Position numbers and translations under genes: made by a program. DNA of 64,000 nucleotides, taken from Alphaproteobacteria bacterium (GTDB taxonomy: Bacteria; Pseudomonadota; Alphaproteobacteria; Ferrovibrionales; Ferrovibrionaceae). This document shows positions 1 to 64,000 of this stretch, piece by piece (positions within the stretch are counted from its first letter, which is position 1; each line of letters opens with the position of its first letter). Below the pieces are notes generated by a model. The model saw nothing but the letters and a program-made list of their open reading frames with translations, was not told the origin of the DNA and did no database searches. The stretch lies in NCBI GenBank assembly GCA_947473805.1, contig CANJGB010000021.1, forward strand, positions 1 through 64,000, in the 5' to 3' direction.

Positions 1-126
1 CGCAACCGCAGGCTTGCCCGCGACTTCGAACGCCATGCCCGCAAGGTGGCCGCCTTCGTCCGCCTCGCCATGATCCGCATCATGCTCAGGCGCCTCGCAA
101 AGCCAACTCACTCAACGGGAATCTAA
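1..126 (+). mobile_element. IS5-like transposase, C-terminal end (partial)
   Basis: The window opens inside an open frame that ends at a TAA at 124-126. The 41 visible residues include RDFERHARKVAAFVRLAMI followed by a basic tail, which matches the conserved C-terminal end of IS5-family (IS427-like) DDE transposases. Catalytic residues lie outside the window. Immediately downstream (about 127-146) the bases read actttccggaacggctc, resembling IS5-type terminal inverted repeats, so the right end of the element is probably here. The left end cannot be seen, so I cannot say whether the element is intact. Confidence 0.75.
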
Positions 127-146
127 ACTTTCCGGAACGGCTCTAA
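127..146. repeat. Probable right terminal inverted repeat of the IS element
   Basis: Directly after the transposase stop the sequence contains TTCCGGAACGGCTC; its complement begins GAGCCGTTCCGGAAAG, which resembles the ends of IS427-group IS5 elements. The matching left repeat is outside the window, so this is an inference from position and similarity. Confidence 0.4.
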
Positions 147-156
147 GGAGCACGCC

Positions 157-567
157 ATGGAACTGAAATGCGTCGGCACCCAACCCTCACAAAAAGGCTC
201 GCCCGACACGTTCACGGGCAATGTCAGGATTGACCCCCTGCACACGGCCCCTGCCCCGGCTCGCGTGGTGTGCGCCTGCGTGACGTTCGATCCCGGCGCG
301 CGATCCGCGTGGCACACGCATCTCCTCGGCCAAACGCTGGTGGTGACCGCGGGCATGGGCTGGACGCAGGTGGAAGGCGGCCCCATCGTCGAGATCAGGG
401 CCGGCGATGTCGTCTGGTGTCCGCCCAACCGCCGGCACTGGCACGGCGGCACAGCCACCACCGGCATGACGCACATTGCCATCCAGGAGGCGCTGGACGG
501 CAAGACGGTCAACTGGATGGAACACGTTACGGACGCGCAGTACCTGGCCGGACCCGGTCTCGGCTAG
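157..567 (+). CDS. Cupin-fold protein, manganese hydroxynitrile-lyase-like family
   Basis: A 136-residue single-domain cupin. The first cupin motif has His53 and His55 (WHTH) and Gln59 in place of the usual Glu; the second has His94 in RRHWH. This H/H/Q/H metal set is the one known for the small bacterial cupins with (R)-selective hydroxynitrile lyase activity, a family often encoded beside carboxymuconolactone decarboxylases. The biological substrate is unknown, so a general metal-binding enzyme is the safe call. AAGGAG lies 7 bases before the ATG. It sits directly after the IS end, so its promoter may come from or have been displaced by the element. Confidence 0.85.
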
Positions 568-675
568 AACGCCGTCGCCGCGGCGCATTTGCGGGGTTGG
601 CGAATGGAAATCAGTATCTAGATTATGCGCCAGCGAATTGATCGGACTCCGGTTTTCAAAGCGGAAGGATAGTTC

Positions 676-1149
676 ATGGCAAAGAACACGATTTGCGTCT
701 GGTATGACAAGGATGCCGAGGCGGCGGCGCGCTTCTATGCGCAGACCTTCCCCGACAGCAAGGTGAGCGCGGTTCATCGCGCGCCCGGCGACTATCCGTC
801 CGGCAGGGAGGGCGATGTGCTGACGGTCGAGTTCACCGTGGCGGGCGTCGCCTGTCTCGGCCTGAACGGCGGCCCGGTGTTCAAGCAGACCGAGGCCTTC
901 TCCTTCCAGATCGCCACCGATGACCAGGCGGAGACTGACCGCTACTGGAACGCCATTGTGAACAATGGCGGCCAGGAGAGCGAGTGCGGCTGGTGCAAGG
1001 ACAAGTGGGGCGTCTCGTGGCAGATCACGCCGCGCGTGCTGATGGAGGCGATAGCCGCCGGCGGCGAGGAAGCAAAGCGCGCCTTCGCGGCGATGATGAC
1101 CATGAAGAAGATCGACGTCGCCGCCATCGAGGCGGCCCGGCGCGGCTGA
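676..1149 (+). CDS. VOC/PhnB-like family protein
   Basis: A 157-residue protein starting MAKNTICVWYDKDAEAAARFY, the typical opening of the 3-demethylubiquinone-9 3-methyltransferase-like (PhnB-like) branch of the vicinal oxygen chelate superfamily. GGPVFKQTEAFSFQI and the later DKWGVSWQITPRVL are hallmark segments. These proteins are usually annotated by fold only, and no substrate can be deduced. AAGGA precedes the ATG. The next gene remnant (DUF1801) follows within 11 bases, a common partner of such VOC genes in alphaproteobacteria. Confidence 0.85.
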   Translation: MAKNTICVWYDKDAEAAARFYAQTFPDSKVSAVHRAPGDYPSGREGDVLTVEFTVAGVACLGLNGGPVFKQTEAFSFQIATDDQAETDRYWNAIVNNGGQESECGWCKDKWGVSWQITPRVLMEAIAAGGEEAKRAFAAMMTMKKIDVAAIEAARRG

Positions 1150-1159
1150 GAGAGACACC

Positions 1160-1480
1160 ATGGGCAAGAGTGCGTCAGGCGAAGGCCCCTCCCCGTCCGA
1201 GTTGATCGACGGGCGCATCGCGGAGCTGCGCGAATGGCGCGGCAAGCTGCTGGCCCGGCTCCGCGCCGCGAAGTTCAACGCGGCGCGCCGCATCACGGGC
1301 CGCAAGCCAGAACCGAGGACCGGTGGAGAATCGTTATGGGGCACCTGGAGTCCGGCCGCTGCCCGGGGAACGGGTAGAGAGATTTCGTTTACGTTAAGGT
1401 GCTACGCTGCCGACGGTTCGAATATGGTGCCGGGAATGCGGATGGAACGCGTCCATGCGTCCCGCGCCCCACTCTGGTAA
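1160..1480 (+). pseudogene. Truncated DUF1801 gene
   Basis: The first 34 residues (GEGPSPSELIDGRIAELREW then RGKLLARLRA) match the opening of DUF1801 proteins, small alpha/beta proteins of unknown function normally about 140 residues long. After about position 1262 the similarity stops: the remaining frame (AAKFNAARRITGRKPE onwards) has none of the DUF1801 core and runs to a stop at 1480 with no recognisable domain. I read this as a 5' fragment joined to unrelated DNA, 1.1 kb from the IS end. Whether the fused frame is translated is unknown. Confidence 0.6.
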
Positions 1481-1631
1481 AATAATGTCCGAATCGGTGA
1501 GAAGGCCGACGCACATAGAGGCTGTGGCATGTCCTACCTGATCGCACGCATGTCGTCTGGACCGGGGTGTTGACGACCCTCGCCCCACTCATCGCCAGCC
1601 CGTCTTTCCGGCTGGCAGTTTCCCCGCGCTG

Positions 1632-2063
1632 ATGGGGAAGCCCATCTCACAGCAGATTGCCGCCCTGCCCTGGCGCAAGGGCGCGGATGGCGTGGAGATC
1701 CTTCTCGTCACCTCGCGCGAAACCAAGCGCTGGGTCATTCCCAAGGGCTGGCCGATGGACCACCTGGTTGCGTCCAACGCCGCCAAACAGGAAGCCTATG
1801 AGGAGGCAGGGATTGCCGGCTGTATCCGTCGCGCTGCGATCGGCCACTACACTTACGACAAGCGTGCCGGCGATGGGTCCAGCCGCGCTTGCGTCGTAAC
1901 CGTCTACCCCTTCCGCGTGCTGCAGGAACATAAGGCCTGGCCTGAGGACGGGGAACGGCAGCGCCGCTGGTTCAGTGCCAACGACGCCGCTGCAAAGGTG
2001 AAAGAGGCCGGATTGCGCGCCATCATCCTGACCTTCGGAAAAGGCCAGCACGGCTTCGGCTAA
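1632..2063 (+). CDS. NUDIX hydrolase
   Basis: A 143-residue NUDIX-fold hydrolase. The Nudix helix is seen as AAKQEAYEEAGI (residues about 56-67), with Gln where the signature normally has Arg, preceded by the PKGWPMD loop characteristic of the alphaproteobacterial DIPP-like group (diphosphoinositol polyphosphate phosphohydrolase-like). These cleave a nucleoside or inositol diphosphate linked to another group; the exact substrate cannot be told. The catalytic EEAG glutamates are present. It is convergent with the broken permease gene, with 66 bases between the two stops. Confidence 0.85.
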   Translation: MGKPISQQIAALPWRKGADGVEILLVTSRETKRWVIPKGWPMDHLVASNAAKQEAYEEAGIAGCIRRAAIGHYTYDKRAGDGSSRACVVTVYPFRVLQEHKAWPEDGERQRRWFSANDAAAKVKEAGLRAIILTFGKGQHGFG

Positions 2064-2129
2064 CGGTGGAACGCTCGCCGGGCCTGCCTGCAATTCTCTC
2101 GCTGCACTCCCGGCCTGTGAACGCCGCGC

Positions 2130-3214
2130 CTATTCGCCATCCTCGTCCCGCCACTCCTGAAGGGCGTCCAGCGAAACGAGGAGAGCTCCGACCCGATTGG
2201 CGGAAGAGACCCAGTCCGCCATGCGTGGATAATTGTCCATGAACCAGTTGAAGGCGGCCTGCACGATCACGAACGCCGCCGCGGCCTGGGTTACTTCACC
2301 CAGCGACATCGTCCCGGCGATGAATTTCGGCGCGCACAGGGTCAGGCCGACGACCGGCGCCAGCAGAAAATTCCCGTGCGAGACCAGGGTCGTCTGCATG
2401 AGCTGCCAGCACACGTCGCGCCATCGCGCGATCACCAGTGTCATCGCCGTTTCCAGCGCGGCCCGGTCGCCCGTATTTTCGTCCAGGCGGGCGTTCTCGC
2501 GCAGTCGCGCCGCCGAATGGCGCAACTCGGACTCTGCCTGGTTCTTGCCCTCGAACACGGCTACCATGCGGCGACCCATGACAAGCATTGCGCCTGTGGT
2601 GGCCGCCGCATAGGAGACTGAGGCGATCACGAGATAGCCTGGCAAGGTGAATATCCGGCCAAAGGCTTCGACACTGAGATCGCCGCCAACGCTCCACAAA
2701 ACGCCGATAAATGTAACAGCCGTCAGCAAGGCCGCCGCCAGGCCGAACATGAAATCCACCGGCGCGTCAGTCGCCACCCGCGCATCTTCCGCAATCCGGT
2801 ATTCCGGGTTCTGGTGGTCGTCCAGGATAAGGTCGGAACGGCGATACCGGCCTTTCGCGAGCCATTGTTCGATCAACTGCTTGCTGAGCCACTCGCGCCA
2901 TTTTCGCTGCATCGTCATGCGCCCCAAACCCCGACGATGGCCAATGTCATGCTGGCGCCGGCCAGAACAAGGAACAGCAGCGCCTGCTCGCCGATGACGA
3001 CGGCGTCCTTGCGCTCCAGCGCATTGAAAAAATCGCGATTCCAGAGGTTCAGCCAGTACTGCACCAGCAGCCCCAGCACGACAACGATTGCCAGAAACGA
3101 TGTCAGCGCCCAACTTTGCGTTGCGCCGCGACCGCGCCAGAATCCCACGGAGCAGCGCCAGAACCGGGAAAAGAAGCCTGAGTGGATCTGGGGCGAAAAT
3201 GGCCGGTCGTGCAT
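2130..3214 (-). pseudogene. BacA/SbmA-like ABC permease, frameshifted and lacking the ATPase domain
   Basis: Two overlapping frames encode consecutive parts of one SbmA/BacA-like (ABC_membrane_2) transporter. The N-terminal part (MHDRPFSPQIHS, then LLVQYWLNLWNRDFFNALER) runs from 3214 to the stop at 2915. The continuation (RMTMQRKWREWLSKQLIEQW, then DHQNPEYRIAEDARVATDAP) is in the next frame. One missing base in the G-run at 2922-2925 would join them as VWGRMTMQRKW. Several membrane segments follow, ending LLVSLDALQEW just before the stop. Homologues I know continue into a C-terminal ATP-binding domain of about 200 residues; none is present here. GAGAGGAC precedes the ATG. Either a decayed gene or a sequencing error plus a permease-only form. 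Confidence 0.75.
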
Positions 3215-3307
3215 GAACAAAAGTCCTCTCACGCCCCGAAATCGAGGACATAACTTACGGTAATCGGGGCAACGCTCCAGACTGGACTTTGGCTCCGCAC
3301 GCTCACA

Positions 3308-3321
3308 TTGATCTGGATCAA
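3308..3321. promoter_or_regulatory. FNR/FixK-type binding box
   Basis: TTGATCTGGATCAA is an exact match to the palindromic consensus TTGAT-N4-ATCAA bound by FNR, Anr and FixK. It suggests oxygen- or redox-responsive transcription of a flanking gene. The Crp/Fnr protein encoded at 4088-4849 lacks the matching recognition-helix residues, so another regulator is the likelier binder. Confidence 0.7.
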
Positions 3322-3322
3322 T

Positions 3323-3336
3323 GTACGGCACCGTAC
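3323..3336. repeat. 14-bp palindrome next to the FNR box
   Basis: GTACGGCACCGTAC is a perfect 6+6 inverted repeat with a 2-base centre, starting one base after the FNR box. It may be a second operator. No known regulator is assigned. Confidence 0.45.
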
Positions 3337-3495
3337 TCTTGATAGAATTATTCTCGTTGGCTCTCCACCAGTAGAGAGCCGGTTGCCAACGTCCCCGCGG
3401 CGCCCGGAAGGGCCGATAGCCTGAAGACAGGTCCGGGACATCGCAGCTCGATTGAGACTGCTGGGCCTTTCCACTCGAACGACGTGGGGCCCTCT

Positions 3496-4032
3496 ATGAC
3501 AATTCTATTCGATCAGCAGGTGACCGAGATGACGCCCTCCCTGCGGGCATTCGCCTTTTCCCGTACCCGCCATATCTAGGACGCCGAAGATCTCACGCAG
3601 GACACCGTGACGCGTGCGCTTTCCTGCCGGGAGCAGTTTCAGTCCGGCTCAAATCTCAAGGCCTGGATCTTTACGATCATGCGCAACCTGCACATCGATA
3701 TGGTGCGCCGGCGCAAGCGTGAAGCTGTAGCCGATATGGATGAAAGCGATATCCGGGACCTGCGTGTCATCGGGCCAAGCCAGTTCGACCACCTTCTGCT
3801 GGGCGAACTGGCTGTCGCCATGGATCATCTGCTGGCTTCGCAGCGTGAAGCGCTGATGCTGGTCGTGGCCAACGGGCTGTCCTACGAAGAGGCGGCAGCG
3901 GTCTGCCAATGCCCGGTTGGCACGATCCGCAGCCGCATAGCGCGCGGTCGTGCGTTTCTCGAAAACGCGATGCTGGGGAAAGTTCGATCCAAGGGCGCCG
4001 CGCCCCGCCTGGAGCAACGGGCTGAGGTTTAG
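3496..4032 (+). pseudogene. ECF (EcfG-like) sigma factor with in-frame amber stop
   Basis: From ATG 3496 the frame reads MTILFDQQVTEMTPSLRAF, matching the start of small ECF sigma factors, then meets TAG at 3577-3579 (codon 28), and continues without break as DAEDLTQDTVTRALSCREQF, the conserved region 2. Region 4 is intact (LSYEEAAAVCQCPVGTIRSR). The full reading is 178 codons, the usual length of EcfG-type general stress sigma factors. Only a GTG at 3607 could start the downstream part, and this would lose most of region 2. It is therefore inactive, read through, or miscalled. The Crp/Fnr gene follows after 55 bases. Confidence 0.75.
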
Positions 4033-4087
4033 AGCCAAAAGGTCGTTATATGTGACGGCGCCCTGCCACCTGCGACGGGAGCTGCTC

Positions 4088-4849
4088 TTGGACAACCGAA
4101 TCCCTGCGGAAACTCAGCAAAACCGCTTTCTTTCGCTGCTGTCGAAAGATGATTTCGAAAGCCTGAGCAGCCATCTCAGCGCCGTCCCGCTGGACTACCG
4201 GCTATCCCTCTACGAGGCGGACCAGACGATCGAGTACGTCTATTTCCTTGAGTCTGGCGTCGCGTCGGTGGTCACGACAATGAAGGACGGGCGGGCGGCT
4301 GAGGTTGGCACGATCGGCAACGAAGGACTGGTCGGACTGCCGATTCTTCTGGGAGACACCTGTACAGGGACCAGCGTCTACATCCAGGTCCCGGGCAAGG
4401 GCCACCGCATGTCCGCCAGCAGCTTCCGTTCCGCCCTGGAGCGGCACCCCGCGATGAAGGTTCATCTGCTGCACTACGCCCACGTCTTTATGAATCAGAT
4501 CTCGCAGTCAGCCGCCTGCAACCTGTTCCACACGCTTGAGCAGCGGTGCTGCCGATGGCTTCTGATGACGGGGGACCGCATGACATCCGACGAGTTTCTG
4601 CTGACCCAGGAATTTCTCGCCATGATGCTTGGCGTACGGCGCGCCGGTGTCACGGTTGCGGCGGGTGCGTTGCAAAGCCGCGGCCTGATTACCTATCAGC
4701 GCGGCCACGTCAAAATCCTCGACCGCCCCGGGCTGGAAGCCCAATCCTGCGAATGTTATGACGTCACACGGCGCGAGTTTGACGAACTGCTCGGAAAAGA
4801 GAGAAAAAAGCCGCAAATTTCCTACCGACCGATGCCTATCGCGTCGTAG
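4088..4849 (+). CDS. Crp/Fnr-family transcriptional regulator
   Basis: A cyclic-nucleotide-binding-like N-terminal domain (VYFLESGVASVVTTMKDGRA, residues about 44-63) is followed by a Crp-type winged helix (LLTQEFLAMMLGVRRAGVTV). I start it at TTG 4088, with GGGAG 7 bases upstream, giving 253 residues and an N-terminus (MDNRIPAETQQNRFLSLL) typical of the family; a longer frame begins at 3950 inside the sigma gene. No N-terminal cysteine cluster is present, so it is not an Fe-S oxygen sensor, and the recognition helix lacks the E-x-x-S-R set used to read TTGAT. The ligand is unknown. Confidence 0.8.
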   Translation: MDNRIPAETQQNRFLSLLSKDDFESLSSHLSAVPLDYRLSLYEADQTIEYVYFLESGVASVVTTMKDGRAAEVGTIGNEGLVGLPILLGDTCTGTSVYIQVPGKGHRMSASSFRSALERHPAMKVHLLHYAHVFMNQISQSAACNLFHTLEQRCCRWLLMTGDRMTSDEFLLTQEFLAMMLGVRRAGVTVAAGALQSRGLITYQRGHVKILDRPGLEAQSCECYDVTRREFDELLGKERKKPQISYRPMPIAS

Positions 4850-4857
4850 CGGAGCGC

Positions 4858-5070
4858 CTACTGCGCCAGCCGGTTCTGAAACATCGTCACGTCAGCCTCA
4901 CGCCGAAACCGGAATGACATCTCCGGCGGCGAGCGCAGGGTATCGACGCACTGCAAGTGGTCGATGCCCGCCAGCGCCGCCTCGATGCGCTCCAGGCGAT
5001 GCGGCGCCAGCGGCTGTCCGACATGGACGATGGCCGGATATTCCAGCAGCAGGGTTCGTGGGCTGGCCAT
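4858..5070 (-). CDS. Small protein of unknown function, paralog of the upstream gene
   Basis: A 70-residue protein (start MASPRTLLLEYPAIVHVG), chosen at ATG 5070, seven bases after the stop of the upstream gene with GAGCTGAG before it. It shares a spaced pattern with the upstream product: EYP near the start, Pro, a central DH pair, then a C-terminal FRFRREAD..MF segment. The shared ends suggest tandem duplication and divergence. Predicted soluble alpha/beta; no family recognised. Its stop lies 8 bases from the end of the convergent Crp/Fnr gene. Confidence 0.65.
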   Translation of the reverse strand: MASPRTLLLEYPAIVHVGQPLAPHRLERIEAALAGIDHLQCVDTLRSPPEMSFRFRREADVTMFQNRLAQ

Positions 5071-5077
5071 GCTCAGC

Positions 5078-5320
5078 TCACGCCGGCAGGTGTGCCCGGC
5101 CGACATTCTGCCGGAACATCTCGGCATCGCCCTCGGTGCGGAAGCGATAGGCGACCCAGTCCAGGTCCTCGTGCCGCCGGTCATGCACGTGGTCCACGGT
5201 CAGCAGCGCCACCTGCAAAGCGTTGTACTGCCGCTCGGTGAAACCTGCGGGCGGGACGCTGATTTCGACCCGAACCGGGTATTCACGGCGCAGCAGCGAG
5301 CGGCGATCCAGCATGAACAT
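5078..5320 (-). CDS. Small protein of unknown function, first of a tandem pair
   Basis: An 80-residue protein (MFMLDRRSLLRREYPVRVEI). GAGGAGGAC lies 6 bases before the ATG, a strong ribosome binding site. The body carries REYPVRVEISVP, DHVHDRRHEDLDWVAY and YRFRTEGDAEMFRQNVG; the last resembles the end of the downstream protein. It is rich in Arg, His and Asp, with no signal peptide or membrane segment. Together with the next gene it forms a two-gene operon. Function not recognised. Confidence 0.65.
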   Translation of the reverse strand: MFMLDRRSLLRREYPVRVEISVPPAGFTERQYNALQVALLTVDHVHDRRHEDLDWVAYRFRTEGDAEMFRQNVGRAHLPA

Positions 5321-5450
5321 AGGACTGTCCTCCTCGAAAACTCGATGAGAACAAAACTAGAACCAATGTCCCTGACCTGTCAACTCCCCCTGTTTTGCAC
5401 CGCTTTTGTCTTCACGGCCCGAGCAGCCTGGCCGCCTTGAGTCGCGAAAG

Positions 5451-5960
5451 CTAACCGGCGATTTTTCGCTCCTTGCCAGCAAGTCCGTGTTTCTCATGCC
5501 ATTCCGCAATGGACAATTTGGGATAGCGGGCAAAGCGGGTGTCGCCCGGCCTGGCGTGCGTCTCAACCCAGTCCGGCTTGAAGTCGAGCATCAGGTGCGT
5601 GCGCCGCGGCGGCGTCGGCAAGTCGCTGTCGATAGCGGAAGCAAACGGATGCACCAGTTCCGGCCATGTGGGGTCGTACAGCCATAAAGCCGAGCCACAC
5701 GTCTTGCAGAAATTCCGCTGGCCCGTGCTGCGCCGCGCCCGCTTCTCCTCCGGGTTCTTCACCAGCGCACGGTACACCGCGAGGTTCTTGCGTCCCCGGA
5801 CCTGCAGCGTATCCGACGCGCCCGAGAGATTGATTGCCGCACCGCTCCCGCCCTGGGTCTTGCGACAGATCGAGCAATAGCAAAGCTGGTAGGGATAGGG
5901 ATGCGCCGACTGCACGCTGAAATGCACCGCGCCGCAATGACAGGAACCTTCCAGTTTCAT
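5451..5960 (-). CDS. GFA (glutathione-dependent formaldehyde-activating) family protein
   Basis: A 169-residue zinc protein of the GFA/CENP-V fold. Visible metal ligands: CHCG near residue 8, CYCSIC-R around 28-33 and FCKTCGS in the middle. Family members include S-(hydroxymethyl)glutathione synthase, but many only share the fold, so formaldehyde activity is not certain. The ATG at 5960 has GGAGG upstream; longer frames lack this. A GGAAC-N17-CGTT promoter is placed 20 bases before the ATG, pointing to general stress control by an EcfG-type sigma factor. Confidence 0.85.
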   Translation of the reverse strand: MKLEGSCHCGAVHFSVQSAHPYPYQLCYCSICRKTQGGSGAAINLSGASDTLQVRGRKNLAVYRALVKNPEEKRARRSTGQRNFCKTCGSALWLYDPTWPELVHPFASAIDSDLPTPPRRTHLMLDFKPDWVETHARPGDTRFARYPKLSIAEWHEKHGLAGKERKIAG

Positions 5961-5979
5961 GCTGCCTCCATCACCCCTG

Positions 5980-6005
5980 AACGACGCCACAGGATAGGCC
6001 GTTCC
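5980..6005 (-). promoter_or_regulatory. EcfG-type (general stress response) promoter
   Basis: On the minus strand GGAAC (6005-6001), a 17-base spacer and CGTT (5983-5980) match the consensus GGAAC-N16/17-CGTT used by EcfG sigma factors. The -10 element ends 19 bases before the GFA-family start codon, a sensible promoter distance. Confidence 0.65.
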
Positions 6006-6069
6006 GCATCGCATTGCCCGCCGCGACGGCGTACAAGCTTCTGCATCATTGCAGTTTAGGAGCAGACAA

Positions 6070-6306
6070 ATGGCCGAAGGTGATGTGGATAGCGTCTCGC
6101 AGGGCATGGGCCTGGCCGGCGCGGCCGTTTTGACTGTCCTGCTCGACGAACTGGTCAACAAGGGGGTCCTCACCACCAGTGAGGTGGGTGATGTGCTGGT
6201 GCGTGCCCATCACGGCCTGACCGGCTTTTATGAATCGCAGGTAGGTCGCGAAGCGGGGCGCGTCATCGCCGGGTTGCTCACCCGCTTTCCCCGCACGGGA
6301 AACTGA
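6070..6306 (+). CDS. Hypothetical small protein
   Basis: A 78-residue protein starting MAEGDVDSVSQGMGLAGAAV. TAGGAG precedes this ATG by 8 bases; an in-frame ATG at 6049 has no such site. It contains a moderately hydrophobic stretch (GLAGAAVLTVLLDELVNKG) that may be an amphipathic helix rather than a membrane span, and a C-terminal helical part (VGREAGRVIAGLLTRFP). No family is recognised. It stands alone, divergent from the GFA-family gene and convergent with the aldo/keto reductase. Confidence 0.55.
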   Translation: MAEGDVDSVSQGMGLAGAAVLTVLLDELVNKGVLTTSEVGDVLVRAHHGLTGFYESQVGREAGRVIAGLLTRFPRTGN

Positions 6307-6324
6307 CGACGCGCCCCTCTTCCC

Positions 6325-7320
<996 letters not shown>

Positions 7321-7436
7321 TTGCGCTTCTCCTGAGATTTGGCGGAACAACGCCCCGCACTGGCCCTTGTTATGGGCCCCACAGCCTCGTTCGATAATCC
7401 AGTACAAATAGAACAGGTCGTGCGAATATCCACACA

Positions 7437-8357
7437 ATGACCGACCCGGACCTAGCCGATCTCGACGCCTTCACCGCCGTTGCCAGGCACCGCAGCTTTC
7501 GGGGCGCCGCCACCGCGCGCGGCGCTTCCGCCTCGACGCTGAGCGAGGCGGTCCGCCGGCTGGAGACGCGGCTGGGCGTCCGCTTGCTGAACCGCACCAC
7601 CCGCAGCGTCACGCCCACCGAGGCCGGCGCCCGCCTGCTGGAACGGCTGGTGCCCGCGTTGGGCGAAGTACAGTCAGCGCTAGACGTGGTGAACGGCTTT
7701 CGCGACAGCGCGACCGGCACGTTGCGGCTGAACGTTCCTGTCGCCGTCGCCAAGGCGATCCTGCCACCGATCATCGAGGCCTTTCTTAAGGCGCATCCCG
7801 GCATCGCGATGGAAGTCGCGACGGACGACAATTTCATTGACGTCCTCGCCGCCGGGTTCGATGCCGGCATCCGATACGACGAGCGGCTGGAACAGGACAT
7901 GATCGCCATGCCCATCGGCCCGCGCCGGCAGCGGTTCGCCCTGGCGGCCTCGCCCGCCTATCTCGCCGCCAATGGCCGGCCCGAACATCCGCGTGATGTG
8001 CTGCATCACGCCTGCATCCGCCACCGCTTTTCCAGCGGCGCCAGCGCGGCCTGGGAGTTCGAACGCATGGGCGAGATTGTGCGCGTCAACCCGGCCGCCC
8101 GGCTGACCGCCACCACCATAGAGATGGAACTCAGCGCCGCCATTGCCGGGCTGGGCATCGTCGCCAGCTTCGAAGAATTTGTATCGCCTGCCTTCAAGAG
8201 TGGCGCGCTGGTACCCCTGCTCGAGGACTGGTGGCAGGATTTCTCGGGCCCGTTCCTCTACTACCCCAGCCGGCGGCACATGCCGGCCCCGCTCCGCGCC
8301 TTTGTCGATTTCATCAAGGCGGCGGGTCCAAAAGAAATGCCCCCGGCGCTGGGGTAA
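7437..8357 (+). CDS. LysR-family transcriptional regulator
   Basis: 306 residues. The N-terminal winged helix-turn-helix ([20 protein letters not shown], then [20 protein letters not shown]) is followed by a periplasmic-binding-like LysR substrate domain (residues about 90-295). It belongs to the large group related to DsdC/YafC-type regulators that often sit divergent from an oxidoreductase, as here with the aldo/keto reductase. The inducer is unknown. After the stop, a GC stem (8339-8346 with 8361-8368) has no clear T-run. Confidence 0.88.
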
Positions 8358-8439
8358 GGGCCGGGGGCGTCATCTGGGGGTCTTCAGGAAGCAACTGATG
8401 TAACCCTATGCCCATTGGCGCCGGGCGCAGTGACCGCCG

Positions 8440-8841
8440 TCACGACGCGGCGGGAAACATCTCCACATGGTATTCGCCGGTGCGGCCGTAATAGACGGCG
8501 CGGCGTCCGGCCATCGACACCAGGTAGGCGATGCAGCCCGCAGCCATGATGCGCGTGCAGAACTCCTGATACTTGATCTTGCCGGCCTGCACGGCCCGCA
8601 CCGCCGCATCGACGGCCGATGGCGAGAAGTCGCGCGCTGCCTGGGCATCGACCGGTTTCGCGGGCACGACATGGGATTCCCCGTTCGGCAGGTAGTAAGT
8701 CTTTTCGTGGCGCTGCAGGTCGGCGTAGTAGCGCTCGACGCCCGCTTCCATCAACTTCATGACTACCTGCGGGAACGTCACCCGCTCCTCGTCCGACGCG
8801 GTCGTGCATTCCTGCATGACGTCCTTCACCTTGCTGTCCAT
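8440..8841 (-). CDS. DUF1398 family protein
   Basis: 133 residues starting MDSKVKDVMQECTTASDEER; GGAGAC precedes the ATG at 8841. The architecture (helical N-terminus, VERYYADLQRHEKTYYLPNG, then a C-terminal IKYQEFCTRIMAAGCIAYLV) matches DUF1398, a family of small cytoplasmic proteins of unknown function sometimes named phage envelope proteins without experimental support. It is the second gene of an operon behind the MarR regulator, 28 bases after its stop, so it is probably the regulated target. Confidence 0.75.
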   Translation of the reverse strand: MDSKVKDVMQECTTASDEERVTFPQVVMKLMEAGVERYYADLQRHEKTYYLPNGESHVVPAKPVDAQAARDFSPSAVDAAVRAVQAGKIKYQEFCTRIMAAGCIAYLVSMAGRRAVYYGRTGEYHVEMFPAAS

Positions 8842-8869
8842 CACTGTCTCCTGCTTATTGATATGCACG

Positions 8870-9343
8870 TCACTCGACGGGGACGCCGCGCAGCGTCTTG
8901 CGCCGCACGATCTCTTTCATCGCGGCCTCGATGGCCTGGCGCGCTTCAGGCTCGAGCACGCCGAAAAACTCCGCGTCGTTCTGGTCGGCCAGGGCCGAAA
9001 GTTCCGGCACCAAAGCGCGGCCCGACGGCGTCAGCGCCAGTGCCTGGTAACGGCGGTCCTCGCGGTCCGCCGAACGCGCGACCAGCGACTTGGCGGCCAG
9101 CCGGTCCGCCAGTTTCGAGATGGCGCCGCGCGTCATGCCGATGCGCGCGGCCAGTTCGCTCGGCACCGCCGCCTCGCGGTCATACAGGTCGCGCAGGATC
9201 ACCCATTCGGCCACGGTGACATCGCGGGCCAGCAGTTTGCGGCTAAAGGCATGCGACACGTGGTTCGACACGAACCGCAGCCAGTAACCCAGATGGGCCT
9301 CAAGGGCGCTTACCGACACCGGCTTTTTCACCGCCACCTCCAT
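8870..9343 (-). CDS. MarR-family transcriptional regulator
   Basis: 157 residues with a MarR winged helix: VTVAEWVILRDLYDREAAV (helices before the DNA-binding unit), ELAARIGMTRGAISKLADRL (recognition helix) and a wing including ADREDRRYQALALTPSGR. It is first in an operon with the DUF1398 gene. A perfect 13+13 bp inverted repeat four bases upstream of the ATG is very likely its own operator, so autorepression is expected, relieved by an unknown small molecule. Confidence 0.88.
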   Translation of the reverse strand: MEVAVKKPVSVSALEAHLGYWLRFVSNHVSHAFSRKLLARDVTVAEWVILRDLYDREAAVPSELAARIGMTRGAISKLADRLAAKSLVARSADREDRRYQALALTPSGRALVPELSALADQNDAEFFGVLEPEARQAIEAAMKEIVRRKTLRGVPVE

Positions 9344-9346
9344 TAA

Positions 9347-9383
9347 TTGACAAGGAAACTATCAGCCATGGTTTCCTTGTCAA
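9347..9383. promoter_or_regulatory. MarR operator: perfect 13+13 bp inverted repeat
   Basis: TTGACAAGGAAAC (9347-9359) is repeated exactly inverted as GTTTCCTTGTCAA (9371-9383) with an 11-base spacer. It lies directly upstream of the MarR start codon and 136 bases before the photolyase start. Position and symmetry point to a dimeric MarR binding site. Confidence 0.8.
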
Positions 9384-9461
9384 CTAACTATATGCGCGCT
9401 GGCCTTCCGCCGGTCTGCCGGGCTACATCATCACGACATCGTGTCCGCCTCCCCCCGCCAC

Positions 9462-9489
9462 TGATCCCATCCCCGTCGTGCGCCGTATA
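9462..9489 (+). promoter_or_regulatory. Candidate ECF11 (RpoE-ChrR type) promoter for the photolyase operon
   Basis: TGATCC (9462-9467), a 16-base spacer and CGTATA (9484-9489) resemble the promoters of the singlet-oxygen sigma factor of Rhodobacter (-35 TGATCC, -10 around CGTA/TAAGA, as I recall them). It ends 29 bases before the photolyase ATG, and this operon carries the usual target genes of that sigma factor. Confidence 0.55.
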
Positions 9490-9518
9490 CCTCGCATTCA
9501 AGAGGCAAACTTCCATTC

Positions 9519-10934
9519 ATGGCTGCTCGACCGCCGACCGCCAAACCCGCTTTGCTCTGGTATCGCCGCGATCTGCGCGTGGCCGACAATCCGGCGCTGG
9601 ATGCGGCCGTCCGGTCGGGCCGTCCGGTCGTGCCGGTCTACATCCTGGACGACACCGAAGGCGCCGCCGGCCGCTGGTGGCTGCACCACAGCCTCGCCGC
9701 ACTATCGGGCGATCTGCGCCGGCTGGGTGCGCCGCTGGTTCTCCGGCGTGGAGGCGCGCAGAAAGAACTGCTGCGGCTCATCACCGAAACAGGCGCCGAA
9801 GCGGTGTACTGGAACCGCGAATACACGCCCGCCGCCATCACGCGCGACACCACGCTGAAAGAGGCGCTGAAACAGCGCGGCATCACCGCAGAGTCCTTCA
9901 ACGCCGCGCTGTTGCATGAACCCTGGACGGTGAAGACCGGCGGCGGTACGCCGTTCAAGGTGTTCACCCCGTTCTGGAACGCGATCCGCGCCAGGGGCGA
10001 GCCGACGCCGACACTGCCTGCGCCGAAATCCATCCCCGGCCATGACATCGCCGGCGACACGCTCGACGACTGGAACCTGTTGCCGTCAAAGCCCGACTGG
10101 GCAGCGGGCTTCCGTGAAAACTGGCGGCCCGGCGAGACCAGCGCGCTGGCGCGGCTGGACGACTTCCTGTCCCACGAGCTGCTGGGCTATGCCGCGAAAC
10201 GCGACATACCGGCTCTGCCCGCCACCTCGCGCCTGTCGCCGTACTTGCACTATGGCGAGATCGGGCCCCGCCAGGTGTGGCGTGCGGCAACGCTCCGCGC
10301 CGCGACCCATCCCGAACTCGCCAGCGACGCCGGCAAGTTCCTGTCCGAACTGGCATGGCGCGAATTCTCGTGGCACCTGCTGTTCAGCGAACCTGAACTA
10401 CCGGCGAACAACCTCAGGCCGAATTTCGACGCCTTCCCCTGGGCACAGGATGCGAAAGCGCTCAAAGCCTGGCAGCTAGGTCGAACCGGCTACCCCATCG
10501 TGGATGCCGGCATGCGCGAACTCTGGCATACTGGCTGGGTCCACAACCGAGTTCGAATGATCGTCGCCTCGTTTCTGGTCAAACATCTCCTGATCCACTG
10601 GCGCGAGGGGGCCGCCTGGTTCATGGACACGCTTGTAGACGCGGACCTGGCCAATAACAGCGCCAGCTGGCAGTGGGTTGCCGGCTGTGGCGCCGACGCC
10701 GCGCCTTATTTCCGCATTTTCAACCCCGTGCTGCAGGGGCAGAAGTTCGACGCGCAGGGGACCTACGTGCGCCGCTGGATACCGGAATTGACTGCCGTGC
10801 CCGACAAGTGGGTGCACCAGCCCTGGGCGGCCCCACAACCGCCCGGAGGCTATCCCGCCCCCATCGTCGATCATCGCTTTGCGCGCGACCGTGCGCTGAC
10901 CGCCTTCGCCAGCATCGGACGCGCCGCCGCATGA
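9519..10934 (+). CDS. phrB: Deoxyribodipyrimidine photolyase (class I CPD)
   Basis: 471 residues. The N-terminal antenna-binding Rossmann domain starts at LLWYRRDLRVADNPALDAAV. The C-terminal FAD domain has SRLSPYLHYGEIGPRQVW, WREFSWHLLF, GRTGYPIVDAGMRELWHTGW and ANNSASWQWVAGCGADAAPY, all hallmarks of class I cyclobutane pyrimidine dimer photolyases, which repair UV lesions using blue light. It is first in a six-gene operon; its stop overlaps the next start (ATGA). Length is normal. A photolyase rather than a cryptochrome is favoured by the conserved W/N active-site segment. Confidence 0.93.
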   Translation: MAARPPTAKPALLWYRRDLRVADNPALDAAVRSGRPVVPVYILDDTEGAAGRWWLHHSLAALSGDLRRLGAPLVLRRGGAQKELLRLITETGAEAVYWNREYTPAAITRDTTLKEALKQRGITAESFNAALLHEPWTVKTGGGTPFKVFTPFWNAIRARGEPTPTLPAPKSIPGHDIAGDTLDDWNLLPSKPDWAAGFRENWRPGETSALARLDDFLSHELLGYAAKRDIPALPATSRLSPYLHYGEIGPRQVWRAATLRAATHPELASDAGKFLSELAWREFSWHLLFSEPELPANNLRPNFDAFPWAQDAKALKAWQLGRTGYPIVDAGMRELWHTGWVHNRVRMIVASFLVKHLLIHWREGAAWFMDTLVDADLANNSASWQWVAGCGADAAPYFRIFNPVLQGQKFDAQGTYVRRWIPELTAVPDKWVHQPWAAPQPPGGYPAPIVDHRFARDRALTAFASIGRAAA

Positions 10935-12277
10935 ACCAGCAGGCACCTTTGAAATCCGGCCGCGTTGCCGTCGTCGGCAGCGGCATATCGGGCCTCGCCT
11001 GCGCGTGGCTATTGCAGCAGCGCTATGACGTCACGCTGTTCGAACGCGAAGGTCGCCTCGGCGGTCACAGCAACACCGCCGTCGCCGACTACGACGGCCA
11101 CGCCATGCCGGTCGATACGGGCTTCATCGTCTTCAACGCGCCGAACTACCCGAACCTGCTGGGCCTGTTCGCAGAGCTCGGCGTCGCCACCGAGAACAGC
11201 GACATGTCGTTCGCCGTCAGCGTCGGCAACGGCGCCCTGGAATGGTCGGGCTCCACAATCGCCACCCTGTTCGCGCAGAAGCGCAACCTGCTCAGCCCGC
11301 GCTTCCACCGCATGTGGCTCGACATCCTGCGCTTCAACAAGGAGGCGCCGCGCGACTGGGCCGCCGGCCGGCTGGATGGCAAAAGCCTGGGCGACTACAT
11401 AGATGCCGGCCGCTATTCCGAAACCTTCCGTCTGGACTACCTGCTGCCCATGGGTGCGGCGATCTGGTCGTCACCCATGGCCGACATGCTGGCCTTCCCG
11501 GCACGCACCTTTGTCCGCTTCTTCATGAACCACGGTCTGCTCAGCGTGAACGACCGGCCGCAATGGCAGACGGTCAGTGGCGGCAGCCGCGAATATGTCC
11601 GCCGCATTGGCGAGCGCCTGGGCAACGCCATCCGCCTGAACGCGCCGGTGGTCGAGGTGCGCCGCGCTGCCCAGGGCGCGACGGTGCGCACCGCCGACGG
11701 CACGACGGAACGCTTCGACCACGTTGTCCTCGCCGCGCACGGCGACCAGTCCCTGGCCATGCTGAAGGACGTCGACGCGGAGGAACGCGAGATACTCTCC
11801 GGCTTCCGCTTCCAGCCCAACCGCGCGATCCTGCATCGCGATGCCAATCTGATGCCGAAGCGCCGCGGCGTCTGGGCCAGCTGGAATTATCTCAGCGAAC
11901 CGCGCCGCGATCTGCAGCGCCGTGTCGGCCTGACCTACTGGATGAACCGGCTGCAGAACCTCGATCCCGCACGTCCGCTCTTTGTTACGCTCAATCCGCT
12001 GGAACCGCCGAACCCGAAGCTCGTCTTCGCCAGTTTCGACTACGACCATCCGTTGTTCGACGCCACCGCCATTGCGATGCAGCGCCGCCTGCCCGCCATC
12101 CAGGGCCGCGGCGGCATCTGGTATGCCGGCGCCTGGAGCGGCTACGGCTTCCACGAGGATGGCCTCTCCAGTGGCATCGCGGTGGCAGAGGCTCTCGGCG
12201 CCAAACGTCCCTGGAAGGCTCAAGGTAACAGCGACATCCACCCCATGCCGGCTCTGAAGCCCGTGGTCCCCGCATGA
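10931..12277 (+). CDS. FAD-dependent amine oxidase-like protein (COG2907)
   Basis: 448 residues. The dinucleotide-binding motif is VAVVGSGISGLACAWLLQQ near residue 12, followed by ERxGRLGGHSNT. The C-terminus has the FAD-closing segment WYAGAWSGYGFHEDGLSSGI. This NAD(P)-binding, FAD-containing family is regularly encoded between photolyase, DUF1365 and cyclopropane fatty acid synthase genes, and is suspected to modify membrane fatty acids (for example toward furan fatty acids) under singlet oxygen. Start and stop both overlap neighbours by four bases, showing translational coupling. Confidence 0.87.
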   Translation: MNQQAPLKSGRVAVVGSGISGLACAWLLQQRYDVTLFEREGRLGGHSNTAVADYDGHAMPVDTGFIVFNAPNYPNLLGLFAELGVATENSDMSFAVSVGNGALEWSGSTIATLFAQKRNLLSPRFHRMWLDILRFNKEAPRDWAAGRLDGKSLGDYIDAGRYSETFRLDYLLPMGAAIWSSPMADMLAFPARTFVRFFMNHGLLSVNDRPQWQTVSGGSREYVRRIGERLGNAIRLNAPVVEVRRAAQGATVRTADGTTERFDHVVLAAHGDQSLAMLKDVDAEEREILSGFRFQPNRAILHRDANLMPKRRGVWASWNYLSEPRRDLQRRVGLTYWMNRLQNLDPARPLFVTLNPLEPPNPKLVFASFDYDHPLFDATAIAMQRRLPAIQGRGGIWYAGAWSGYGFHEDGLSSGIAVAEALGAKRPWKAQGNSDIHPMPALKPVVPA

Positions 12278-13032
12278 GCGACGCGGCAATCTATTTCGGC
12301 GAGGTCATGCACCGGCGCTATCGCCCCGTCGGGCACCGCTTCGTCTATCGCGTCTTTTCAATCTTGCTCGACATCGACAAGCTGGCGAACATCGCTGCAA
12401 CCACGCGCCTGTTCGGCTACAACCGGCCACGCATCTTCAGCTTCCACGACCGCGATCACGGCGCGCGCGACGGGTCGGCCCTGCGCCCCTGGGTGGAGGC
12501 CAGGCTGGCGGAGAGCGGCATGGCAAAGCCGGCCCGTATCGACCTGCTCTGCTTCCCGCGCCTGTTCGGCTTCGTGTTCAATCCGCTCAGCATCTATTAC
12601 TGCGCCGACGCTGCCGGCCGCCTCTACGCCATCCTGTACGAAGTGAAGAATACCTTCGGTGGCCAGCACCCCTATGTGCTGCCGGTCGATCCGAACCGCG
12701 CGGCCGACACACCGATCATCCAGCACACCGACAAGAACTTCTATGTCTCGCCCTTCATCGACATGACGGCGACCTATCGCTTTCGCCTGCTGCCGCCGGG
12801 CGAAAAGCTGTCGGTGGCGATCATCGAACATGTGCCCGAGGGACGGCAGCTTATCGCTACGCAGACCGGCCGCCGCCGCGCCTTTACCGACGCTGTGCTG
12901 CTGCGCGCGCTGTTCGCCTATCCGCTGATGACACTCAAGGTCGTGGCGGGCATTCACTGGCAAGCCCTGCGCCTGTGGCTCAAGGGCGCGACCTACTTCC
13001 GGCAACCGCCGGCGCCAAAGAAATCAACCTAG
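12274..13032 (+). CDS. DUF1365 family protein
   Basis: 252 residues, beginning MSDAAIYFGEVMHRRYRPVG and containing LCFPRLFGFVFNPLSIYYCA and VKNTFGGQHPYVLP, the signature segments of DUF1365. The function is not established, but it is nearly always encoded between an FAD oxidoreductase and a cyclopropane fatty acid synthase, as here, suggesting a step in fatty acyl chain modification. The ATGA overlap with the preceding gene indicates coupled translation; the Cfa gene follows 20 bases later. Confidence 0.87.
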   Translation: MSDAAIYFGEVMHRRYRPVGHRFVYRVFSILLDIDKLANIAATTRLFGYNRPRIFSFHDRDHGARDGSALRPWVEARLAESGMAKPARIDLLCFPRLFGFVFNPLSIYYCADAAGRLYAILYEVKNTFGGQHPYVLPVDPNRAADTPIIQHTDKNFYVSPFIDMTATYRFRLLPPGEKLSVAIIEHVPEGRQLIATQTGRRRAFTDAVLLRALFAYPLMTLKVVAGIHWQALRLWLKGATYFRQPPAPKKST

Positions 13033-13052
13033 ACGGATCGAGGAGTGCGACC

Positions 13053-14330
13053 ATGTCGATGATGACCGAACCTGAATTCACCGCCGGCCGCGCCGAGGGC
13101 CAGCCTTCCGAACAGCGCGTGATCGAACTGCACAGCGCGCGCGATTCCTGGTCCATCCCCAATATCGGCAACTGGACCCGCCTGATGCTGTCGGTCGCCC
13201 CCAGTATCGAGAAGGGCAAGCTGACCATCGTTCTTCCTGATGGTCGCGCCGTGCGTTCAGGCAGCAAGCCGGGCCGCGATGGCACCATGGTCATGCGCAA
13301 CGAGCGCGTGGCGAAGCGCCTGCTGACCGGCGGCAGCCTCAGCTTCGCGGAATCCTACATGGACGGCGACTGGGTCAGTCCCGACATCGGCGCCCTGACC
13401 GAATGGGCCTGCCAGAACGAAGCCCTCGACGACACGCTGGAGGGCAAGCTGTGGTTCCGCGTGCTGCGCCGCGCCCTGTTCATGCTGGCGCGCAACAGCA
13501 AGCGCGGCAGCCGGCGCAACATCGCCTACCACTACGACCTCGGCAATTCGTTCTATGCCCAATGGCTCGATCCGGGCATGACCTATTCGTCAGCCTCGTA
13601 CGAGCATGCCGGCCAGTCGTTGCAAGTTGCGCAGGACAACAAATTCCGCCGCCTGCTGGACGTCGTCAATCCCAAGCCCGGCCAGAAGATCCTCGAGATC
13701 GGCTGCGGCTGGGGCGGCTTCGCCTGTTTCGCCGCGCGCGAACGCGATGTCCAGGTACACGGCATCACCATCAGCCGCGAGCAGTTCGACTATGCGCAGA
13801 AGCGCGCCTTCGAGGCCGGCCTGGCCGACAAGGTCACCTTCGAGATGCGCGACTATCGCGACGTGACCGGCGCCTATGACGGCATCGTCTCCATCGAGAT
13901 GTTCGAGGCGGTGGGCGAGGCTTATTGGCCGACCTATTTCAACAAGATCAACCAGTGCCTGAAGCCCGAGGGGCGCGCCGCCCTGCAGCTCATCGCCATC
14001 GCCGACAAGTATTTCGAGGCCTATCGCAGCTCGATGGACTTCATCCAGAAGTACATCTTTCCGGGCGGCATGCTGCCCTCACCCAGCGTCTTCCGGCGCG
14101 AGGCCGGCAAATCGGGACTGGTGGTCGAGGACGAGTATTTCTTCCGCAACAACTATGCCGACACGCTGCTGGAATGGCGCAAGAAGTTCATGGCGGCCTG
14201 GCCCGTTATCGAGCCGATGGGCTTCGACGACCGCTTCCGCCGCATGTGGGAATATTACCTGGCCTATTGCGAAGGCGGCTTCCGCGGCGGCACTATCGAC
14301 GTGATGCAGGTCGCGCTCCGCCACCGCTAG
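13053..14330 (+). CDS. cfa: Cyclopropane-fatty-acyl-phospholipid synthase family protein
   Basis: 425 residues. An N-terminal SCP2-like part precedes the SAM methyltransferase core with ILEIGCGWGGFACFAARE and YEHAGQSLQVAQDNKFRRLL; the substrate region has AYHYDLGNSFYAQWLDPGMT. The enzyme class transfers a methylene (or methyl) from S-adenosylmethionine to double bonds of membrane phospholipids. Start ATG 13053 has GAGGAG upstream. Its position after DUF1365 and the FAD protein fits membrane lipid protection in light or oxidative stress. It may be a methyltransferase paralog (UfaM-like) rather than a true Cfa. Confidence 0.88.
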   Translation: MSMMTEPEFTAGRAEGQPSEQRVIELHSARDSWSIPNIGNWTRLMLSVAPSIEKGKLTIVLPDGRAVRSGSKPGRDGTMVMRNERVAKRLLTGGSLSFAESYMDGDWVSPDIGALTEWACQNEALDDTLEGKLWFRVLRRALFMLARNSKRGSRRNIAYHYDLGNSFYAQWLDPGMTYSSASYEHAGQSLQVAQDNKFRRLLDVVNPKPGQKILEIGCGWGGFACFAARERDVQVHGITISREQFDYAQKRAFEAGLADKVTFEMRDYRDVTGAYDGIVSIEMFEAVGEAYWPTYFNKINQCLKPEGRAALQLIAIADKYFEAYRSSMDFIQKYIFPGGMLPSPSVFRREAGKSGLVVEDEYFFRNNYADTLLEWRKKFMAAWPVIEPMGFDDRFRRMWEYYLAYCEGGFRGGTIDVMQVALRHR

Positions 14331-14361
14331 AGGCGGCCACGCGCCGGGTTCGGGTTTTTCA

Positions 14362-15681
14362 ATGCGGCGCGTAACGCTTTTCCAGACGTTCCTCTATGGT
14401 CTGCCCGGCCTGCCGCTGGCGGCGGCCAGCATTCCGCTGGTCATCTACCTGCCGACCTACTACGCCCGCGAACTGGCCATCGACCTGACACTGTTGGGCC
14501 AGTTGCTTTTGCTGGCGCGCCTGTGGGACGTGGTCAGTGACCCGGTCATCGGCCTCCTCACCGACCATACCCGCTCGCGCTTCGGTCGCCGCCGCCCGTG
14601 GCTGGTCGCGGGCACGCCCGTCGTGCTGCTGGGCCTGTGGCACCTGTTCGTGCCCTCGGCCGGCACGGGGCCCGGCGGGCTGTTCCTGTGGGCCATCGTG
14701 CTCTACATGGGTTGGACCATGGTCACCCTGCCGCACCAGTCCTGGGGCGCGGAACTGTCGTCAGACTACAACACCCGCACGCGCATCTCCGGTTTCCGCG
14801 AAGGCGCGCAGATCGCCGGCATCGTATTGGCCTGCGCCCTGCCCCTCGTCACCCAGCAAGGCATCGAGAGCCTGAGCGGCAGCGCGCTGCGCGGCCTCGC
14901 CTGGTTCGTCGTCATCGCCCTGCCCGTCACCGTCCTGCTCGCCATCGCCTTCATCCCCGACCCGCCGGAGACGACGGTGCAGAAAGTCGATTGGCGCGAG
15001 GGCTGGCGCGCGCTGCGCGACAACAAACCGTTCCGGCGACTGCTGCTCGCCTATCTCATCAACGGTGTCGCGAACGGCCTGCCGGCGACGCTGTTCCTGC
15101 TGTTCGTCGGCGAGGTGCTGCTGATCCCCGAGCGCACGCCGATCCTGCTGCTGGTCTATTTCATGTCCGGCGTGGTCGCGGTGCCGGCATGGGTCGCGCT
15201 CAGCGCCCGCATCGGCAAGCACCGGGCGTGGAGCGGTTCGATGCTGTGGAACTGCCTGATCTTCCTCGCCGTCCCGTTCCTCGGCCCCGGCGACTTCTGG
15301 CCTTACATGCTCGTCTGTGTGTTGTCTGGGCTCAGCCTCGGCGCCGACCTCGCTTTGCCCGCCGCCATGCAAGCCGATGTGGTCGATGTGGACCGCGCAG
15401 CCACCGGCGCGCAGCGCACGGGTCTGTACTTCGCGCTCTGGGCCATGGGCACCAAGCTGGCACTGGCGCTGGCGGTCGGCATCGCCTTCCCTGCACTCGG
15501 CGCCATGGGTTTCGTCGCGCAGAGCGGCGGCAATACACCGCAGGTGCTGTTCGCTCTCTCCGCGTTCTATGGCCTCGTGCCCATCGCGTTCAAACTGCTG
15601 GCCACGGCTTTGGTTTGGAACTTCCCGCTCGATGCCGGGGCACAGGCCGAACTGCGCCGCAAGGTCGAAACCGCCGCATGA
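14362..15681 (+). CDS. MFS transporter, GPH/MelB-like (COG2211)
   Basis: 439 residues with about 12 hydrophobic segments. The loop after segment 2 reads DVVSDPVIGLLTDHTRSRFG, RRRPWL, the motif of glycoside-pentoside-hexuronide cation symporters, here used by many uncharacterised carriers. The substrate is unknown. It begins 31 bases after the Cfa stop and overlaps the next gene by four bases (ATGA). Carriers of this group are a frequent tail of photolyase-cfa operons, hinting at a lipid or pigment precursor, but this is inference. Confidence 0.83.
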   Translation: MRRVTLFQTFLYGLPGLPLAAASIPLVIYLPTYYARELAIDLTLLGQLLLLARLWDVVSDPVIGLLTDHTRSRFGRRRPWLVAGTPVVLLGLWHLFVPSAGTGPGGLFLWAIVLYMGWTMVTLPHQSWGAELSSDYNTRTRISGFREGAQIAGIVLACALPLVTQQGIESLSGSALRGLAWFVVIALPVTVLLAIAFIPDPPETTVQKVDWREGWRALRDNKPFRRLLLAYLINGVANGLPATLFLLFVGEVLLIPERTPILLLVYFMSGVVAVPAWVALSARIGKHRAWSGSMLWNCLIFLAVPFLGPGDFWPYMLVCVLSGLSLGADLALPAAMQADVVDVDRAATGAQRTGLYFALWAMGTKLALALAVGIAFPALGAMGFVAQSGGNTPQVLFALSAFYGLVPIAFKLLATALVWNFPLDAGAQAELRRKVETAA

Positions 15682-16814
15682 GCGAGGCCGTCGTCAAGGT
15701 GATCAACAGCCTGGCCGAAGTCGATGCCAGCGCCTGGGATGCCTGCGCCGGCCCGAGTAATCCGTTCGTCAGCCACGCCTTCCTGCTGGCGCTGGAGCAG
15801 AGCGGCTCGGCGGTGCGCCGCACCGGCTGGCTGCCGCAGCATCTGGTGTTGGAAACGGATCTCGGCATTACCGGTGTCATGCCGCTCTATCTGAAAAGCC
15901 ATTCCCAGGGCGAATACGTATTCGACCATGGCTGGGCCGAGGCGTACCAGCGCGCCGGCGGTGCCTATTACCCGAAGCTGCAGTCCTGCGTGCCCTTCTC
16001 GCCCGTACCCGGCCCGCGCCTGCTGGCGCACGACACCGCGTCGAAACAGGCGCTTGCCGCGGCGGCGGTCGAGCTGGCCCGCCGGCTCGAAGTGTCGTCG
16101 CTGAACATCACCTTTCCCGACGAGGCCGACTGGACCCTGTTCGGTGAGCTCGGCTTCCTGCAGCGCACCGGCGAGCAGTTCCACTGGAGCAATGCCGGCT
16201 ACGGCACGTTCGACGACTATCTGGAGGCGCTGGCCGCGCGCAAGCGCAAGGCCGTGAAGAAGGAGCGGCGCGAAGCCGTGGCCGCCGGCATCGAGATCTT
16301 CGCGCTGTCCGGCCCCGACCTCACCGAGGAACACTGGGACGCGTTCTTCGAGTTCTACATGGATACCGGCAGCCGCAAATGGGGCCAGCCCTACCTCACG
16401 CGCGATTTCTTCACCCGCCTGCACGCCAGCATGGCCGACAAGGTGGTGCTGATCATGGCGCGGCGCGATGGCCGCTGGATCGCCGGCGCGCTGAACCTGC
16501 GCGGCAGTGACACCCTGTTCGGCCGCAACTGGGGTTGCATCGAACAGCACCCCTACCTGCATTTCGAGATCTGCTACTACCAGGCCATCGACTACGCCAT
16601 CGCGCATGGCCTGCAGCGGGTCGAGGCCGGCGCCCAAGGCGAACACAAACTGGCGCGTGGCTACCTGCCGGTGCCGACCTACTCGGCCCACTGGATAGCC
16701 GATCCGGCCTTCCGCCGCGCCGTCGCCGATTTTCTGAAGCGCGAGCGCCAGCACATCGAGGCCGACATCGCCGCCTACACCGAACACAGCCCGTTCCGGA
16801 AAGAACCGGACTAG
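15678..16814 (+). CDS. GNAT-like acyltransferase (COG3146/DUF482)
   Basis: 378 residues, a FemAB/GNAT-like protein: NPFVSHAFLLALEQSGSA at the N-terminus, RKRKAVKKERREA in the middle, and GCIEQHPYLHFEICYYQAID and RVEAGAQGEHKLARGY near the end, all typical of the family once called peptidoglycan biosynthesis proteins. Acyl acceptor unknown. It is the last gene of the photolyase operon, coupled to the transporter by ATGA, and its stop touches that of the convergent SnoaL-like gene. No terminator fits between them. Confidence 0.83.
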   Translation: MSEAVVKVINSLAEVDASAWDACAGPSNPFVSHAFLLALEQSGSAVRRTGWLPQHLVLETDLGITGVMPLYLKSHSQGEYVFDHGWAEAYQRAGGAYYPKLQSCVPFSPVPGPRLLAHDTASKQALAAAAVELARRLEVSSLNITFPDEADWTLFGELGFLQRTGEQFHWSNAGYGTFDDYLEALAARKRKAVKKERREAVAAGIEIFALSGPDLTEEHWDAFFEFYMDTGSRKWGQPYLTRDFFTRLHASMADKVVLIMARRDGRWIAGALNLRGSDTLFGRNWGCIEQHPYLHFEICYYQAIDYAIAHGLQRVEAGAQGEHKLARGYLPVPTYSAHWIADPAFRRAVADFLKRERQHIEADIAAYTEHSPFRKEPD

Positions 16815-17360
16815 TCAGATATTGATGGTCCCCGGCTTGAAACCCAGCTTGGTGTAGAGCGGGTCATCCATGTCGCGCCCGCCGAACGGCACCTGCTTGC
16901 CGAACAGGCCGCGGCTCCAGTCGGCGGAATCCTCCTCGACGCGGAACCAGGCCCAGACCACGTCACGGTGCAGGATGCGCCATTCGTCACCGCGTTTCTC
17001 CATGCGGTCGAGGTAGCGCCCGCCGGCGAACATGTCCGACAGGCCGCGCTTGGCGCTGCGCACCCGCTCGTAGCCGACATATTGCGACTCAACGTTGGCC
17101 GTCTCGCCCTCGATCTCGATCATCGCATTGGTGATCATGTGCATGGTCTGGTCGCGTCCGCGCAGCAGCGGCACCACCCACTCGGCGAACTCCCACGCAT
17201 TGCCGTTGTAGAAAACATGGTTGTCCACCGCCTCGGGCCAATAGGCCGATTTCAGCGTCTCCACGTCGCAGCGGTCGATGCCGCGGCAATAGCGGTACAG
17301 TGCGTCGCGAATGCTCTCGCGGTCGATCAGGTTCTGCACGGCGGGGTCGCGATGGATCAT
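16815..17360 (-). CDS. SnoaL-like (NTF2-fold) protein
   Basis: 181 residues. IDRESIRDALYRYCRGIDRC near the start and GRYLDRMEKRGDEWRILHRD later are the signature of the SnoaL_4 branch of NTF2-like proteins, which include small dehydratases, isomerases and ring-hydroxylating dioxygenase beta-like folds. Asp and His of the potential pocket are present. Coupled to the upstream CaiB transferase by an ATGA overlap, so it most likely acts on the same acyl-CoA or its product. Confidence 0.83.
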   Translation of the reverse strand: MIHRDPAVQNLIDRESIRDALYRYCRGIDRCDVETLKSAYWPEAVDNHVFYNGNAWEFAEWVVPLLRGRDQTMHMITNAMIEIEGETANVESQYVGYERVRSAKRGLSDMFAGGRYLDRMEKRGDEWRILHRDVVWAWFRVEEDSADWSRGLFGKQVPFGGRDMDDPLYTKLGFKPGTINI

Positions 17361-18763
17361 TGTTCCCTCTCCAGCCACTCGGCGCGCGAGGCACCGACCG
17401 GCACCGGCGGCTTGTCGAAAAATCCCGGCGTCTCGGAATAGCGGATCGCCGGGGCGACATATTCCAGCGCCCCGAACGGTGAGTCCATGGTGGCGATGCG
17501 GGGCTGGCCGGGGTCCTCCGCTGCCCGCTTCGGCTGCCGGCCCAGGCTCTGGATCCACATTGCCGCCTGCGACAGCGAAATCCTGATGTGGTAGCTGCCA
17601 CCCTCGCGCGCGCGGCGCAACAAGGTGGCCGCCACCGCACCCGCGCCGAGGAAGCCGGCAATGCCGTCGGTCAGGATGCCGGGCGGCGACAGTTTCACCT
17701 TGTCGTACTCGGCCTCGTCCGCCGTCATGCCGGTTGAGGCCAAGGCCAGGCCATCGAACCCGCCGCGCTGTGCCCATGGCCCGCCCGAGCCGTAGCACGT
17801 GACGGTGACGTAGATGATGCCGGAGTTGAGTTGCGCCACGCGCTCCGGCGAAAAGCCTTTCGCCGCCAGCAGACCCGGCCGCCACGACTGCACGAACACG
17901 TCGGCCTCGCCGAGCAGGCGGCCCAGCGTCGCCACATCGTCTTCGAGGCCCAGGTCTATGATCGCCGAGCGCTTGCCGATACCGGTCTCCAGGGTGATGC
18001 CGATGGCATCAACCAGGTTGGGGTTCAACGGACCGAGGTGCAGCACATCCGCGCCCTGTTCGGCGAGGCCACGGGTGATCGAAGGTCCGGCAAACACATG
18101 GGTCATGTCCGCGACCCGCACACCCGACAACGGCCGCGCGGCGGCGCCCAGCGGCACCGGCGCGCAATCGCCGATCTTCTCGATCTCGACCAGCGGCAGT
18201 TGCGCCACGTAACGGCCCTGCGGATGATCGCGCCATTCCTCTTTCGTCCGCACGAGTCCGGCCACCAGCTTGCGGTCGATCACCGCCTGCTCGAGGTCCA
18301 GCGCCTTCCAGCGCGCGATGGCCTTGGCGACTGCCTCGCGATCATTCGGGCAATCCAGCAGCTTCAGCATGCCGTCGCGCAGTTTCGGGTAATTGGCGGT
18401 TACGTACATGTGCCGCCCATCGGCGGTCTGGAAGTAGCCGCTGCAAGGCGAAACGATGTCCGCGATGTTGTGGCCCAGATGCCCGTTGCGGCGCAGATAG
18501 GGAAACGGGTTCAGCGCGAAGATCACGTCCGAGGCGTGAACCGTGACCTCCTGCGCCCGGCCGCTGCGATGGCGCCAAAGTGCCGCCATGGCCGCGCCCT
18601 CTGCCGCCAGCGCCAGGCCACCGGCCTCGATGATGCGATGCGGGCTGAGCACGGCCGGCCCCTCGCCCACCAGCGCCACCGTACCACCCACGTCCGCCGC
18701 ATCCAGCCCGATGCCGGCCAGCACCGTGCGGAAGGCTGCGTCATCCGCCCCCGGAAATTGCAT
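17357..18763 (-). CDS. CaiB/BaiF family CoA-transferase (copy 2)
   Basis: 468 residues, class III CoA-transferase fold. SGVRVADMTHVFAGPSITRG begins the core; the aspartate after TG in the second half and the GGFDGLALASTGMT segment are seen. Members move CoA between organic acids without free intermediates. Its N-terminus (MQFPGADDAAF) is nearly the same as that of the upstream paralog, and it overlaps that gene by 23 bases. An N-terminal extension of about 200 residues precedes the conserved start, as in the two-part succinyl-CoA:acid transferase-like members. Substrate unknown. Confidence 0.85.
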   Translation of the reverse strand: MQFPGADDAAFRTVLAGIGLDAADVGGTVALVGEGPAVLSPHRIIEAGGLALAAEGAAMAALWRHRSGRAQEVTVHASDVIFALNPFPYLRRNGHLGHNIADIVSPCSGYFQTADGRHMYVTANYPKLRDGMLKLLDCPNDREAVAKAIARWKALDLEQAVIDRKLVAGLVRTKEEWRDHPQGRYVAQLPLVEIEKIGDCAPVPLGAAARPLSGVRVADMTHVFAGPSITRGLAEQGADVLHLGPLNPNLVDAIGITLETGIGKRSAIIDLGLEDDVATLGRLLGEADVFVQSWRPGLLAAKGFSPERVAQLNSGIIYVTVTCYGSGGPWAQRGGFDGLALASTGMTADEAEYDKVKLSPPGILTDGIAGFLGAGAVAATLLRRAREGGSYHIRISLSQAAMWIQSLGRQPKRAAEDPGQPRIATMDSPFGALEYVAPAIRYSETPGFFDKPPVPVGASRAEWLEREQ

Positions 18764-20168
18764 CCCGCTCCCCTTGCAGCCAGACCGGCGGCGACGACCC
18801 CTCCGGCGCCGGCGGCCGCTCGAACCATGCCGGCGTTTCAGTGTAGCGGATCGGCGAAGCCAGATACTCCAATGGCCCGTAGGGTGACTCTATGCGCTCC
18901 ATGCGCGGTACTGGCGGCATCGGCACGCCATCCACCGTGACCAGGCCCAGCGACTGCACCCACATGGCGATCTGCGCCAGCGAGATCTTGATGTGATAGC
19001 TGCCGCCCTCGCGCGCCTGGCGCAGCAAGGTGCTGGCCACGGCCGCGCCGCCCAGGAATCCTGCCATGTGGTCTGTCACGATGCCGCACGGCGCGAACCG
19101 CGGCGCATCGACGGCGCTTTCCTCTGCCGTGAACCCTGTCGCATTCAGCGCGATAACGTCATACCCGCCGCGTCCACCCCACGGCCCGTCGAGGCCGAAG
19201 CAGGTGATGCTGACATAGATGATGCCAGGCCGGCGCGCCGCGACCTGCTCCGGAGCGAACCCGTGCCTGGCCAGCAGGCCCGGTCGCCACGACTGGGCGA
19301 ACACATCCGCACCGGCGCACAATTGCGCAAGGGTGTCGCGATCCTCCGCCAGGTTCAGGTCGATGACGGCCGAGCGCTTGCCCATGCCCATCTCGATCAT
19401 CACGCCCTCGGCATCGGCAAGGTCGGGCCGCATCGAGGTCAGGCGGAGCACGTCGGCGCCCTGCTCCGCCATGGCGCGCGCTGTCGTCGGACCGGCCAGA
19501 ACGTGCGTCATGTCGATGGTGCGCAGGCCCGACATGGGGCGTGGGGCAGTCTCGAACGTGCGCCGCGGCGCGTCGCCGATCTTCTCGATCTCGACCAGCG
19601 GCTTGCCCGCCAGGTGCCTCCCGTGCGGATGGTCGCGCCACTCTGCCGGCGTCCGCACCACGCTGCCGGTCAGGCGCGCCGCGGCTAGGGCCTCCTCCAG
19701 CTCAAACGAATTCCACTTCGCCACCGCATCCGCGATGGCCGGCACATCGTTCCAGCACTTCAGCAGCCGCAGCGTGCCATCACGCAGGCGCGGCGACACG
19801 CCAGTCAGGAACAACCAGCGCCCGTCGCCCGCACGGAAAAAATTGTTCAGCGGCGCGGTGCGGTCGTCATAGTGAAAGCCGGCATGGCCGGCACGGCGCA
19901 GCGCCACGAGCGGGTTCAGCGCCAGGATCGCATCGCCGCAATCGACATCGATCCTTTGCTCGCCCCCACCCCGGTGCCGCCAAAGAGCCGCCGTCGCCGC
20001 CCCTTGCGCCGCCAGCAAGGACGCGGACGCCAGCGCCAGCCGGTGTGGGCTGGCAATGACGGGATCGTCGCCCGCAACGTGGATCGATCCCCCCACCGCC
20101 GCCACGTCCAGGCCGATGGCAGACAGGACGTGGCGGAACGGGACCGGGTCTGCGCCGGTGAATTGCAC
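18741..20168 (-). CDS. CaiB/BaiF family CoA-transferase (copy 1)
   Basis: 475 residues from GTG 20168, chosen because it aligns its beginning (MQFTGADPVPF) with the downstream paralog; an upstream in-frame ATG at 20258 adds unrelated residues. Core: SGLRTIDMTHVLAGPTTARA, WRPGLLARHGFAPEQVA and DGPWGGRGGYDVIALNATGF. It is clearly a tandem duplicate of the next gene, the two sharing order and motifs. Each may be one half of a heteromeric CoA-transferase for a hydroxy- or aryl-acid. The 5' side is a decayed region, so its promoter is uncertain. Confidence 0.83.
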   Translation of the reverse strand: MQFTGADPVPFRHVLSAIGLDVAAVGGSIHVAGDDPVIASPHRLALASASLLAAQGAATAALWRHRGGGEQRIDVDCGDAILALNPLVALRRAGHAGFHYDDRTAPLNNFFRAGDGRWLFLTGVSPRLRDGTLRLLKCWNDVPAIADAVAKWNSFELEEALAAARLTGSVVRTPAEWRDHPHGRHLAGKPLVEIEKIGDAPRRTFETAPRPMSGLRTIDMTHVLAGPTTARAMAEQGADVLRLTSMRPDLADAEGVMIEMGMGKRSAVIDLNLAEDRDTLAQLCAGADVFAQSWRPGLLARHGFAPEQVAARRPGIIYVSITCFGLDGPWGGRGGYDVIALNATGFTAEESAVDAPRFAPCGIVTDHMAGFLGGAAVASTLLRQAREGGSYHIKISLAQIAMWVQSLGLVTVDGVPMPPVPRMERIESPYGPLEYLASPIRYTETPAWFERPPAPEGSSPPVWLQGERDAISGGG

Positions 20169-20235
20169 CCCTAGTGGCAATTGGCACGCTTGAACAGCCC
20201 GTCTGCACGGCCCTGACCGACATGCTCCACCATCG

Positions 20236-20352
20236 TCAGCGACTTTGCACTGCGGCACCGTTCAGCGTGCCGGCGGGCGATTCGATGGGACCTTCGGGGA
20301 AGCGCAGCCCTTCGGCTACGACCTTGAATGGCGTTTGAATATTCCACCCCAT
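20236..20352 (-). pseudogene. Remnant of an SMP-30/gluconolactonase-like gene (N-terminus)
   Basis: A 38-residue frame reads MGWNIQTPFKVVAEGLRFPE, then GPIES; FKVVAEGLRFPEGPI is the usual start of SMP-30/gluconolactonase/LRE proteins (about 300 residues). After it the frame reads unrelated residues and stops. The rest of the beta-propeller is absent. I read it as a deletion remnant between the broken EamA gene and the CaiB pair. Bases 20169-20235 hold nothing else I can name. Confidence 0.5.
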
Positions 20353-20426
20353 GGCAATTTTTGCCCCGACTATTCGGGCGATGCTTCGCCCAATCGCCTG
20401 TCGAGTCAAGCTGCGCACAAAAGGTT

Positions 20427-21326
20427 CTAGGTAGATGAACGGTCCAGTGCGCCCGAGGCCAGCGCAACGCCGCAACTGACGCAGAGAATGCCGAGGATGG
20501 AAATCATGTCGGGCAGTTCGCCGAGCACCGGCACCGCAATCAGCGTGGCCAGTGCCGGCACCAGCGACGTGAACGCCGAACCGCGCGTCGAGCCCAGTTT
20601 GCGCACCGCGATGGCATAGGCCGCCAGCGCGATGAGGCCCGAGCCGCCGCCCTGGATCGACGCCTGGAACACCAGTTCTTGCCACGGCACGTCCAGCAGG
20701 TGCGGCAGGTGAGTCAGAAAATAGACCGGCGCGAAGACGATCAGCGAACCCGTGCTGATGATCGCCGCCGCGTGCCACGGGCCGAGGCCTGACTTGCGGA
20801 AGCACAGCGTATAGACGCCCATAGCGACGCCGCCGACAGGAACATCAGGTGCCCGCGCCACGCGCCGCCGTCATCGTGCAGCGCCGCAAGGCCGCCAATG
20901 GCGAGGTCGGCCCAGCACGATCAGCGCGAAACCGACCAGCCGCAGTCCGCCAAACCGTTCGCACAGCACGGTGAAGGACAGTAGCGCGACGAACAACGGC
21001 ATGGTGCCGGGCAACAGCGCACCCACATGCGCCGCCGGCGTGAAGCGCATGCCGGTCGCGGCCAGCAGGAACATCGGCGCGCCAGCGCCAATGATCATGC
21101 CGAGCACCAGCAGTCCACGTCCGCGCTCGACGCCAAAGCCGTGCTTCCACAGCACCGGCAGCAATACGATGGCCGGCACGACGAAGCGGAGGAAACCGAT
21201 GTCGTAGGGCGACAGGTTTGTCGTGACGCCGAGGCGCGTACTCACCACCCAGCTTGCCCAGATCAGGACAAACACCAGGGCCGCGACATAGCCCGGCCAG
21301 CGCGCGTTCAGACCCTGCCCCGTCAT
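20427..21326 (-). pseudogene. EamA/DMT-family transporter with two frameshifts
   Basis: A drug/metabolite transporter of two EamA halves. The first half (ALVFVLIWASWVVSTRLGVT onward) runs from ATG 21326 to a frame change near 20908-20914. A middle piece (DLAIGGLAALHDDGGAWRG, MFLSAASLW) is in a second frame. From near 20814-20820 a third frame continues YTLCFRKSGLGPWHAAAI to the end. The second break is explained by one lost G (expected LWAVYTLCF); the first by one extra or two missing bases. Together about 300 residues, the normal size, so decay is recent or the sequence is faulty. Confidence 0.75.
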
Positions 21327-21346
21327 GCTGGGAAGCCCTTCAAGCG

Positions 21347-21374
21347 GAAGCGCCGGGGCTTTGTGGCCCCGGCG
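21347..21374 (-). terminator. GC-rich hairpin downstream of clpA
   Basis: AGCGCCGGGGC (21347-21357) pairs with GCCCCGGCGCT (21364-21374), an 11-bp stem with a six-base loop, between the clpA stop and the start of the EamA remnant. On the clpA strand it is not followed by a T-run, so it is a weak intrinsic terminator at best; on the plus strand a TTTT follows. Confidence 0.4.
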
Positions 21375-21407
21375 CTCTGGTTTTGTTGCGGCGTTTGGAT
21401 CCCGGCC

Positions 21408-23765
21408 TTAATTGGCGAGTTCGGGAATCTTCTCGTCGCCTTCCTGGTCCTTCTTGCGGCCCGCCGCGTCGGGTGTGATCGCGAAGTCCAGCTTGCCGTC
21501 CACGACCTTGATAAAGACGTGGCCACCCTTGGCCAGCTTGCCGAACAGCAGTTCGTCGGCCAGCGGCTTCTTGATGTGCTCCTGGATCACCCGCGCCAGA
21601 GGACGGGCGCCATACGCCTTGTCGTAGCCCTTCTCGGCCAGCCAGCGACGCGCCTCCTCGCTCAGCATGAAGGTGACGTGCCGGTCCTCCAGCTGCGCCT
21701 CCAGCTGGGCGATGAACTTGTCCACCACCCGGCTGACAACCTCGGGGCCGAGCGCCGCGAACGGAATGACCGCATCCAGACGGTTGCGGAATTCCGGCGT
21801 GAACAGCCGCTTGATTGCCTCCTCGTCCTCGCCTTCGCGCAGGTCGCGGCCGAAGCCGATGGCCTGCTTGGCGGCATCGGACGCGCCCGCATTGGTGGTC
21901 ATGATCAGCACCACGTTGCGGAAATCGACGCTCTTGCCGTTGTGGTCAGTCAGCTTGCCGTGGTCCATCACCTGCAACAGGATGTTGAACAGGTCGCCAT
22001 GGGCCTTTTCGATTTCATCGAGCAGCAGCACGCAGTGCGGATGCTGATCGATGCCGTCGGTCAGCAGGCCGCCCTGGTCGAAGCCGACATAGCCCGGCGG
22101 CGCGCCGATCAGGCGCGAGACGGTATGCCGCTCCATGTATTCCGACATGTCGAAGCGGATCAGTTCAACGCCCATGATGTTCGCCAGCTGGCGGGCCACC
22201 TCGGTCTTGCCGACGCCAGTCGGACCCGAGAACAGGTACGAGCCGATGGGCTTTTCCGGTTCACGCAAGCCCGCACGCGCCAGCTTGATCGCACTGGCCA
22301 GCGCCTCGATCGCCTTGTCCTGGCCGTACACCACGCGCTGCAGGTCGGTCGCCAGGTTGCGCAGGTTCTCGGTGTCGGCGCGCGAGACCGACTTCGGCGG
22401 GATGCGGGCAATCTTGGCAACGATGGCCTCGATCTCCTTTACGCCGATGGTCTTGCGCCGGCGGCTCTCCGGCTTCAGCAGTTCGGCTGCGCCGACTTCG
22501 TCGATCACGTCGATCGCCTTGTCCGGCAGCTTGCGGTCATTGATGTACTTCGACGACAGTTCGACCGCGGCGCGGATCGCGTCGTCGGTGTAGCGGATAT
22601 GGTGGTGCTTCTCGTAATAGGGCTTGAGGCCCTTGAGAATCTTCACAGCATCATCGATCGACGGCTCGTTGACATCGATCTTCTGGAACCGGCGCAGCAG
22701 GGCGCGGTCCTTCTCGATATAGGTGCGGAATTCCTTGTAGGTCGACGAGCCGATGCAGCGCAGCGCCCCTGAAGCCAGAGCCGGCTTCAGCAGGTTCGAC
22801 GCATCCATCGCACCGCCCGACGTAGCGCCCGCGCCGATCACGGTGTGCATCTCGTCGATGAACAGAATCGAACCCGGCTGGGCCTCAAGCTCGTTCATAA
22901 CCTGCTTCAGGCGCTCCTCGAAGTCGCCGCGATAGCGGGTGCCGGCCAAAAGCGTGCCCATGTCGAGCGCGTAGATGACGGCGTTCTTCAGGACGTCCGG
23001 TACTTCGCCCTGGACGATGCGGCGCGCCAGGCCTTCGGCGATGGCGGTCTTGCCGACGCCCGGGTCACCGACGTACAGCGGGTTGTTCTTCGACCGACGG
23101 CACAGGATCTGGATCGTCCGTTCGATCTCCGCATCGCGACCGATCAGCGGGTCGATCTTGCCGGCCTTCGCCTTCTCGTTCAGGTTCACGCAGTACGACG
23201 ACAGCGCGTCGGCGTTCTTTTCCTTTTCCTTGGCACTGCCGCCGCTATTGCCGCGCTCGGGCCGCTCGGTGTTTTCGGGTGCGCCCTCGTCGGCGCCGCG
23301 CACGCGGCGCTGCTCGGTTTTGCCCGGCGCCTTGGCGATGCCATGGCTGATGTAGCTGACGGCATCGAGGCGCGTCATGTCCTGCTGCTGCAGGAAATAC
23401 ACGGCGTTGCTGTCGCGTTCGGAGAACAGGGCGACCAGCACGTTCGCACCGGTCACTTCCTCGCGACCCGACGACTGGACATGAAACAGCGCGCGCTGCA
23501 CGGCGCGCTGGAAGCTCAGCGTCGGCTTGGCGTCTTCGCCGCCGGCGCCAACCAGGCTGGACAATTCACTGTCGAGGAACGCGGTCACGCGGCCCTTCAG
23601 CCGGTCAACGTCAACGTTGCACGCCTTCATGACAGCGGTCGCGTCCAGATCATCCGTCAGGGCGAGCAGGAGATGTTCGAGGGTGGCGAACTCGTGCCGG
23701 CGCTCGGTAGCGGCGGCAAGGGCGCGATGCAGAGTCTGTTCAAGTTGGCGCGAAAGTCCGGGCAA
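21408..23765 (-). CDS. clpA: ATP-dependent Clp protease ATP-binding subunit ClpA
   Basis: 785 residues, full length. An N-terminal double Clp-N domain (residues 1-145), AAA1 with Walker A GDPGVGKT (233-240), Walker B LFIDE (301-305), and AAA2 with GPTGVGKT (514-521). An IGF tripeptide (636-638) matches the loop that docks on ClpP. ClpA unfolds substrates for ClpP, including N-degron proteins delivered by ClpS. It follows clpS by 12 bases in one operon. A linker of about 40 charged residues (150-188) is longer than in Escherichia coli. Confidence 0.96.
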
Positions 23766-23777
23766 TGGGTGCTCCTC

Positions 23778-24122
23778 TCAGGCCTTTTCCATGGTGCATT
23801 GCAATGGATGTCCGTTCTGGCGAGCGAAATCCATTACCTGCGTCACCTTGGATTCGGCGACTTCGTAAGTGTAAACGCCGCATATCCCGACGCCTTTCTG
23901 GTGCACATGCAACATGATGCGCGTGGCGTCGTCTCGCCCCTTCTGGAAGAACCGTTCGAGGATGTAGATCACGAACTCCATCGGGGTGTAGTCGTCGTTC
24001 AGAAGCAGCACCTGGTACATGGGCGGCTTCTGGGTCTTGGCTTTGGTTTTGGTCACGATGCCGGTCACGGTGCCAGCATCGCCACCGCGCTTGTCGTCGC
24101 CCATGGTTGGATCAGGGCCCAT
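23778..24122 (-). CDS. clpS: ATP-dependent Clp protease adaptor ClpS
   Basis: 114 residues with a flexible charged N-terminus and the folded core [20 protein letters not shown], which contains the NDD residues that bind the N-terminal amino group of N-degrons; later [20 protein letters not shown] completes the adaptor. It delivers N-end-rule substrates to ClpA. Start taken at ATG 24122 ([12 protein letters not shown]); an ATG six codons further in (24104) is also possible. First gene of clpS-clpA. Confidence 0.95.
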
Positions 24123-24224
24123 GGCTACACCCTGTAGGCTGAGGCTCAACATCACGTTAAAAGGATATCGGATATTTCTGGCGGATTGCCAGTCCCCCCG
24201 GGGCACGTGCGGGCACGGAACAAT

Positions 24225-24254
24225 AAAAAAGGGCCCGGCATTGCTGCCGGGCCC
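24225..24254 (-). terminator. Rho-independent terminator of the phasin gene
   Basis: GGGCCCGGCA (24231-24240), loop TTGC, TGCCGGGCCC (24245-24254): a perfect 10-bp stem. Read on the minus strand it is followed by TTTTTTATT. It stands 30 bases after the phasin stop. Confidence 0.85.
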
Positions 24255-24284
24255 CTTGCTTCTGGCCGGAAGGCCGCGAACAGC

Positions 24285-24818
24285 TTACGCCGCCAAGGGC
24301 TTGGCGAACTTTTCCACCGCCGCCTTGACCTGCACGTTGATCGGCTCGAACGCGTCCTTGGCCATCTTGCTGGCCATTTCGCTGATCTTGGTGGCCTGGG
24401 CGACATAGACGTCGTACGCCGTCTTGGCATAGCCGCTCTGCAGATCGATGAACTCCTGCAGGGTCTTGGCGGTCATGAACGCCTTGCCGGCGGTGATGCT
24501 GTCTTCCACCTGACTCTTGGCGAAGGCCATGACCTCGGCGTTGAGCGACTCGATACCCTTGGCGGTCAGGCTGCTGGCGCTGACGATCGCCTCGACCGTC
24601 TGCTTGCCGAACACGCTCATCTCGTCATAGCCCTTCACGGCCTTTTCCAGCCGCTCCTTGTTGGCAGCCATCATCTTTTCCGCCGCTTCGGTCGAGGCCT
24701 TCATCATTTCGTCGAACTTCACCTTCGAGGCGGTCGCAATGTCATCCACCACCTTGGTGGGCTCTTCGATCAGCTTCATCGGGCTCGGAATGGTCTTCTC
24801 GATTTTGGATTTGGACAC
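24285..24818 (-). CDS. Phasin family protein (PHB granule-associated)
   Basis: 177 residues from GTG 24818, with GGAGAA upstream; the coding frame is also open further upstream but has no site. Almost wholly helical and amphipathic: DEMMKASTEAAEKMMAANKE and SLTAKGIESLNAEVMAFAKS in the middle, ending in the Phasin_2-type FAKPLAA. Phasins coat polyhydroxybutyrate granules and set their size. A PhaR-like operator lies 87 bases upstream of the start and a strong terminator follows, so it is a single-gene unit. It links to the bdhA-adc cluster by pathway. Confidence 0.88.
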   Translation of the reverse strand: MSKSKIEKTIPSPMKLIEEPTKVVDDIATASKVKFDEMMKASTEAAEKMMAANKERLEKAVKGYDEMSVFGKQTVEAIVSASSLTAKGIESLNAEVMAFAKSQVEDSITAGKAFMTAKTLQEFIDLQSGYAKTAYDVYVAQATKISEMASKMAKDAFEPINVQVKAAVEKFAKPLAA

Positions 24819-24905
24819 GGTACTTCTCCTGGTAATTCGTTGAACAGGGTTGACGCCCACCAGCGAACCCAATTTGGACATTGCCCAAGTCCGCCAAATT
24901 CTTGA

Positions 24906-24920
24906 TGTTGCAGTGCAACA
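24906..24920. promoter_or_regulatory. Palindrome resembling a PhaR operator
   Basis: TGTTGCAGTGCAACA is a perfect 15-bp palindrome (centre 24913) about 90 bases upstream of the phasin start. PhaR regulators of PHB producers bind TGC-rich symmetrical sites of this kind (TGC-N3/4-GCA). A weaker copy, TTGTGCAGCGCAACAA, lies at about 24963-24978. Confidence 0.6.
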
Positions 24921-25016
24921 TGATGAAATATAAGCCTCCCCGACGTCATGTCAACGGGCTTTTTGTGCAGCGCAACAAAACTGTCGCACAGCAATCGGGC
25001 AAATGCCTGATTCTGC

Positions 25017-25694
25017 CTATAATTTCAGGCCGTTCGGGCCGACCTTCAGCTCGAAAAAGGCGTTGGTCTCGGAAATATAGGCCGGCGCGACCTTTTTAAC
25101 GTCGGCGGCGCTTCGGGGTCCGTTGAACGCAACCCCGGTCCGGTCCAGCAGCGCCAACTGCGCGATAAACGGCAGGTCGCCATAACCGCGATCCTCGGGC
25201 GTATAAGCGTTGAAGTGGAAACGCCCACCCCGGCAGGCCTCGACTACCCAGTAAAACGAGTTGGAAACCAACGTCTTGCCTTCCGGTGCTGGCCGGTCGA
25301 ACCCGCTGTTTCCCAGCGCCGTATCGAGCGCCGCGAGGTCAGTCGGCGCCAGCCGCACCACCGCCTGCTGGCCCCGCGCCATGGCTAGCGGATCGGTCAG
25401 GCGGAAGTCATTCAGGTTCAGGCCGCTGGCGAACACGCGCTCCTCCAGCACCGCCCCCTCGCCGCCCTGCACCGGGCTGACATCGTAGGTGCGCACCTGC
25501 TTCTCGTAGTCCGCATTGTATACAAACCGGTAGCGCGCCGGCGCACCCGGTGTGCAGGCCGCCCGGATATCATCGCCGTTGAGATAGCTGAACCAGGTCC
25601 CGGTTCGGAAAACCGGGTTGTCCACCGGTCCCTGCGAAGCGCAGGCCGAAACCGCCATCGCCGCCGCCAGAAATGCACACTTGGCCTTGGTCAT
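25017..25694 (-). CDS. Hypothetical secreted lipoprotein
   Basis: 225 residues. It opens MTKAKCAFLAAAMAVSACAS: a short positive n-region, hydrophobic core and a lipobox-like VSAC, so Cys18 is probably lipid-modified and the protein anchored to a membrane facing the periplasm. The body has YRFVYNADYEKQVRTYDV and SFYWVVEACRGGRFHFNAY but no family I recognise. GGGAGAG precedes the ATG at 25694. It lies between the phasin and dacA genes with no shared operon. Confidence 0.6.
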   Translation of the reverse strand: MTKAKCAFLAAAMAVSACASQGPVDNPVFRTGTWFSYLNGDDIRAACTPGAPARYRFVYNADYEKQVRTYDVSPVQGGEGAVLEERVFASGLNLNDFRLTDPLAMARGQQAVVRLAPTDLAALDTALGNSGFDRPAPEGKTLVSNSFYWVVEACRGGRFHFNAYTPEDRGYGDLPFIAQLALLDRTGVAFNGPRSAADVKKVAPAYISETNAFFELKVGPNGLKL

Positions 25695-25854
25695 CGAACT
25701 CTCCCGCACTGCACGGACACTGGAAACCCAAGTGCCATTGGAATCAATGAATTAGGCGATTTCAGGGCTAGACAAAGAATCCCATGCTGATTAAAGTTTC
25801 CTCGAATCGGCGGCACGACTCGCTGCCGGGAGGTTTTTGATCGCGGAGCAACGC

Positions 25855-27072
25855 ATGTTCGGTCGCTGGCACGTGCTAACGGTCTCAACCCTTCTTGCCG
25901 CCTCGCTCGCGGTCGCGACGCCGGCAAGCGCCGGACGCTACGCCGATATCGTCGTCGATGTCGCCTCCGGCAAGGTGCTGCACGCCGAAGATGCAGATGG
26001 CCTGCGCTACCCGGCCTCGTTAACCAAGATGATGACGCTGTATCTCGCCTTCGAGGATCTGAAGGCCGGCAAGCTGCGTCTCAACCAGGCCCTCACCGTC
26101 ACCCAGCACGCTGCGACCCAGTCGCCCTCGATCATCGGCCTGAAGCCGGGCGAGGAGATCTCCGTCGAGGAGGCGATCTACGCTACCGCCATCAAGTCGG
26201 CCAACGACGCCGCCATGGTGCTGGCCGAAAATATCAGCGGCTCCGAGGCCGCATTCGCTCAGCGTATGACCGCCAAGGCGCGCCAGCTGGGCATGCGCAA
26301 CACCACCTTCCGCAATCCGAACGGCCTGCCCAACCCCGGCCAGCGCACCACGGCGCGCGACATGGCAACGCTCGCTTTGGCGCTGCTGCGCGACCATCCG
26401 AACCGCTACCACTACTTCTCGACCGCCAGCTTCGAGTTTGATGGCCGCATCGTGAACAGCCACAACCGCCTGAACGCCTGGTACGACGGTGCCGACGGCA
26501 TCAAGACCGGCTTCATCAACGCGTCGGGCTTCAACATCGTCACCTCGGCCAAGCGCGATGACCGCCGCCTGGTCGGCGTTGTATTCGGCGGCGTCACCGC
26601 CTCGGCCCGTGATCGCCGCATGGCTGAACTGCTCGACGCCGGCTTCCGTGGCAACCGCGGCTTCCCTGACATTCAGATGGCCAATATGAAGATGCCGAGC
26701 CTGATCGGCTCGGCAAACGCAGCGACCGTGCCCGCCGCCATCGATGTGAAGCCCGCACCGGTGGCGCGTGCCGCCGTCGCGACCACGCCACGCACCAGCG
26801 TCGCCGCAGCAACTGAGGGCGCCTGGGCAGTACAAGTCGGCGCCTTTGTGCAGCAGGCGCAGGCGGCCCGCCAGATTGAACTTGCGCAGAAGGCCGCGCC
26901 GGCGCTCCGCGACGAGAAGACCGCGATCATGCCGGTCCGCGCGGGCAAGAAGGACATGCTGCGTGCCCGCTTCGTCAACCTGACCGAGTCCGACGCCCGT
27001 GACGCCTGCCGCACCCTCGACAAGCGCGGCCTCACCTGCGCCGTCCTGCCGCCCAGCGCCGCGCGGCTTTAA
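25855..27072 (+). CDS. D-alanyl-D-alanine carboxypeptidase (S11) with C-terminal SPOR domain
   Basis: 405 residues. A signal peptide (cleavage near ASA26) precedes the PBP5-type domain with SLTK (Ser55-Lys58), SAN (115-117) and KTG (217-219). It trims the terminal D-alanine of peptidoglycan pentapeptides in the periplasm. Residues about 323-400 (WAVQVGAF.. to RGLTCAVLP) are a SPOR domain, which binds denuded glycan at the division site and would direct the enzyme there. ATG 25855 has GGAG upstream; a TTG 18 bases earlier is less likely. Confidence 0.9.
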   Translation: MFGRWHVLTVSTLLAASLAVATPASAGRYADIVVDVASGKVLHAEDADGLRYPASLTKMMTLYLAFEDLKAGKLRLNQALTVTQHAATQSPSIIGLKPGEEISVEEAIYATAIKSANDAAMVLAENISGSEAAFAQRMTAKARQLGMRNTTFRNPNGLPNPGQRTTARDMATLALALLRDHPNRYHYFSTASFEFDGRIVNSHNRLNAWYDGADGIKTGFINASGFNIVTSAKRDDRRLVGVVFGGVTASARDRRMAELLDAGFRGNRGFPDIQMANMKMPSLIGSANAATVPAAIDVKPAPVARAAVATTPRTSVAAATEGAWAVQVGAFVQQAQAARQIELAQKAAPALRDEKTAIMPVRAGKKDMLRARFVNLTESDARDACRTLDKRGLTCAVLPPSAARL

Positions 27073-27086
27073 CCACTTCTCCTTTC

Positions 27087-27180
27087 GTCATGCCCGGGCT
27101 TGACCCGGGCATCCGCGTCTTGATGTCAAACGCCGGCGGAACGGCCCGGCGTGGATGGCCGGCACAAGCCCGGCCATGAC
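27087..27180. repeat. Dispersed palindromic repeat element
   Basis: About 94 bases between dacA and an MFS gene: GTCATGCCCGGGCTTGACCC at the left, and GGCACAAGCCCGGCCATGAC at the right, are near inverted copies of each other, each with an inner GC palindrome. This pattern is one of the common intergenic repeats of alphaproteobacterial genomes; it can fold into a large cruciform and may end the dacA transcript. Confidence 0.7.
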
Positions 27181-27204
27181 ATATTTGCTGATGTGAACAA
27201 ACCG

Positions 27205-28443
27205 ATGACCAACCCCGCCGCCAGCATGGGCTATGGGCGCACCACCATAACGGTGCTGCTGCCGTTTGCCGGCGGCTATTTCATTTCCTACCTGTTCCGC
27301 ATGGTGAATGCGGTCATCGCGCCCGACCTGGTGCGCGACCTCAATCTCACCGCCGCCGATCTCGGCCTGCTGACCGCGGCCTATTTCATCACCTTCTCGC
27401 TGGTGCAGATTGTCCTCGGCCCGCTGCTCGACCGCTTTGGCCCGCGCCGCATCCAGGCCGTGCTGCTGCTGTTCATGGCTTTGGGCTCGGTGGGTTTTGG
27501 TTTCGGCCGCGACCAGACCGAACTGGTGGTGGCGCGCGCGCTGATCGGGCTCGGCGCCGCCGCTTCGCTGATGGGATCGCTCAAGGCGATCTCGCAATGG
27601 TTCCCGCCCGAGCGCTGGGTGCTGGTCAACAGCCTGTTCATCGGCTTCGGTGGCCTGGGCGCCCTGGTGGCGACCACGCCGCTCGAGGCCGCGCTGCAAT
27701 ACACCGACTGGCGCGGCGTGTTCTTCGTGCTGACGGGCGCGGTGCTGCTGATCTCGGCGGCGATCTTTTTTGTCGTGCCCGAGCGTCCGAACCCGGCCCA
27801 TGGCGAAAGCCTCGCACGCCAGTTCGTCGGGCTCGGCAGGATATTCGGCAGCGCCGCCTTCTGGCGCGTGGCGCCGCTGACCACCGGCCTCTATGCCAGC
27901 GCCATGGCCCTGCAGGGCCTGTGGCTGGGCCCGTGGGCGCGCGACATGCTTGGCGCGGGGCGCGAGGCGGTCGCCCTGGACCTGCAGCTGATCGCCATCG
28001 GCTTCACCGTCGGCTGCGTGCTGAACGGGGTGATCTCCGACCTGCTGGTCCGCGCCGGCCTGACGCTGAAGCGCATCATGGGCTTGCTGTCGGTGATCTA
28101 CCTGCTGACATTCACGCCGTTCATCTGGCCCTTCGCCGGCGATCATCCGCTGATCTGGCTCGCCTTCGGCCTGATGACCAATGTCGGCGCGCTGGCCTAT
28201 GCCATCGTGCCGCAGCAGTTCCACATCAGCTTCAGCGGGCGTGCCAACAGCGCGCTGAACTTCGTCGTGTTCGCCTTTGCCTTCGCGGCGCAGTATACGG
28301 TCGGCGCGATCATCGACCTGTGGCCGCGCACGGCGTCCGGCGGCTACGCCCCCGAGGGCTACCAGGCCGCGTTCGGCGCGACGGCGGCGGCGGTGGTTCT
28401 GACGTTGCTGTGGTTCTGGGTGCCGCTAAAGAAGCGGCCCTAG
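27205..28443 (+). CDS. MFS transporter
   Basis: 412 residues with about 12 transmembrane segments. [19 protein letters not shown] is the conserved loop 2-3 motif, and [20 protein letters not shown] the fourth segment, as in NNP/organic anion type carriers. The start ATG 27205 ([15 protein letters not shown]) excludes the repeat upstream. It overlaps by four bases with the end of the convergent phosphohexomutase gene. Substrate cannot be inferred. Confidence 0.83.
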
Positions 28444-29840
28444 TGGCCTCCGCCCACGGCGTCCAGCGACGGGATGTCCAGACCACCGGCGCGTAGCGCG
28501 GTCAGCAGTTCGGCCTTCACCCGCTCCAGCTTCTGTTCGTCCGGCGCCTCGGCGCGCGCCACCAGCACCGCCTGGGTGTTCGACGCCCGCATCAGCCACC
28601 AGCCATCGGCGGTGGTGACGCGCACGCCATCCACCGGATCGACGTTCGCGCCCTTGGCTGCCAGCGCCGCCTTCACCTTCTCGACGATGCCGAACTTGGC
28701 CGCGTCGTCGCAGTCGAAGCGCAGTTCCGGCGTGTTGATCATCTGTGGCAGACTGTCGCGCATCTGCGCCACGCTCTGCTCCGAGCGCGCCGCATAGCCT
28801 AGGAAGCGCATCGCCACGTATAGCGCGTCGTCGAAGCCGTAGAACTTGTCGGCAAAGAAGATGTGGCCGCTCATCTCGCCGGCCAGCGGTGCGCCGGTTT
28901 CGGCCATCTTGCTCTTGATCAGGCTGTGGCCGGTCTTCCACATCAGCGGCTTGCCGCCAAGGCGGGTGATCTCGTCGAACAGTATCTTGCTGGCCTTCAC
29001 GTCGGCGATGATCGTGCTGCCCGGATGGTTGGCCAGCACGTCGCGTGCCAGCAGCGCGACCAGCTGGTCGCCCCACAGGATGCGGCCCTGCCCGTCCACC
29101 ACGCCGATGCGGTCGCCATCGCCGTCAAAGGCAATGCCGAAGTCGCACTTCTCGCGCGCCACCGCCGCCTGCAGATCGACCAGGTTTTTCGGCACCGTCG
29201 GATCGGGATGGTGGTTCGGGAACGTGCCGTCGATGTCCGCATGCAGCAGGATATGCCGCCCCGGCAGGCGCGCGGTCAGCGCCTTCATGGCCTCGCCCGC
29301 CGCACCATTGCCGGCGTCCCACGCAACCGTCAGCGGCCGCTTGCCGTCATAGTCCTTCACCAGCCGGTTGATATAGTCGTCGAACACCGGCCGGTCCTCG
29401 ACGCTGCCACCCGGCGCGGTGGGCGCACCCGCCGCCGACAGCTTGCCCAGGGCGGTAATGTCGGCGCCAAAGAACGGCTTCTTCAGCAACATCATCTTGA
29501 AGCCGTTATGGGTCGGCGGATTGTGCGAACCGGTGACCTGGATGCCAGCGTCCGCGCCGAGGTGATAGGTCGAGAAATACAGCATCGGCGTCGGGCCCAG
29601 GCCGATCTTCCACACCTTCAGGCCGGCCTCGACCAGCCCCTGAACCAGCGCGTTTTCCAGCGCAGGCGACGACATGCGGCCATCGCGGCCCACGGCAACG
29701 GTCTTGCCGCCCTTGGACTTGATGATGGCGCCAAAGGCGCGGCCGATGGCGCTGGCATCCGCCTCGTGCAGCGTATCGCCGACAATGCCGCGGATGTCGT
29801 ATTCGCGCAGGACGCTCTTGTGGAACTGGTGGGTTTTCAC
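28440..29840 (-). CDS. Phosphomannomutase/phosphoglucomutase
   Basis: 466 residues from GTG 29840 with GGAGCAATC before it. The four family landmarks are seen: the phosphoserine loop TGSHNP (Ser105), the Mg2+ loop DGDGD (239-243), the sugar loop GEMSGH (321-326) and the phosphate loop RASNTQ near the C-terminus. It interconverts hexose 1- and 6-phosphates (glucose and/or mannose), as AlgC/ManB enzymes do. Last in galU-ugd-mutase, 13 bases after ugd, supplying glucose 1-phosphate for UDP-sugars and envelope polysaccharides. Confidence 0.93.
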
Positions 29841-29853
29841 GATTGCTCCAGGT

Positions 29854-31164
29854 TCAGGCAGACGGACGGCCAACCGACACGTAACGGAAGCCGGCAGCTT
29901 TCATCTCCGCCGGCTTGTAGATATTTCTCAGGTCCACGATCACCGGCGCCTTCATGATCTGGCGCAGGCGCGCCAGGTCCAGCGCGCGGAACTGGTTCCA
30001 CTCGGTGATGATGACCAGCACGTCGGCGTCTTTCGCTGCCGCATAGGCATCGGCGCTCCACTCGACGTCGAGCAGCTTCTTCGCCTCCTTCATCCCCTCG
30101 GGGTCGAAGGCGCGCACGGTGGCGCCCGCCGCCTGCAGTTCCGGCACGATGACCAGGCTGGGGCTGTCGCGCATGTCATCTGTATTGGGCTTGAAGGTCA
30201 GGCCCAGCACGCCGATGGTCTTGCCCTTGACCGATCCGCCGCACGCCGCCACCACTTTCTCGGCCATGCGCTTCTTGCGCCGGTCGTTGCTGGCGACGAC
30301 GGTTTCCACCACCGCCAGTGGCGCGCCGAAGCGCTGCGCCGTCGCGACCAGCGCCTGGGTATCCTTGGGAAAGCACGACCCGCCATAGCCCGGGCCCGCA
30401 TGCAGGAACTTGCTGCCGATGCGGCGGTCCAGGCCGATGCCGCGCGCCACGTCGTTCACGTCGACGCTGCCGACCTTCTCGCACAAATCGGCCATCTCGT
30501 TGATGAAGGTGATCTTGGTGGCGAGGAAGGTGTTCGCCGCGTACTTGATGATCTCGGCGGTTTCCAGCGTCGTGAACAGGATCGGCACCTCGTTCAGCGA
30601 CAGCGGCCGGTACAGGCGGGCCAGCACTTCCCGCGCCGCCTCGCTCTCGATGCCGCACACCACGCGGTCGGGCCGCATGAAGTCCTCGATGGCCGCGCCC
30701 TCGCGCAGGAATTCCGGGTTCGACGCCACCTCGATGGCAAGGTCGGGCCGCGTCTCCTTCAGGATGCGCTTTACCTCGCGCCCCGTACCCACCGGCACGG
30801 TTGACTTGGTGATCACCACCGCCGGCCCGGCCAGCGCGGTGCCGATCTCCTTCGCCGCCGCGTAGACATAGGTCAGGTCCGCCTCGCCATCACCGCGACG
30901 CGACGGCGTGCCAACCGCAATGAACACCGCCTCCGCCGCCTGCAGCGCCGGCGCCAGGTCGCGGGTAAAGGTCAGGCGGCCCGACGCCACGTTGCGCGCC
31001 ACCATGTTGTCGAGGCCCGGCTCGTAGATCGGAATCTCGCCGCGCTCCAGCATGGCGATGCGCTGCGGATCCTTGTCCACGCACACGACCTCGTGGCCGA
31101 ATTCCGAGAAGCACGCACCCGATACCAGGCCAACGTAGCCGGTGCCGATCACCGCGACCTTCAT
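29854..31164 (-). CDS. ugd: UDP-glucose 6-dehydrogenase
   Basis: 436 residues. An N-terminal Rossmann domain starts [20 protein letters not shown]; the central helix leads to the catalytic cysteine (Cys264 in [12 protein letters not shown]). The enzyme makes UDP-glucuronate from UDP-glucose with NAD+. Its UDP-glucose would come from GalU, encoded 21 bases upstream. UDP-glucuronate feeds capsule, exopolysaccharide or lipid modification. No polysaccharide genes are seen in this window, so the product's destination is unknown. Confidence 0.95.
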
Positions 31165-31185
31165 GACTTTCCCCCGTCTCGCGGA

Positions 31186-32067
31186 CTACAGCGTGCCGGC
31201 AACCTGGCGCAGCACGTCAGCAAATTCCTTGCGGATGTCGGCGCGGTCCAGAGCGAAGGCCATGTTGGCGTGCAGGAAGCCGATCTTGTCGCCGCAGTCA
31301 AACCGAGTGCCCTCGAAACTGAAGCCGTGGAACGGCACCTTGCCGATCATCCGCGCCAGGCCGTCGGTCAATTGAATCTCTCCACCGGCGCCCTTGCCCA
31401 CATGGTCCAGTTCGGCAAATACCGACGCGTCGAGGATATAGCGACCGATGACCGCATAGTTCGACGGCGCCACCGACGGGTCCGGCTTCTCGACCAGGCC
31501 CTTCACCTCGATGGTCTTGCCGCTCTGCTTGCCCGGCGTCAGCACGCCATAGCGCTTGGTATGTTCGTGCGGCACTTCCATGACCGCGATGACGTTGCCG
31601 CCCACCTCGGCATGCGCGTCCACCATCTGCTTCAGCACCGCGGTCTTCGACAGGATCAGATCGTCGGCCAGCAGCACGGCAAACGGCTCGTCGCCGACGA
31701 TGTGCCGCGCGCACTGCACGGCATGGCCCAGGCCGTTCGGCTGCATCTGGCGGGTGTAGACGACCTCGCCCATGGTCGGCAGCCACGAATGGATGCCATC
31801 CAGGAACTCGGCCTTATTCTTGGCGCGCAGCGTGTCTTCCAGTTCGTAGGAATGGTCGAAATGGTCTTCCAGCGCGCCCTTGCCGCGGCCGGTGACAAAG
31901 ATGAACTGCTCGATGCCGGCCGCCCGCGCCTCCTCGACCGCGTACTGGATCAGGGGCTTGTCCACCACCGGCAGCATTTCCTTGGGCATCGCCTTGGTCG
32001 CCGGCAGGAACCGGGTGCCCAGGCCGCCAACGGGGAATACCGCCTTGCGCACTTTCTTCGTCATCAA
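31186..32067 (-). CDS. galU: UTP-glucose-1-phosphate uridylyltransferase
   Basis: 293 residues with the nucleotidyltransferase start FPVGGLGTRFLPATKAMPKE, MLPVVDKPLIQYAV, the signature of GalU. It makes UDP-glucose from UTP and glucose 1-phosphate. First gene of the galU-ugd-phosphohexomutase operon, which forms a complete path from hexose phosphate to UDP-glucuronate. Length is typical. Confidence 0.95.
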   Translation of the reverse strand: MMTKKVRKAVFPVGGLGTRFLPATKAMPKEMLPVVDKPLIQYAVEEARAAGIEQFIFVTGRGKGALEDHFDHSYELEDTLRAKNKAEFLDGIHSWLPTMGEVVYTRQMQPNGLGHAVQCARHIVGDEPFAVLLADDLILSKTAVLKQMVDAHAEVGGNVIAVMEVPHEHTKRYGVLTPGKQSGKTIEVKGLVEKPDPSVAPSNYAVIGRYILDASVFAELDHVGKGAGGEIQLTDGLARMIGKVPFHGFSFEGTRFDCGDKIGFLHANMAFALDRADIRKEFADVLRQVAGTL

Positions 32068-32152
32068 GCCTTACTCACTTTCGGCAGCAAAAAAGGGGTA
32101 GTGGAACCGTCCGGGGTTGTAGCCGCCGGGTTTCGGCGACGCAACCCGACCC

Positions 32153-32896
32153 TCAGGGGCCGGTTCCGGGGTGCAACAGCAGGTCCTTGGCGGCGTTCAG
32201 CTTGACCGCAAACCAGGCCGGACCGCCCTGATCAGGATGCAACTTTTTCATGAGCGCGCGGTGCGCCTCGCGGATTTCCTCCGCCGTCGCCGCCTCGGCC
32301 ACGCCCAGGATTTCCCGCGCCTCGGCCATGGTCATCGGCCCGCCTGCCGCGGCACCGGTCTCCGACCCGAAACGGCGCTCGCGCCAGTCCGCCCCGAACC
32401 GCCGGTCCAGATAGGTCTCCACCAGGGCGCCCGATTGGCTGTCGGCCACATTGACCTCGGCCAGGAAGTCGACCACCTGCGCGAAATCGAGGTCGTCCAG
32501 TTCGGTGCCCTTGAAGCGTCCGTCCAGGACCAGCCCGCTCATCGTGCCGGTTTCATGATCAAGATGCATGCGCAGCCAGGCAGTCTCGACGTCAGACCCG
32601 GCCTTCGAACCGGTAGCGGCGCCGGGGGTTCCCGCGCCGTGCCAGCCGCCGCCGACGCCACCAAAGCCCGGCACGCGGATCGGCAGGCCCCGCCACAGCA
32701 TCGCAGCCAGGCTGAACGGCAGGATCGCCGCCGCGCCCCGGCCGGTGAAAATCAGAAACAGGGCGAGCGCGGCGCACAGCCCAAGGGCCAGCCAGCGCAG
32801 CATCCTGGCCAGCAGGCGAGAATCGGCGTGCACGAACGCCCGGCCCAGCACCACAACCAGCGCCACGCCAATCAGTCCAAGAATCACGGCGCCCAT
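32153..32896 (-). CDS. DnaJ-domain membrane protein
   Basis: 247 residues. The N-terminus (MGAVILGLIGVALVVVLGRA) and a second stretch (LALGLCAALALFLIF) are membrane spans. A C-terminal J domain with the HPD motif (KLHPDQGG) occupies about the last 60 residues, resembling TIM14/DjlA-type proteins that recruit DnaK at the membrane. Alternative upstream start at 32977 is not supported by a ribosome binding site. It stands 124 bases after the Zn-ribbon/OB gene. Confidence 0.8.
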   Translation of the reverse strand: MGAVILGLIGVALVVVLGRAFVHADSRLLARMLRWLALGLCAALALFLIFTGRGAAAILPFSLAAMLWRGLPIRVPGFGGVGGGWHGAGTPGAATGSKAGSDVETAWLRMHLDHETGTMSGLVLDGRFKGTELDDLDFAQVVDFLAEVNVADSQSGALVETYLDRRFGADWRERRFGSETGAAAGGPMTMAEAREILGVAEAATAEEIREAHRALMKKLHPDQGGPAWFAVKLNAAKDLLLHPGTGP

Positions 32897-33020
32897 GTGC
32901 GCGTGCCGCCCCTCCGTTTGCCTGCGCCATGGTAGCGCACGCCAAGGGGTAATGCCGCTTTCCTGTGGCAATACCAAGGCAGCGGTCGGGAGGAAAAAGG
33001 GCGGCCGGCGCCGCCCCCGC

Positions 33021-33428
33021 CTATTCCCGCCGCTTGAACTTGATCAGGGTGAAGTCGTCCTTCACCGGGTCGAAGCATACCTGCAGCTTCAGCCCGACCT
33101 TGACCTCGTCGTTCTTGATGCCGACAAGGTTGGTGAACATGATCGGCCCCTCCTCCAGCTGCACCAGCGCGACGATATAGGGCAGTTCGGGCGCGAACGA
33201 CTTCACATAGGGCTGCGCCATTTCGATGAAGCCCCACACCTCGGCGCGCCCGCTCGCTTCCTTGAACACTCGTTTGGGCGACAGGCATCGCGGGCAATAC
33301 AGGTACGGCGGAAACCAGATGTTGCCGCAATCCGGGCAGTTCGGCAGCACGAACTTGCCCTCGCGGGCGGCCTGCCAGAACGGCGCGTCTTCCTTGTTCG
33401 GCGTCGGCAGCGGTTTGGTGTAGCTCAT
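33021..33428 (-). CDS. Zn-ribbon/OB-fold acyl-CoA-associated protein (DUF35)
   Basis: 135 residues: an N-terminal helix, a zinc ribbon with CPDCG and CPRC pairs, then an OB fold (SGRAEVWGFIEM onward). Proteins of this family bind acyl-CoA and form complexes with thiolase-like enzymes. It starts three bases after the thiolase stop, which makes the pair a translationally coupled thiolase-DUF35 unit as in steroid side-chain or PHA-type metabolism. Confidence 0.88.
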   Translation of the reverse strand: MSYTKPLPTPNKEDAPFWQAAREGKFVLPNCPDCGNIWFPPYLYCPRCLSPKRVFKEASGRAEVWGFIEMAQPYVKSFAPELPYIVALVQLEEGPIMFTNLVGIKNDEVKVGLKLQVCFDPVKDDFTLIKFKRRE

Positions 33429-33430
33429 GA

Positions 33431-34597
33431 TCACGCCTCGTTCGAGAAGATCAGGCCGTTCGGCACCGCCGACAGGCCGTAATAGAGGATGTTCTTCACG
33501 TCCTTTATCTGCCGCTTGTCGGCGGTGCCGCGCAGCTGCTTGGTGATCTCGACGATGTTGTTCCAACCCTGCAGGTAAGCCTCGGCCAGCATGCCGCCGC
33601 TGGTGTTGGTCGGCAGCTTGCCGCCCAGCGAGATGCCGCCGTTCTTCAGCCATTGCAAGCCTTGGCCCTTGGGTGCAAAGCCGAATCCCTCCAGGCCCCA
33701 CAGCACCGACAGCGAGAAGTTGTCGTAGACCGACAGCGACTGGATGTCCTTCAACGTCAGGCCTGCCGGCTCGAACAGGTCCTTCTTCAGCACGCCGCAC
33801 GCCTCGACCCAGAAGTCGGGATCGACATATTGCGGCCGCAGCGTTACGCGCTGGGCAAAGCTGGCCAGATAGACCGGCTTCTGCTTCAGGTCCTTGGCGC
33901 GTTCGGCGCTGGTGATGATGTAGCCGGCGCAACCGTCGTTCACCAGGCAGTAATCCAGCAGGCGCAACGGTTTCGCGATATAGCGCGACTTCAGGTAGTC
34001 CTCGATCGTGTGCGTCTTCTGGAAGATGGCCTGCGGGTTCAGCGCGCCGTGATTACGGATCTGCACCGCGATCTCGCCGAGATCGGCCTCGGTGCCGCCA
34101 TACATCGCCTGGTAGCGGGTGAAGGCCAGCGCGTACAGCGCGCCGGGCGAGGCCATGCCATAAACCTCGTTGTACAGTGGCCCGGTTGAGGCCGCGTCGC
34201 CGCCGTACTGGCCTGCCATGTCGAACTTCATCGCCAGCGACTTGAAGGCGACCGAGTTGAACAGGAAGCAATAGTCGCTTACGCCGTTGTGCACGGCCAT
34301 GGCCGCGCTGAACAACGCCGACGCGCACATGCGTCCCGCGACCGGATAGTCGGCGAGATAGCGCACGTCGGTCAGGCCCGAGCGATAGCCGAAATCCTCG
34401 TAGCCCGATGTGCCGCCGGTGACGAGGCCATCGATGTCCGAACGCTTCAGGCCGCAATCGTCCAGCGCCTGGCGCATCACATCGATGGCCATTTCCTCGC
34501 GCGTGCGCGTCGGATCGGGATTTTTGTATAGCGTGTGATAGTCGGAAGAGCCGATGCCAACGATGGCGACCTTCCGCGCAATATCCTTGGTGCTCAT
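33431..34597 (-). CDS. Thiolase-like (SCP-x type) acyltransferase
   Basis: 388 residues. The opening VAIVGIGSSDYHTLYKNPDP and later AGRMCASALFSAAMAVHNGV (with the candidate nucleophile Cys) and PTNTSGGMLAEAYLQGWNN are the family landmarks of nonspecific-lipid-transfer-type thiolases that pair with DUF35 proteins. Some members are aldolases in steroid breakdown, others are thiolases. Its start overlaps the VWA stop by four bases (ATGA). The substrate is unknown. Confidence 0.83.
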   Translation of the reverse strand: MSTKDIARKVAIVGIGSSDYHTLYKNPDPTRTREEMAIDVMRQALDDCGLKRSDIDGLVTGGTSGYEDFGYRSGLTDVRYLADYPVAGRMCASALFSAAMAVHNGVSDYCFLFNSVAFKSLAMKFDMAGQYGGDAASTGPLYNEVYGMASPGALYALAFTRYQAMYGGTEADLGEIAVQIRNHGALNPQAIFQKTHTIEDYLKSRYIAKPLRLLDYCLVNDGCAGYIITSAERAKDLKQKPVYLASFAQRVTLRPQYVDPDFWVEACGVLKKDLFEPAGLTLKDIQSLSVYDNFSLSVLWGLEGFGFAPKGQGLQWLKNGGISLGGKLPTNTSGGMLAEAYLQGWNNIVEITKQLRGTADKRQIKDVKNILYYGLSAVPNGLIFSNEA

Positions 34598-35328
34598 TTA
34601 CTCGGACGCTCCTTCCCACTCACTTGCTCGATCAGCTTCTGCACGGCCGTTCCCGACCGCCGGCTGAAATCGTCGAGCGCGGCCCGGCCGCCGGCGGCGT
34701 AAATGGCCACGGCCGACAACAGGTCGCGCAACACGCCGGGGCTCGACGCGTCAAAGGAACAATAGGCCCCGCTCGTGGCCTTGGCCATTGCCCGGAAGCA
34801 GGCGGCGGCATGTTCTTCTCCACCCTCGTGAAAAACGAACAGCGGCACGCCCAGCATGCCGAGCTTGCCGGCCTCGCTGACCAGTTCGTCGGCACTCTCC
34901 TCCATCGCGTCGCCGACGAACACGACCGCATTCAGCTTTTGCTCACCCGCTGCCTTGATCGCGTGGCGCACCACTTTGCCGATCTGCGTCTGTCCTGGCG
35001 CGCATGAAATGCTGGCCATCGCGGCGCCCAGCTTGCGGCCCTCAGCAAACCAGCCCGACGCCTGGCATTCGCCAAAGCCGCGAAAGTAAACGAGCTGGAT
35101 GTCCAGCCCGCCCAGCGCATCGGTCGATGCAAACATGTCGGCCTGGATCGCCTGGGCCCGGTCCCAGGTGGGCTGCCTGCTGGCGGTCGCGTCCATCGCG
35201 AACAGCAACCGCCCGCGCCGCCCAGTACGCGCAACGGGCACCAGCGCCGCCTGGCGCAGGAACGCCGCTACTTCTACCGAGGAAGATACGGCCGGGGACT
35301 TGCCGCCCTTGATGATGTCGCCGCTCAT
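34594..35328 (-). CDS. VWA-domain protein
   Basis: 244 residues. The fold starts RRGRLLFAMDATASRQPTWD, with a MIDAS-like D-x-T-x-S (DATAS), and has VVFVGDAMEESADELVSEAG and VFHEGGEEH. Proteins of this family are often encoded near DnaJ-like genes, and here the thiolase-DUF35 pair separates the two. Start at ATG 35328 is taken because the longer frame has no ribosome binding site. The role is unknown, maybe a chaperone partner. Confidence 0.75.
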   Translation of the reverse strand: MSGDIIKGGKSPAVSSSVEVAAFLRQAALVPVARTGRRGRLLFAMDATASRQPTWDRAQAIQADMFASTDALGGLDIQLVYFRGFGECQASGWFAEGRKLGAAMASISCAPGQTQIGKVVRHAIKAAGEQKLNAVVFVGDAMEESADELVSEAGKLGMLGVPLFVFHEGGEEHAAACFRAMAKATSGAYCSFDASSPGVLRDLLSAVAIYAAGGRAALDDFSRRSGTAVQKLIEQVSGKERPSK

Positions 35329-35516
35329 GGCTGGACTATAGGCCCCGCCTGCCGCGCCACCAGCATAGGAATTTTTACTTGAAACTGGAGGCGCAGACGC
35401 CATATGCGCAGGGCGGTTCGCCCGCCTCGCTCTTTGACAAGTTCAGCCCCTTTAAGACCCGCTAGATGTGGGTTCGGTTCGCAACCAGAGGAAGACAGAA
35501 ACAAGCCAGACTTGGC

Positions 35517-35588
35517 GAATCTAGGCGAAGCCCGGTGAATCTAAGCGGAAACCCGCAGAATCTAAGCGGGAGATAGCGGAAATAAGCT
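35517..35588. repeat. Short tandem repeats of about 20 bp
   Basis: GAATCTAGGCG (35517), GAATCTAAGCGG (35537) and GAATCTAAGCGG (35558) recur at 20-21 base spacing, with a looser fourth unit GGAAATAAGC (35578). Copies are not identical between units, so this is a degenerate array. Confidence 0.6.
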
Positions 35589-35640
35589 GGGATATTGGGC
35601 AGAAATGGTGGGGATCTGCGGAAATTCTCCGCACCCCAGC

Positions 35641-35680
35641 CAAAAATAATGCCGCCGGCCGATTTCCATCGGCCGGCGGC
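35641..35680 (-). terminator. Rho-independent terminator of the bdhA-patatin-adc operon
   Basis: GCCGCCGGCCGA (35651-35662) pairs with TCGGCCGGCGGC (35669-35680), a 12-bp stem with a six-base loop. On the minus strand it is followed by ATTATTTTTGG. It lies 17 bases after the adc stop. Confidence 0.85.
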
Positions 35681-35697
35681 ACCAGATTTAGCGTCGT

Positions 35698-36441
35698 CTA
35701 CTTCAGGTAGTCGAGCAGAACCCGGCCAGCCGGCAGGGTCAGGTCGGCGATGAAGTGACGGCCACCGACGATCTTGCGGATCGGCAGATCGGCGACAGGC
35801 GCATTGACGTGCGGGATCAGGTTCAGGCGCGCCGGGCCCGTCCACGAACCCTTCACCGAGAATTCGGTGAGGTTGTAAGCGACGAGCTGGGCGATGGCCG
35901 GCTTGCCGTCTACGTCCGGGATGATCTTCAGGTTGACCTGGGTCTTGCCCAGCGACGCGAGGGTCTTTTCCGGGTTACGGGCCTGGCTCTCGTGCTTGTA
36001 GGTCATCGTGCCCATGGCGACCTGCTGGCCGGCATAGACCAGCGTACCTGTCAGGGTGTCTTCCACCACTTCCAGCTTCGGATGCGCCCACTTCTTCGGG
36101 AAGCCCCAGATTTCGCGGCCAGCGGCGATCGGCGGATCGTCGTTCAGGTACATCTGGGCGACGTAGTTCAGCGGCTCGCCCTTGTACGTGCAGGGAATGA
36201 CCACGCCGCTCTCGCAATAGTCGCCGAAACCGGACGAGTCCGGCATCTGGATCCATTCGTAGAACACCTGGTTCGATTTGTCCGGGACCAGGGGTTCCGG
36301 CACTGCCTGCCGAATCGCATCCGCATCCGACTCATAGATGATGATCATGTATTCGCGGTTCACGAAGCGGAACGGCAGGTGCGGATAGCTCGGGCCCATC
36401 GCCGGCATCGACGGCAGGCTCAGGATCTCTTTCTTCTTCAT
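35698..36441 (-). CDS. adc: Acetoacetate decarboxylase
   Basis: 247 residues, the usual length. The segment AAGREIWGFPKKWAHPK carries the adjacent lysines (Lys116-Lys117) that form the Schiff base with acetoacetate and tune its pKa in the Clostridium enzyme. It would turn acetoacetate into acetone and CO2. Third gene after bdhA and a patatin-like gene, the order seen in several proteobacteria. A strong terminator follows. Whether it uses acetoacetate or another beta-keto acid is not provable here, since ADC-fold paralogs exist. Confidence 0.88.
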   Translation of the reverse strand: MKKKEILSLPSMPAMGPSYPHLPFRFVNREYMIIIYESDADAIRQAVPEPLVPDKSNQVFYEWIQMPDSSGFGDYCESGVVIPCTYKGEPLNYVAQMYLNDDPPIAAGREIWGFPKKWAHPKLEVVEDTLTGTLVYAGQQVAMGTMTYKHESQARNPEKTLASLGKTQVNLKIIPDVDGKPAIAQLVAYNLTEFSVKGSWTGPARLNLIPHVNAPVADLPIRKIVGGRHFIADLTLPAGRVLLDYLK

Positions 36442-36470
36442 CCAATTCCCCTTGGTTCGATAAAGCTAGT

Positions 36471-37538
36471 TTACAGGAACTTGTTGATATCGGTGGAGCT
36501 GTCCACGTTGAGCTTGTCGTAATGCTCGTCGAGGAACTTGGCGCCCCGCTCGCGGCCCAGCTCGAACAGCCAGGTCAGGAACTCCCAGTCGGCATTCAGC
36601 TTCGATGACACGCCCAGCTTGTTCAGCTGGTCTTCGGCGTCGACAGTGTGCAGCAGCATGCGCTTCAGGCGGCCGCCATCGTCGAACCCGCGGTCGATCA
36701 GCGAGGTGACGAAGTGGATGGCGCGCATTTCACGCATCAGGCTGGAGTTGAAACTCAGCGTGTTGACGCGGTCCAGGATCGCCTGGGCCGTGGTCGGCAC
36801 TTCCGGAATGTTGATCGGGTTGAGCTGGACGATCAGCACGTCCTTGCTCTCGCAATTGTAGATGATCGGGTAGATTGGCGGGTTGCCCATGTAGCCGCCG
36901 TCCCAGTAGCTCTGGCCGTCGATGACGACCGCCTGGAACATGAACGGCAGGCAGGCCGAGGCCAGAACCGCATCGACCGACACGTCGGTCTTGTCGAACA
37001 CGCGCAGGCGGCCAGTCATCACGTTCGAGGCGCAGATGAACAGCTTCACCTTTTTCGCGGCATGGATCTTGTCGAAATCGACGACTTCCGAGATCACGTC
37101 GCGCAGCGGGTTCGCGTTGCTGGGGTTCAACTGGTACGGTGAGAAGACGCGCGAGATGAAGTCCATGAACATGAACCCCGGCGACATCTCTAGGCTGCCC
37201 GGGCTCTTGGCGAACATCTTGTCCATCGGCGTGGGCTTCAACGGACCCTTGGCCGACGCTTCCGACACCTTGCGCCAGAACGTGCGCAGCGCCTCTCGGG
37301 CACCCTCGTTGCCGCCGATCGACAGGCCATAGGCCGTGACCGCGGCGTTCATGGCGCCGGCGGACGTGCCGACAATGCCCTCGATCTCGATGCTCTTTTC
37401 TTCCAGCAGGCGGTCGATCACACCCCAGGCGAAGGCGCCGTGTGCGCCGCCGCCCTGCAGGGCCAGGTTGATGACTTTCTTGCCATTACGATCGGTCGGC
37501 GCAGTTCCGCCGCTTCCTGTTGCCGGCTTTTTAGCCAT
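36471..37538 (-). CDS. Patatin-like phospholipase
   Basis: 355 residues with the oxyanion motif GGGAHGAF (29-36), nucleophile elbow GTSAG (57-61, Ser59) and catalytic DGG (213-215). Patatins hydrolyse acyl esters of lipids; this group, sitting between bdhA and adc, has been suspected to act on PHB granules or associated lipids, but this is context inference. It is 29 bases from adc and 30 bases from bdhA. No signal peptide. Confidence 0.88.
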   Translation of the reverse strand: MAKKPATGSGGTAPTDRNGKKVINLALQGGGAHGAFAWGVIDRLLEEKSIEIEGIVGTSAGAMNAAVTAYGLSIGGNEGAREALRTFWRKVSEASAKGPLKPTPMDKMFAKSPGSLEMSPGFMFMDFISRVFSPYQLNPSNANPLRDVISEVVDFDKIHAAKKVKLFICASNVMTGRLRVFDKTDVSVDAVLASACLPFMFQAVVIDGQSYWDGGYMGNPPIYPIIYNCESKDVLIVQLNPINIPEVPTTAQAILDRVNTLSFNSSLMREMRAIHFVTSLIDRGFDDGGRLKRMLLHTVDAEDQLNKLGVSSKLNADWEFLTWLFELGRERGAKFLDEHYDKLNVDSSTDINKFL

Positions 37539-37568
37539 TTAACCTACCCCCAAACAGCCAGAATTGGC

Positions 37569-38351
37569 TTAGTGCGCCGTCCAACCGCCGTCGACCGGAA
37601 TTGCCGTGCCCGTTATCGATGCGCCACCATCGGACGACAAAAATACCGCCAGCGCGCCAATTTCTTCAGTGGTCGCGAATTTTCCGGTCGGTTGCTCTTT
37701 GAGCAAGACCTTCTTTATCACGTCCTGCTCGCTCATGTTGTGCGTCTTCGCCTGGTCGGGAATCTGCGCCGCCACCAGCGGCGTCCAGACATAGCCCGGG
37801 CAGATGGTGTTGGCGGTGATGCCGAATTCTGCCGTCTCCAGCGCCGTGACCTTGGTGAAGCCGACGACGCCATGCTTCGCCGCCACATAGGCCGACTTGA
37901 ACGGCGAGCCGACCAGGCCGTGCGCGGAGGCGATGTTGATGATGCGGCCCCACTTGCGCGCCTTCATGCCGGGCAGCACGGCCTTGGTCGAATGGAAGTT
38001 CGACGACATGTTGATCGCGATGATCTGGTCCCACTTGGCGTCCGGGAACTCGTCGATCGGCGCGACATGCTGGATGCCGGCATTGTTGACCAGGATGTCG
38101 ACCTTGCCCCAGGCCTTTTCGACATCCTTAACCATGGCGACAATGTCCGCCGGCTTGCTCATGTCCGCCTTGGCGAACAGGCAGCGCACCCCGTGCTTGG
38201 CGGCGATCTCCTTGACCAGCGCGTCCGACTGGGCGTCGGCCGCGAAACTGTTCAGCGCCACGTCGCAGCTCTGGGCCGCCAGCGCCTGTGCAATGCCAAG
38301 GCCGATGCCACTGGTCGAGCCGGTGACGATGGCCGTCTTACCCTTCAGCAT
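37569..38351 (-). CDS. bdhA: 3-hydroxybutyrate dehydrogenase
   Basis: 260-residue short-chain dehydrogenase. NAD-binding TGSTSGIG (10-17), catalytic Ser142, Tyr155 and Lys159 (YVAAK) are present, and the end GTAIPVDGGWTAH is typical of BdhA. It oxidises D-3-hydroxybutyrate, released from PHB, to acetoacetate. First gene of the operon with the patatin-like protein and adc, giving a route 3-hydroxybutyrate to acetone. Confidence 0.92.
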   Translation of the reverse strand: MLKGKTAIVTGSTSGIGLGIAQALAAQSCDVALNSFAADAQSDALVKEIAAKHGVRCLFAKADMSKPADIVAMVKDVEKAWGKVDILVNNAGIQHVAPIDEFPDAKWDQIIAINMSSNFHSTKAVLPGMKARKWGRIINIASAHGLVGSPFKSAYVAAKHGVVGFTKVTALETAEFGITANTICPGYVWTPLVAAQIPDQAKTHNMSEQDVIKKVLLKEQPTGKFATTEEIGALAVFLSSDGGASITGTAIPVDGGWTAH

Positions 38352-38444
38352 GGAAATCCCCCAATCTATCGCCCGCAGCCGGAAATTCCCCCCTCCGCCG
38401 CGAGCCCCCGCCGTAATGCCGTATGTGATATTAGCGACAGACTA

Positions 38445-39275
38445 TTAAGCTTTCAATACATCCACACCGGGAAGATTGAGGCTGGCCATGAGGTGGCGGA
38501 CCTCCTGCCGGGCGCCAACATGTGACAGGGTCAGTTCGACCCCGGCGCCCGGATCGCCCAGGTCCATCAGGGTCAGCCCGTTCAGGAACAGTTCCCGGTA
38601 AATCACCCGCTCGCCAAACCCCGGCGCCAGGCGGTAACCGATCCGGCCGGCCAGCTTTTCCAGCACCTGGCCGACCAGTCGCTTGTTACGGGCGTCCAGG
38701 TGGGACAGCCGGTTGCGCATGACGATCCAGTCCACATTCCCCTTGTCGCGGGCGAAGCGCTGCTTGCGCTGCTCCCAGACCATCAGGCTGTAGTGGCTGG
38801 GCTTGCGGACCCGGAAGGTGTCCGGGTCGATGTCCGCGAGCAGGTCCAGGTCGACGAAGCTGTCATTGACCGGGGTGATCAGGGTGTCGGCCACCGCGTG
38901 GCCCAGATGCGACAGGTTGGTATCGCTGCCGGGACAGTCGATGACGATGAAGTCATTAACCGGCCGCATGGCCTCCAGCGCGGCCTCGAACCGGGCCTGC
39001 TCGTCGGCCTGGGCCTCGGTCCGGGTATCGGCCATGCCATTGGTCACGACCGCATAGTCCGGCATCGGCAGCTTGACGCCCTTGCGGGCGACGAACGCCT
39101 GCCGGTTCTCGACATAGCGGCCCAATGAGCGCTGCCGGCCGTCGAGGTCGATGGCCCCGACCCGGCGTCCAAGCTGCAGCAGGCTGACGACGACGTGCAT
39201 CGCCGTAGTCGACTTGCCGGAACCGCCCTTCTCGTTGCCCAGCACGATGACATGGGCCGATTTCTGTTCCGTCAT
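38445..39275 (-). CDS. mipZ: MipZ-type ParA-like ATPase
   Basis: 276 residues. The deviant Walker A KGGSGKST (residues about 17-24) and DLDGRQRSLGRYVENR identify MipZ, the alphaproteobacterial inhibitor of FtsZ that forms a gradient from the ParB-bound poles and sets the division plane. It is typical of Caulobacter-related bacteria. It stands between bdhA and the divergent lhgO gene and appears as a single gene. No ParB gene is in the window. Confidence 0.92.
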   Translation of the reverse strand: MTEQKSAHVIVLGNEKGGSGKSTTAMHVVVSLLQLGRRVGAIDLDGRQRSLGRYVENRQAFVARKGVKLPMPDYAVVTNGMADTRTEAQADEQARFEAALEAMRPVNDFIVIDCPGSDTNLSHLGHAVADTLITPVNDSFVDLDLLADIDPDTFRVRKPSHYSLMVWEQRKQRFARDKGNVDWIVMRNRLSHLDARNKRLVGQVLEKLAGRIGYRLAPGFGERVIYRELFLNGLTLMDLGDPGAGVELTLSHVGARQEVRHLMASLNLPGVDVLKA

Positions 39276-39372
39276 GACTCGTCCTTATACGCTACGCAGG
39301 ACGGCGGAATAGACCCACGCCGCCATCCCTCGTCAAGCTTGACATTGTAGCGCGTCGCCGGACACTCCGCGC

Positions 39373-40491
39373 ATGTCTGACAAGGTCGAATGTATCGTAG
39401 TTGGCGCCGGCGTGGTCGGCCTCGCCATCGCCCGCGCGCTGGCGCTGCAGGGGCGCGAAGTCGTGGTGCTCGAGGCCGAGGGCGCGATCGGCACCGGCGT
39501 CTCCGCCCGCAACAGCGAAGTGATCCACGCCGGCATCTACTATCCCGCCGGCAGCCTGAAGACCGGCCTGTGCGTCGCCGGCCGCCGCCTGCTGTACCCC
39601 TATTGCTCCAGCCACGGCGTCGCCCACAAACAGGTGGGCAAGCTGATCGTCGCCAGCGACGAAGACGAGATTGCCGTCCTCGAACAGCTCCGCGCTGCCG
39701 CCGAGGCCAATGGCCTGGACAGAGAGGACCGCCTGCAATGGCTGGATGGCGCGGCAGCGCGCAAGCTGGAACCATCGTTGAAGTGCGTGGCCGCCCTGCT
39801 CTCGCCCGCGACCGGCATCATCGATGCCCATGGCCTGATGTTGGCCTATCGTGGCGACCTGGAGGATCGCGGCGGCGTCGTGGCCCTGCACGCCCGACTT
39901 GTCGGCGCGGAACGGACAACCGGCGGCTTCCGCACCCGCATCGTCTCGGAAGGCGCCGAAACCGAACTCGACTGCACGATCCTCATCAACAGCGCCGGCC
40001 TCGGCGCCCAGGCTGTGGCGGCCAGTATCGCCGGCCTGCCCGCCCCGGCCATCCCGACGCTTTACACCGTGAAGGGCAATTACTTCACGATTGGCGGCAG
40101 GCCCGCCTTCACGCGCCTGATCTACCCGGTGCCGGTAAAGCACGGCCTCGGCGTGCACGTGACGCTAGACCTCGCCGGGCAAATGCGCTTCGGACCAGAT
40201 ACCGAGGCGGTGGATCGGCTCGACTACACCGTCGATCCGCGCCGCGCCGATGTCTTTTATGAGGCGATCCGGCGTTACTGGCCCGCCCTGCCGGACGGCG
40301 CGCTCACTCCTGCCTATGCCGGCATAAGACCGAAGCTGCAGGGCCCCAACGATGGCTTCAGGGATTTCGTCATCCAGGATGGCGCGCACCACGGCCTGCC
40401 CGGCCTGGTCAACCTGTACGGCATCGAAAGCCCCGGCCTGACCGCCTCGTTCGCCATTGCCGACATGGTCGCCGGCATGGTCGCCCGCTAG
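39373..40491 (+). CDS. lhgO: L-2-hydroxyglutarate oxidase-like FAD oxidoreductase
   Basis: 372 residues of the DAO fold. [20 protein letters not shown] is the FAD-binding start, then [20 protein letters not shown], the L-2-hydroxyglutarate dehydrogenase/oxidase signature. It oxidises a 2-hydroxy acid, most likely L-2-hydroxyglutarate, a metabolic by-product, to 2-oxoglutarate. Its stop overlaps by four bases with the convergent DUF1489 gene. A single gene divergent from mipZ. Confidence 0.85.
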
Positions 40492-40910
40492 AGCAGGCCC
40501 AGCTGCTTCAGCTCTGCCATCAGCGACGCCGGCATGGCATTGGCCGCCTTGCTGCCGGCCTTCAGGTCGCGCGGCGCATCGGCACCATCGAAGTAGCGCC
40601 AGCCCTGGTGGGCGCGACGTGGCTGCGGCTCCACCGGCACCAGCACGCGCTCCATCTTGATCGCGCAATAGGTGCCCTCATCCTCGAAATGAACGGTGTC
40701 GAAGCCGACCAGATTCTGGCGAACGGCGATGAAGCCTTTCACGATCCAATACATCGAACCGCCGTCCAGCAATTCCTCGGCACGCTTGGGCATGTGTCGC
40801 GTGTAGTGCAGCACGGCCTTCGCGCCGCCCTGCCGCCGGCTCTTTTGCACCTTGGCCAGATGCTCAAGGGATTCGATGCCCACCGCGACCTTGATCAGAT
40901 TGACGGTCAT
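40488..40910 (-). CDS. DUF1489 family protein
   Basis: 140 residues, [20 protein letters not shown], with [20 protein letters not shown] and [20 protein letters not shown], matching DUF1489, a soluble alphaproteobacterial protein of unknown function. It is last in a run of four genes, 2 bases after the HMG-CoA lyase stop. Relation to leucine breakdown is only by position. Confidence 0.85.
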
Positions 40911-40912
40911 AC

Positions 40913-41815
40913 CTACAGCTTCGCCTTCATCGCCTTCGCCACGCGCGATGCCGGCGGCCGGCCCAGCGCATCACTGATGAACCACGCCGCGCGAACCAGC
41001 GCCTTCAGATCGACGCCAGTCTCAATGCCCATGCCGTCCAGCATGTAAACAACATCCTCGGTCGCAACGTTGCCGGTTGCGCCCGGCGCGTAGGGACAGC
41101 CGCCAAGACCAGCTGCCGCCGCGTCAATGGACGTGATGCCGACCTCGAGTGACGCCAGGATATTGGCCAGCGCCTGGCCATAGGTGTCATGGAAATGCAC
41201 GCCCAGCCGGTCCAGCGGCACGTCGCGGGCGCAGGCCTCGATCATCGCCTGCACGCGCGTCGGCGTGCCAGTGCCGATGCTGTCGCCCAAGGCCACGTCG
41301 GTGCAGCCCATATCGATCAGCGCCTTGGTCACGCGTGCTGTCTGCGCCGGGGCAATCGGCCCCTCGAACGGACAATCCACCACGCAGGACACGAAGCCGC
41401 GCACCTCGATGCCGTGCCTCGCCACCTCGGCCATTACCGGACGGAAACGCTCGAGACTTTCATCAATGGTGCAGTTGATGTTGCGCTTCGAGAAAGTTTC
41501 CGACGCTGCGGCAAACACCGCCGCATGACGAAAGCCCGACGCGATGGCGGCCTCAAGCCCTTTGATATTCGGAATCAGCGCCTGATACACCGCGCCCGGT
41601 CGGCGATGCACCGCCGCGAAGACCTCGGCGCTATCGGCCATTTGCGGCACCCATTTGGGCGACACGAATGCGCCAGCCTCGATATGGTCCAGTCCCGCAT
41701 CGACCAACCTGTCGATCAGTTCGGCCTTCACGGCTGTCGGCACGATCTGCGCTTCATTCTGCAGTCCGTCGCGCGCACCGGCCTCCCACAACAGAATTTT
41801 CGAAGGCAGGCTCAT
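40913..41815 (-). CDS. mvaB: Hydroxymethylglutaryl-CoA lyase
   Basis: 300 residues. The segments LLWEAGARDGLQNEAQIVPT (metal and substrate residues R/D), VGITSIDAAAAGLGGCPYAP and the catalytic cysteine in it are hallmarks of HMG-CoA lyase, which splits HMG-CoA to acetoacetate and acetyl-CoA, the last step of leucine degradation. Start ATG 41815 gives an ATGA overlap with the hydratase gene; a frame three codons longer is possible. Acetoacetate made here could feed Adc or ketogenesis. Confidence 0.93.
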   Translation of the reverse strand: MSLPSKILLWEAGARDGLQNEAQIVPTAVKAELIDRLVDAGLDHIEAGAFVSPKWVPQMADSAEVFAAVHRRPGAVYQALIPNIKGLEAAIASGFRHAAVFAAASETFSKRNINCTIDESLERFRPVMAEVARHGIEVRGFVSCVVDCPFEGPIAPAQTARVTKALIDMGCTDVALGDSIGTGTPTRVQAMIEACARDVPLDRLGVHFHDTYGQALANILASLEVGITSIDAAAAGLGGCPYAPGATGNVATEDVVYMLDGMGIETGVDLKALVRAAWFISDALGRPPASRVAKAMKAKL

Positions 41816-42600
41816 TTCGCCCATCCCGGCTTGCGCTTCTCGAAGAAGGCTGCGAGGCCCTCCTGCCCCTCCGCCGAGGTGCGCGCCTCGGCAAGGAACG
41901 TCGCGGTCGTGCGCATCAACGCCTCATCGGCCTGATGACTGGTAACAGCATCGATCAAGCGTTTCGACTCCCGCATCGCCCCGGGCGCGCCGGCAAGGAA
42001 GGCGTCGACGAACCGGTCGCGTGCCGCATCCAACGCCGCCTCATCTTCGGCCACTTCGTGCACCAGCCCCATGTCGCGTGCCTGGACGCCGTCGAAACGC
42101 TCGGCGGTGAGGAACAGGCGGCGACAATTGCGGGCACCCATGGCCGCCTCAAGATAAGGCGAGATCATTGCCGGGACAAGGCCGAGCCGCACCTCGCTCA
42201 ACGAGAAGACCGCGTTCTTCAGCGCCACCGCCACATCGCAGGCTGCGGCCAAACCGGTGCCGCCGGCAAAGCAATTGCCATGCACCAGCGCTAGGCTGGG
42301 CTGCGGCAGAACCTGCAGCGCCTTGAGCATGCGGCCCAGCGCAATGCCGTCATTGATGTTCTGTTCGCGGGTGAACGCTGCCGCCTGCTTCATCCAGCCC
42401 AGATCAGCGCCGGCCGAGAAACTTTTGCCCGCACCGCGCAACACGACGCAGCGCACATCGGCGCGCTGGCCGAGCGCCGCGAATGTCGCGTCCAGGCCGG
42501 CGATCAGTTCAGCGTTGAAGGCGTTGTGAACTTCGGGCCGATTCAGCGTTACGGTTGCCACACCGCGGCCATCCACATCGACCAGATGCCCGAACGTCAT
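41812..42600 (-). CDS. Enoyl-CoA hydratase/isomerase, likely methylglutaconyl-CoA hydratase
   Basis: 262 residues of the crotonase fold. The oxyanion segments GAGKSFSAGADLGWMKQ and LVHGNCFAGGTGLAAACDVA are present, and the residue set SAGADLGWMK resembles methylglutaconyl-CoA hydratases more than FadB. Next to HMG-CoA lyase in an overlapping operon, it would hydrate 3-methylglutaconyl-CoA to HMG-CoA. The carboxylase and isovaleryl-CoA dehydrogenase of the path are not in this window. Confidence 0.85.
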   Translation of the reverse strand: MTFGHLVDVDGRGVATVTLNRPEVHNAFNAELIAGLDATFAALGQRADVRCVVLRGAGKSFSAGADLGWMKQAAAFTREQNINDGIALGRMLKALQVLPQPSLALVHGNCFAGGTGLAAACDVAVALKNAVFSLSEVRLGLVPAMISPYLEAAMGARNCRRLFLTAERFDGVQARDMGLVHEVAEDEAALDAARDRFVDAFLAGAPGAMRESKRLIDAVTSHQADEALMRTTATFLAEARTSAEGQEGLAAFFEKRKPGWAK

Positions 42601-42603
42601 CTG

Positions 42604-43206
42604 TTACCAGCCGCCCGTGGCCAACCACTGATCCACCATGTCCAGGCGGTCATTCCCCCAGAACGGTTCGCCGTCGATGAAGATGAAGGGCGAGCCAAAC
42701 ACGCCGCGCGCAATGGCCTCGTCGGTGACTTCCTTGACCTTTGCCTTGGTCGCCGGCAGTTCGATGCCGGCCATGAAGGCCGCGCGGTCGACCCCAAGGC
42801 TGGCAGCAATGTCGGCGACGATACCGCTGTCGGAAATGTCGCGGTCCTCAGCGAAATAGGCGCCGTACACGGCGCGGTCAAAATCATGGACGACTGCCGG
42901 CTTGCTTTCGCCCAGCCAGTAGTGTCCCCGCGCCGCCGCAATAGTGCCGAGCGGAAATTTCGACGGGAAGCGGAACGGAACGCCGTGCAGTCGCGCGCTG
43001 CGCAGGAAGTCATGCTTGGAATAGTCGCCCTTCAGCGGATAGCTGACCAACGGCTGCGTGCCTGCGATCTTGAACACGGCGCCCAGCATGTAAGGCTTCC
43101 AGTCCACGGTGCGGCCATGTTTGGCGGCGATGGCGTCGATCCGGTGACTGGCCACGTAACCGTAGGGCGACGAGTAGTCGAAATAGAATTCGAGCGGCTT
43201 GGCCAT
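42604..43206 (-). CDS. 2-hydroxychromene-2-carboxylate isomerase-like (DsbA/GST kappa fold)
   Basis: 200 residues beginning LEFYFDYSSPYGYVASHRID, the thioredoxin-fold start in which Ser takes the place of CxxC, then the four-helix insert and a C-terminal GSPFIFIDGEPFWGNDRLDM. The family includes the naphthalene-path isomerase and kappa glutathione transferases, so the exact reaction is not sure. First gene of the four-gene unit with the hydratase, lyase and DUF1489, three bases before the hydratase. Confidence 0.85.
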   Translation of the reverse strand: MAKPLEFYFDYSSPYGYVASHRIDAIAAKHGRTVDWKPYMLGAVFKIAGTQPLVSYPLKGDYSKHDFLRSARLHGVPFRFPSKFPLGTIAAARGHYWLGESKPAVVHDFDRAVYGAYFAEDRDISDSGIVADIAASLGVDRAAFMAGIELPATKAKVKEVTDEAIARGVFGSPFIFIDGEPFWGNDRLDMVDQWLATGGW

Positions 43207-43250
43207 GATGGTCCTCCCGGGCAGATGTTAATGCGGCGCGAAAGCCGGGG

Positions 43251-45032
43251 CTATGGCCGAGCGAAGAAAGTTCGCAGGCGCCGGATCAACGGGTGGCGGG
43301 ACCAGCGAACTTCATACGGCTCCAGTTCGATGCCGGCGGTCGTGACCCGATTACCGGCCATCGCCTGGACCACCAGCTCGATTGGCCCCAGCGCCAGCCG
43401 GTCGCCCACGACCGGCCGGCGACGCAGCCGACGGGCGATGAAGTCCGCCAGTGGCATGTTTCGCTCTGGCGTGGTTACCGGGAAACAATAGAAATCGGCA
43501 ACCGTGCCCAGCGTCGCGTTGCCCTCCAGCGTGAACTCGCCGAACACTGCGGAATCCTGGCTGCGCCGGACCGGCCGCGCGGCGAACAACTGGTCGAGGC
43601 CCAGCATCTGCTCGGGCGGGGCGACGACCAGCACCAGATCGTCCGCCTCGAGCCGGGGCAGCTTTTCGCGCGCCATGACCGTTCCCTCGCGGATCACGGA
43701 CAGGACGCGGCAGCGTCGTGGCAGGGGAAGTTCGGCAAAAGGGTACCCGATGGCGCGGCTGGTCTCCGAAACGCGATAGGCTGCGATGTCGCGGTCGATG
43801 TCGGCGCCTGTAAGGTCGACCGAGAGACGTTCGCTGGCATCGGACGACGCCGGCAGTTCCAGGTCCAGCAACCGTGCCGCCCGCCCGATGGTCCAACCCT
43901 GGAGAGCAAGCGATGTGAGGACCACGACGAAGGCAATGGCGAAGAACGTCTCCGCGCCGGGCAGGTTTGACAGCACCGGTACGGTGGCGAGGAAGATCGG
44001 CACGGCGCCGCGCAGACCGACCCACGACACGAAGATCAACTCGCGCAGTGAGAACCGGAACGGCGCCAGGCACAGCGCCACCGCAACCGGCCGTGCCACC
44101 AGCATCAGCACCGCGGCGATGACCAGCGCCGGGCCGATGTCCGGCACCAGCTTGCTGGGCGTTACCAGCAAGCCGAGCATCAGGAACATGATGATCTGAC
44201 TCAGCCATGCCAATCCGTCATGGAAACGGCCGATCAACTGTGAAGCGCGGTGGCGCCGGTTGCCAAGAATGAGACCCGCGATATAGACCGCCAGATAACC
44301 GGAAGCTCCCACCTCCTGTGCGCCGCCGAACACGGCCAGCGCAAAGGCGAAGGCGAAAATCGGAAACAGGCCGGATGCCAGTTCGACCCGGTTGAGCAAC
44401 CACACCAGCGCCATGCCGCCGAGGAAACCGATCAACGCGCCGCCCGCCATCTGCGTGACAAGGTCGCGGACCAGTTCCCACCATTGCGGCGCGCCGGCCT
44501 GGCTCAGCAGTTCGACACACAGGATGGTCAGGAAAATCGCCATCGGATCGTTGACGCCGGATTCAACCTCCAGCGTCGCGCTGACGCGCTTCTGGATCTG
44601 CATGCCGCGAATGTTCAACAGGAAGAACACGGCGGCCGCGTCGGTCGAGCCGACGATGGCACCGACCAGCAGCGATTGCAGTGGCGACAGCCCGGCAAAG
44701 AAATGCGCCGCCAGCCCGACAATCGCGGCGGTGATGAGGACGCCAAACGTGGCGAGGCTCAGCGCCGGCCAGGCTGCCACCTGGAAGGATTCCTTGCGGG
44801 TGCGCAGGCCGCCGTCGAACAGAACGATGGCCAGGGCGACCGACCCGATCAGGTAAGCCAGCCGGAAATCGTTGAAGATGAAGCCGCCCGGCCCCTCTTC
44901 GCCGGCCAGAACGCCGAGGCCGAGGAACACCAGCAGCAAGGGTGCGCCGAACCGGCTGGACAGCAGTCCGGCGAAGATGCTGGCCAGGACCAGCAAAGCG
45001 CCGAAAAATATCAAATGATGGAGATGGTCCAC
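43251..45032 (-). CDS. Potassium/proton antiporter, CPA family (CvrA/NhaP2-like)
   Basis: 593 residues. The first 390 have about 12 membrane helices of the CPA fold (LLVFLGLGVLAGEEGPGGF, LQSLLVGAIVGSTDAAAVFF with the double-Asp region). After that are a TrkA-C domain (about 400-480) and a transporter-associated C-terminal domain. It exports K+ (or Na+) against protons to regulate volume and pH. A single gene, divergent from the AidB-like gene with 128 bases between. Confidence 0.87.
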   Translation of the reverse strand: MDHLHHLIFFGALLVLASIFAGLLSSRFGAPLLLVFLGLGVLAGEEGPGGFIFNDFRLAYLIGSVALAIVLFDGGLRTRKESFQVAAWPALSLATFGVLITAAIVGLAAHFFAGLSPLQSLLVGAIVGSTDAAAVFFLLNIRGMQIQKRVSATLEVESGVNDPMAIFLTILCVELLSQAGAPQWWELVRDLVTQMAGGALIGFLGGMALVWLLNRVELASGLFPIFAFAFALAVFGGAQEVGASGYLAVYIAGLILGNRRHRASQLIGRFHDGLAWLSQIIMFLMLGLLVTPSKLVPDIGPALVIAAVLMLVARPVAVALCLAPFRFSLRELIFVSWVGLRGAVPIFLATVPVLSNLPGAETFFAIAFVVVLTSLALQGWTIGRAARLLDLELPASSDASERLSVDLTGADIDRDIAAYRVSETSRAIGYPFAELPLPRRCRVLSVIREGTVMAREKLPRLEADDLVLVVAPPEQMLGLDQLFAARPVRRSQDSAVFGEFTLEGNATLGTVADFYCFPVTTPERNMPLADFIARRLRRRPVVGDRLALGPIELVVQAMAGNRVTTAGIELEPYEVRWSRHPLIRRLRTFFARP

Positions 45033-45160
45033 CGTCCGCCATTCCCGTCTAGCGACTGGCGAAACCTGCCACGCTATTGATTCGATTTGCCGATTGCCAA
45101 ACTATGGTCTGGCGCGGTTTCGAGCAACCAAGAAGCCCGCGGGCGGAGGAGATTTCACCC

Positions 45161-46822
45161 ATGGCGCACTCTGGCTATGCCGACGACGGTCCGTTCGCGA
45201 CCCACGAAGTGCTGAACCAGCCCCCGCCGCTCGCCGATTATGACTTGTTTGCGACCGACGCGGCGCTGCGCGAGGCCGTGGAGCGTGAGGGCGCCGGTTG
45301 GGCGGCACCCGCGCTAGGCGCATATGGCAAGCGTATAGGGCGGGCCGCCACCTACGAGCTCGGTTTCCAGGCCAACCAGAACCCGCCCCGCCTGCTGGCT
45401 TTCGACCGGTACGGCCAACGACGCGACGAGGTGGAGTTCCATCCTGCCTGGCATGAACTGATGACGATGGCAGTCGAGGCAGGAGTCCATACAGGTCCCT
45501 GGGCCGATCCGCGTCCCGGCGCGCATGTGGCCCGCGCGGCAAAGGTCATCGTAACCACCCAGATCGAGGCCGGCATCCAGTGCCCGATCACCATGACCTA
45601 CGGCGTGGTCCCGGCCCTGCGGCAGCAGCCCGACCTTGCCGCCGAATACCTGCCCCGCCTGTTCCAGCAACATTACGACCGCCGCTTTCGCCCCGTCACG
45701 GAGAAGAGCGGCATGCTGATGGGCATGGGGATGACCGAGAAGCAGGGCGGCTCGGACCTGCGCACGAACGCAACAAAGGCCGAGCCTATCGGCAATGGCG
45801 AGTACCGCCTGACCGGCCACAAATGGTTTTTCTCGGCGCCGATGTGCGACGCGTTTCTGGTGCTCGCTCAGGCGCCGGCGGGGCCGACCTGCTTCTTCCT
45901 GCCGCGCTTTACACCCGACGGCCGGCTCAACACGATCCGCCTGCAGCGGCTCAAGGACAAGCTGGGCAACCGCTCGAATGCCTCCAGCGAGGTGGAGTTC
46001 CAGGGTGCCTGGGCGCGCAGTGTCGGGGCCGAAGGCCGAGGCATCCCGAGGATCATTGAAATGGCGACCTACACACGGCTCGACTGCGCCCTGGGCACGG
46101 CGGGGCTAGTGCGGCAGGCGGTGTCGCAGGCGGTGCATCACGCGGCGCACCGCACCGCGTTCCAGCGCCGCCTGATCGACCAGCCGCTGATGACGAACGT
46201 GCTGGCGGACCTGGCGGTCGAGGCCGAGGCCGCCGTCGCGCTGTCGATGCGCCTGGCCGGCGCGGTTGACCGGCAGGACGACCCGGCGGAGGCGGCCTTC
46301 CGCCGGCTGATGACTCCGGCGATCAAGTACTGGGTCTGCAAGCGTGGCGTGGCGGTCGCTGGCGAAGCGATGGAGGTGCTGGGCGGTGTCGGCTATGTCG
46401 AGGAGACGCTGATGCCGCGCCTGTATCGCGAGATGCCGGTGAACTCGATATGGGAAGGGTCGGGCAATGTCATGTGTCTAGACGTGCTACGGGCAATGCA
46501 ACGCCACCCGGACGCGCTGGACGCCATCCTGGCCGAGATCGCGCCGGCCCGCGCGGCGGACAAAAGGCTCGACCGCTTCGTCACCGCCCGCCACACCGAA
46601 CTGCGTGACACGACGGACATGGAAGGCCGCGCGCGCCGGCTGGTCGAGGGGCTGGTCCTGGCTGTTCAGGGCGCGCTGCTGGTGCGGCATGCGCCCGCCG
46701 CGATCGCCGATGCGTTCTGTGTCAGCCGGCTGGATACCGATTGGTCGGGCACGTTCGGTGCGTTCCGCGGCCGGGTCGACGCCCGCGCGATTGCGGAACG
46801 CGCCCTGCCCGTTCCGGCCTGA
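45161..46822 (+). CDS. aidB: Acyl-CoA dehydrogenase, AidB type
   Basis: 553 residues from ATG 45161, where GGAGGAG lies 8 bases before. The N-terminal part (FATHEVLNQPPPLADYDLFA) and the long C-terminal domain are of the AidB class, larger than normal acyl-CoA dehydrogenases. Core FAD segments: MGMTEKQGGSDLRTNATKA, VLGGVGYVEETLMPRLYRE and MPVNSIWEGSGNVMCLDVLR. In Escherichia coli AidB protects DNA in alkylation stress, but many homologues are just long-chain dehydrogenases. It ends right against the convergent monooxygenase gene. Confidence 0.88.
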   Translation: MAHSGYADDGPFATHEVLNQPPPLADYDLFATDAALREAVEREGAGWAAPALGAYGKRIGRAATYELGFQANQNPPRLLAFDRYGQRRDEVEFHPAWHELMTMAVEAGVHTGPWADPRPGAHVARAAKVIVTTQIEAGIQCPITMTYGVVPALRQQPDLAAEYLPRLFQQHYDRRFRPVTEKSGMLMGMGMTEKQGGSDLRTNATKAEPIGNGEYRLTGHKWFFSAPMCDAFLVLAQAPAGPTCFFLPRFTPDGRLNTIRLQRLKDKLGNRSNASSEVEFQGAWARSVGAEGRGIPRIIEMATYTRLDCALGTAGLVRQAVSQAVHHAAHRTAFQRRLIDQPLMTNVLADLAVEAEAAVALSMRLAGAVDRQDDPAEAAFRRLMTPAIKYWVCKRGVAVAGEAMEVLGGVGYVEETLMPRLYREMPVNSIWEGSGNVMCLDVLRAMQRHPDALDAILAEIAPARAADKRLDRFVTARHTELRDTTDMEGRARRLVEGLVLAVQGALLVRHAPAAIADAFCVSRLDTDWSGTFGAFRGRVDARAIAERALPVPA

Positions 46823-47113
46823 CTACGTCACCAGTTCGTAGTGCTCGACGGTCGGCGGGCCGACGAAGTAGCCGCCGACATGGCTACGCCACTCGTCGAA
46901 ATGTTCCGAGCCGCGGAAGCCCACGGTGTGATCTTCCAGCTGTTCCCACTCGACCAGCATCAGATAGCGGAAGTCCCACTCCCGACACTTGTGCAGCTTG
47001 ATGGAGCGGCAGCCCTTGGTCGCCTTGATGGCGGCCGAACCCTTGATGAATGCCGTCTCGAAGGCGTCGTTCTTCCCGACGCCGATTTCAATCGTCGCGA
47101 CTTCCAGAATCAT
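46823..47113 (-). CDS. Antibiotic biosynthesis monooxygenase (ABM) domain protein
   Basis: 96-residue dimeric ferredoxin-like fold: MILEVATIEIGVGKNDAFET and RYLMLVEWEQLEDHTVGFRG. Such proteins degrade heme or oxidise quinols; many are of unknown use. No ligand can be assigned. A single gene, 62 bases after the malic enzyme start region and stop-to-stop with the AidB-like gene. Confidence 0.83.
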   Translation of the reverse strand: MILEVATIEIGVGKNDAFETAFIKGSAAIKATKGCRSIKLHKCREWDFRYLMLVEWEQLEDHTVGFRGSEHFDEWRSHVGGYFVGPPTVEHYELVT

Positions 47114-47174
47114 AGTCCCCGTTCCGCCTCCCTGTCGCCGGCTTGGGCCGGTCTGTTGGTAATCAATTAAACGC

Positions 47175-49463
47175 CTATAATCGCTCGGTGCTCAAGTCCT
47201 GCGCCAGCACCGCCGCGATGGCGGTCATATTCAGCAGGCCGCGCGCCGTGATCAACGGCGTGACCACGTGCGCCGAACGTGCCATGCCGAGCAGAATTGG
47301 CCCGACCGCCACGCCCTCGCTGACGATTTTCGCCACGTTGAACGCGATGTTGCTCGCGTCCAGGTTCGGTCCGATCAGCAGGTTAGCCGGTCCCGTCAGC
47401 TTGCCGTTCGGAAACACGCGCTGGCGCAGCTTATCGTCCAGCGCCGTATCGGCCTTCATCTCGCCTTCGATCTCCAGGTCGGGCGCGCGGGCGGTGATTA
47501 GGCGCAGCGCCTCGCGCATCTTCCGCGCCGAAGGGCGCTGCGACGAGCCGAAGCTGGAATGCGACACCAGCGCCACTTTCGGCACGATGCCGAAGCGCTG
47601 TACCTCATTCGCCGCAATGATCGCGATGTCGGCCAGTTCGCCGGCATCGGGATCGCCGTTCACGTGACTGTCGGCAAAGAAGATCGTGCCCTTGGCCGTG
47701 GTCAGCATCTGCATCGCCACGGGGTGGTGCACGCCCTCACGGGTCGGCACGATGTCGCGGATATGCCCCAGGTGCCGGTCGAACTGGCCCTGAACGCCGC
47801 AGATCATCGCGTCGGCCTCGTTCCGATGCAGCATCATCGACGCAATGACCGTGTTGTTGGTGCGGATCATCGTCTTGGCAAAGTCCGGTTCCACGCCCTG
47901 CCGTTCCATCAGGCCGTGATACATCGTCCAGTACTGCGTGAAGCGGTGGTCGCTCTCCGGATCGACCAGTTCCACATCGGTATCCAGCTTGAAGCGCAGG
48001 CCCTGGCGCTTGATGCGGCTCTGCACCACGCTGCGCCGGCCGATCAGGATCGGCTTGGCGACACGCTCGTCCAGGGCCGCCTGCACGGCGCCCAGCACGC
48101 GCTCATCCTCGCCCTCGGCGAACGCGACCCGCATCACCCGTTCGCGGGCGCGGTCAAACATGGGCTTCATCGCGAAGCCGGTGCGGTAGACGAAGCGGGT
48201 CAGGCTCGCGCGATAGGCCTCGAGGTCTGCGATGGGGCGCGTGGCGACGCCGGAATCCATCGCGGCCTTGGCCACGGCCGGTGCGATCTGCAGGATCAGG
48301 CGCGGGTCGAACGGCTTGGGAATCAGGTATTCCGGACCAAACTCGAACGCGAGGTCGGCGCTGCCATAGGCGCGCGCCACCACGTCGGACGTTTCCGCCA
48401 TGGCGAGGTCGGCGATGGCCCGTACCGCCGCCAGTTTCATTTCCTCGTTGATCGTCGTCGCGCCGACATCCAGCGCGCCGCGAAACAGGAACGGGAAACA
48501 GAGGACGTTGTTGACCTGGTTCGGATAGTCCGACCGGCCGGTGGCAATCACCGCGTCGGGACGCACCTTCCGCGCTTCCTCGGGCGAGATTTCCGGGGTC
48601 GGGTTGGCCAACGCGAGGATCAGCGGCCGTTCGCCCATCGTCGCGACCATTTCGGGCTTCAGCACGTTCGGACCGGACAGGCCCAGGAACACATCAGCAC
48701 CGGCCACGATGTCGGCCAGGCCGCGGGCATTGGTCGCACGGGCATAGCGCGCCTTGTATTCGTCCATCAGCTCGGTGCGGCCCTCGTAGACCACGCCAGC
48801 AAGGTCGAACACCATGATGTTCTCCTTGCGCAGGCCCAGCGAGACCAGCACGTCGAGGCAGGCGAGCGCCGCGGCGCCCGCGCCGCTGCACGCCAATTTT
48901 ACGGTCGCGATGTCCTTGCCAACGACACGCAGGCCGTTAAACACCGCGGCACCAACGCAGATGGCGGTGCCGTGCTGGTCGTCGTGGAAGACCGGGATTT
49001 TCATCCGCTCGCGGCACTTCCGCTCGACGACGAAACATTCCGGCGCCTTGATGTCTTCCAGGTTGATCCCGCCGAAGGTGGGCTCCAGCGCCGCGATGAT
49101 ATCGACCAGGCGGTCCGGGTCGGTCTCCTTCAGCTCGATGTCAAAACAGTCGATGCCGGCGAATTTCTTGAAAAGGACCGCTTTGCCTTCCATGACCGGC
49201 TTGGCGGCCAGCGGGCCGATCGACCCCAGGCCCAACACGGCGGTGCCATTGGTAACCACGGCGACCAGGTTGCCGCGGGCGGTCAGTTCGGCGGCCTGGT
49301 TGGGGTCCTCGACAATGGCCCGGCAGGCGGCGGCGACTCCGGGGCTATAGGCCAGCGCCAGGTCGCGCTGGCTGGCCAGCGGCTTGGTCGGCACCACGGT
49401 CAGTTTGCCGGGGGTCGGAAACCGGTGGTAGTCCAGCGCAAGTTTATCCAGATCGGCGGCCAC
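47175..49463 (-). CDS. maeB: NADP-dependent malic enzyme, MaeB type
   Basis: 762 residues, full length of the two-part type. The N-terminal malic domain ([20 protein letters not shown]) and NAD(P)-binding [17 protein letters not shown] span the first 430; the rest ([18 protein letters not shown] onward) is a phosphotransacetylase-like domain used for regulation. It makes pyruvate, CO2 and NADPH from malate. As a single gene it may supply NADPH for fatty acid or PHB synthesis. Confidence 0.94.
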
Positions 49464-49512
49464 GTGCTTCCTCCCGCCCCGGAAACTAGCACAACGGGGG
49501 GCTAAAATACGA

Positions 49513-49536
49513 AAGCCCGCGGTTTCCCGCGGGCTT
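49513..49536 (-). terminator. Hairpin terminator after tRNA-Leu
   Basis: AGCCCGCGG (49514-49522), loop TTTC, CCGCGGGCT (49527-49535): a 9-bp stem located 13 bases after the tRNA 3' end on the minus strand. The tail is CTTTCG on this strand and CTTTTGT on the other, so strength is moderate. Confidence 0.6.
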
Positions 49537-49548
49537 TTGTCCGAAGTT

Positions 49549-49635
49549 TGGTGCGGTCGAGAAGACTCGAACTTCCACGGGGGTTAGCCCACAGCGACCT
49601 CAACGCTGCGCGTCTACCAATTCCGCCACGACCGC
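49549..49635 (-). tRNA. tRNA-Leu (anticodon GAG)
   Basis: On the minus strand the acceptor GCGGTCG pairs with CGACCGC, followed by A and an encoded CCA. The D arm (GGCGGAATTGGTAGACGC) and the T arm (GGAAGTTCGAGTCTTC) are clear. The anticodon stem CAGCG/CGCTG closes loop TTGAGGT, whose middle is GAG, for CUC/CUU leucine codons. An 87-base gene with the long variable arm of a class II tRNA. Confidence 0.95.
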
Positions 49636-49697
49636 CCCTGGTAGGAGGCGGCAGGGAATAGCAAATGCAGGGGTCCGGTACAAGCCGGGAAAGACAG

Positions 49698-49955
49698 TTA
49701 GTCGGCCTTTTCCTCCAGGGTGTCAGAGATTGACACCGCGACATTGTCGCCCGAAATGATGATTTCGCCCCGGGCAATGAGCCGGTTGTTGGCGTAGATC
49801 CACGCATGGTCGTCCAAAGTGGCCGCCAGTTCGATGACGGCGCCGCGGCCCATTTTCAGGAGTTGCTGGATCGGCATGGTCGCGCGACCCAAAACGACTG
49901 AGATTTCGACCGAAACGTCGGAGACGGCTTTGTTCATGGACACGGGTTCTGACAT
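49698..49955 (-). CDS. fliN: Flagellar motor switch protein FliN-like
   Basis: 85 residues of the SpoA/FliN fold: [20 protein letters not shown], then [20 protein letters not shown] and [20 protein letters not shown], the usual FliN core. It forms the C-ring with FliM, controlling rotation. It stands alone, with no other flagellar gene within 14 kb on either side; a candidate CtrA site lies upstream. The start could be ATG 49955 or the ATG at 49937. It could also be a stand-alone FliN-like paralog. Confidence 0.82.
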
Positions 49956-49974
49956 GGACAAAGAATGGCCCGTA

Positions 49975-50619
49975 ATGGTTAGCAGCGGGTTAATTGACTG
50001 GCACCTGGACGACCGGCCGGTGCCGTACGACACGGCGGTCGCGGCCATGGAGACGCGCGTGGCGGCGATCCGGGCCGGCACCGCGCCGGAACAGGTCTGG
50101 CTGCTGGAGCACCCGCCCCTTTACACCGCTGGCACCTCGGCCCGGCGGGAGGACCTGGTCTGGCCCGACCGCTTCCCGGTCCACCAGACCGGCCGCGGCG
50201 GCCAGTACACCTATCACGGCCCCGGCCAGCGGATTGCCTATGTCATGCTCGACCTGGCACGGCGCGGGCGCGACGTGCGCCGTCATGTCGGACAGCTTGA
50301 GGACTGGACCATCGCCGCCCTCGCCACCTTCAATGTCAGGGGCGAGCGGCGCGAGGGCCGCGTCGGCGTGTGGGTCACGACACCCGCCGGCGAGCGCAAG
50401 ATCGCCGCCATTGGCGTCCGCGTCCGCCGCTGGGTCACCTATCACGGCCTCAGCATCAACGTGGAGCCGGACCTGGCCCATTACGATGGCATCGTGCCGT
50501 GCGGCATCGCCGAATTCGGCGTTACCTCGCTGGTCGATCTAGGTGTCCCCGCAACGCTCGCCGACCTAGACGTCGCGTTGCGGGAGACCTTCCCGAAAGT
50601 TTTTGGCCCTCAGGCGTAG
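49975..50619 (+). CDS. lipB: Octanoyltransferase LipB
   Basis: About 214 residues. The [15 protein letters not shown] segment, [14 protein letters not shown], the lysine in [19 protein letters not shown] and the catalytic cysteine in [13 protein letters not shown] identify LipB, which moves octanoyl from acyl carrier protein to lipoate-dependent enzymes. ATG 49975 is preferred over ATG 49954, since the latter overlaps the divergent fliN start and both lack a good ribosome binding site. The 3' end overlaps the convergent aldo/keto reductase gene by ten bases. Confidence 0.92.
49979..49993. promoter_or_regulatory. Possible CtrA binding site upstream of fliN
   Basis: TTAG-N7-TTAA (49979-49982, 49990-49993) differs by one base from the CtrA consensus TTAA-N7-TTAA. 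It lies 24 bases upstream of the fliN start. CtrA controls flagellar genes in many alphaproteobacteria. Confidence 0.35.
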
Positions 50620-51641
50620 CGCGCGCGATCCGTGCGCGTGCCCTGAACCATCGCCATGCCGTATTCCGGCGGCAGGGCGCTGACCTTGTCGAGCGTCGCC
50701 AGTTCATCCGCCGTCAGCTTGATGTCCGTCGCCGCGCAATTCTCGTCGAACTGGGCCGCGTTGCGCGAGCCGAAGATCACGCTGGTCGTGCCCTTCTGGT
50801 GCAGCAGCCAGGCAATGGCGATCTGGCCGACGGTGGCATCGTGCGCCTTGGCGATGGGACGCATGGCGTCGATCACGTCGAACACCTTGTCGGCATTGAG
50901 CGTCGCCGGCACCTTGCCGCCGAGACGGCCGGTCGCGCCGCTCTTGCCCTCGCGGTCGTACTTGCCGGTGAGCAGGCCGCTGACCAGCGGCGCCCAGACG
51001 AGAATGCCGACGCCCAGGTCGATACCCATCGGCACAACTTCACGCTCGATATCGCGGGTGATGATCGACCACTGCGCCTCGATGGCGTCGAAGCGCGCGT
51101 AGTTCTTGCGCTCGCTGATGCCCAGCGCCTTCGCCACCTGCCAGCCGGCGAAGTTCGAGCAGCCGACATAGCGCACCTTGCCGCTGCGCACGATGTCGTC
51201 CAGCGCGCGCAGGCTTTCCTCCAGCGGCGTTGCCGCATCAAAATGGTGGATCAGATAGACGTCGATATGGTCGGTGTTCAGCCGCTTCAGGCTGTCGTCC
51301 ACCGCCGACATCAGGTAGCCGCGCGAGGCGCCGATGGCGTTCGGCGTCGGCCGCATGCGGCCGGCGGTCTTGGTCATGATGACCACGTCGTTGCGGTTCA
51401 GGCCGACGTCGCGGATCGCCTGGCCGACGCGCTGCTCCGACTGGCCGGCGGCATAGGTGTCGGCGGTGTCGATGAAGTTGATGCCCTTGTCGAAGGCATG
51501 CTTGATGATCGCATTGCACTCCGGCTGCTCGAGGCCGCCCAGCGCCTTCCAGCCCGGCAGGTCGCCGCCGCCGAACATGTTGGTGCCGATCGACAATTCC
51601 GATACCAGCAAGCCGCTCTTTCCAAGCCTTCTGTACTGCAT
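50610..51641 (-). CDS. Aldo/keto reductase (second)
   Basis: 343 residues with the full catalytic set: Asp and Tyr in [14 protein letters not shown], Lys in VIMTKTAG, His in YLIHHFD. The wider family is the YajO/tas-like AKR11/12 group, which reduces aldehydes using NADPH; substrate unknown. It is second in an operon after the GMC oxidoreductase (11-base gap), suggesting the two act on one alcohol/aldehyde substrate. Confidence 0.88.
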
Positions 51642-51652
51642 GACGTCCTCCG

Positions 51653-53272
51653 TTAATGCCGGGCCTGGTCGGCCAAGATCATCTCTGCCGCCTTCTCGCC
51701 GATCATCACAATCGGCGCGGCGGTATTGCCGTTCATCAGCGTCGGCATGATCGACGCATCCGCGACGCGCAGGCCATCGAGGCCGCGCACGCGCAGGCGC
51801 GAGTCAACCACGGCCTCGGCATCTTCGCCCATGCGGCACGTGCCCGCGACATGGAAATGATTGCCGGCGTTCTGCCGGATAAAGGTCTTCAGGCCGGCGC
51901 GGTCGCGCACCGCCTCGCCCGGCAGGACCTCGCGTTCGACCAGCGGGCGCAGGCGGCCGCCCATCACCGCCTCGCGCATCATCTCGATGCCGTCGGCCAG
52001 GACCTCGATGTCACGCGGGTCGCTGAAATAATTGCCGATGATGCGCGGCTGGTCGCTGGCGTCGGTGGACGCCAGGCGGATCTCGCCACGGCTATACGGC
52101 CGGCCCTGGTTCACGAAGCTGGAAAAGCCGTGCTCCTTGGGCAGCAGGTTCCACAGGCCCTGGTCCAGCTTGCCGACCAAGGCCGGATTGAGAAACAACT
52201 GCACGTCGGGCGCGGCGTTGGTGGCGTGCGCCGTGCGCAGGAAGCCGCCCATCGGCGTCGGCGAATGGCCCAGATAGCCGCCGCGCGTCAGCACGTATTC
52301 AAGGCCGGTGCGCAGCGCGCGCGCCGGGTTCAGATACGAATAGCCGGTGATCGGCTTGTTGACCGTGTACTGCAGCTTGCAGGCGACATGGTTCTGCAGG
52401 TTCGCGCCGACGCCGGGCATGTCGTGCACCACGCCGATGCCGAGCGGGCGCAGCTGCGCTGCCGGGCCAATGCCCGACAGCATCAGCAGTTGCGGCGAGC
52501 GGATCGCACCATTGCAGACGACGATCTCTCTCGACGCGCGCACCTCGCGCACCGATCCGTGCTGCAGATATTCGCAGCCGCGCGCACGGCCGCCGGTGAC
52601 GATCAGCCGCTGTGCCAGGGCGCTGGTGATGACGAGAAGGTTCTTGCGACGGCGTGCGGGGCGGATGAACGCCGCCGCGGTACTGGCGCGCCGGCCGCGG
52701 CCCACGGTGGTGTCGTAATAGCCGAAGCCTTCCTGCTGGTCGGAATTGAAATCCTCGGCGATGGGAAAACCGGCGGCGGAAGCGGCGGCGAAAAACTCGT
52801 CGCAGATCGGCAGTTCCGACTTGCCGCGGCTGACCGCCATGGGGCCGCCGACGCCGTGCCAGCGGCTGGCGCCGCGCTCGTTGTCCTCGGACTTGCGGAA
52901 CAGCGGCAGCACATCCTCGAAGCCCCAGCCGATGGCGCCGAGATCGCGCCACTGGTCGTAGTCCAGCGGCTGACCACGCGTATAGACCATGCCGTTGATC
53001 GACGAAGAACCGCCCAGCACGCGGCCCTGCGACATGAACAGCTTGCGGCCGTCCATCTCGGGCTCTGCCTCGGTGTAGGACGACCAGTTGAAGCGCCCCG
53101 CCGTCCCGGTAATGGGGAGCGCGCCGGGCACCGCGATCAGCGGATTGCTGTCGGGCTCGCCCGCCTCGAGCAGGACGACGCGATTATCAGGATTTTCCGA
53201 CAGCCGCGCGGCAACCACGCAGCCCGCCGTGCCGCCACCGATGACGAGATAATCGCAGTCGATAAAGGACAT
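51653..53272 (-). CDS. GMC-family FAD oxidoreductase (choline dehydrogenase-like)
   Basis: 539 residues. The FAD motif is CDYLVIGGGTAGCVVAARLS, then GRVLGGSSSINGMVYTRGQP and, near the end, GNHFHVAGTCRMGEDAEAVV, the GMC signatures with the catalytic His in HVAGTCRMG. Members oxidise alcohols of choline, glucose or long-chain alkanols; not choline by default. Start ATG 53272; a GTG six bases earlier is possible, and neither has a strong ribosome binding site. First gene of the pair with the aldo/keto reductase. Confidence 0.88.
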   Translation of the reverse strand: MSFIDCDYLVIGGGTAGCVVAARLSENPDNRVVLLEAGEPDSNPLIAVPGALPITGTAGRFNWSSYTEAEPEMDGRKLFMSQGRVLGGSSSINGMVYTRGQPLDYDQWRDLGAIGWGFEDVLPLFRKSEDNERGASRWHGVGGPMAVSRGKSELPICDEFFAAASAAGFPIAEDFNSDQQEGFGYYDTTVGRGRRASTAAAFIRPARRRKNLLVITSALAQRLIVTGGRARGCEYLQHGSVREVRASREIVVCNGAIRSPQLLMLSGIGPAAQLRPLGIGVVHDMPGVGANLQNHVACKLQYTVNKPITGYSYLNPARALRTGLEYVLTRGGYLGHSPTPMGGFLRTAHATNAAPDVQLFLNPALVGKLDQGLWNLLPKEHGFSSFVNQGRPYSRGEIRLASTDASDQPRIIGNYFSDPRDIEVLADGIEMMREAVMGGRLRPLVEREVLPGEAVRDRAGLKTFIRQNAGNHFHVAGTCRMGEDAEAVVDSRLRVRGLDGLRVADASIMPTLMNGNTAAPIVMIGEKAAEMILADQARH

Positions 53273-53440
53273 GGGCACTTGTGAAACGGAGGGGAGCGGT
53301 GACCCGCGTTCTGGTTGGCCGCAGTTTAGGGAGGCGCATGTTCGCCGCGCAATGCGAAAGGGCGAAACCCGTCATGAGCGCGAAAAAATTACCGCCAGGC
53401 GGACTAAATCCTTGATTTCACTCGGCTTGATCCGGGGGGC

Positions 53441-53490
53441 GGTCCTTATTGGTCCTTATCCGGGCTTACTGGTCCGTACTGGAGCTTATT
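53441..53490. repeat. Five 10-base tandem units
   Basis: GGTCCTTATT, GGTCCTTATC, CGGGCTTACT, GGTCCGTACT and GGAGCTTATT follow each other with exact 10-base phase. All keep a CTTA/CGTA core at positions 5-8 of the unit. Confidence 0.75.
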
Positions 53491-53644
53491 TTTCGCTACG
53501 CGCGCCCTGTTTGCGCCCCCTTGCGCAGGTCAGCGCCGTGTCAGCGAACATGAGGCAATTTGTCAAAGAACGACGCCCCGCAGCGGCGCGGGGGGATTTC
53601 GGTATATAGTCCTATACTGATTGACTTCAAGAGCGGAGCGCCCG

Positions 53645-53724
53645 CCTCACACTTCAACGGGCTCAGCATGAAGCTACTGAAAACCTCGCCCCCTACCTCA
53701 TCCTGAGCTAGTCGAAGGGTGAGG
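53645..53724. repeat. Inverted pair of a dispersed alphaproteobacterial repeat
   Basis: CCTCACACTTCAACGGGCTC (53645-53664, continuing to 53673) is the inverted relative of CCTCATCCTGAGCTAGTCGA (53696-53715, continuing to 53724), the well-known intergenic repeat type CCTCATCCTGAGC..GAGG. Together they can fold into a long hairpin directly after pccA. Confidence 0.7.
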
Positions 53725-53748
53725 TAGAGTGTCGTACGGTCGCGCCGC

Positions 53749-55767
53749 CTACTTCTTCTTCGCGGGCTTCTTCTCTTCCGCCGGCTTTTCCTGCTCGGCG
53801 AATTCGAGGATGACCTGGTCGACGGCGAGGCTGTCGCCGGCCTTGGCGCTGACCTTGGCGATGGTGCCGTCACGCTCGGCGCGCAGCACGTTCTCCATTT
53901 TCATCGCCTCGACCACCGCCAGCACCTGGCCGGCCTTCACGGCCTCGCCCTCGGTCACGGCGATGGAGACGACGAGGCCGGGCATCGGGCACAGCAGGTA
54001 TTTCGACATGTCGGGCGCGACCTTGACCGGCATCAGCCGGGCCAGTTCCGCCGCGCGGCGGGTGCGGATGACGACGTCGAGTTCGGTGCCACCATGGGTC
54101 AGGCGCCAGCCTTCCGAGCGCGGGGTGATGCGCACGGTGATCGCCTTGCCCTGCACGCTGCCGCGGAAGAACAGGTCGCCCGGCTGCCAGTCGCCGTGAA
54201 TGCGGATCGCGGCACCGCCGACCTTCACCTCGTCATCGCCCATGGCGACGGAGACTTCCTCGCCGCCGGCAACGGCCAGCCAGTCCTGCTTGGGCAGATC
54301 GTGGCGCACCGGCAGCTGTTCCACGCGGGCGCGATCGCGGGCCTGTTCGCGCGCGTGCAGCAGCGTGGCGACGGCCAGCAACTCGGTGCGGCGCTGCGCC
54401 GGCAGCGTCGCGCCGTGAAAACCGTCCGGATATTCCTCGGCGATGAAGCCGGTCGACAGGCGCCCCTCGCGGAAGCGCGGATGGCCGACCACGGCCGACA
54501 GGAAGTTCACGTTGTTGCCGATGCCGCCGACATAGGTGGCGTCGAGGGCGTCGAGCATTGCGTCGCACGCGGCGGCGCGGTCCTTGCCGTAGGCGCAGAG
54601 CTTGGCAATCATCGGGTCGTAGAACATGCTGATCTCCGAGCCCTCGGAGACGCCGGTGTCGATGCGGACGGTGGCGTTCTCTTCCGGGGTACGGAAATAG
54701 ACCAGGCGACCGGTCGACGGCAGGAAGCCGCGATACGGGTCCTCGGCATAGAGGCGCGCTTCCAGCGCCCAGCCGGTGAGCTTGATGTCTTCCTGCCTGA
54801 ACGGCAGCTTCTGCCCCGCGGCGACGCGGATCATCTGCTCGACCAGGTCGATGCCGGTGACGAGTTCGGTCACCGGATGCTCGACCTGCAAACGGGTGTT
54901 CATCTCGAGGAAGTAGAAGTCGCGCTTGGCGCCGACGATGAACTCGACCGTGCCGGCGGAGTAGTAGCCGACCTTGCGGGCCAGGGCGACGGCCTGCTCG
55001 CCCATCGCCTTGCGGGTGGCTTCGTCGAGGAACGGCGACGGCGCCTCTTCCAGCACCTTCTGGTGACGGCGCTGGATCGAGCATTCGCGCTCGCCCACGT
55101 AAACGATGTTGCCATGCTTGTCGCCCAGCACCTGGATCTCGATGTGGCGCGGCGTCTCGATGAACTTCTCGACGAACACGCGGTCGTCGGCGAACGAGGC
55201 CTTGGCCTCGTTGGTGGAGGAGACGAAGCCCTCGCGGCACTCCGCGTCGTTCCAGCACAGGCGCATGCCCTTGCCGCCGCCGCCGGCGGACGCCTTGACC
55301 ATGACCGGGTAGCCGATCTCGTTGGCAATCTTCACCGCCTCGTCGGCGTCCTTAATAATGCCGAGATAGCCCGGCACCGTGGTGACGCCGGCTTCCTTGG
55401 CCAGTTTCTTGGACTCGATCTTGTCGCCCATGGCGGCAACCGCATGGACCGACGGGCCGATGAAGGTGATGCCAGCCGCCTCGAGCGCCTTGGCGAAGGC
55501 CTGGTTCTCGGACAGGAAGCCGTAGCCCGGATGGACCGCGTCGGCGCCGGTGTCCTTGCAGACCTGGATGATGCGGTCGGCCAGCAGATAGCTTTCCGAG
55601 GCCGGCGACTTGCCGATATGCACCGCCTCGTCGGCCATGCGCATGTGCATGGCGCCATCGTCGGCGTCGGAATAAACCGCGACCGAGGGGATGCCCAGCT
55701 TCTTGCAGGACTTGATGACGCGGCAGGCGATTTCGCCGCGGTTGGCGATCAGGATTTTCTTGAACAT
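53749..55767 (-). CDS. pccA: Acetyl/propionyl-CoA carboxylase, biotin-carrying alpha subunit
   Basis: 672 residues. The N-terminal biotin carboxylase with ATP-grasp (KASAGGGGKGMRL; EMNTRLQVEHPVTE), a BT linker domain (about 475-590) and a C-terminal biotinyl domain with AMKM (biotinylated Lys about 623). It carboxylates biotin and passes the group to PccB, giving methylmalonyl-CoA from propionyl-CoA. The last 15 residues are a Glu/Lys/Pro-rich tail (AEEKKPAKKK) beyond the usual end. It follows pccB by 10 bases. Confidence 0.94.
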   Translation of the reverse strand: MFKKILIANRGEIACRVIKSCKKLGIPSVAVYSDADDGAMHMRMADEAVHIGKSPASESYLLADRIIQVCKDTGADAVHPGYGFLSENQAFAKALEAAGITFIGPSVHAVAAMGDKIESKKLAKEAGVTTVPGYLGIIKDADEAVKIANEIGYPVMVKASAGGGGKGMRLCWNDAECREGFVSSTNEAKASFADDRVFVEKFIETPRHIEIQVLGDKHGNIVYVGERECSIQRRHQKVLEEAPSPFLDEATRKAMGEQAVALARKVGYYSAGTVEFIVGAKRDFYFLEMNTRLQVEHPVTELVTGIDLVEQMIRVAAGQKLPFRQEDIKLTGWALEARLYAEDPYRGFLPSTGRLVYFRTPEENATVRIDTGVSEGSEISMFYDPMIAKLCAYGKDRAAACDAMLDALDATYVGGIGNNVNFLSAVVGHPRFREGRLSTGFIAEEYPDGFHGATLPAQRRTELLAVATLLHAREQARDRARVEQLPVRHDLPKQDWLAVAGGEEVSVAMGDDEVKVGGAAIRIHGDWQPGDLFFRGSVQGKAITVRITPRSEGWRLTHGGTELDVVIRTRRAAELARLMPVKVAPDMSKYLLCPMPGLVVSIAVTEGEAVKAGQVLAVVEAMKMENVLRAERDGTIAKVSAKAGDSLAVDQVILEFAEQEKPAEEKKPAKKK

Positions 55768-55777
55768 AACGAGCGCC

Positions 55778-57310
<1,533 letters not shown>

Positions 57311-57388
57311 GACTTCTTATGGCGCTTTGATGACTGGGGAAGCCCCCGGAATATCATCAAATGCTGCGGTGCGCCATAGTGCGAAAGA

Positions 57389-58699
57389 TCAATCCGCCTC
57401 ACCGCCCCTGTCGCGCAATTTCTGCCAATAATCCAGGCGTTTACGGACGTCTCTTTCGAAGCCGCGTTCGGTCGGGTTGTAGAAGACCTGGCGGTTCATG
57501 CCGTCGGGGAAATAGTTCTGGCCGGAAAAGCCCTCTTCGGTGTCGTGGTCGTAGGCGTAGCCCTTGCCGTAGCCGATCTCCTTCATCAGCTTGGTGGGCG
57601 CATTCAGGATGTGCTTGGGCGGCATCAGCGAGCCGGTTTCGCGCGCGGCCCGGTTGGCGGCGCCGAGCGCCTTGTAGGCGGCGTTCGATTTCGGCGCCGT
57701 CGCCAGGTAGATGACCAGCTGGGCGACGGCCAGTTCGCCCTCGGGACTGCCTAAGAAGTCGTAGGCGTCCTTGGCGGCGATGGCCTGGACCAGCGCCTGC
57801 GGGTCGGCCAGGCCGATATCCTCGACGGCGAAGCGGACGAGCCGGCGCAGGATGTAGAGCGGCTGCTCGCCACCGGCCAGCATGCGGGCCAGCCAGTACA
57901 GGCCGGCGTCGCAATCGGAACCGCGCAGCGACTTGTGCAGGGCCGAGATGAGGTTGTAGTGGCCCTCCTGCGCCTTGTCGTAGAGCGGCGCGCGGCGCTG
58001 CACGGCCTTGACCAGATGCTCGGGGTCGAGCGGCGTGGTCGCTGGCAGCGACAGGATTTCCTCGGCGAGATTGAGCAGGAAGCGGCCGTCGCCATCGGCC
58101 ATCGCGCGCAGTGCGTCGCGCGCGGCAGGCGTCAGCGGCAGGGACTTTCCCGTTTCGGATTCGGCCCTTAGCAGCAATTGCTCAAGCGCCTCGTCATCGA
58201 GCCGGTTGAGCACCAGCACCTGCGCGCGCGACAGCAACGCGGCGTTGAGCTCGAACGACGGGTTCTCGGTCGTGGCGCCGACTAGCACGATGGTGCCGTC
58301 CTCGACATAGGGCAGGAAGCCGTCCTGCTGCGAGCGGTTGAAGCGGTGGATTTCGTCGACGAACAGCAGGGTGCCCTGCCCCGTCGTGCGGCGGACCTTG
58401 GCGGCCTCGAACGCCTTGCGCAGGTCGGCAACGCCCGAGAACACGGCGGAAATCTGCACGAAGTACAGCCCGACCTCGGCGGCCAGCAGGCGGGCGATGG
58501 TCGTCTTGCCGGAGCCGGGCGGGCCCCACAGGACCAGCGAGGCCAGCCGCTTGGACGCCAGCATGCGGCCCAGCGGCCCCTCGCCCTTCAGCAGATGGTC
58601 CTGGCCGATAACGTCGTCGAGTTTCGCCGGGCGCAGCCGGTCGGCCAGCGGGCGCGGGGCGCCGTTGTCCATGCCGGCCGAGACGAACAGGTCGGTCAT
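57389..58699 (-). CDS. rarA: Replication-associated recombination protein RarA (MgsA)
   Basis: 436 residues. Walker A GPPGSGKT, Walker B LLFVDEIHRFNRSQQDGFL and arginine finger GATTENPSFELN identify the AAA+ ATPase RarA/MgsA/WRNIP1, which acts at stalled forks together with RecA and SSB. Its start overlaps the protease stop by four bases; this Do-protease/rarA pair is a known alphaproteobacterial order. Confidence 0.94.
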   Translation of the reverse strand: MTDLFVSAGMDNGAPRPLADRLRPAKLDDVIGQDHLLKGEGPLGRMLASKRLASLVLWGPPGSGKTTIARLLAAEVGLYFVQISAVFSGVADLRKAFEAAKVRRTTGQGTLLFVDEIHRFNRSQQDGFLPYVEDGTIVLVGATTENPSFELNAALLSRAQVLVLNRLDDEALEQLLLRAESETGKSLPLTPAARDALRAMADGDGRFLLNLAEEILSLPATTPLDPEHLVKAVQRRAPLYDKAQEGHYNLISALHKSLRGSDCDAGLYWLARMLAGGEQPLYILRRLVRFAVEDIGLADPQALVQAIAAKDAYDFLGSPEGELAVAQLVIYLATAPKSNAAYKALGAANRAARETGSLMPPKHILNAPTKLMKEIGYGKGYAYDHDTEEGFSGQNYFPDGMNRQVFYNPTERGFERDVRKRLDYWQKLRDRGGEAD

Positions 58700-60102
58700 C
58701 CGCGGATGGCCAGGTTGACCAGCTGGTTGCCACGGCGGATCTGCAGCTGCCAGTTCCCGTCGCGCGGCCGACGCAGCAAGGCTTGGAGACGGGCGACGTC
58801 GGTGGCGTCAGTGCCGTTCACCTTGGTCACCACGTCGCCGGGCCGCAGGCGCAGCCGCGCCGCCGGACTGCCGCCCGCCAGTTCGGTGACGACCACGCCA
58901 GTCGCGGTCTGGTCGAAGCCGATCTCGTCGGCAAAGGCGGGCGACAGGTTGGCGACAGTGGCGCCGGCCAGCGGATGGTCGCCATCCAGCGCGGTGATCT
59001 GGCGCGGCGGGGTTTCCGGCGCCGGTTGCAGCGGCAGATTGAGCGCCACGGCCTTGCCCTGGCGCTGCACGTCGAGCGCGGCGCTCTCGCCGATACGGCG
59101 GGTGGCGATGCGGTACTTCAGGCTCTGCGGATCGAACACGTCGCGACCGTCGACCTTGGTGATGAGATCGCCGGAGCGCAGGCCTGCGCGTTCCGCCGGG
59201 CCGCCGGGATAGACGTTGCGGACCAGCACGCCGAGCGGGCGCGCGAGGCCCAACCCTTGCGCCAGTTCCGGCGTCACCGGCTGGGTGCCGGCGCCGAGCC
59301 AGGGCCGCACGATCCCCTTGCCCGCCGCCGCGCCCGCAACCGTTGCGGCAACGAGGTTCGACGGGATGGCGAAGCCGATTCCGATCGAGCCGCCGGAGCG
59401 CGAGAAGATCGCCGTGTTGATGCCGATTATGCGGCCGTCCATGCCGACCAGCGGCCCGCCGGAATTGCCGGGGTTCACGGCGGCGTCGGTCTGGATGAAC
59501 GACTGGGTATCGAGCGCGCCGACATCGGTGCGGCCCAGCGCCGAGACGATGCCGCTGGTCACCGTCTGGCCGACGCCGAACGGGTTGCCGACGGCGAGGA
59601 CGAGGTCGCCCACTTCGACCAGGTCGGAATCCGCGAAGTCGAGATACGGCAGCACCTCGTTGCGCGTGTCGATGCGCAGGATGGCAAGGTCGGTGCGCTT
59701 GTCGGCTACGACGAGGGTCGCCTCGAACTCGCGCCGGTCAGTCAGCGAGACGGTGATCTCGGTCGCGCCCTCGATGACATGGTTGTTGGTGACGATCAGT
59801 CCCTTGGGATCGACGATGACGCCGGAGCCGAGCGACTGCGCTACCCGTTCGCGCGGGACGCCGAACTGCTGCTCGTCGCCGAAGAAGCGGCGGAAGAACG
59901 GATCATCCATCAGCGGCGAGCGCGCCACCCGCTCGACCCGCTTGGTGAACACGTTGACCACGGCGGGCGCCACCTGCCGCACCAGCGGCGCGAAGGACAG
60001 CTGCACCTCGGCGCGTGCCTGCGGCACGGCACGCTGCGGCGCCTGGGCATAAACGGGAGCGGCGAAAAGCAGGGCGGCGAGGAATGGGAGCAGGCGATTC
60101 AT
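58696..60102 (-). CDS. Periplasmic Do-type serine protease (DegP/DegQ family)
   Basis: 468 residues with a signal peptide (MNRLLPFLAALLFAAPVYA, cleavage before Gln20). The trypsin-like triad is His108 (TNNHVIEG), Asp138 (DLAILRID) and Ser214 (GNSGGP). Two PDZ domains follow (residues about 260-350 and 385-465). It degrades or chaperones misfolded envelope proteins. Coupled with rarA by an ATGA overlap. Start ATG 60102 is preferred: the longer frame upstream belongs to the sigma gene region. Confidence 0.93.
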   Translation of the reverse strand: MNRLLPFLAALLFAAPVYAQAPQRAVPQARAEVQLSFAPLVRQVAPAVVNVFTKRVERVARSPLMDDPFFRRFFGDEQQFGVPRERVAQSLGSGVIVDPKGLIVTNNHVIEGATEITVSLTDRREFEATLVVADKRTDLAILRIDTRNEVLPYLDFADSDLVEVGDLVLAVGNPFGVGQTVTSGIVSALGRTDVGALDTQSFIQTDAAVNPGNSGGPLVGMDGRIIGINTAIFSRSGGSIGIGFAIPSNLVAATVAGAAAGKGIVRPWLGAGTQPVTPELAQGLGLARPLGVLVRNVYPGGPAERAGLRSGDLITKVDGRDVFDPQSLKYRIATRRIGESAALDVQRQGKAVALNLPLQPAPETPPRQITALDGDHPLAGATVANLSPAFADEIGFDQTATGVVVTELAGGSPAARLRLRPGDVVTKVNGTDATDVARLQALLRRPRDGNWQLQIRRGNQLVNLAIRG

Positions 60103-60151
60103 ACCCTGAAGATAGGCGCGCAACCCCGCGATTTCAAAAGGGTTTGGCGAA

Positions 60152-61379
60152 CTATAACGCCCCTCGCCTCTCTTCGAGAAAGGCGCGCACGGCAGGATCG
60201 CTTTCGAGGGCGATGGCGCGCGCATAAGCCGCTGCCGCCGCGCCCGCATCGCCCAGCCGGGCGCAGAGGTCCGCGCGGGTCGCCCAATAGGGCTGATAGT
60301 CGACGAGGCGCGGATCACCGGCCAGACTTTCCAACGCCGCCAAGCCGGCCACGGCACCCTGGGCGCCGGCCAGGGCGGCGGCGCGGTTGACCGCGACCAC
60401 GGGAGAATCGGTCAGCGCCAGCAGGGCGTCGTACAACTGCACCAGCGCCGGCCAGTCGGTGCCGCCGGTGCGGCGGCGGGCGGCGTGGACGGAGTGCACC
60501 GCGGCCTCCAGCTGGAAGCGGCCCATGCGGCGCTGGCGGCCAGCCTGGCGCAGCAGATCCTCGGCCTCGTCCACCATGGCGCCATCCCAGTCGGCAGGGT
60601 CCTGCTCCGACAGAGGCGCATATTCGCCGTCCATGCTGCGACGGGCCGGCAGGCGGGCGGCGGCGTGCAGCATGAGGGCGAGCAATCCCGGCACCTCGGG
60701 CTCGTCCGGCAGGCGCGCGGCCAGCACACGGCCCAGCCAGATTGCCTCCTCCATCAGGCCCTGGTGGCGAACATCACCACCGGGATCGCGCCAGCCGGTG
60801 CCGAAAGTGGCGTAGATGGCGTCGAGCACCGCATCGATGCGGCCAGGCAGGTCGCCCGCGTCAGGCACGCGGAACGGGATGCCGGTGTCGCGGATACGGC
60901 GCTTGGCGCGGACCAGGCGCTGGCCCATGTTCGCCGGCGTGACGAGGAAGGCGGCGGCGATAGTGGCGGCGTCGAGGCCCAGCACCGCCTGCAGCATCAA
61001 AGGGGCGCGGGCGGCCTCATCAATGGCCGGGTGGGCGCAGGCGCCAGTCGGGCACCCCCTCTTCCGCAGCCTCCGTGTCGCGGCCTTCGGCGGCCTCGTC
61101 GATCATCAGCAGCAGGTGATCGACCGATGTATCGGCGGTCTGCCGCCGGCGCGCGGCATCGACCAGCCGACGGCGGGCGGCGGTGAGCAGCCAGGCCTCG
61201 GGCGAGTCCGGCACGCCCTGCACCGGCCACGTCGCCAGCGCCGCGGCGAAGGCATCGGCCAGCGCATCTTCCGCGGCAGCGACATCGCGGCTGCGCGCGG
61301 CGAGGAACGCGACGAGCTTGCCGTAGCTCTGCCGCGCCGCGCCCTCGGCCGCGCGCCTTGTGGCGTCCGCCGCTGTCAC
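60152..61379 (-). pseudogene. ECF-type sigma factor (COG4941, YCII partner), frameshifted
   Basis: Two frames together make one sigma factor of about 410 residues. From GTG 61379 the first frame reads KLVAFLAARSRDVAAAEDAL (region 2) to PDWRLRPPGH and stops at 61020. The rest continues in another frame: CAHPAIDEAARAPLMLQAVL, then NMGQRLVRAKRRIRDTGIPF (region 4) and a long C-terminal SnoaL-like/TPR-like part. Family members read RLRLMFACAHPAID here; the loss of one unit between two CCTGCGCC copies (17 bases) fits exactly. GTGA overlaps the YCII stop. Confidence 0.75.
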
Positions 61380-61723
61380 ATCGCCCAGACGGGACGAACC
61401 TCGATGGAGCCGGTCAGCGCGCCGGGGCACTTGGCCGCCCAGGCCAAAGCCGCGTCGAGGTCGGGCGTGTCGATGATGTAGTAGCCGCCCAGCTGTTCGC
61501 GGGTTTCGGCGAACGGGCCGTCCAGCACCTTGGTCTTGCCGCCGACAGTGCGCACGGTGGTCGCGGTTGCGGTGGCTTTCAGCCGGTCGGCCCCGACCAG
61601 CACCTTCGCGTCGCGCAGGGCTTGGGTATAGGTCATGTAGGCGGCCGTCATGTCGGTCACCTGCTGCTGGGGAGCGGCGCCCATGGCCTTCTCGTCGGCA
61701 TAGATCAAAAGCATGTACTGCAT
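61376..61723 (-). CDS. YCII/DGPF-domain protein
   Basis: 115 residues: MQYMLLIYADEKAMGAAPQQ and VLDGPFAETREQLGGYYIID (the DGPF motif) identify the YCII-related family that is almost always encoded before COG4941-type sigma factors. The pair may sense an organic compound. Coupled with the sigma gene by GTGA. Since the sigma gene is broken, its function may be lost. Confidence 0.9.
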   Translation of the reverse strand: MQYMLLIYADEKAMGAAPQQQVTDMTAAYMTYTQALRDAKVLVGADRLKATATATTVRTVGGKTKVLDGPFAETREQLGGYYIIDTPDLDAALAWAAKCPGALTGSIEVRPVWAM

Positions 61724-61820
61724 GATCGTTTTCCCTTTCCAAACGGGCGTCTCATCGTACGCCTGAAAAGATGACGTTCGGAGAGGGCGGATTTCGACAG
61801 GAGAGAAAAGAAGACGGCCA

Positions 61821-61851
61821 AAAAGAAAAGGGCCGGCGCAAAGGCCGGCCC
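61821..61851 (-). terminator. Terminator of the rpsM-rplQ operon
   Basis: GGGCCGGC (61830-61837), loop of six, GCCGGCCC (61844-61851). On the minus strand the stem is followed by TTTTCTTTTTGG, a clear intrinsic terminator 23 bases after the rplQ stop. Confidence 0.85.
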
Positions 61852-61874
61852 TCCCCTATCGTCTTGTCGCTGGA

Positions 61875-62297
61875 TCAGGCTGCGTCGGCCTCGGCCGGGG
61901 CGGCAACCTTCTCGGGCTGGCCGAACATCTTGGCCGCCGGGTCGCGCTCGACCAGTTCGATCACGGCCATCGGGGCCGCATCGCCATGGCGGAAGCCGGC
62001 CTTCAGGATGCGGGTGTAGCCGCCCTGGCGGGTGGCGTAACGCTCCTGGATGGCGGCGAACAATTTGTCGACGACCAGCGGCTCGTACAGGTAGGCCAGG
62101 GCCTGGCGACGGGCGTGCAGACCGCCGCGCTTGCCGAGCGTGATCAGCTTTTCCACGATCGGGCGCAGTTCCTTGGCGCGCGGCAGCGTGGTCTTGACCT
62201 GCTCGTGCTTGATCAGCGACGCCGCCATGTTGGCGAACATCGACCTGCGGTGCGGGCCGGTCATGCCCAGTTTACGACCCGAAATGCCGTGACGCAT
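61875..62297 (-). CDS. rplQ: 50S ribosomal protein bL17
   Basis: 140 residues beginning [20 protein letters not shown], with [20 protein letters not shown], the standard bL17 signature. It has a C-terminal extension rich in Ala ([10 protein letters not shown]). Last gene of rpsM-rpsK-rpoA-rplQ; a terminator follows. It is part of the large ribosomal subunit near the exit tunnel. Confidence 0.98.
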
Positions 62298-62332
62298 GTT
62301 TTCTACTCCTCGACCGAACCGCTAGACGCGGC

Positions 62333-63349
62333 TCAGTACTGCTCCTGGTATTTCTTGGCCAGTTCCTCGATGTTCTCGGGCGGCCAGTTCGGGACGTGCA
62401 GGCCGAGATGAAGACCCATCTGCGCCAGTACTTCCTTGATCTCGTTCAGCGACTTGCGGCCGAAGTTCGGGGTGCGGAGCATCTCCGCCTCGGTCTTCTG
62501 GATCAGGTCGCCGATGTAGATGATGTTGTCGTTCTTCAGGCAGTTGGCCGAACGAACCGACAGTTCGAGCTCGTCGACGCGACGGAACAGGTTCGGATTG
62601 AACTCCGGCTCGGTCGTGGTCTTCTCGCGGACGTCGGCGCGCGGCTCCTCGAAGTTGATGAAGAGCTGCAGCTGGTCCTGCAGGATGCGGGCGGCATAGG
62701 CCACCGCGTCATCCGGCTTCACCGAGCCGTCGGTCTCGAGCGTCATGGTCAGCTTGTCATAGTCGAGGATCTGGCCCTCGCGGGTGTTCTCGACCTTGTA
62801 GCTGACCTTGCGGACCGGGCTGTACAGGGCGTCGATCGGGATCAGGCCGATCGGCGCGTCTTCCGGCCGGTTGGCCGAGGCCGGAACGTAGCCCTTGCCG
62901 CTCTGCACGGTCATTTCCATGCGGATCTCGGCGCCGGCATCCAGCGTGCAGATCACCAGGCCCGGATCGAGGATCTCGATGTCCGAACCGGTTTCGATCT
63001 GGCGCGCAGTCACTTCGCCCGGACCCTTGGCGATCAGGTTCATGCGCTTCGGGCCGTCGCCGTGCAGCTTGAGCGACAGCGACTTCAGGTTCAGAACGAT
63101 GTCGGTCACGTCTTCGCGCACGCCGGCGATCGACGAGAACTCGTGCAGCACGCCATCGATCTTGATCGAGGTGATGGCGGCACCCTGCAGCGACGACAGC
63201 AGCACGCGGCGCAGCGCATTGCCGAGGGTCAGGCCGAAGCCGCGCTCGAGCGGCTCGGCCACGACGGTAGCCGAACGACCGGCATCGACGCCGGGTTCGA
63301 TGACCAGCTTGTTCGGCTTGATCAGATCGGTCCAGTTCTTTTGAATCAA
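62333..63349 (-). CDS. rpoA: DNA-directed RNA polymerase subunit alpha
   Basis: 338 residues from TTG 63349 ([19 protein letters not shown]), with GAGGTG 7 bases upstream; the longer ATG frame reaches beyond the conserved start. The N-terminal dimer domain has [20 protein letters not shown] and the C-terminal helix-hairpin-helix has [20 protein letters not shown]. It assembles the polymerase and contacts activators and UP elements. Located between rpsK and rplQ as usual. Confidence 0.98.
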
Positions 63350-63427
63350 GTCAGCACCTCGTGGGTGACGCGGCACATGCGACCGCAATCGTATCAGCAG
63401 CGACCCGGCGAAGCCGGATCGCAAAAA

Positions 63428-63820
63428 TCAGACGCGGCGGCGCTTCGGCGGACGGCAGCCGTTGTGCGGGATCGGCGTCACGTCGCGGATCGCGGTAACC
63501 GTGAAACCAACCGCCTGCAGCGCGCGCAGCGCAGACTCACGGCCGGAACCGGGGCCCTTCACCAGCACCTCGATGGTGCGCACGCCATGCTCCTGCGCCT
63601 TCTTGCCGGCCGACTCAGCCGCGACCTGCGCCGCATACGGAGTCGACTTGCGCGAGCCCTTGAAACCCAGCGCGCCGGCCGAGGCCCAGGCGATGGTGTT
63701 GCCCTGCGCGTCGGTGATGGTGATCATCGTGTTGTTGAACGACGCGTTCACATGCGCGACGGCCGAGGAAATATTCTTGCGTTCCTTGCGGCGCGGGCGG
63801 GCTGCGGGTTCGGTTGCCAT
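63428..63820 (-). CDS. rpsK: 30S ribosomal protein uS11
   Basis: 130 residues with [40 protein letters not shown] and the end [18 protein letters not shown], the typical uS11. It is part of the small subunit platform. It lies 78 bases before the rpoA start. Confidence 0.98.
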
Positions 63821-63862
63821 GTCGGTGTCTGACCTTCTCGAGTCTCGTTAAGCCGGGGCTGA

Positions 63863-64000
<138 letters not shown>

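Follow-up and report, generated by a model that had tools for sequence, protein, structure and literature searches.

Two small tandem genes

The window analysed here is a stretch of 64,000 nt from an alphaproteobacterial contig, and it features a tandem pair of small genes, A and B, which raises the question of when two such short proteins are made and what they act on. An earlier note on this DNA described the pair as adjacent paralogues with coupled translation, and took the duplication as a pointer to a two-component complex. Both open reading frames are present as described, on the minus strand, and encode proteins of 80 and 70 amino acids.

5078-5320, minus strand: gene A, 80 aa, ATG start, protein P0002, first of the pair (open reading frame, codon periodicity, ribosome binding site)
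4858-5070, minus strand: gene B, 70 aa, ATG start, protein P0001, 7 nt after gene A (open reading frame, codon periodicity, similarity to A)
5330-5335, minus strand: Shine-Dalgarno sequence GAGGAG of gene A, read from the sequence; also found before gene C

The two reading frames do not overlap, and the 7 nt that separate the stop codon of gene A from the ATG of gene B make translational coupling plausible, as a candidate only. The positional details given earlier also hold: the stop codon of gene B is 8 nt from that of the convergent Crp/Fnr gene (4849), and the strong ribosome binding site of gene A, GAGGAG, is located 10 nt ahead of its ATG. Upstream of the pair, 3607-4849 is occupied by a sigma factor gene and the Crp/Fnr gene. 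Elsewhere in the window, positions 9519-14330 hold a photolyase gene, behind it one for an FAD oxidoreductase-like protein and then others, in an arrangement that resembles the usual light/photolyase cluster.

The GC content at codon positions 1/2/3 is 0.75/0.40/0.84 in gene A and 0.73/0.44/0.81 in gene B, and both resemble the neighbouring genes. It might be argued that there is no functional pair at all, and that A and B are chance reading frames or that the gene is the antisense reading frame at 4964-5440, which is long (158 aa) and is preferred by a simple gene caller. However, the codon-position GC of the antisense frame is flatter (0.67/0.53/0.72), and this composition speaks against both the antisense frame and an upstream extension of gene B. 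Codon periodicity favours A and B, homologues exist, and the ribosome binding site, promoter and operator are common to gene A and a third paralogue, gene C, all of which makes the absence of a functional pair highly improbable.

The paralogy of A and B is confirmed by a Smith-Waterman score of 66, which none of 20,000 shuffles reached (shuffle maximum 57), and by a pairwise BLASTP E-value of 6e-6. A search of its own genome with A retrieves B at E 0.019, a value to be read with the qualification that E-values for members diverged as far as C and B depend on short proteins. The shared motifs reported earlier, EYP..V, DH and [FY]RFR.E.D..MF, are present in both proteins, but the central DH is confined to the A/B pair and does not extend to the family.

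A LexA box before gene A

Three things escaped the earlier note: a LexA/SOS operator, a third paralogue that carries this operator too, and a dnaE2-linked relative. The operator region of gene A contains the following features.

5349-5363, minus strand: perfect LexA box GTTCTAGTTTTGTTC, GTTC-N7-GTTC, starting 43 nt upstream of the ATG of gene A
5338-5352, minus strand: second, imperfect half-overlapping site GTTC-N7-GTTT with one mismatch, read from the sequence
5378-5383, minus strand: -35-like TTGACA, read from the sequence; common to gene C

The direct repeat GTTC-N7-GTTC has been described as the motif bound by LexA in alphaproteobacteria (PMC3323433). Caulobacter has the same LexA motif, and GTTCttgttatGTTC, with a similarly A+T-rich spacer, is found in two of its promoters (PMC12700426). 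The repeat overlaps the candidate promoter of gene A. The candidate -10 element (CTAGTT/TAGTTT) is poor and would fall within the LexA box, and a consensus promoter scan reported no site before gene A because the -10 matches at 3 of 6 positions only. Within the window the motif occurs four times versus 1.57 expected, and none of the 61 predicted window genes has it within 100 nt upstream, in a gene list that missed the A/B pair.

Genome-wide, there are 102 copies of GTTC-N7-GTTC and 40 of the reversed control. The spacer is G+C-rich in most of the 102 boxes and contains 6 or 7 A/T in nine. The surroundings of 20 of the 102 sites were fetched and read, and judging from these the boxes with G+C spacers may be due to chance. 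Perfect boxes are located 76 nt before lexA (identified by the Pfam LexA DNA-binding and S24 domains), 39 nt before imuA of the same genome, 59 nt before mutM, which encodes a formamidopyrimidine-DNA (Fapy) glycosylase (L120 1138-2015, G000 C37:23228), and 38 nt before a radical-SAM gene. GTTC-N7-GTTC is therefore the LexA box of this organism, and, as predicted from its operator, the A/B pair is very probably under SOS (LexA) regulation.

A third paralogue reached through the operator

The box at C27:28678 precedes a reading frame of 103 aa, gene C (MARPVSLTLLRQRYPHAIRRVEPRDGF...VVEWRFETETAAWRFMNTFGG), which is a solitary copy. Gene C was found by tracing boxes alone and not by protein similarity; it scores 15.2 bits (E 0.0011 per 1,000 sequences) against a family profile from which C and the window proteins had been left out. 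Because C was reached through its operator, the operator and the family indicate each other independently. The upstream regions of A and C have in common the TTGACA element, the GTTC-N7-GTTC box, the stretch TCATCGAGnnTTCGAGGAG and GAGGAG, and the 60-nt regions align with a score of 65, against a best of 45 in 20,000 shuffles. The coding DNA of the two genes gives just a short, weak local match and the proteins are ~27% identical, while the operator and leader are nearly identical. That operator and leader are kept despite the divergence of the proteins indicates, on this sequence comparison, that selection maintains LexA control of A and C.

The wider family

The earlier note knew of no family that fits, and this is borne out by Pfam, NCBIfam and PHROG, which hold no model that matches A or B at E<=10. 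These libraries give no match for C or for the closest relative, P0003, either, and no match was found in a PDB sequence search. A literature search, mostly of open-access papers, found no such small SOS gene in alphaproteobacteria. The profile search proposed earlier revealed that homologues of A and B do exist in other alphaproteobacteria. P0003 is from Ferrovibrio sp. EaCA-1 62 (G012), which like the window belongs to the Ferrovibrionaceae, and it is the one convincing relative found with A alone as the query (score 72, 0 of 20,000 shuffles). Between P0003 and a 91-aa protein of genome G001 the BLASTP E-value is 7e-8.

The G001 protein and natural members from G123 were reached by a bait consensus that was modelled on similar alphaproteobacterial proteins, and these natural members then replaced the composed consensus as baits. 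The match of the consensus to A (E 0.05) was not counted because the consensus was composed after A and P0003 had been seen. With the G001 protein, P0003 and a G123 protein as baits, the searches added members from G073 (E 1e-7), G123 (two), G414 and G415 (two), and partial or broken-looking members from G170 and G007; close to the G007 relative is the gene of an SOS-associated peptidase, SRAP. A profile of seven members, all from outside the window, places gene A first among all window reading frames at E 3.8e-5, with the runner-up at 0.85. A later profile that was built without G001 and G123 recovers the G001 and G123 members at E 2e-8 and 7e-8, respectively. The members follow the pattern [FY]P..V-[ED]-[IV]-.-.-P-.-.-G-[FL] ... 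I..WL ... [VM]-.-.-.-F-.-.-E/D-.-.-A-.-.-F...[FG]. Their occurrence is sporadic: 2 of 18 genomes of the taxonomic family with the first profile, and 10 of 385 genomes of the class with the second at E<=0.01, chance hits among them. Most relatives are single genes. By its sequences, the family appears as an unnamed, fast-diverging group of small soluble alphaproteobacterial proteins. Weak genome matches at L050, L051 and L057-L061 were rejected on inspection as due to chance, and what matched in four viral loci was solely GWLEKHG, a short stretch within an unrelated protein.

The G001 relative features a perfect box that starts 29 nt before its ATG, and one G415 copy has a perfect but distal box at -142. 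Within 250 nt upstream, no box is present before the relatives in G123, G414 and G073 or before the other G415 copy (a), and SOS control is therefore not universal in the family. The only conserved neighbour across the relatives is a GNAT-like gene within the G123 genus, and it is not found near A and B. In the two species concerned (L068 6745-7590 and L078 7212-8099) this acetyltransferase gene is divergent from the family member and slightly overlaps it.

The surroundings of several relatives would fit a different account, in which the family is cargo of mobile elements, with LexA timing transfer or host interference and with no function in repair. Relatives adjoin an integrase, ArdC, a TnpB-like gene, transposases and TniQ, and one family copy occurs in both G123 and G414 with 99.7% identity over 2.6 kb, which implies recent transfer. 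However, A/B and C are located among ordinary chromosomal genes, and plasmid records, phage records and viral contigs contain no family member, so that cargo without a repair function is an unlikely account of the pair. The near-identical stretch in the G414 and G123 species (L074 and L076 1-2559) holds, besides the family member, an ArdC-like antirestriction fragment. At L079 7010-9185 the family member is followed within ~110 nt by the TnpB-like gene, which has a Cas12f1-like TNB domain.

Link to the imuA-imuB-dnaE2 cassette

The start codon of P0003 lies on the dnaE2 stop codon as TGATG, and this dnaE2 is the third gene of an imuA-imuB-dnaE2 set. In the Ferrovibrio cassette the ImuB and DnaE2 domains were identified by Pfam, and imuA by position and sequence only. 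The imuA-imuB-dnaE2 cassette has been described as persistently LexA-regulated (PMC3323433). A and B resemble this SOS mutagenesis cassette (dnaE2 is also called imuC) in their predicted LexA control and through P0003, but unlike P0003 they are outside it: the imuABC genes of their genome are on another contig, C32. A general linkage to dnaE2 was expected and was ruled out, since the small gene is missing downstream at the remaining dnaE2-like loci of the taxonomic family that were examined, C32 included; the linkage is seen at one locus only, that of Ferrovibrio. A TniQ gene is found near the Ferrovibrio cassette, which may therefore sit on a mobile element.

The linked locus also bears on whether A and B could be checkpoint proteins that are induced in the SOS response and delay division or replication, like SulA or SidA. 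Division inhibitors are small, LexA-controlled, dispensable and fast-evolving; A and B share these traits, their LexA control being predicted, and the operator is common to A and C. Unlike SidA, however, neither protein features a membrane segment (average hydropathy -0.55 for A and -0.17 for B), and the fusion-like coupling to dnaE2 in Ferrovibrio favours mutagenesis instead. A checkpoint protein of this kind is quite improbable.

Predicted fold

The earlier proposal to predict the structure of the single proteins leads, for gene A, to a common arrangement only. An AlphaFold2 model of A, made with two relatives (3 sequences), has a mean pLDDT of 81 and a pTM of 0.66. It features a helix at 6-13, a strand at 16-21, a helix at 29-40, strands at 44-47 and 55-60, and a helix at 63-75, from which A is predicted to adopt a beta-alpha-beta-beta-alpha, ferredoxin-like fold. 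The model of P0003 has the same order of elements with lower confidence (pLDDT 65). Foldseek gave no significant match, with best E-values of 0.06 against the PDB and 0.018 against viral structures. With VIA-align, the best match of A was the ACT domain of TyrA (5v0s; Z 6.8, 62 residues, 2.4 Å), and P0003 matched Pcc1 of KEOPS with a Z of 6.6 (66 residues, 2.3 Å; best Z 7.0). Such Z values are common for the ferredoxin-like arrangement, and no functional inference was drawn from them. A and P0003 are like the ferredoxin-like and ACT-like domains (ACT of TyrA, EF-G domain III, Pcc1) in predicted fold and unlike them in showing no sequence similarity. Pcc1 and Pcc2 are small paralogues of this arrangement that are able to form heterodimers.

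The order of elements invites comparison with the DinI-like modulators, which are small proteins induced in the SOS response; they bind the RecA filament and modulate LexA cleavage or recombination. E. coli DinI has the order beta-alpha-beta-beta-alpha, the same as predicted for A, and the two proteins are also alike in size (80 vs 81 aa) and in SOS control, which for A is predicted. However, the Pfam DinI model (PF06183) matches neither A nor B at E<=10, while the DinI positive control is found at E 2e-29, and profile-profile comparison with DinI gives nothing. The acidic C-terminal helix of DinI mimics DNA; the last helix in A and B has no acidic ridge, the pI values are 6.9 for A and 6.8 for B, and P0003, the G001 protein and G123a are basic (9-10). 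DinI was absent among the matches listed in the fold search, which is uninformative either way. A DinI-like mode of action for A and B, for which only size, regulation and order of elements speak, is therefore improbable.

Proposed role in the DNA-damage response

Three features assign the pair to the DNA-damage response: its LexA operator, the recurrence of that operator before the third paralogue, and the relative linked to dnaE2. From these sequence features, A and B probably form an operon that is repressed by LexA and encodes two small accessory proteins of that response. A promoter covered by LexA is derepressed once RecA bound to single-stranded DNA triggers the self-cleavage of LexA. 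In the undamaged cell, LexA at GTTC-N7-GTTC would cover the A/B promoter; after damage, RecA-stimulated cleavage of LexA would free it, and A and B would be made together, with C made separately. The products of A, B and C would be small soluble binding proteins that serve as accessory factors by binding some component of the damage response.

That the proteins act in damage tolerance or in a checkpoint is rather likely. The likeliest target would be the ImuA-ImuB-DnaE2 translesion machinery or its polymerase, which we propose tentatively, and RecA filaments are perhaps the next likeliest after ImuB/DnaE2. The known SOS core of alphaproteobacteria is small and is centred on imuA-imuB-dnaE2. 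A bolder proposal, which we regard as doubtful, is that A, B, C and their relatives are new SOS-induced accessory subunits, a fourth component of the ImuA-ImuB-DnaE2 mutasome that controls error-prone synthesis in alphaproteobacteria. If true, this LexA-controlled small-protein family would mean an additional, as yet undescribed level of damage-induced mutagenesis. The family is notable for several paralogues in one genome and for one relative that is translationally joined to dnaE2, and a pair of unknown genes now has a predicted inducing condition.

In the predicted fold, A and B may pair via the exposed edge strands of the three-stranded sheet. The duplication itself is weakened as a pointer to a heterodimer because gene C is solitary and most relatives are single genes, and because the operator, gene C and the dnaE2-linked relative already place the pair in the damage response.

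Other genes with a LexA box

In this genome mutM, too, appears from its upstream sequence to be under a LexA box. At L116 2001-3739 (G000 C25:15350 region), a gene for a FitA-like ribbon-helix-helix antitoxin directly precedes one that is comM-like. A perfect LexA box, GTTCTTATTTTGTTC, is found 48 nt upstream, and the two genes are possibly an SOS-controlled comM operon. At L113 515-3699 (G000 C3:89520 region), two divergent genes, one for a 477-aa protein with a peptidoglycan-binding domain and the other for a class I lysyl-tRNA synthetase, have a perfect LexA box, GTTCTATATTTGTTC, between them.
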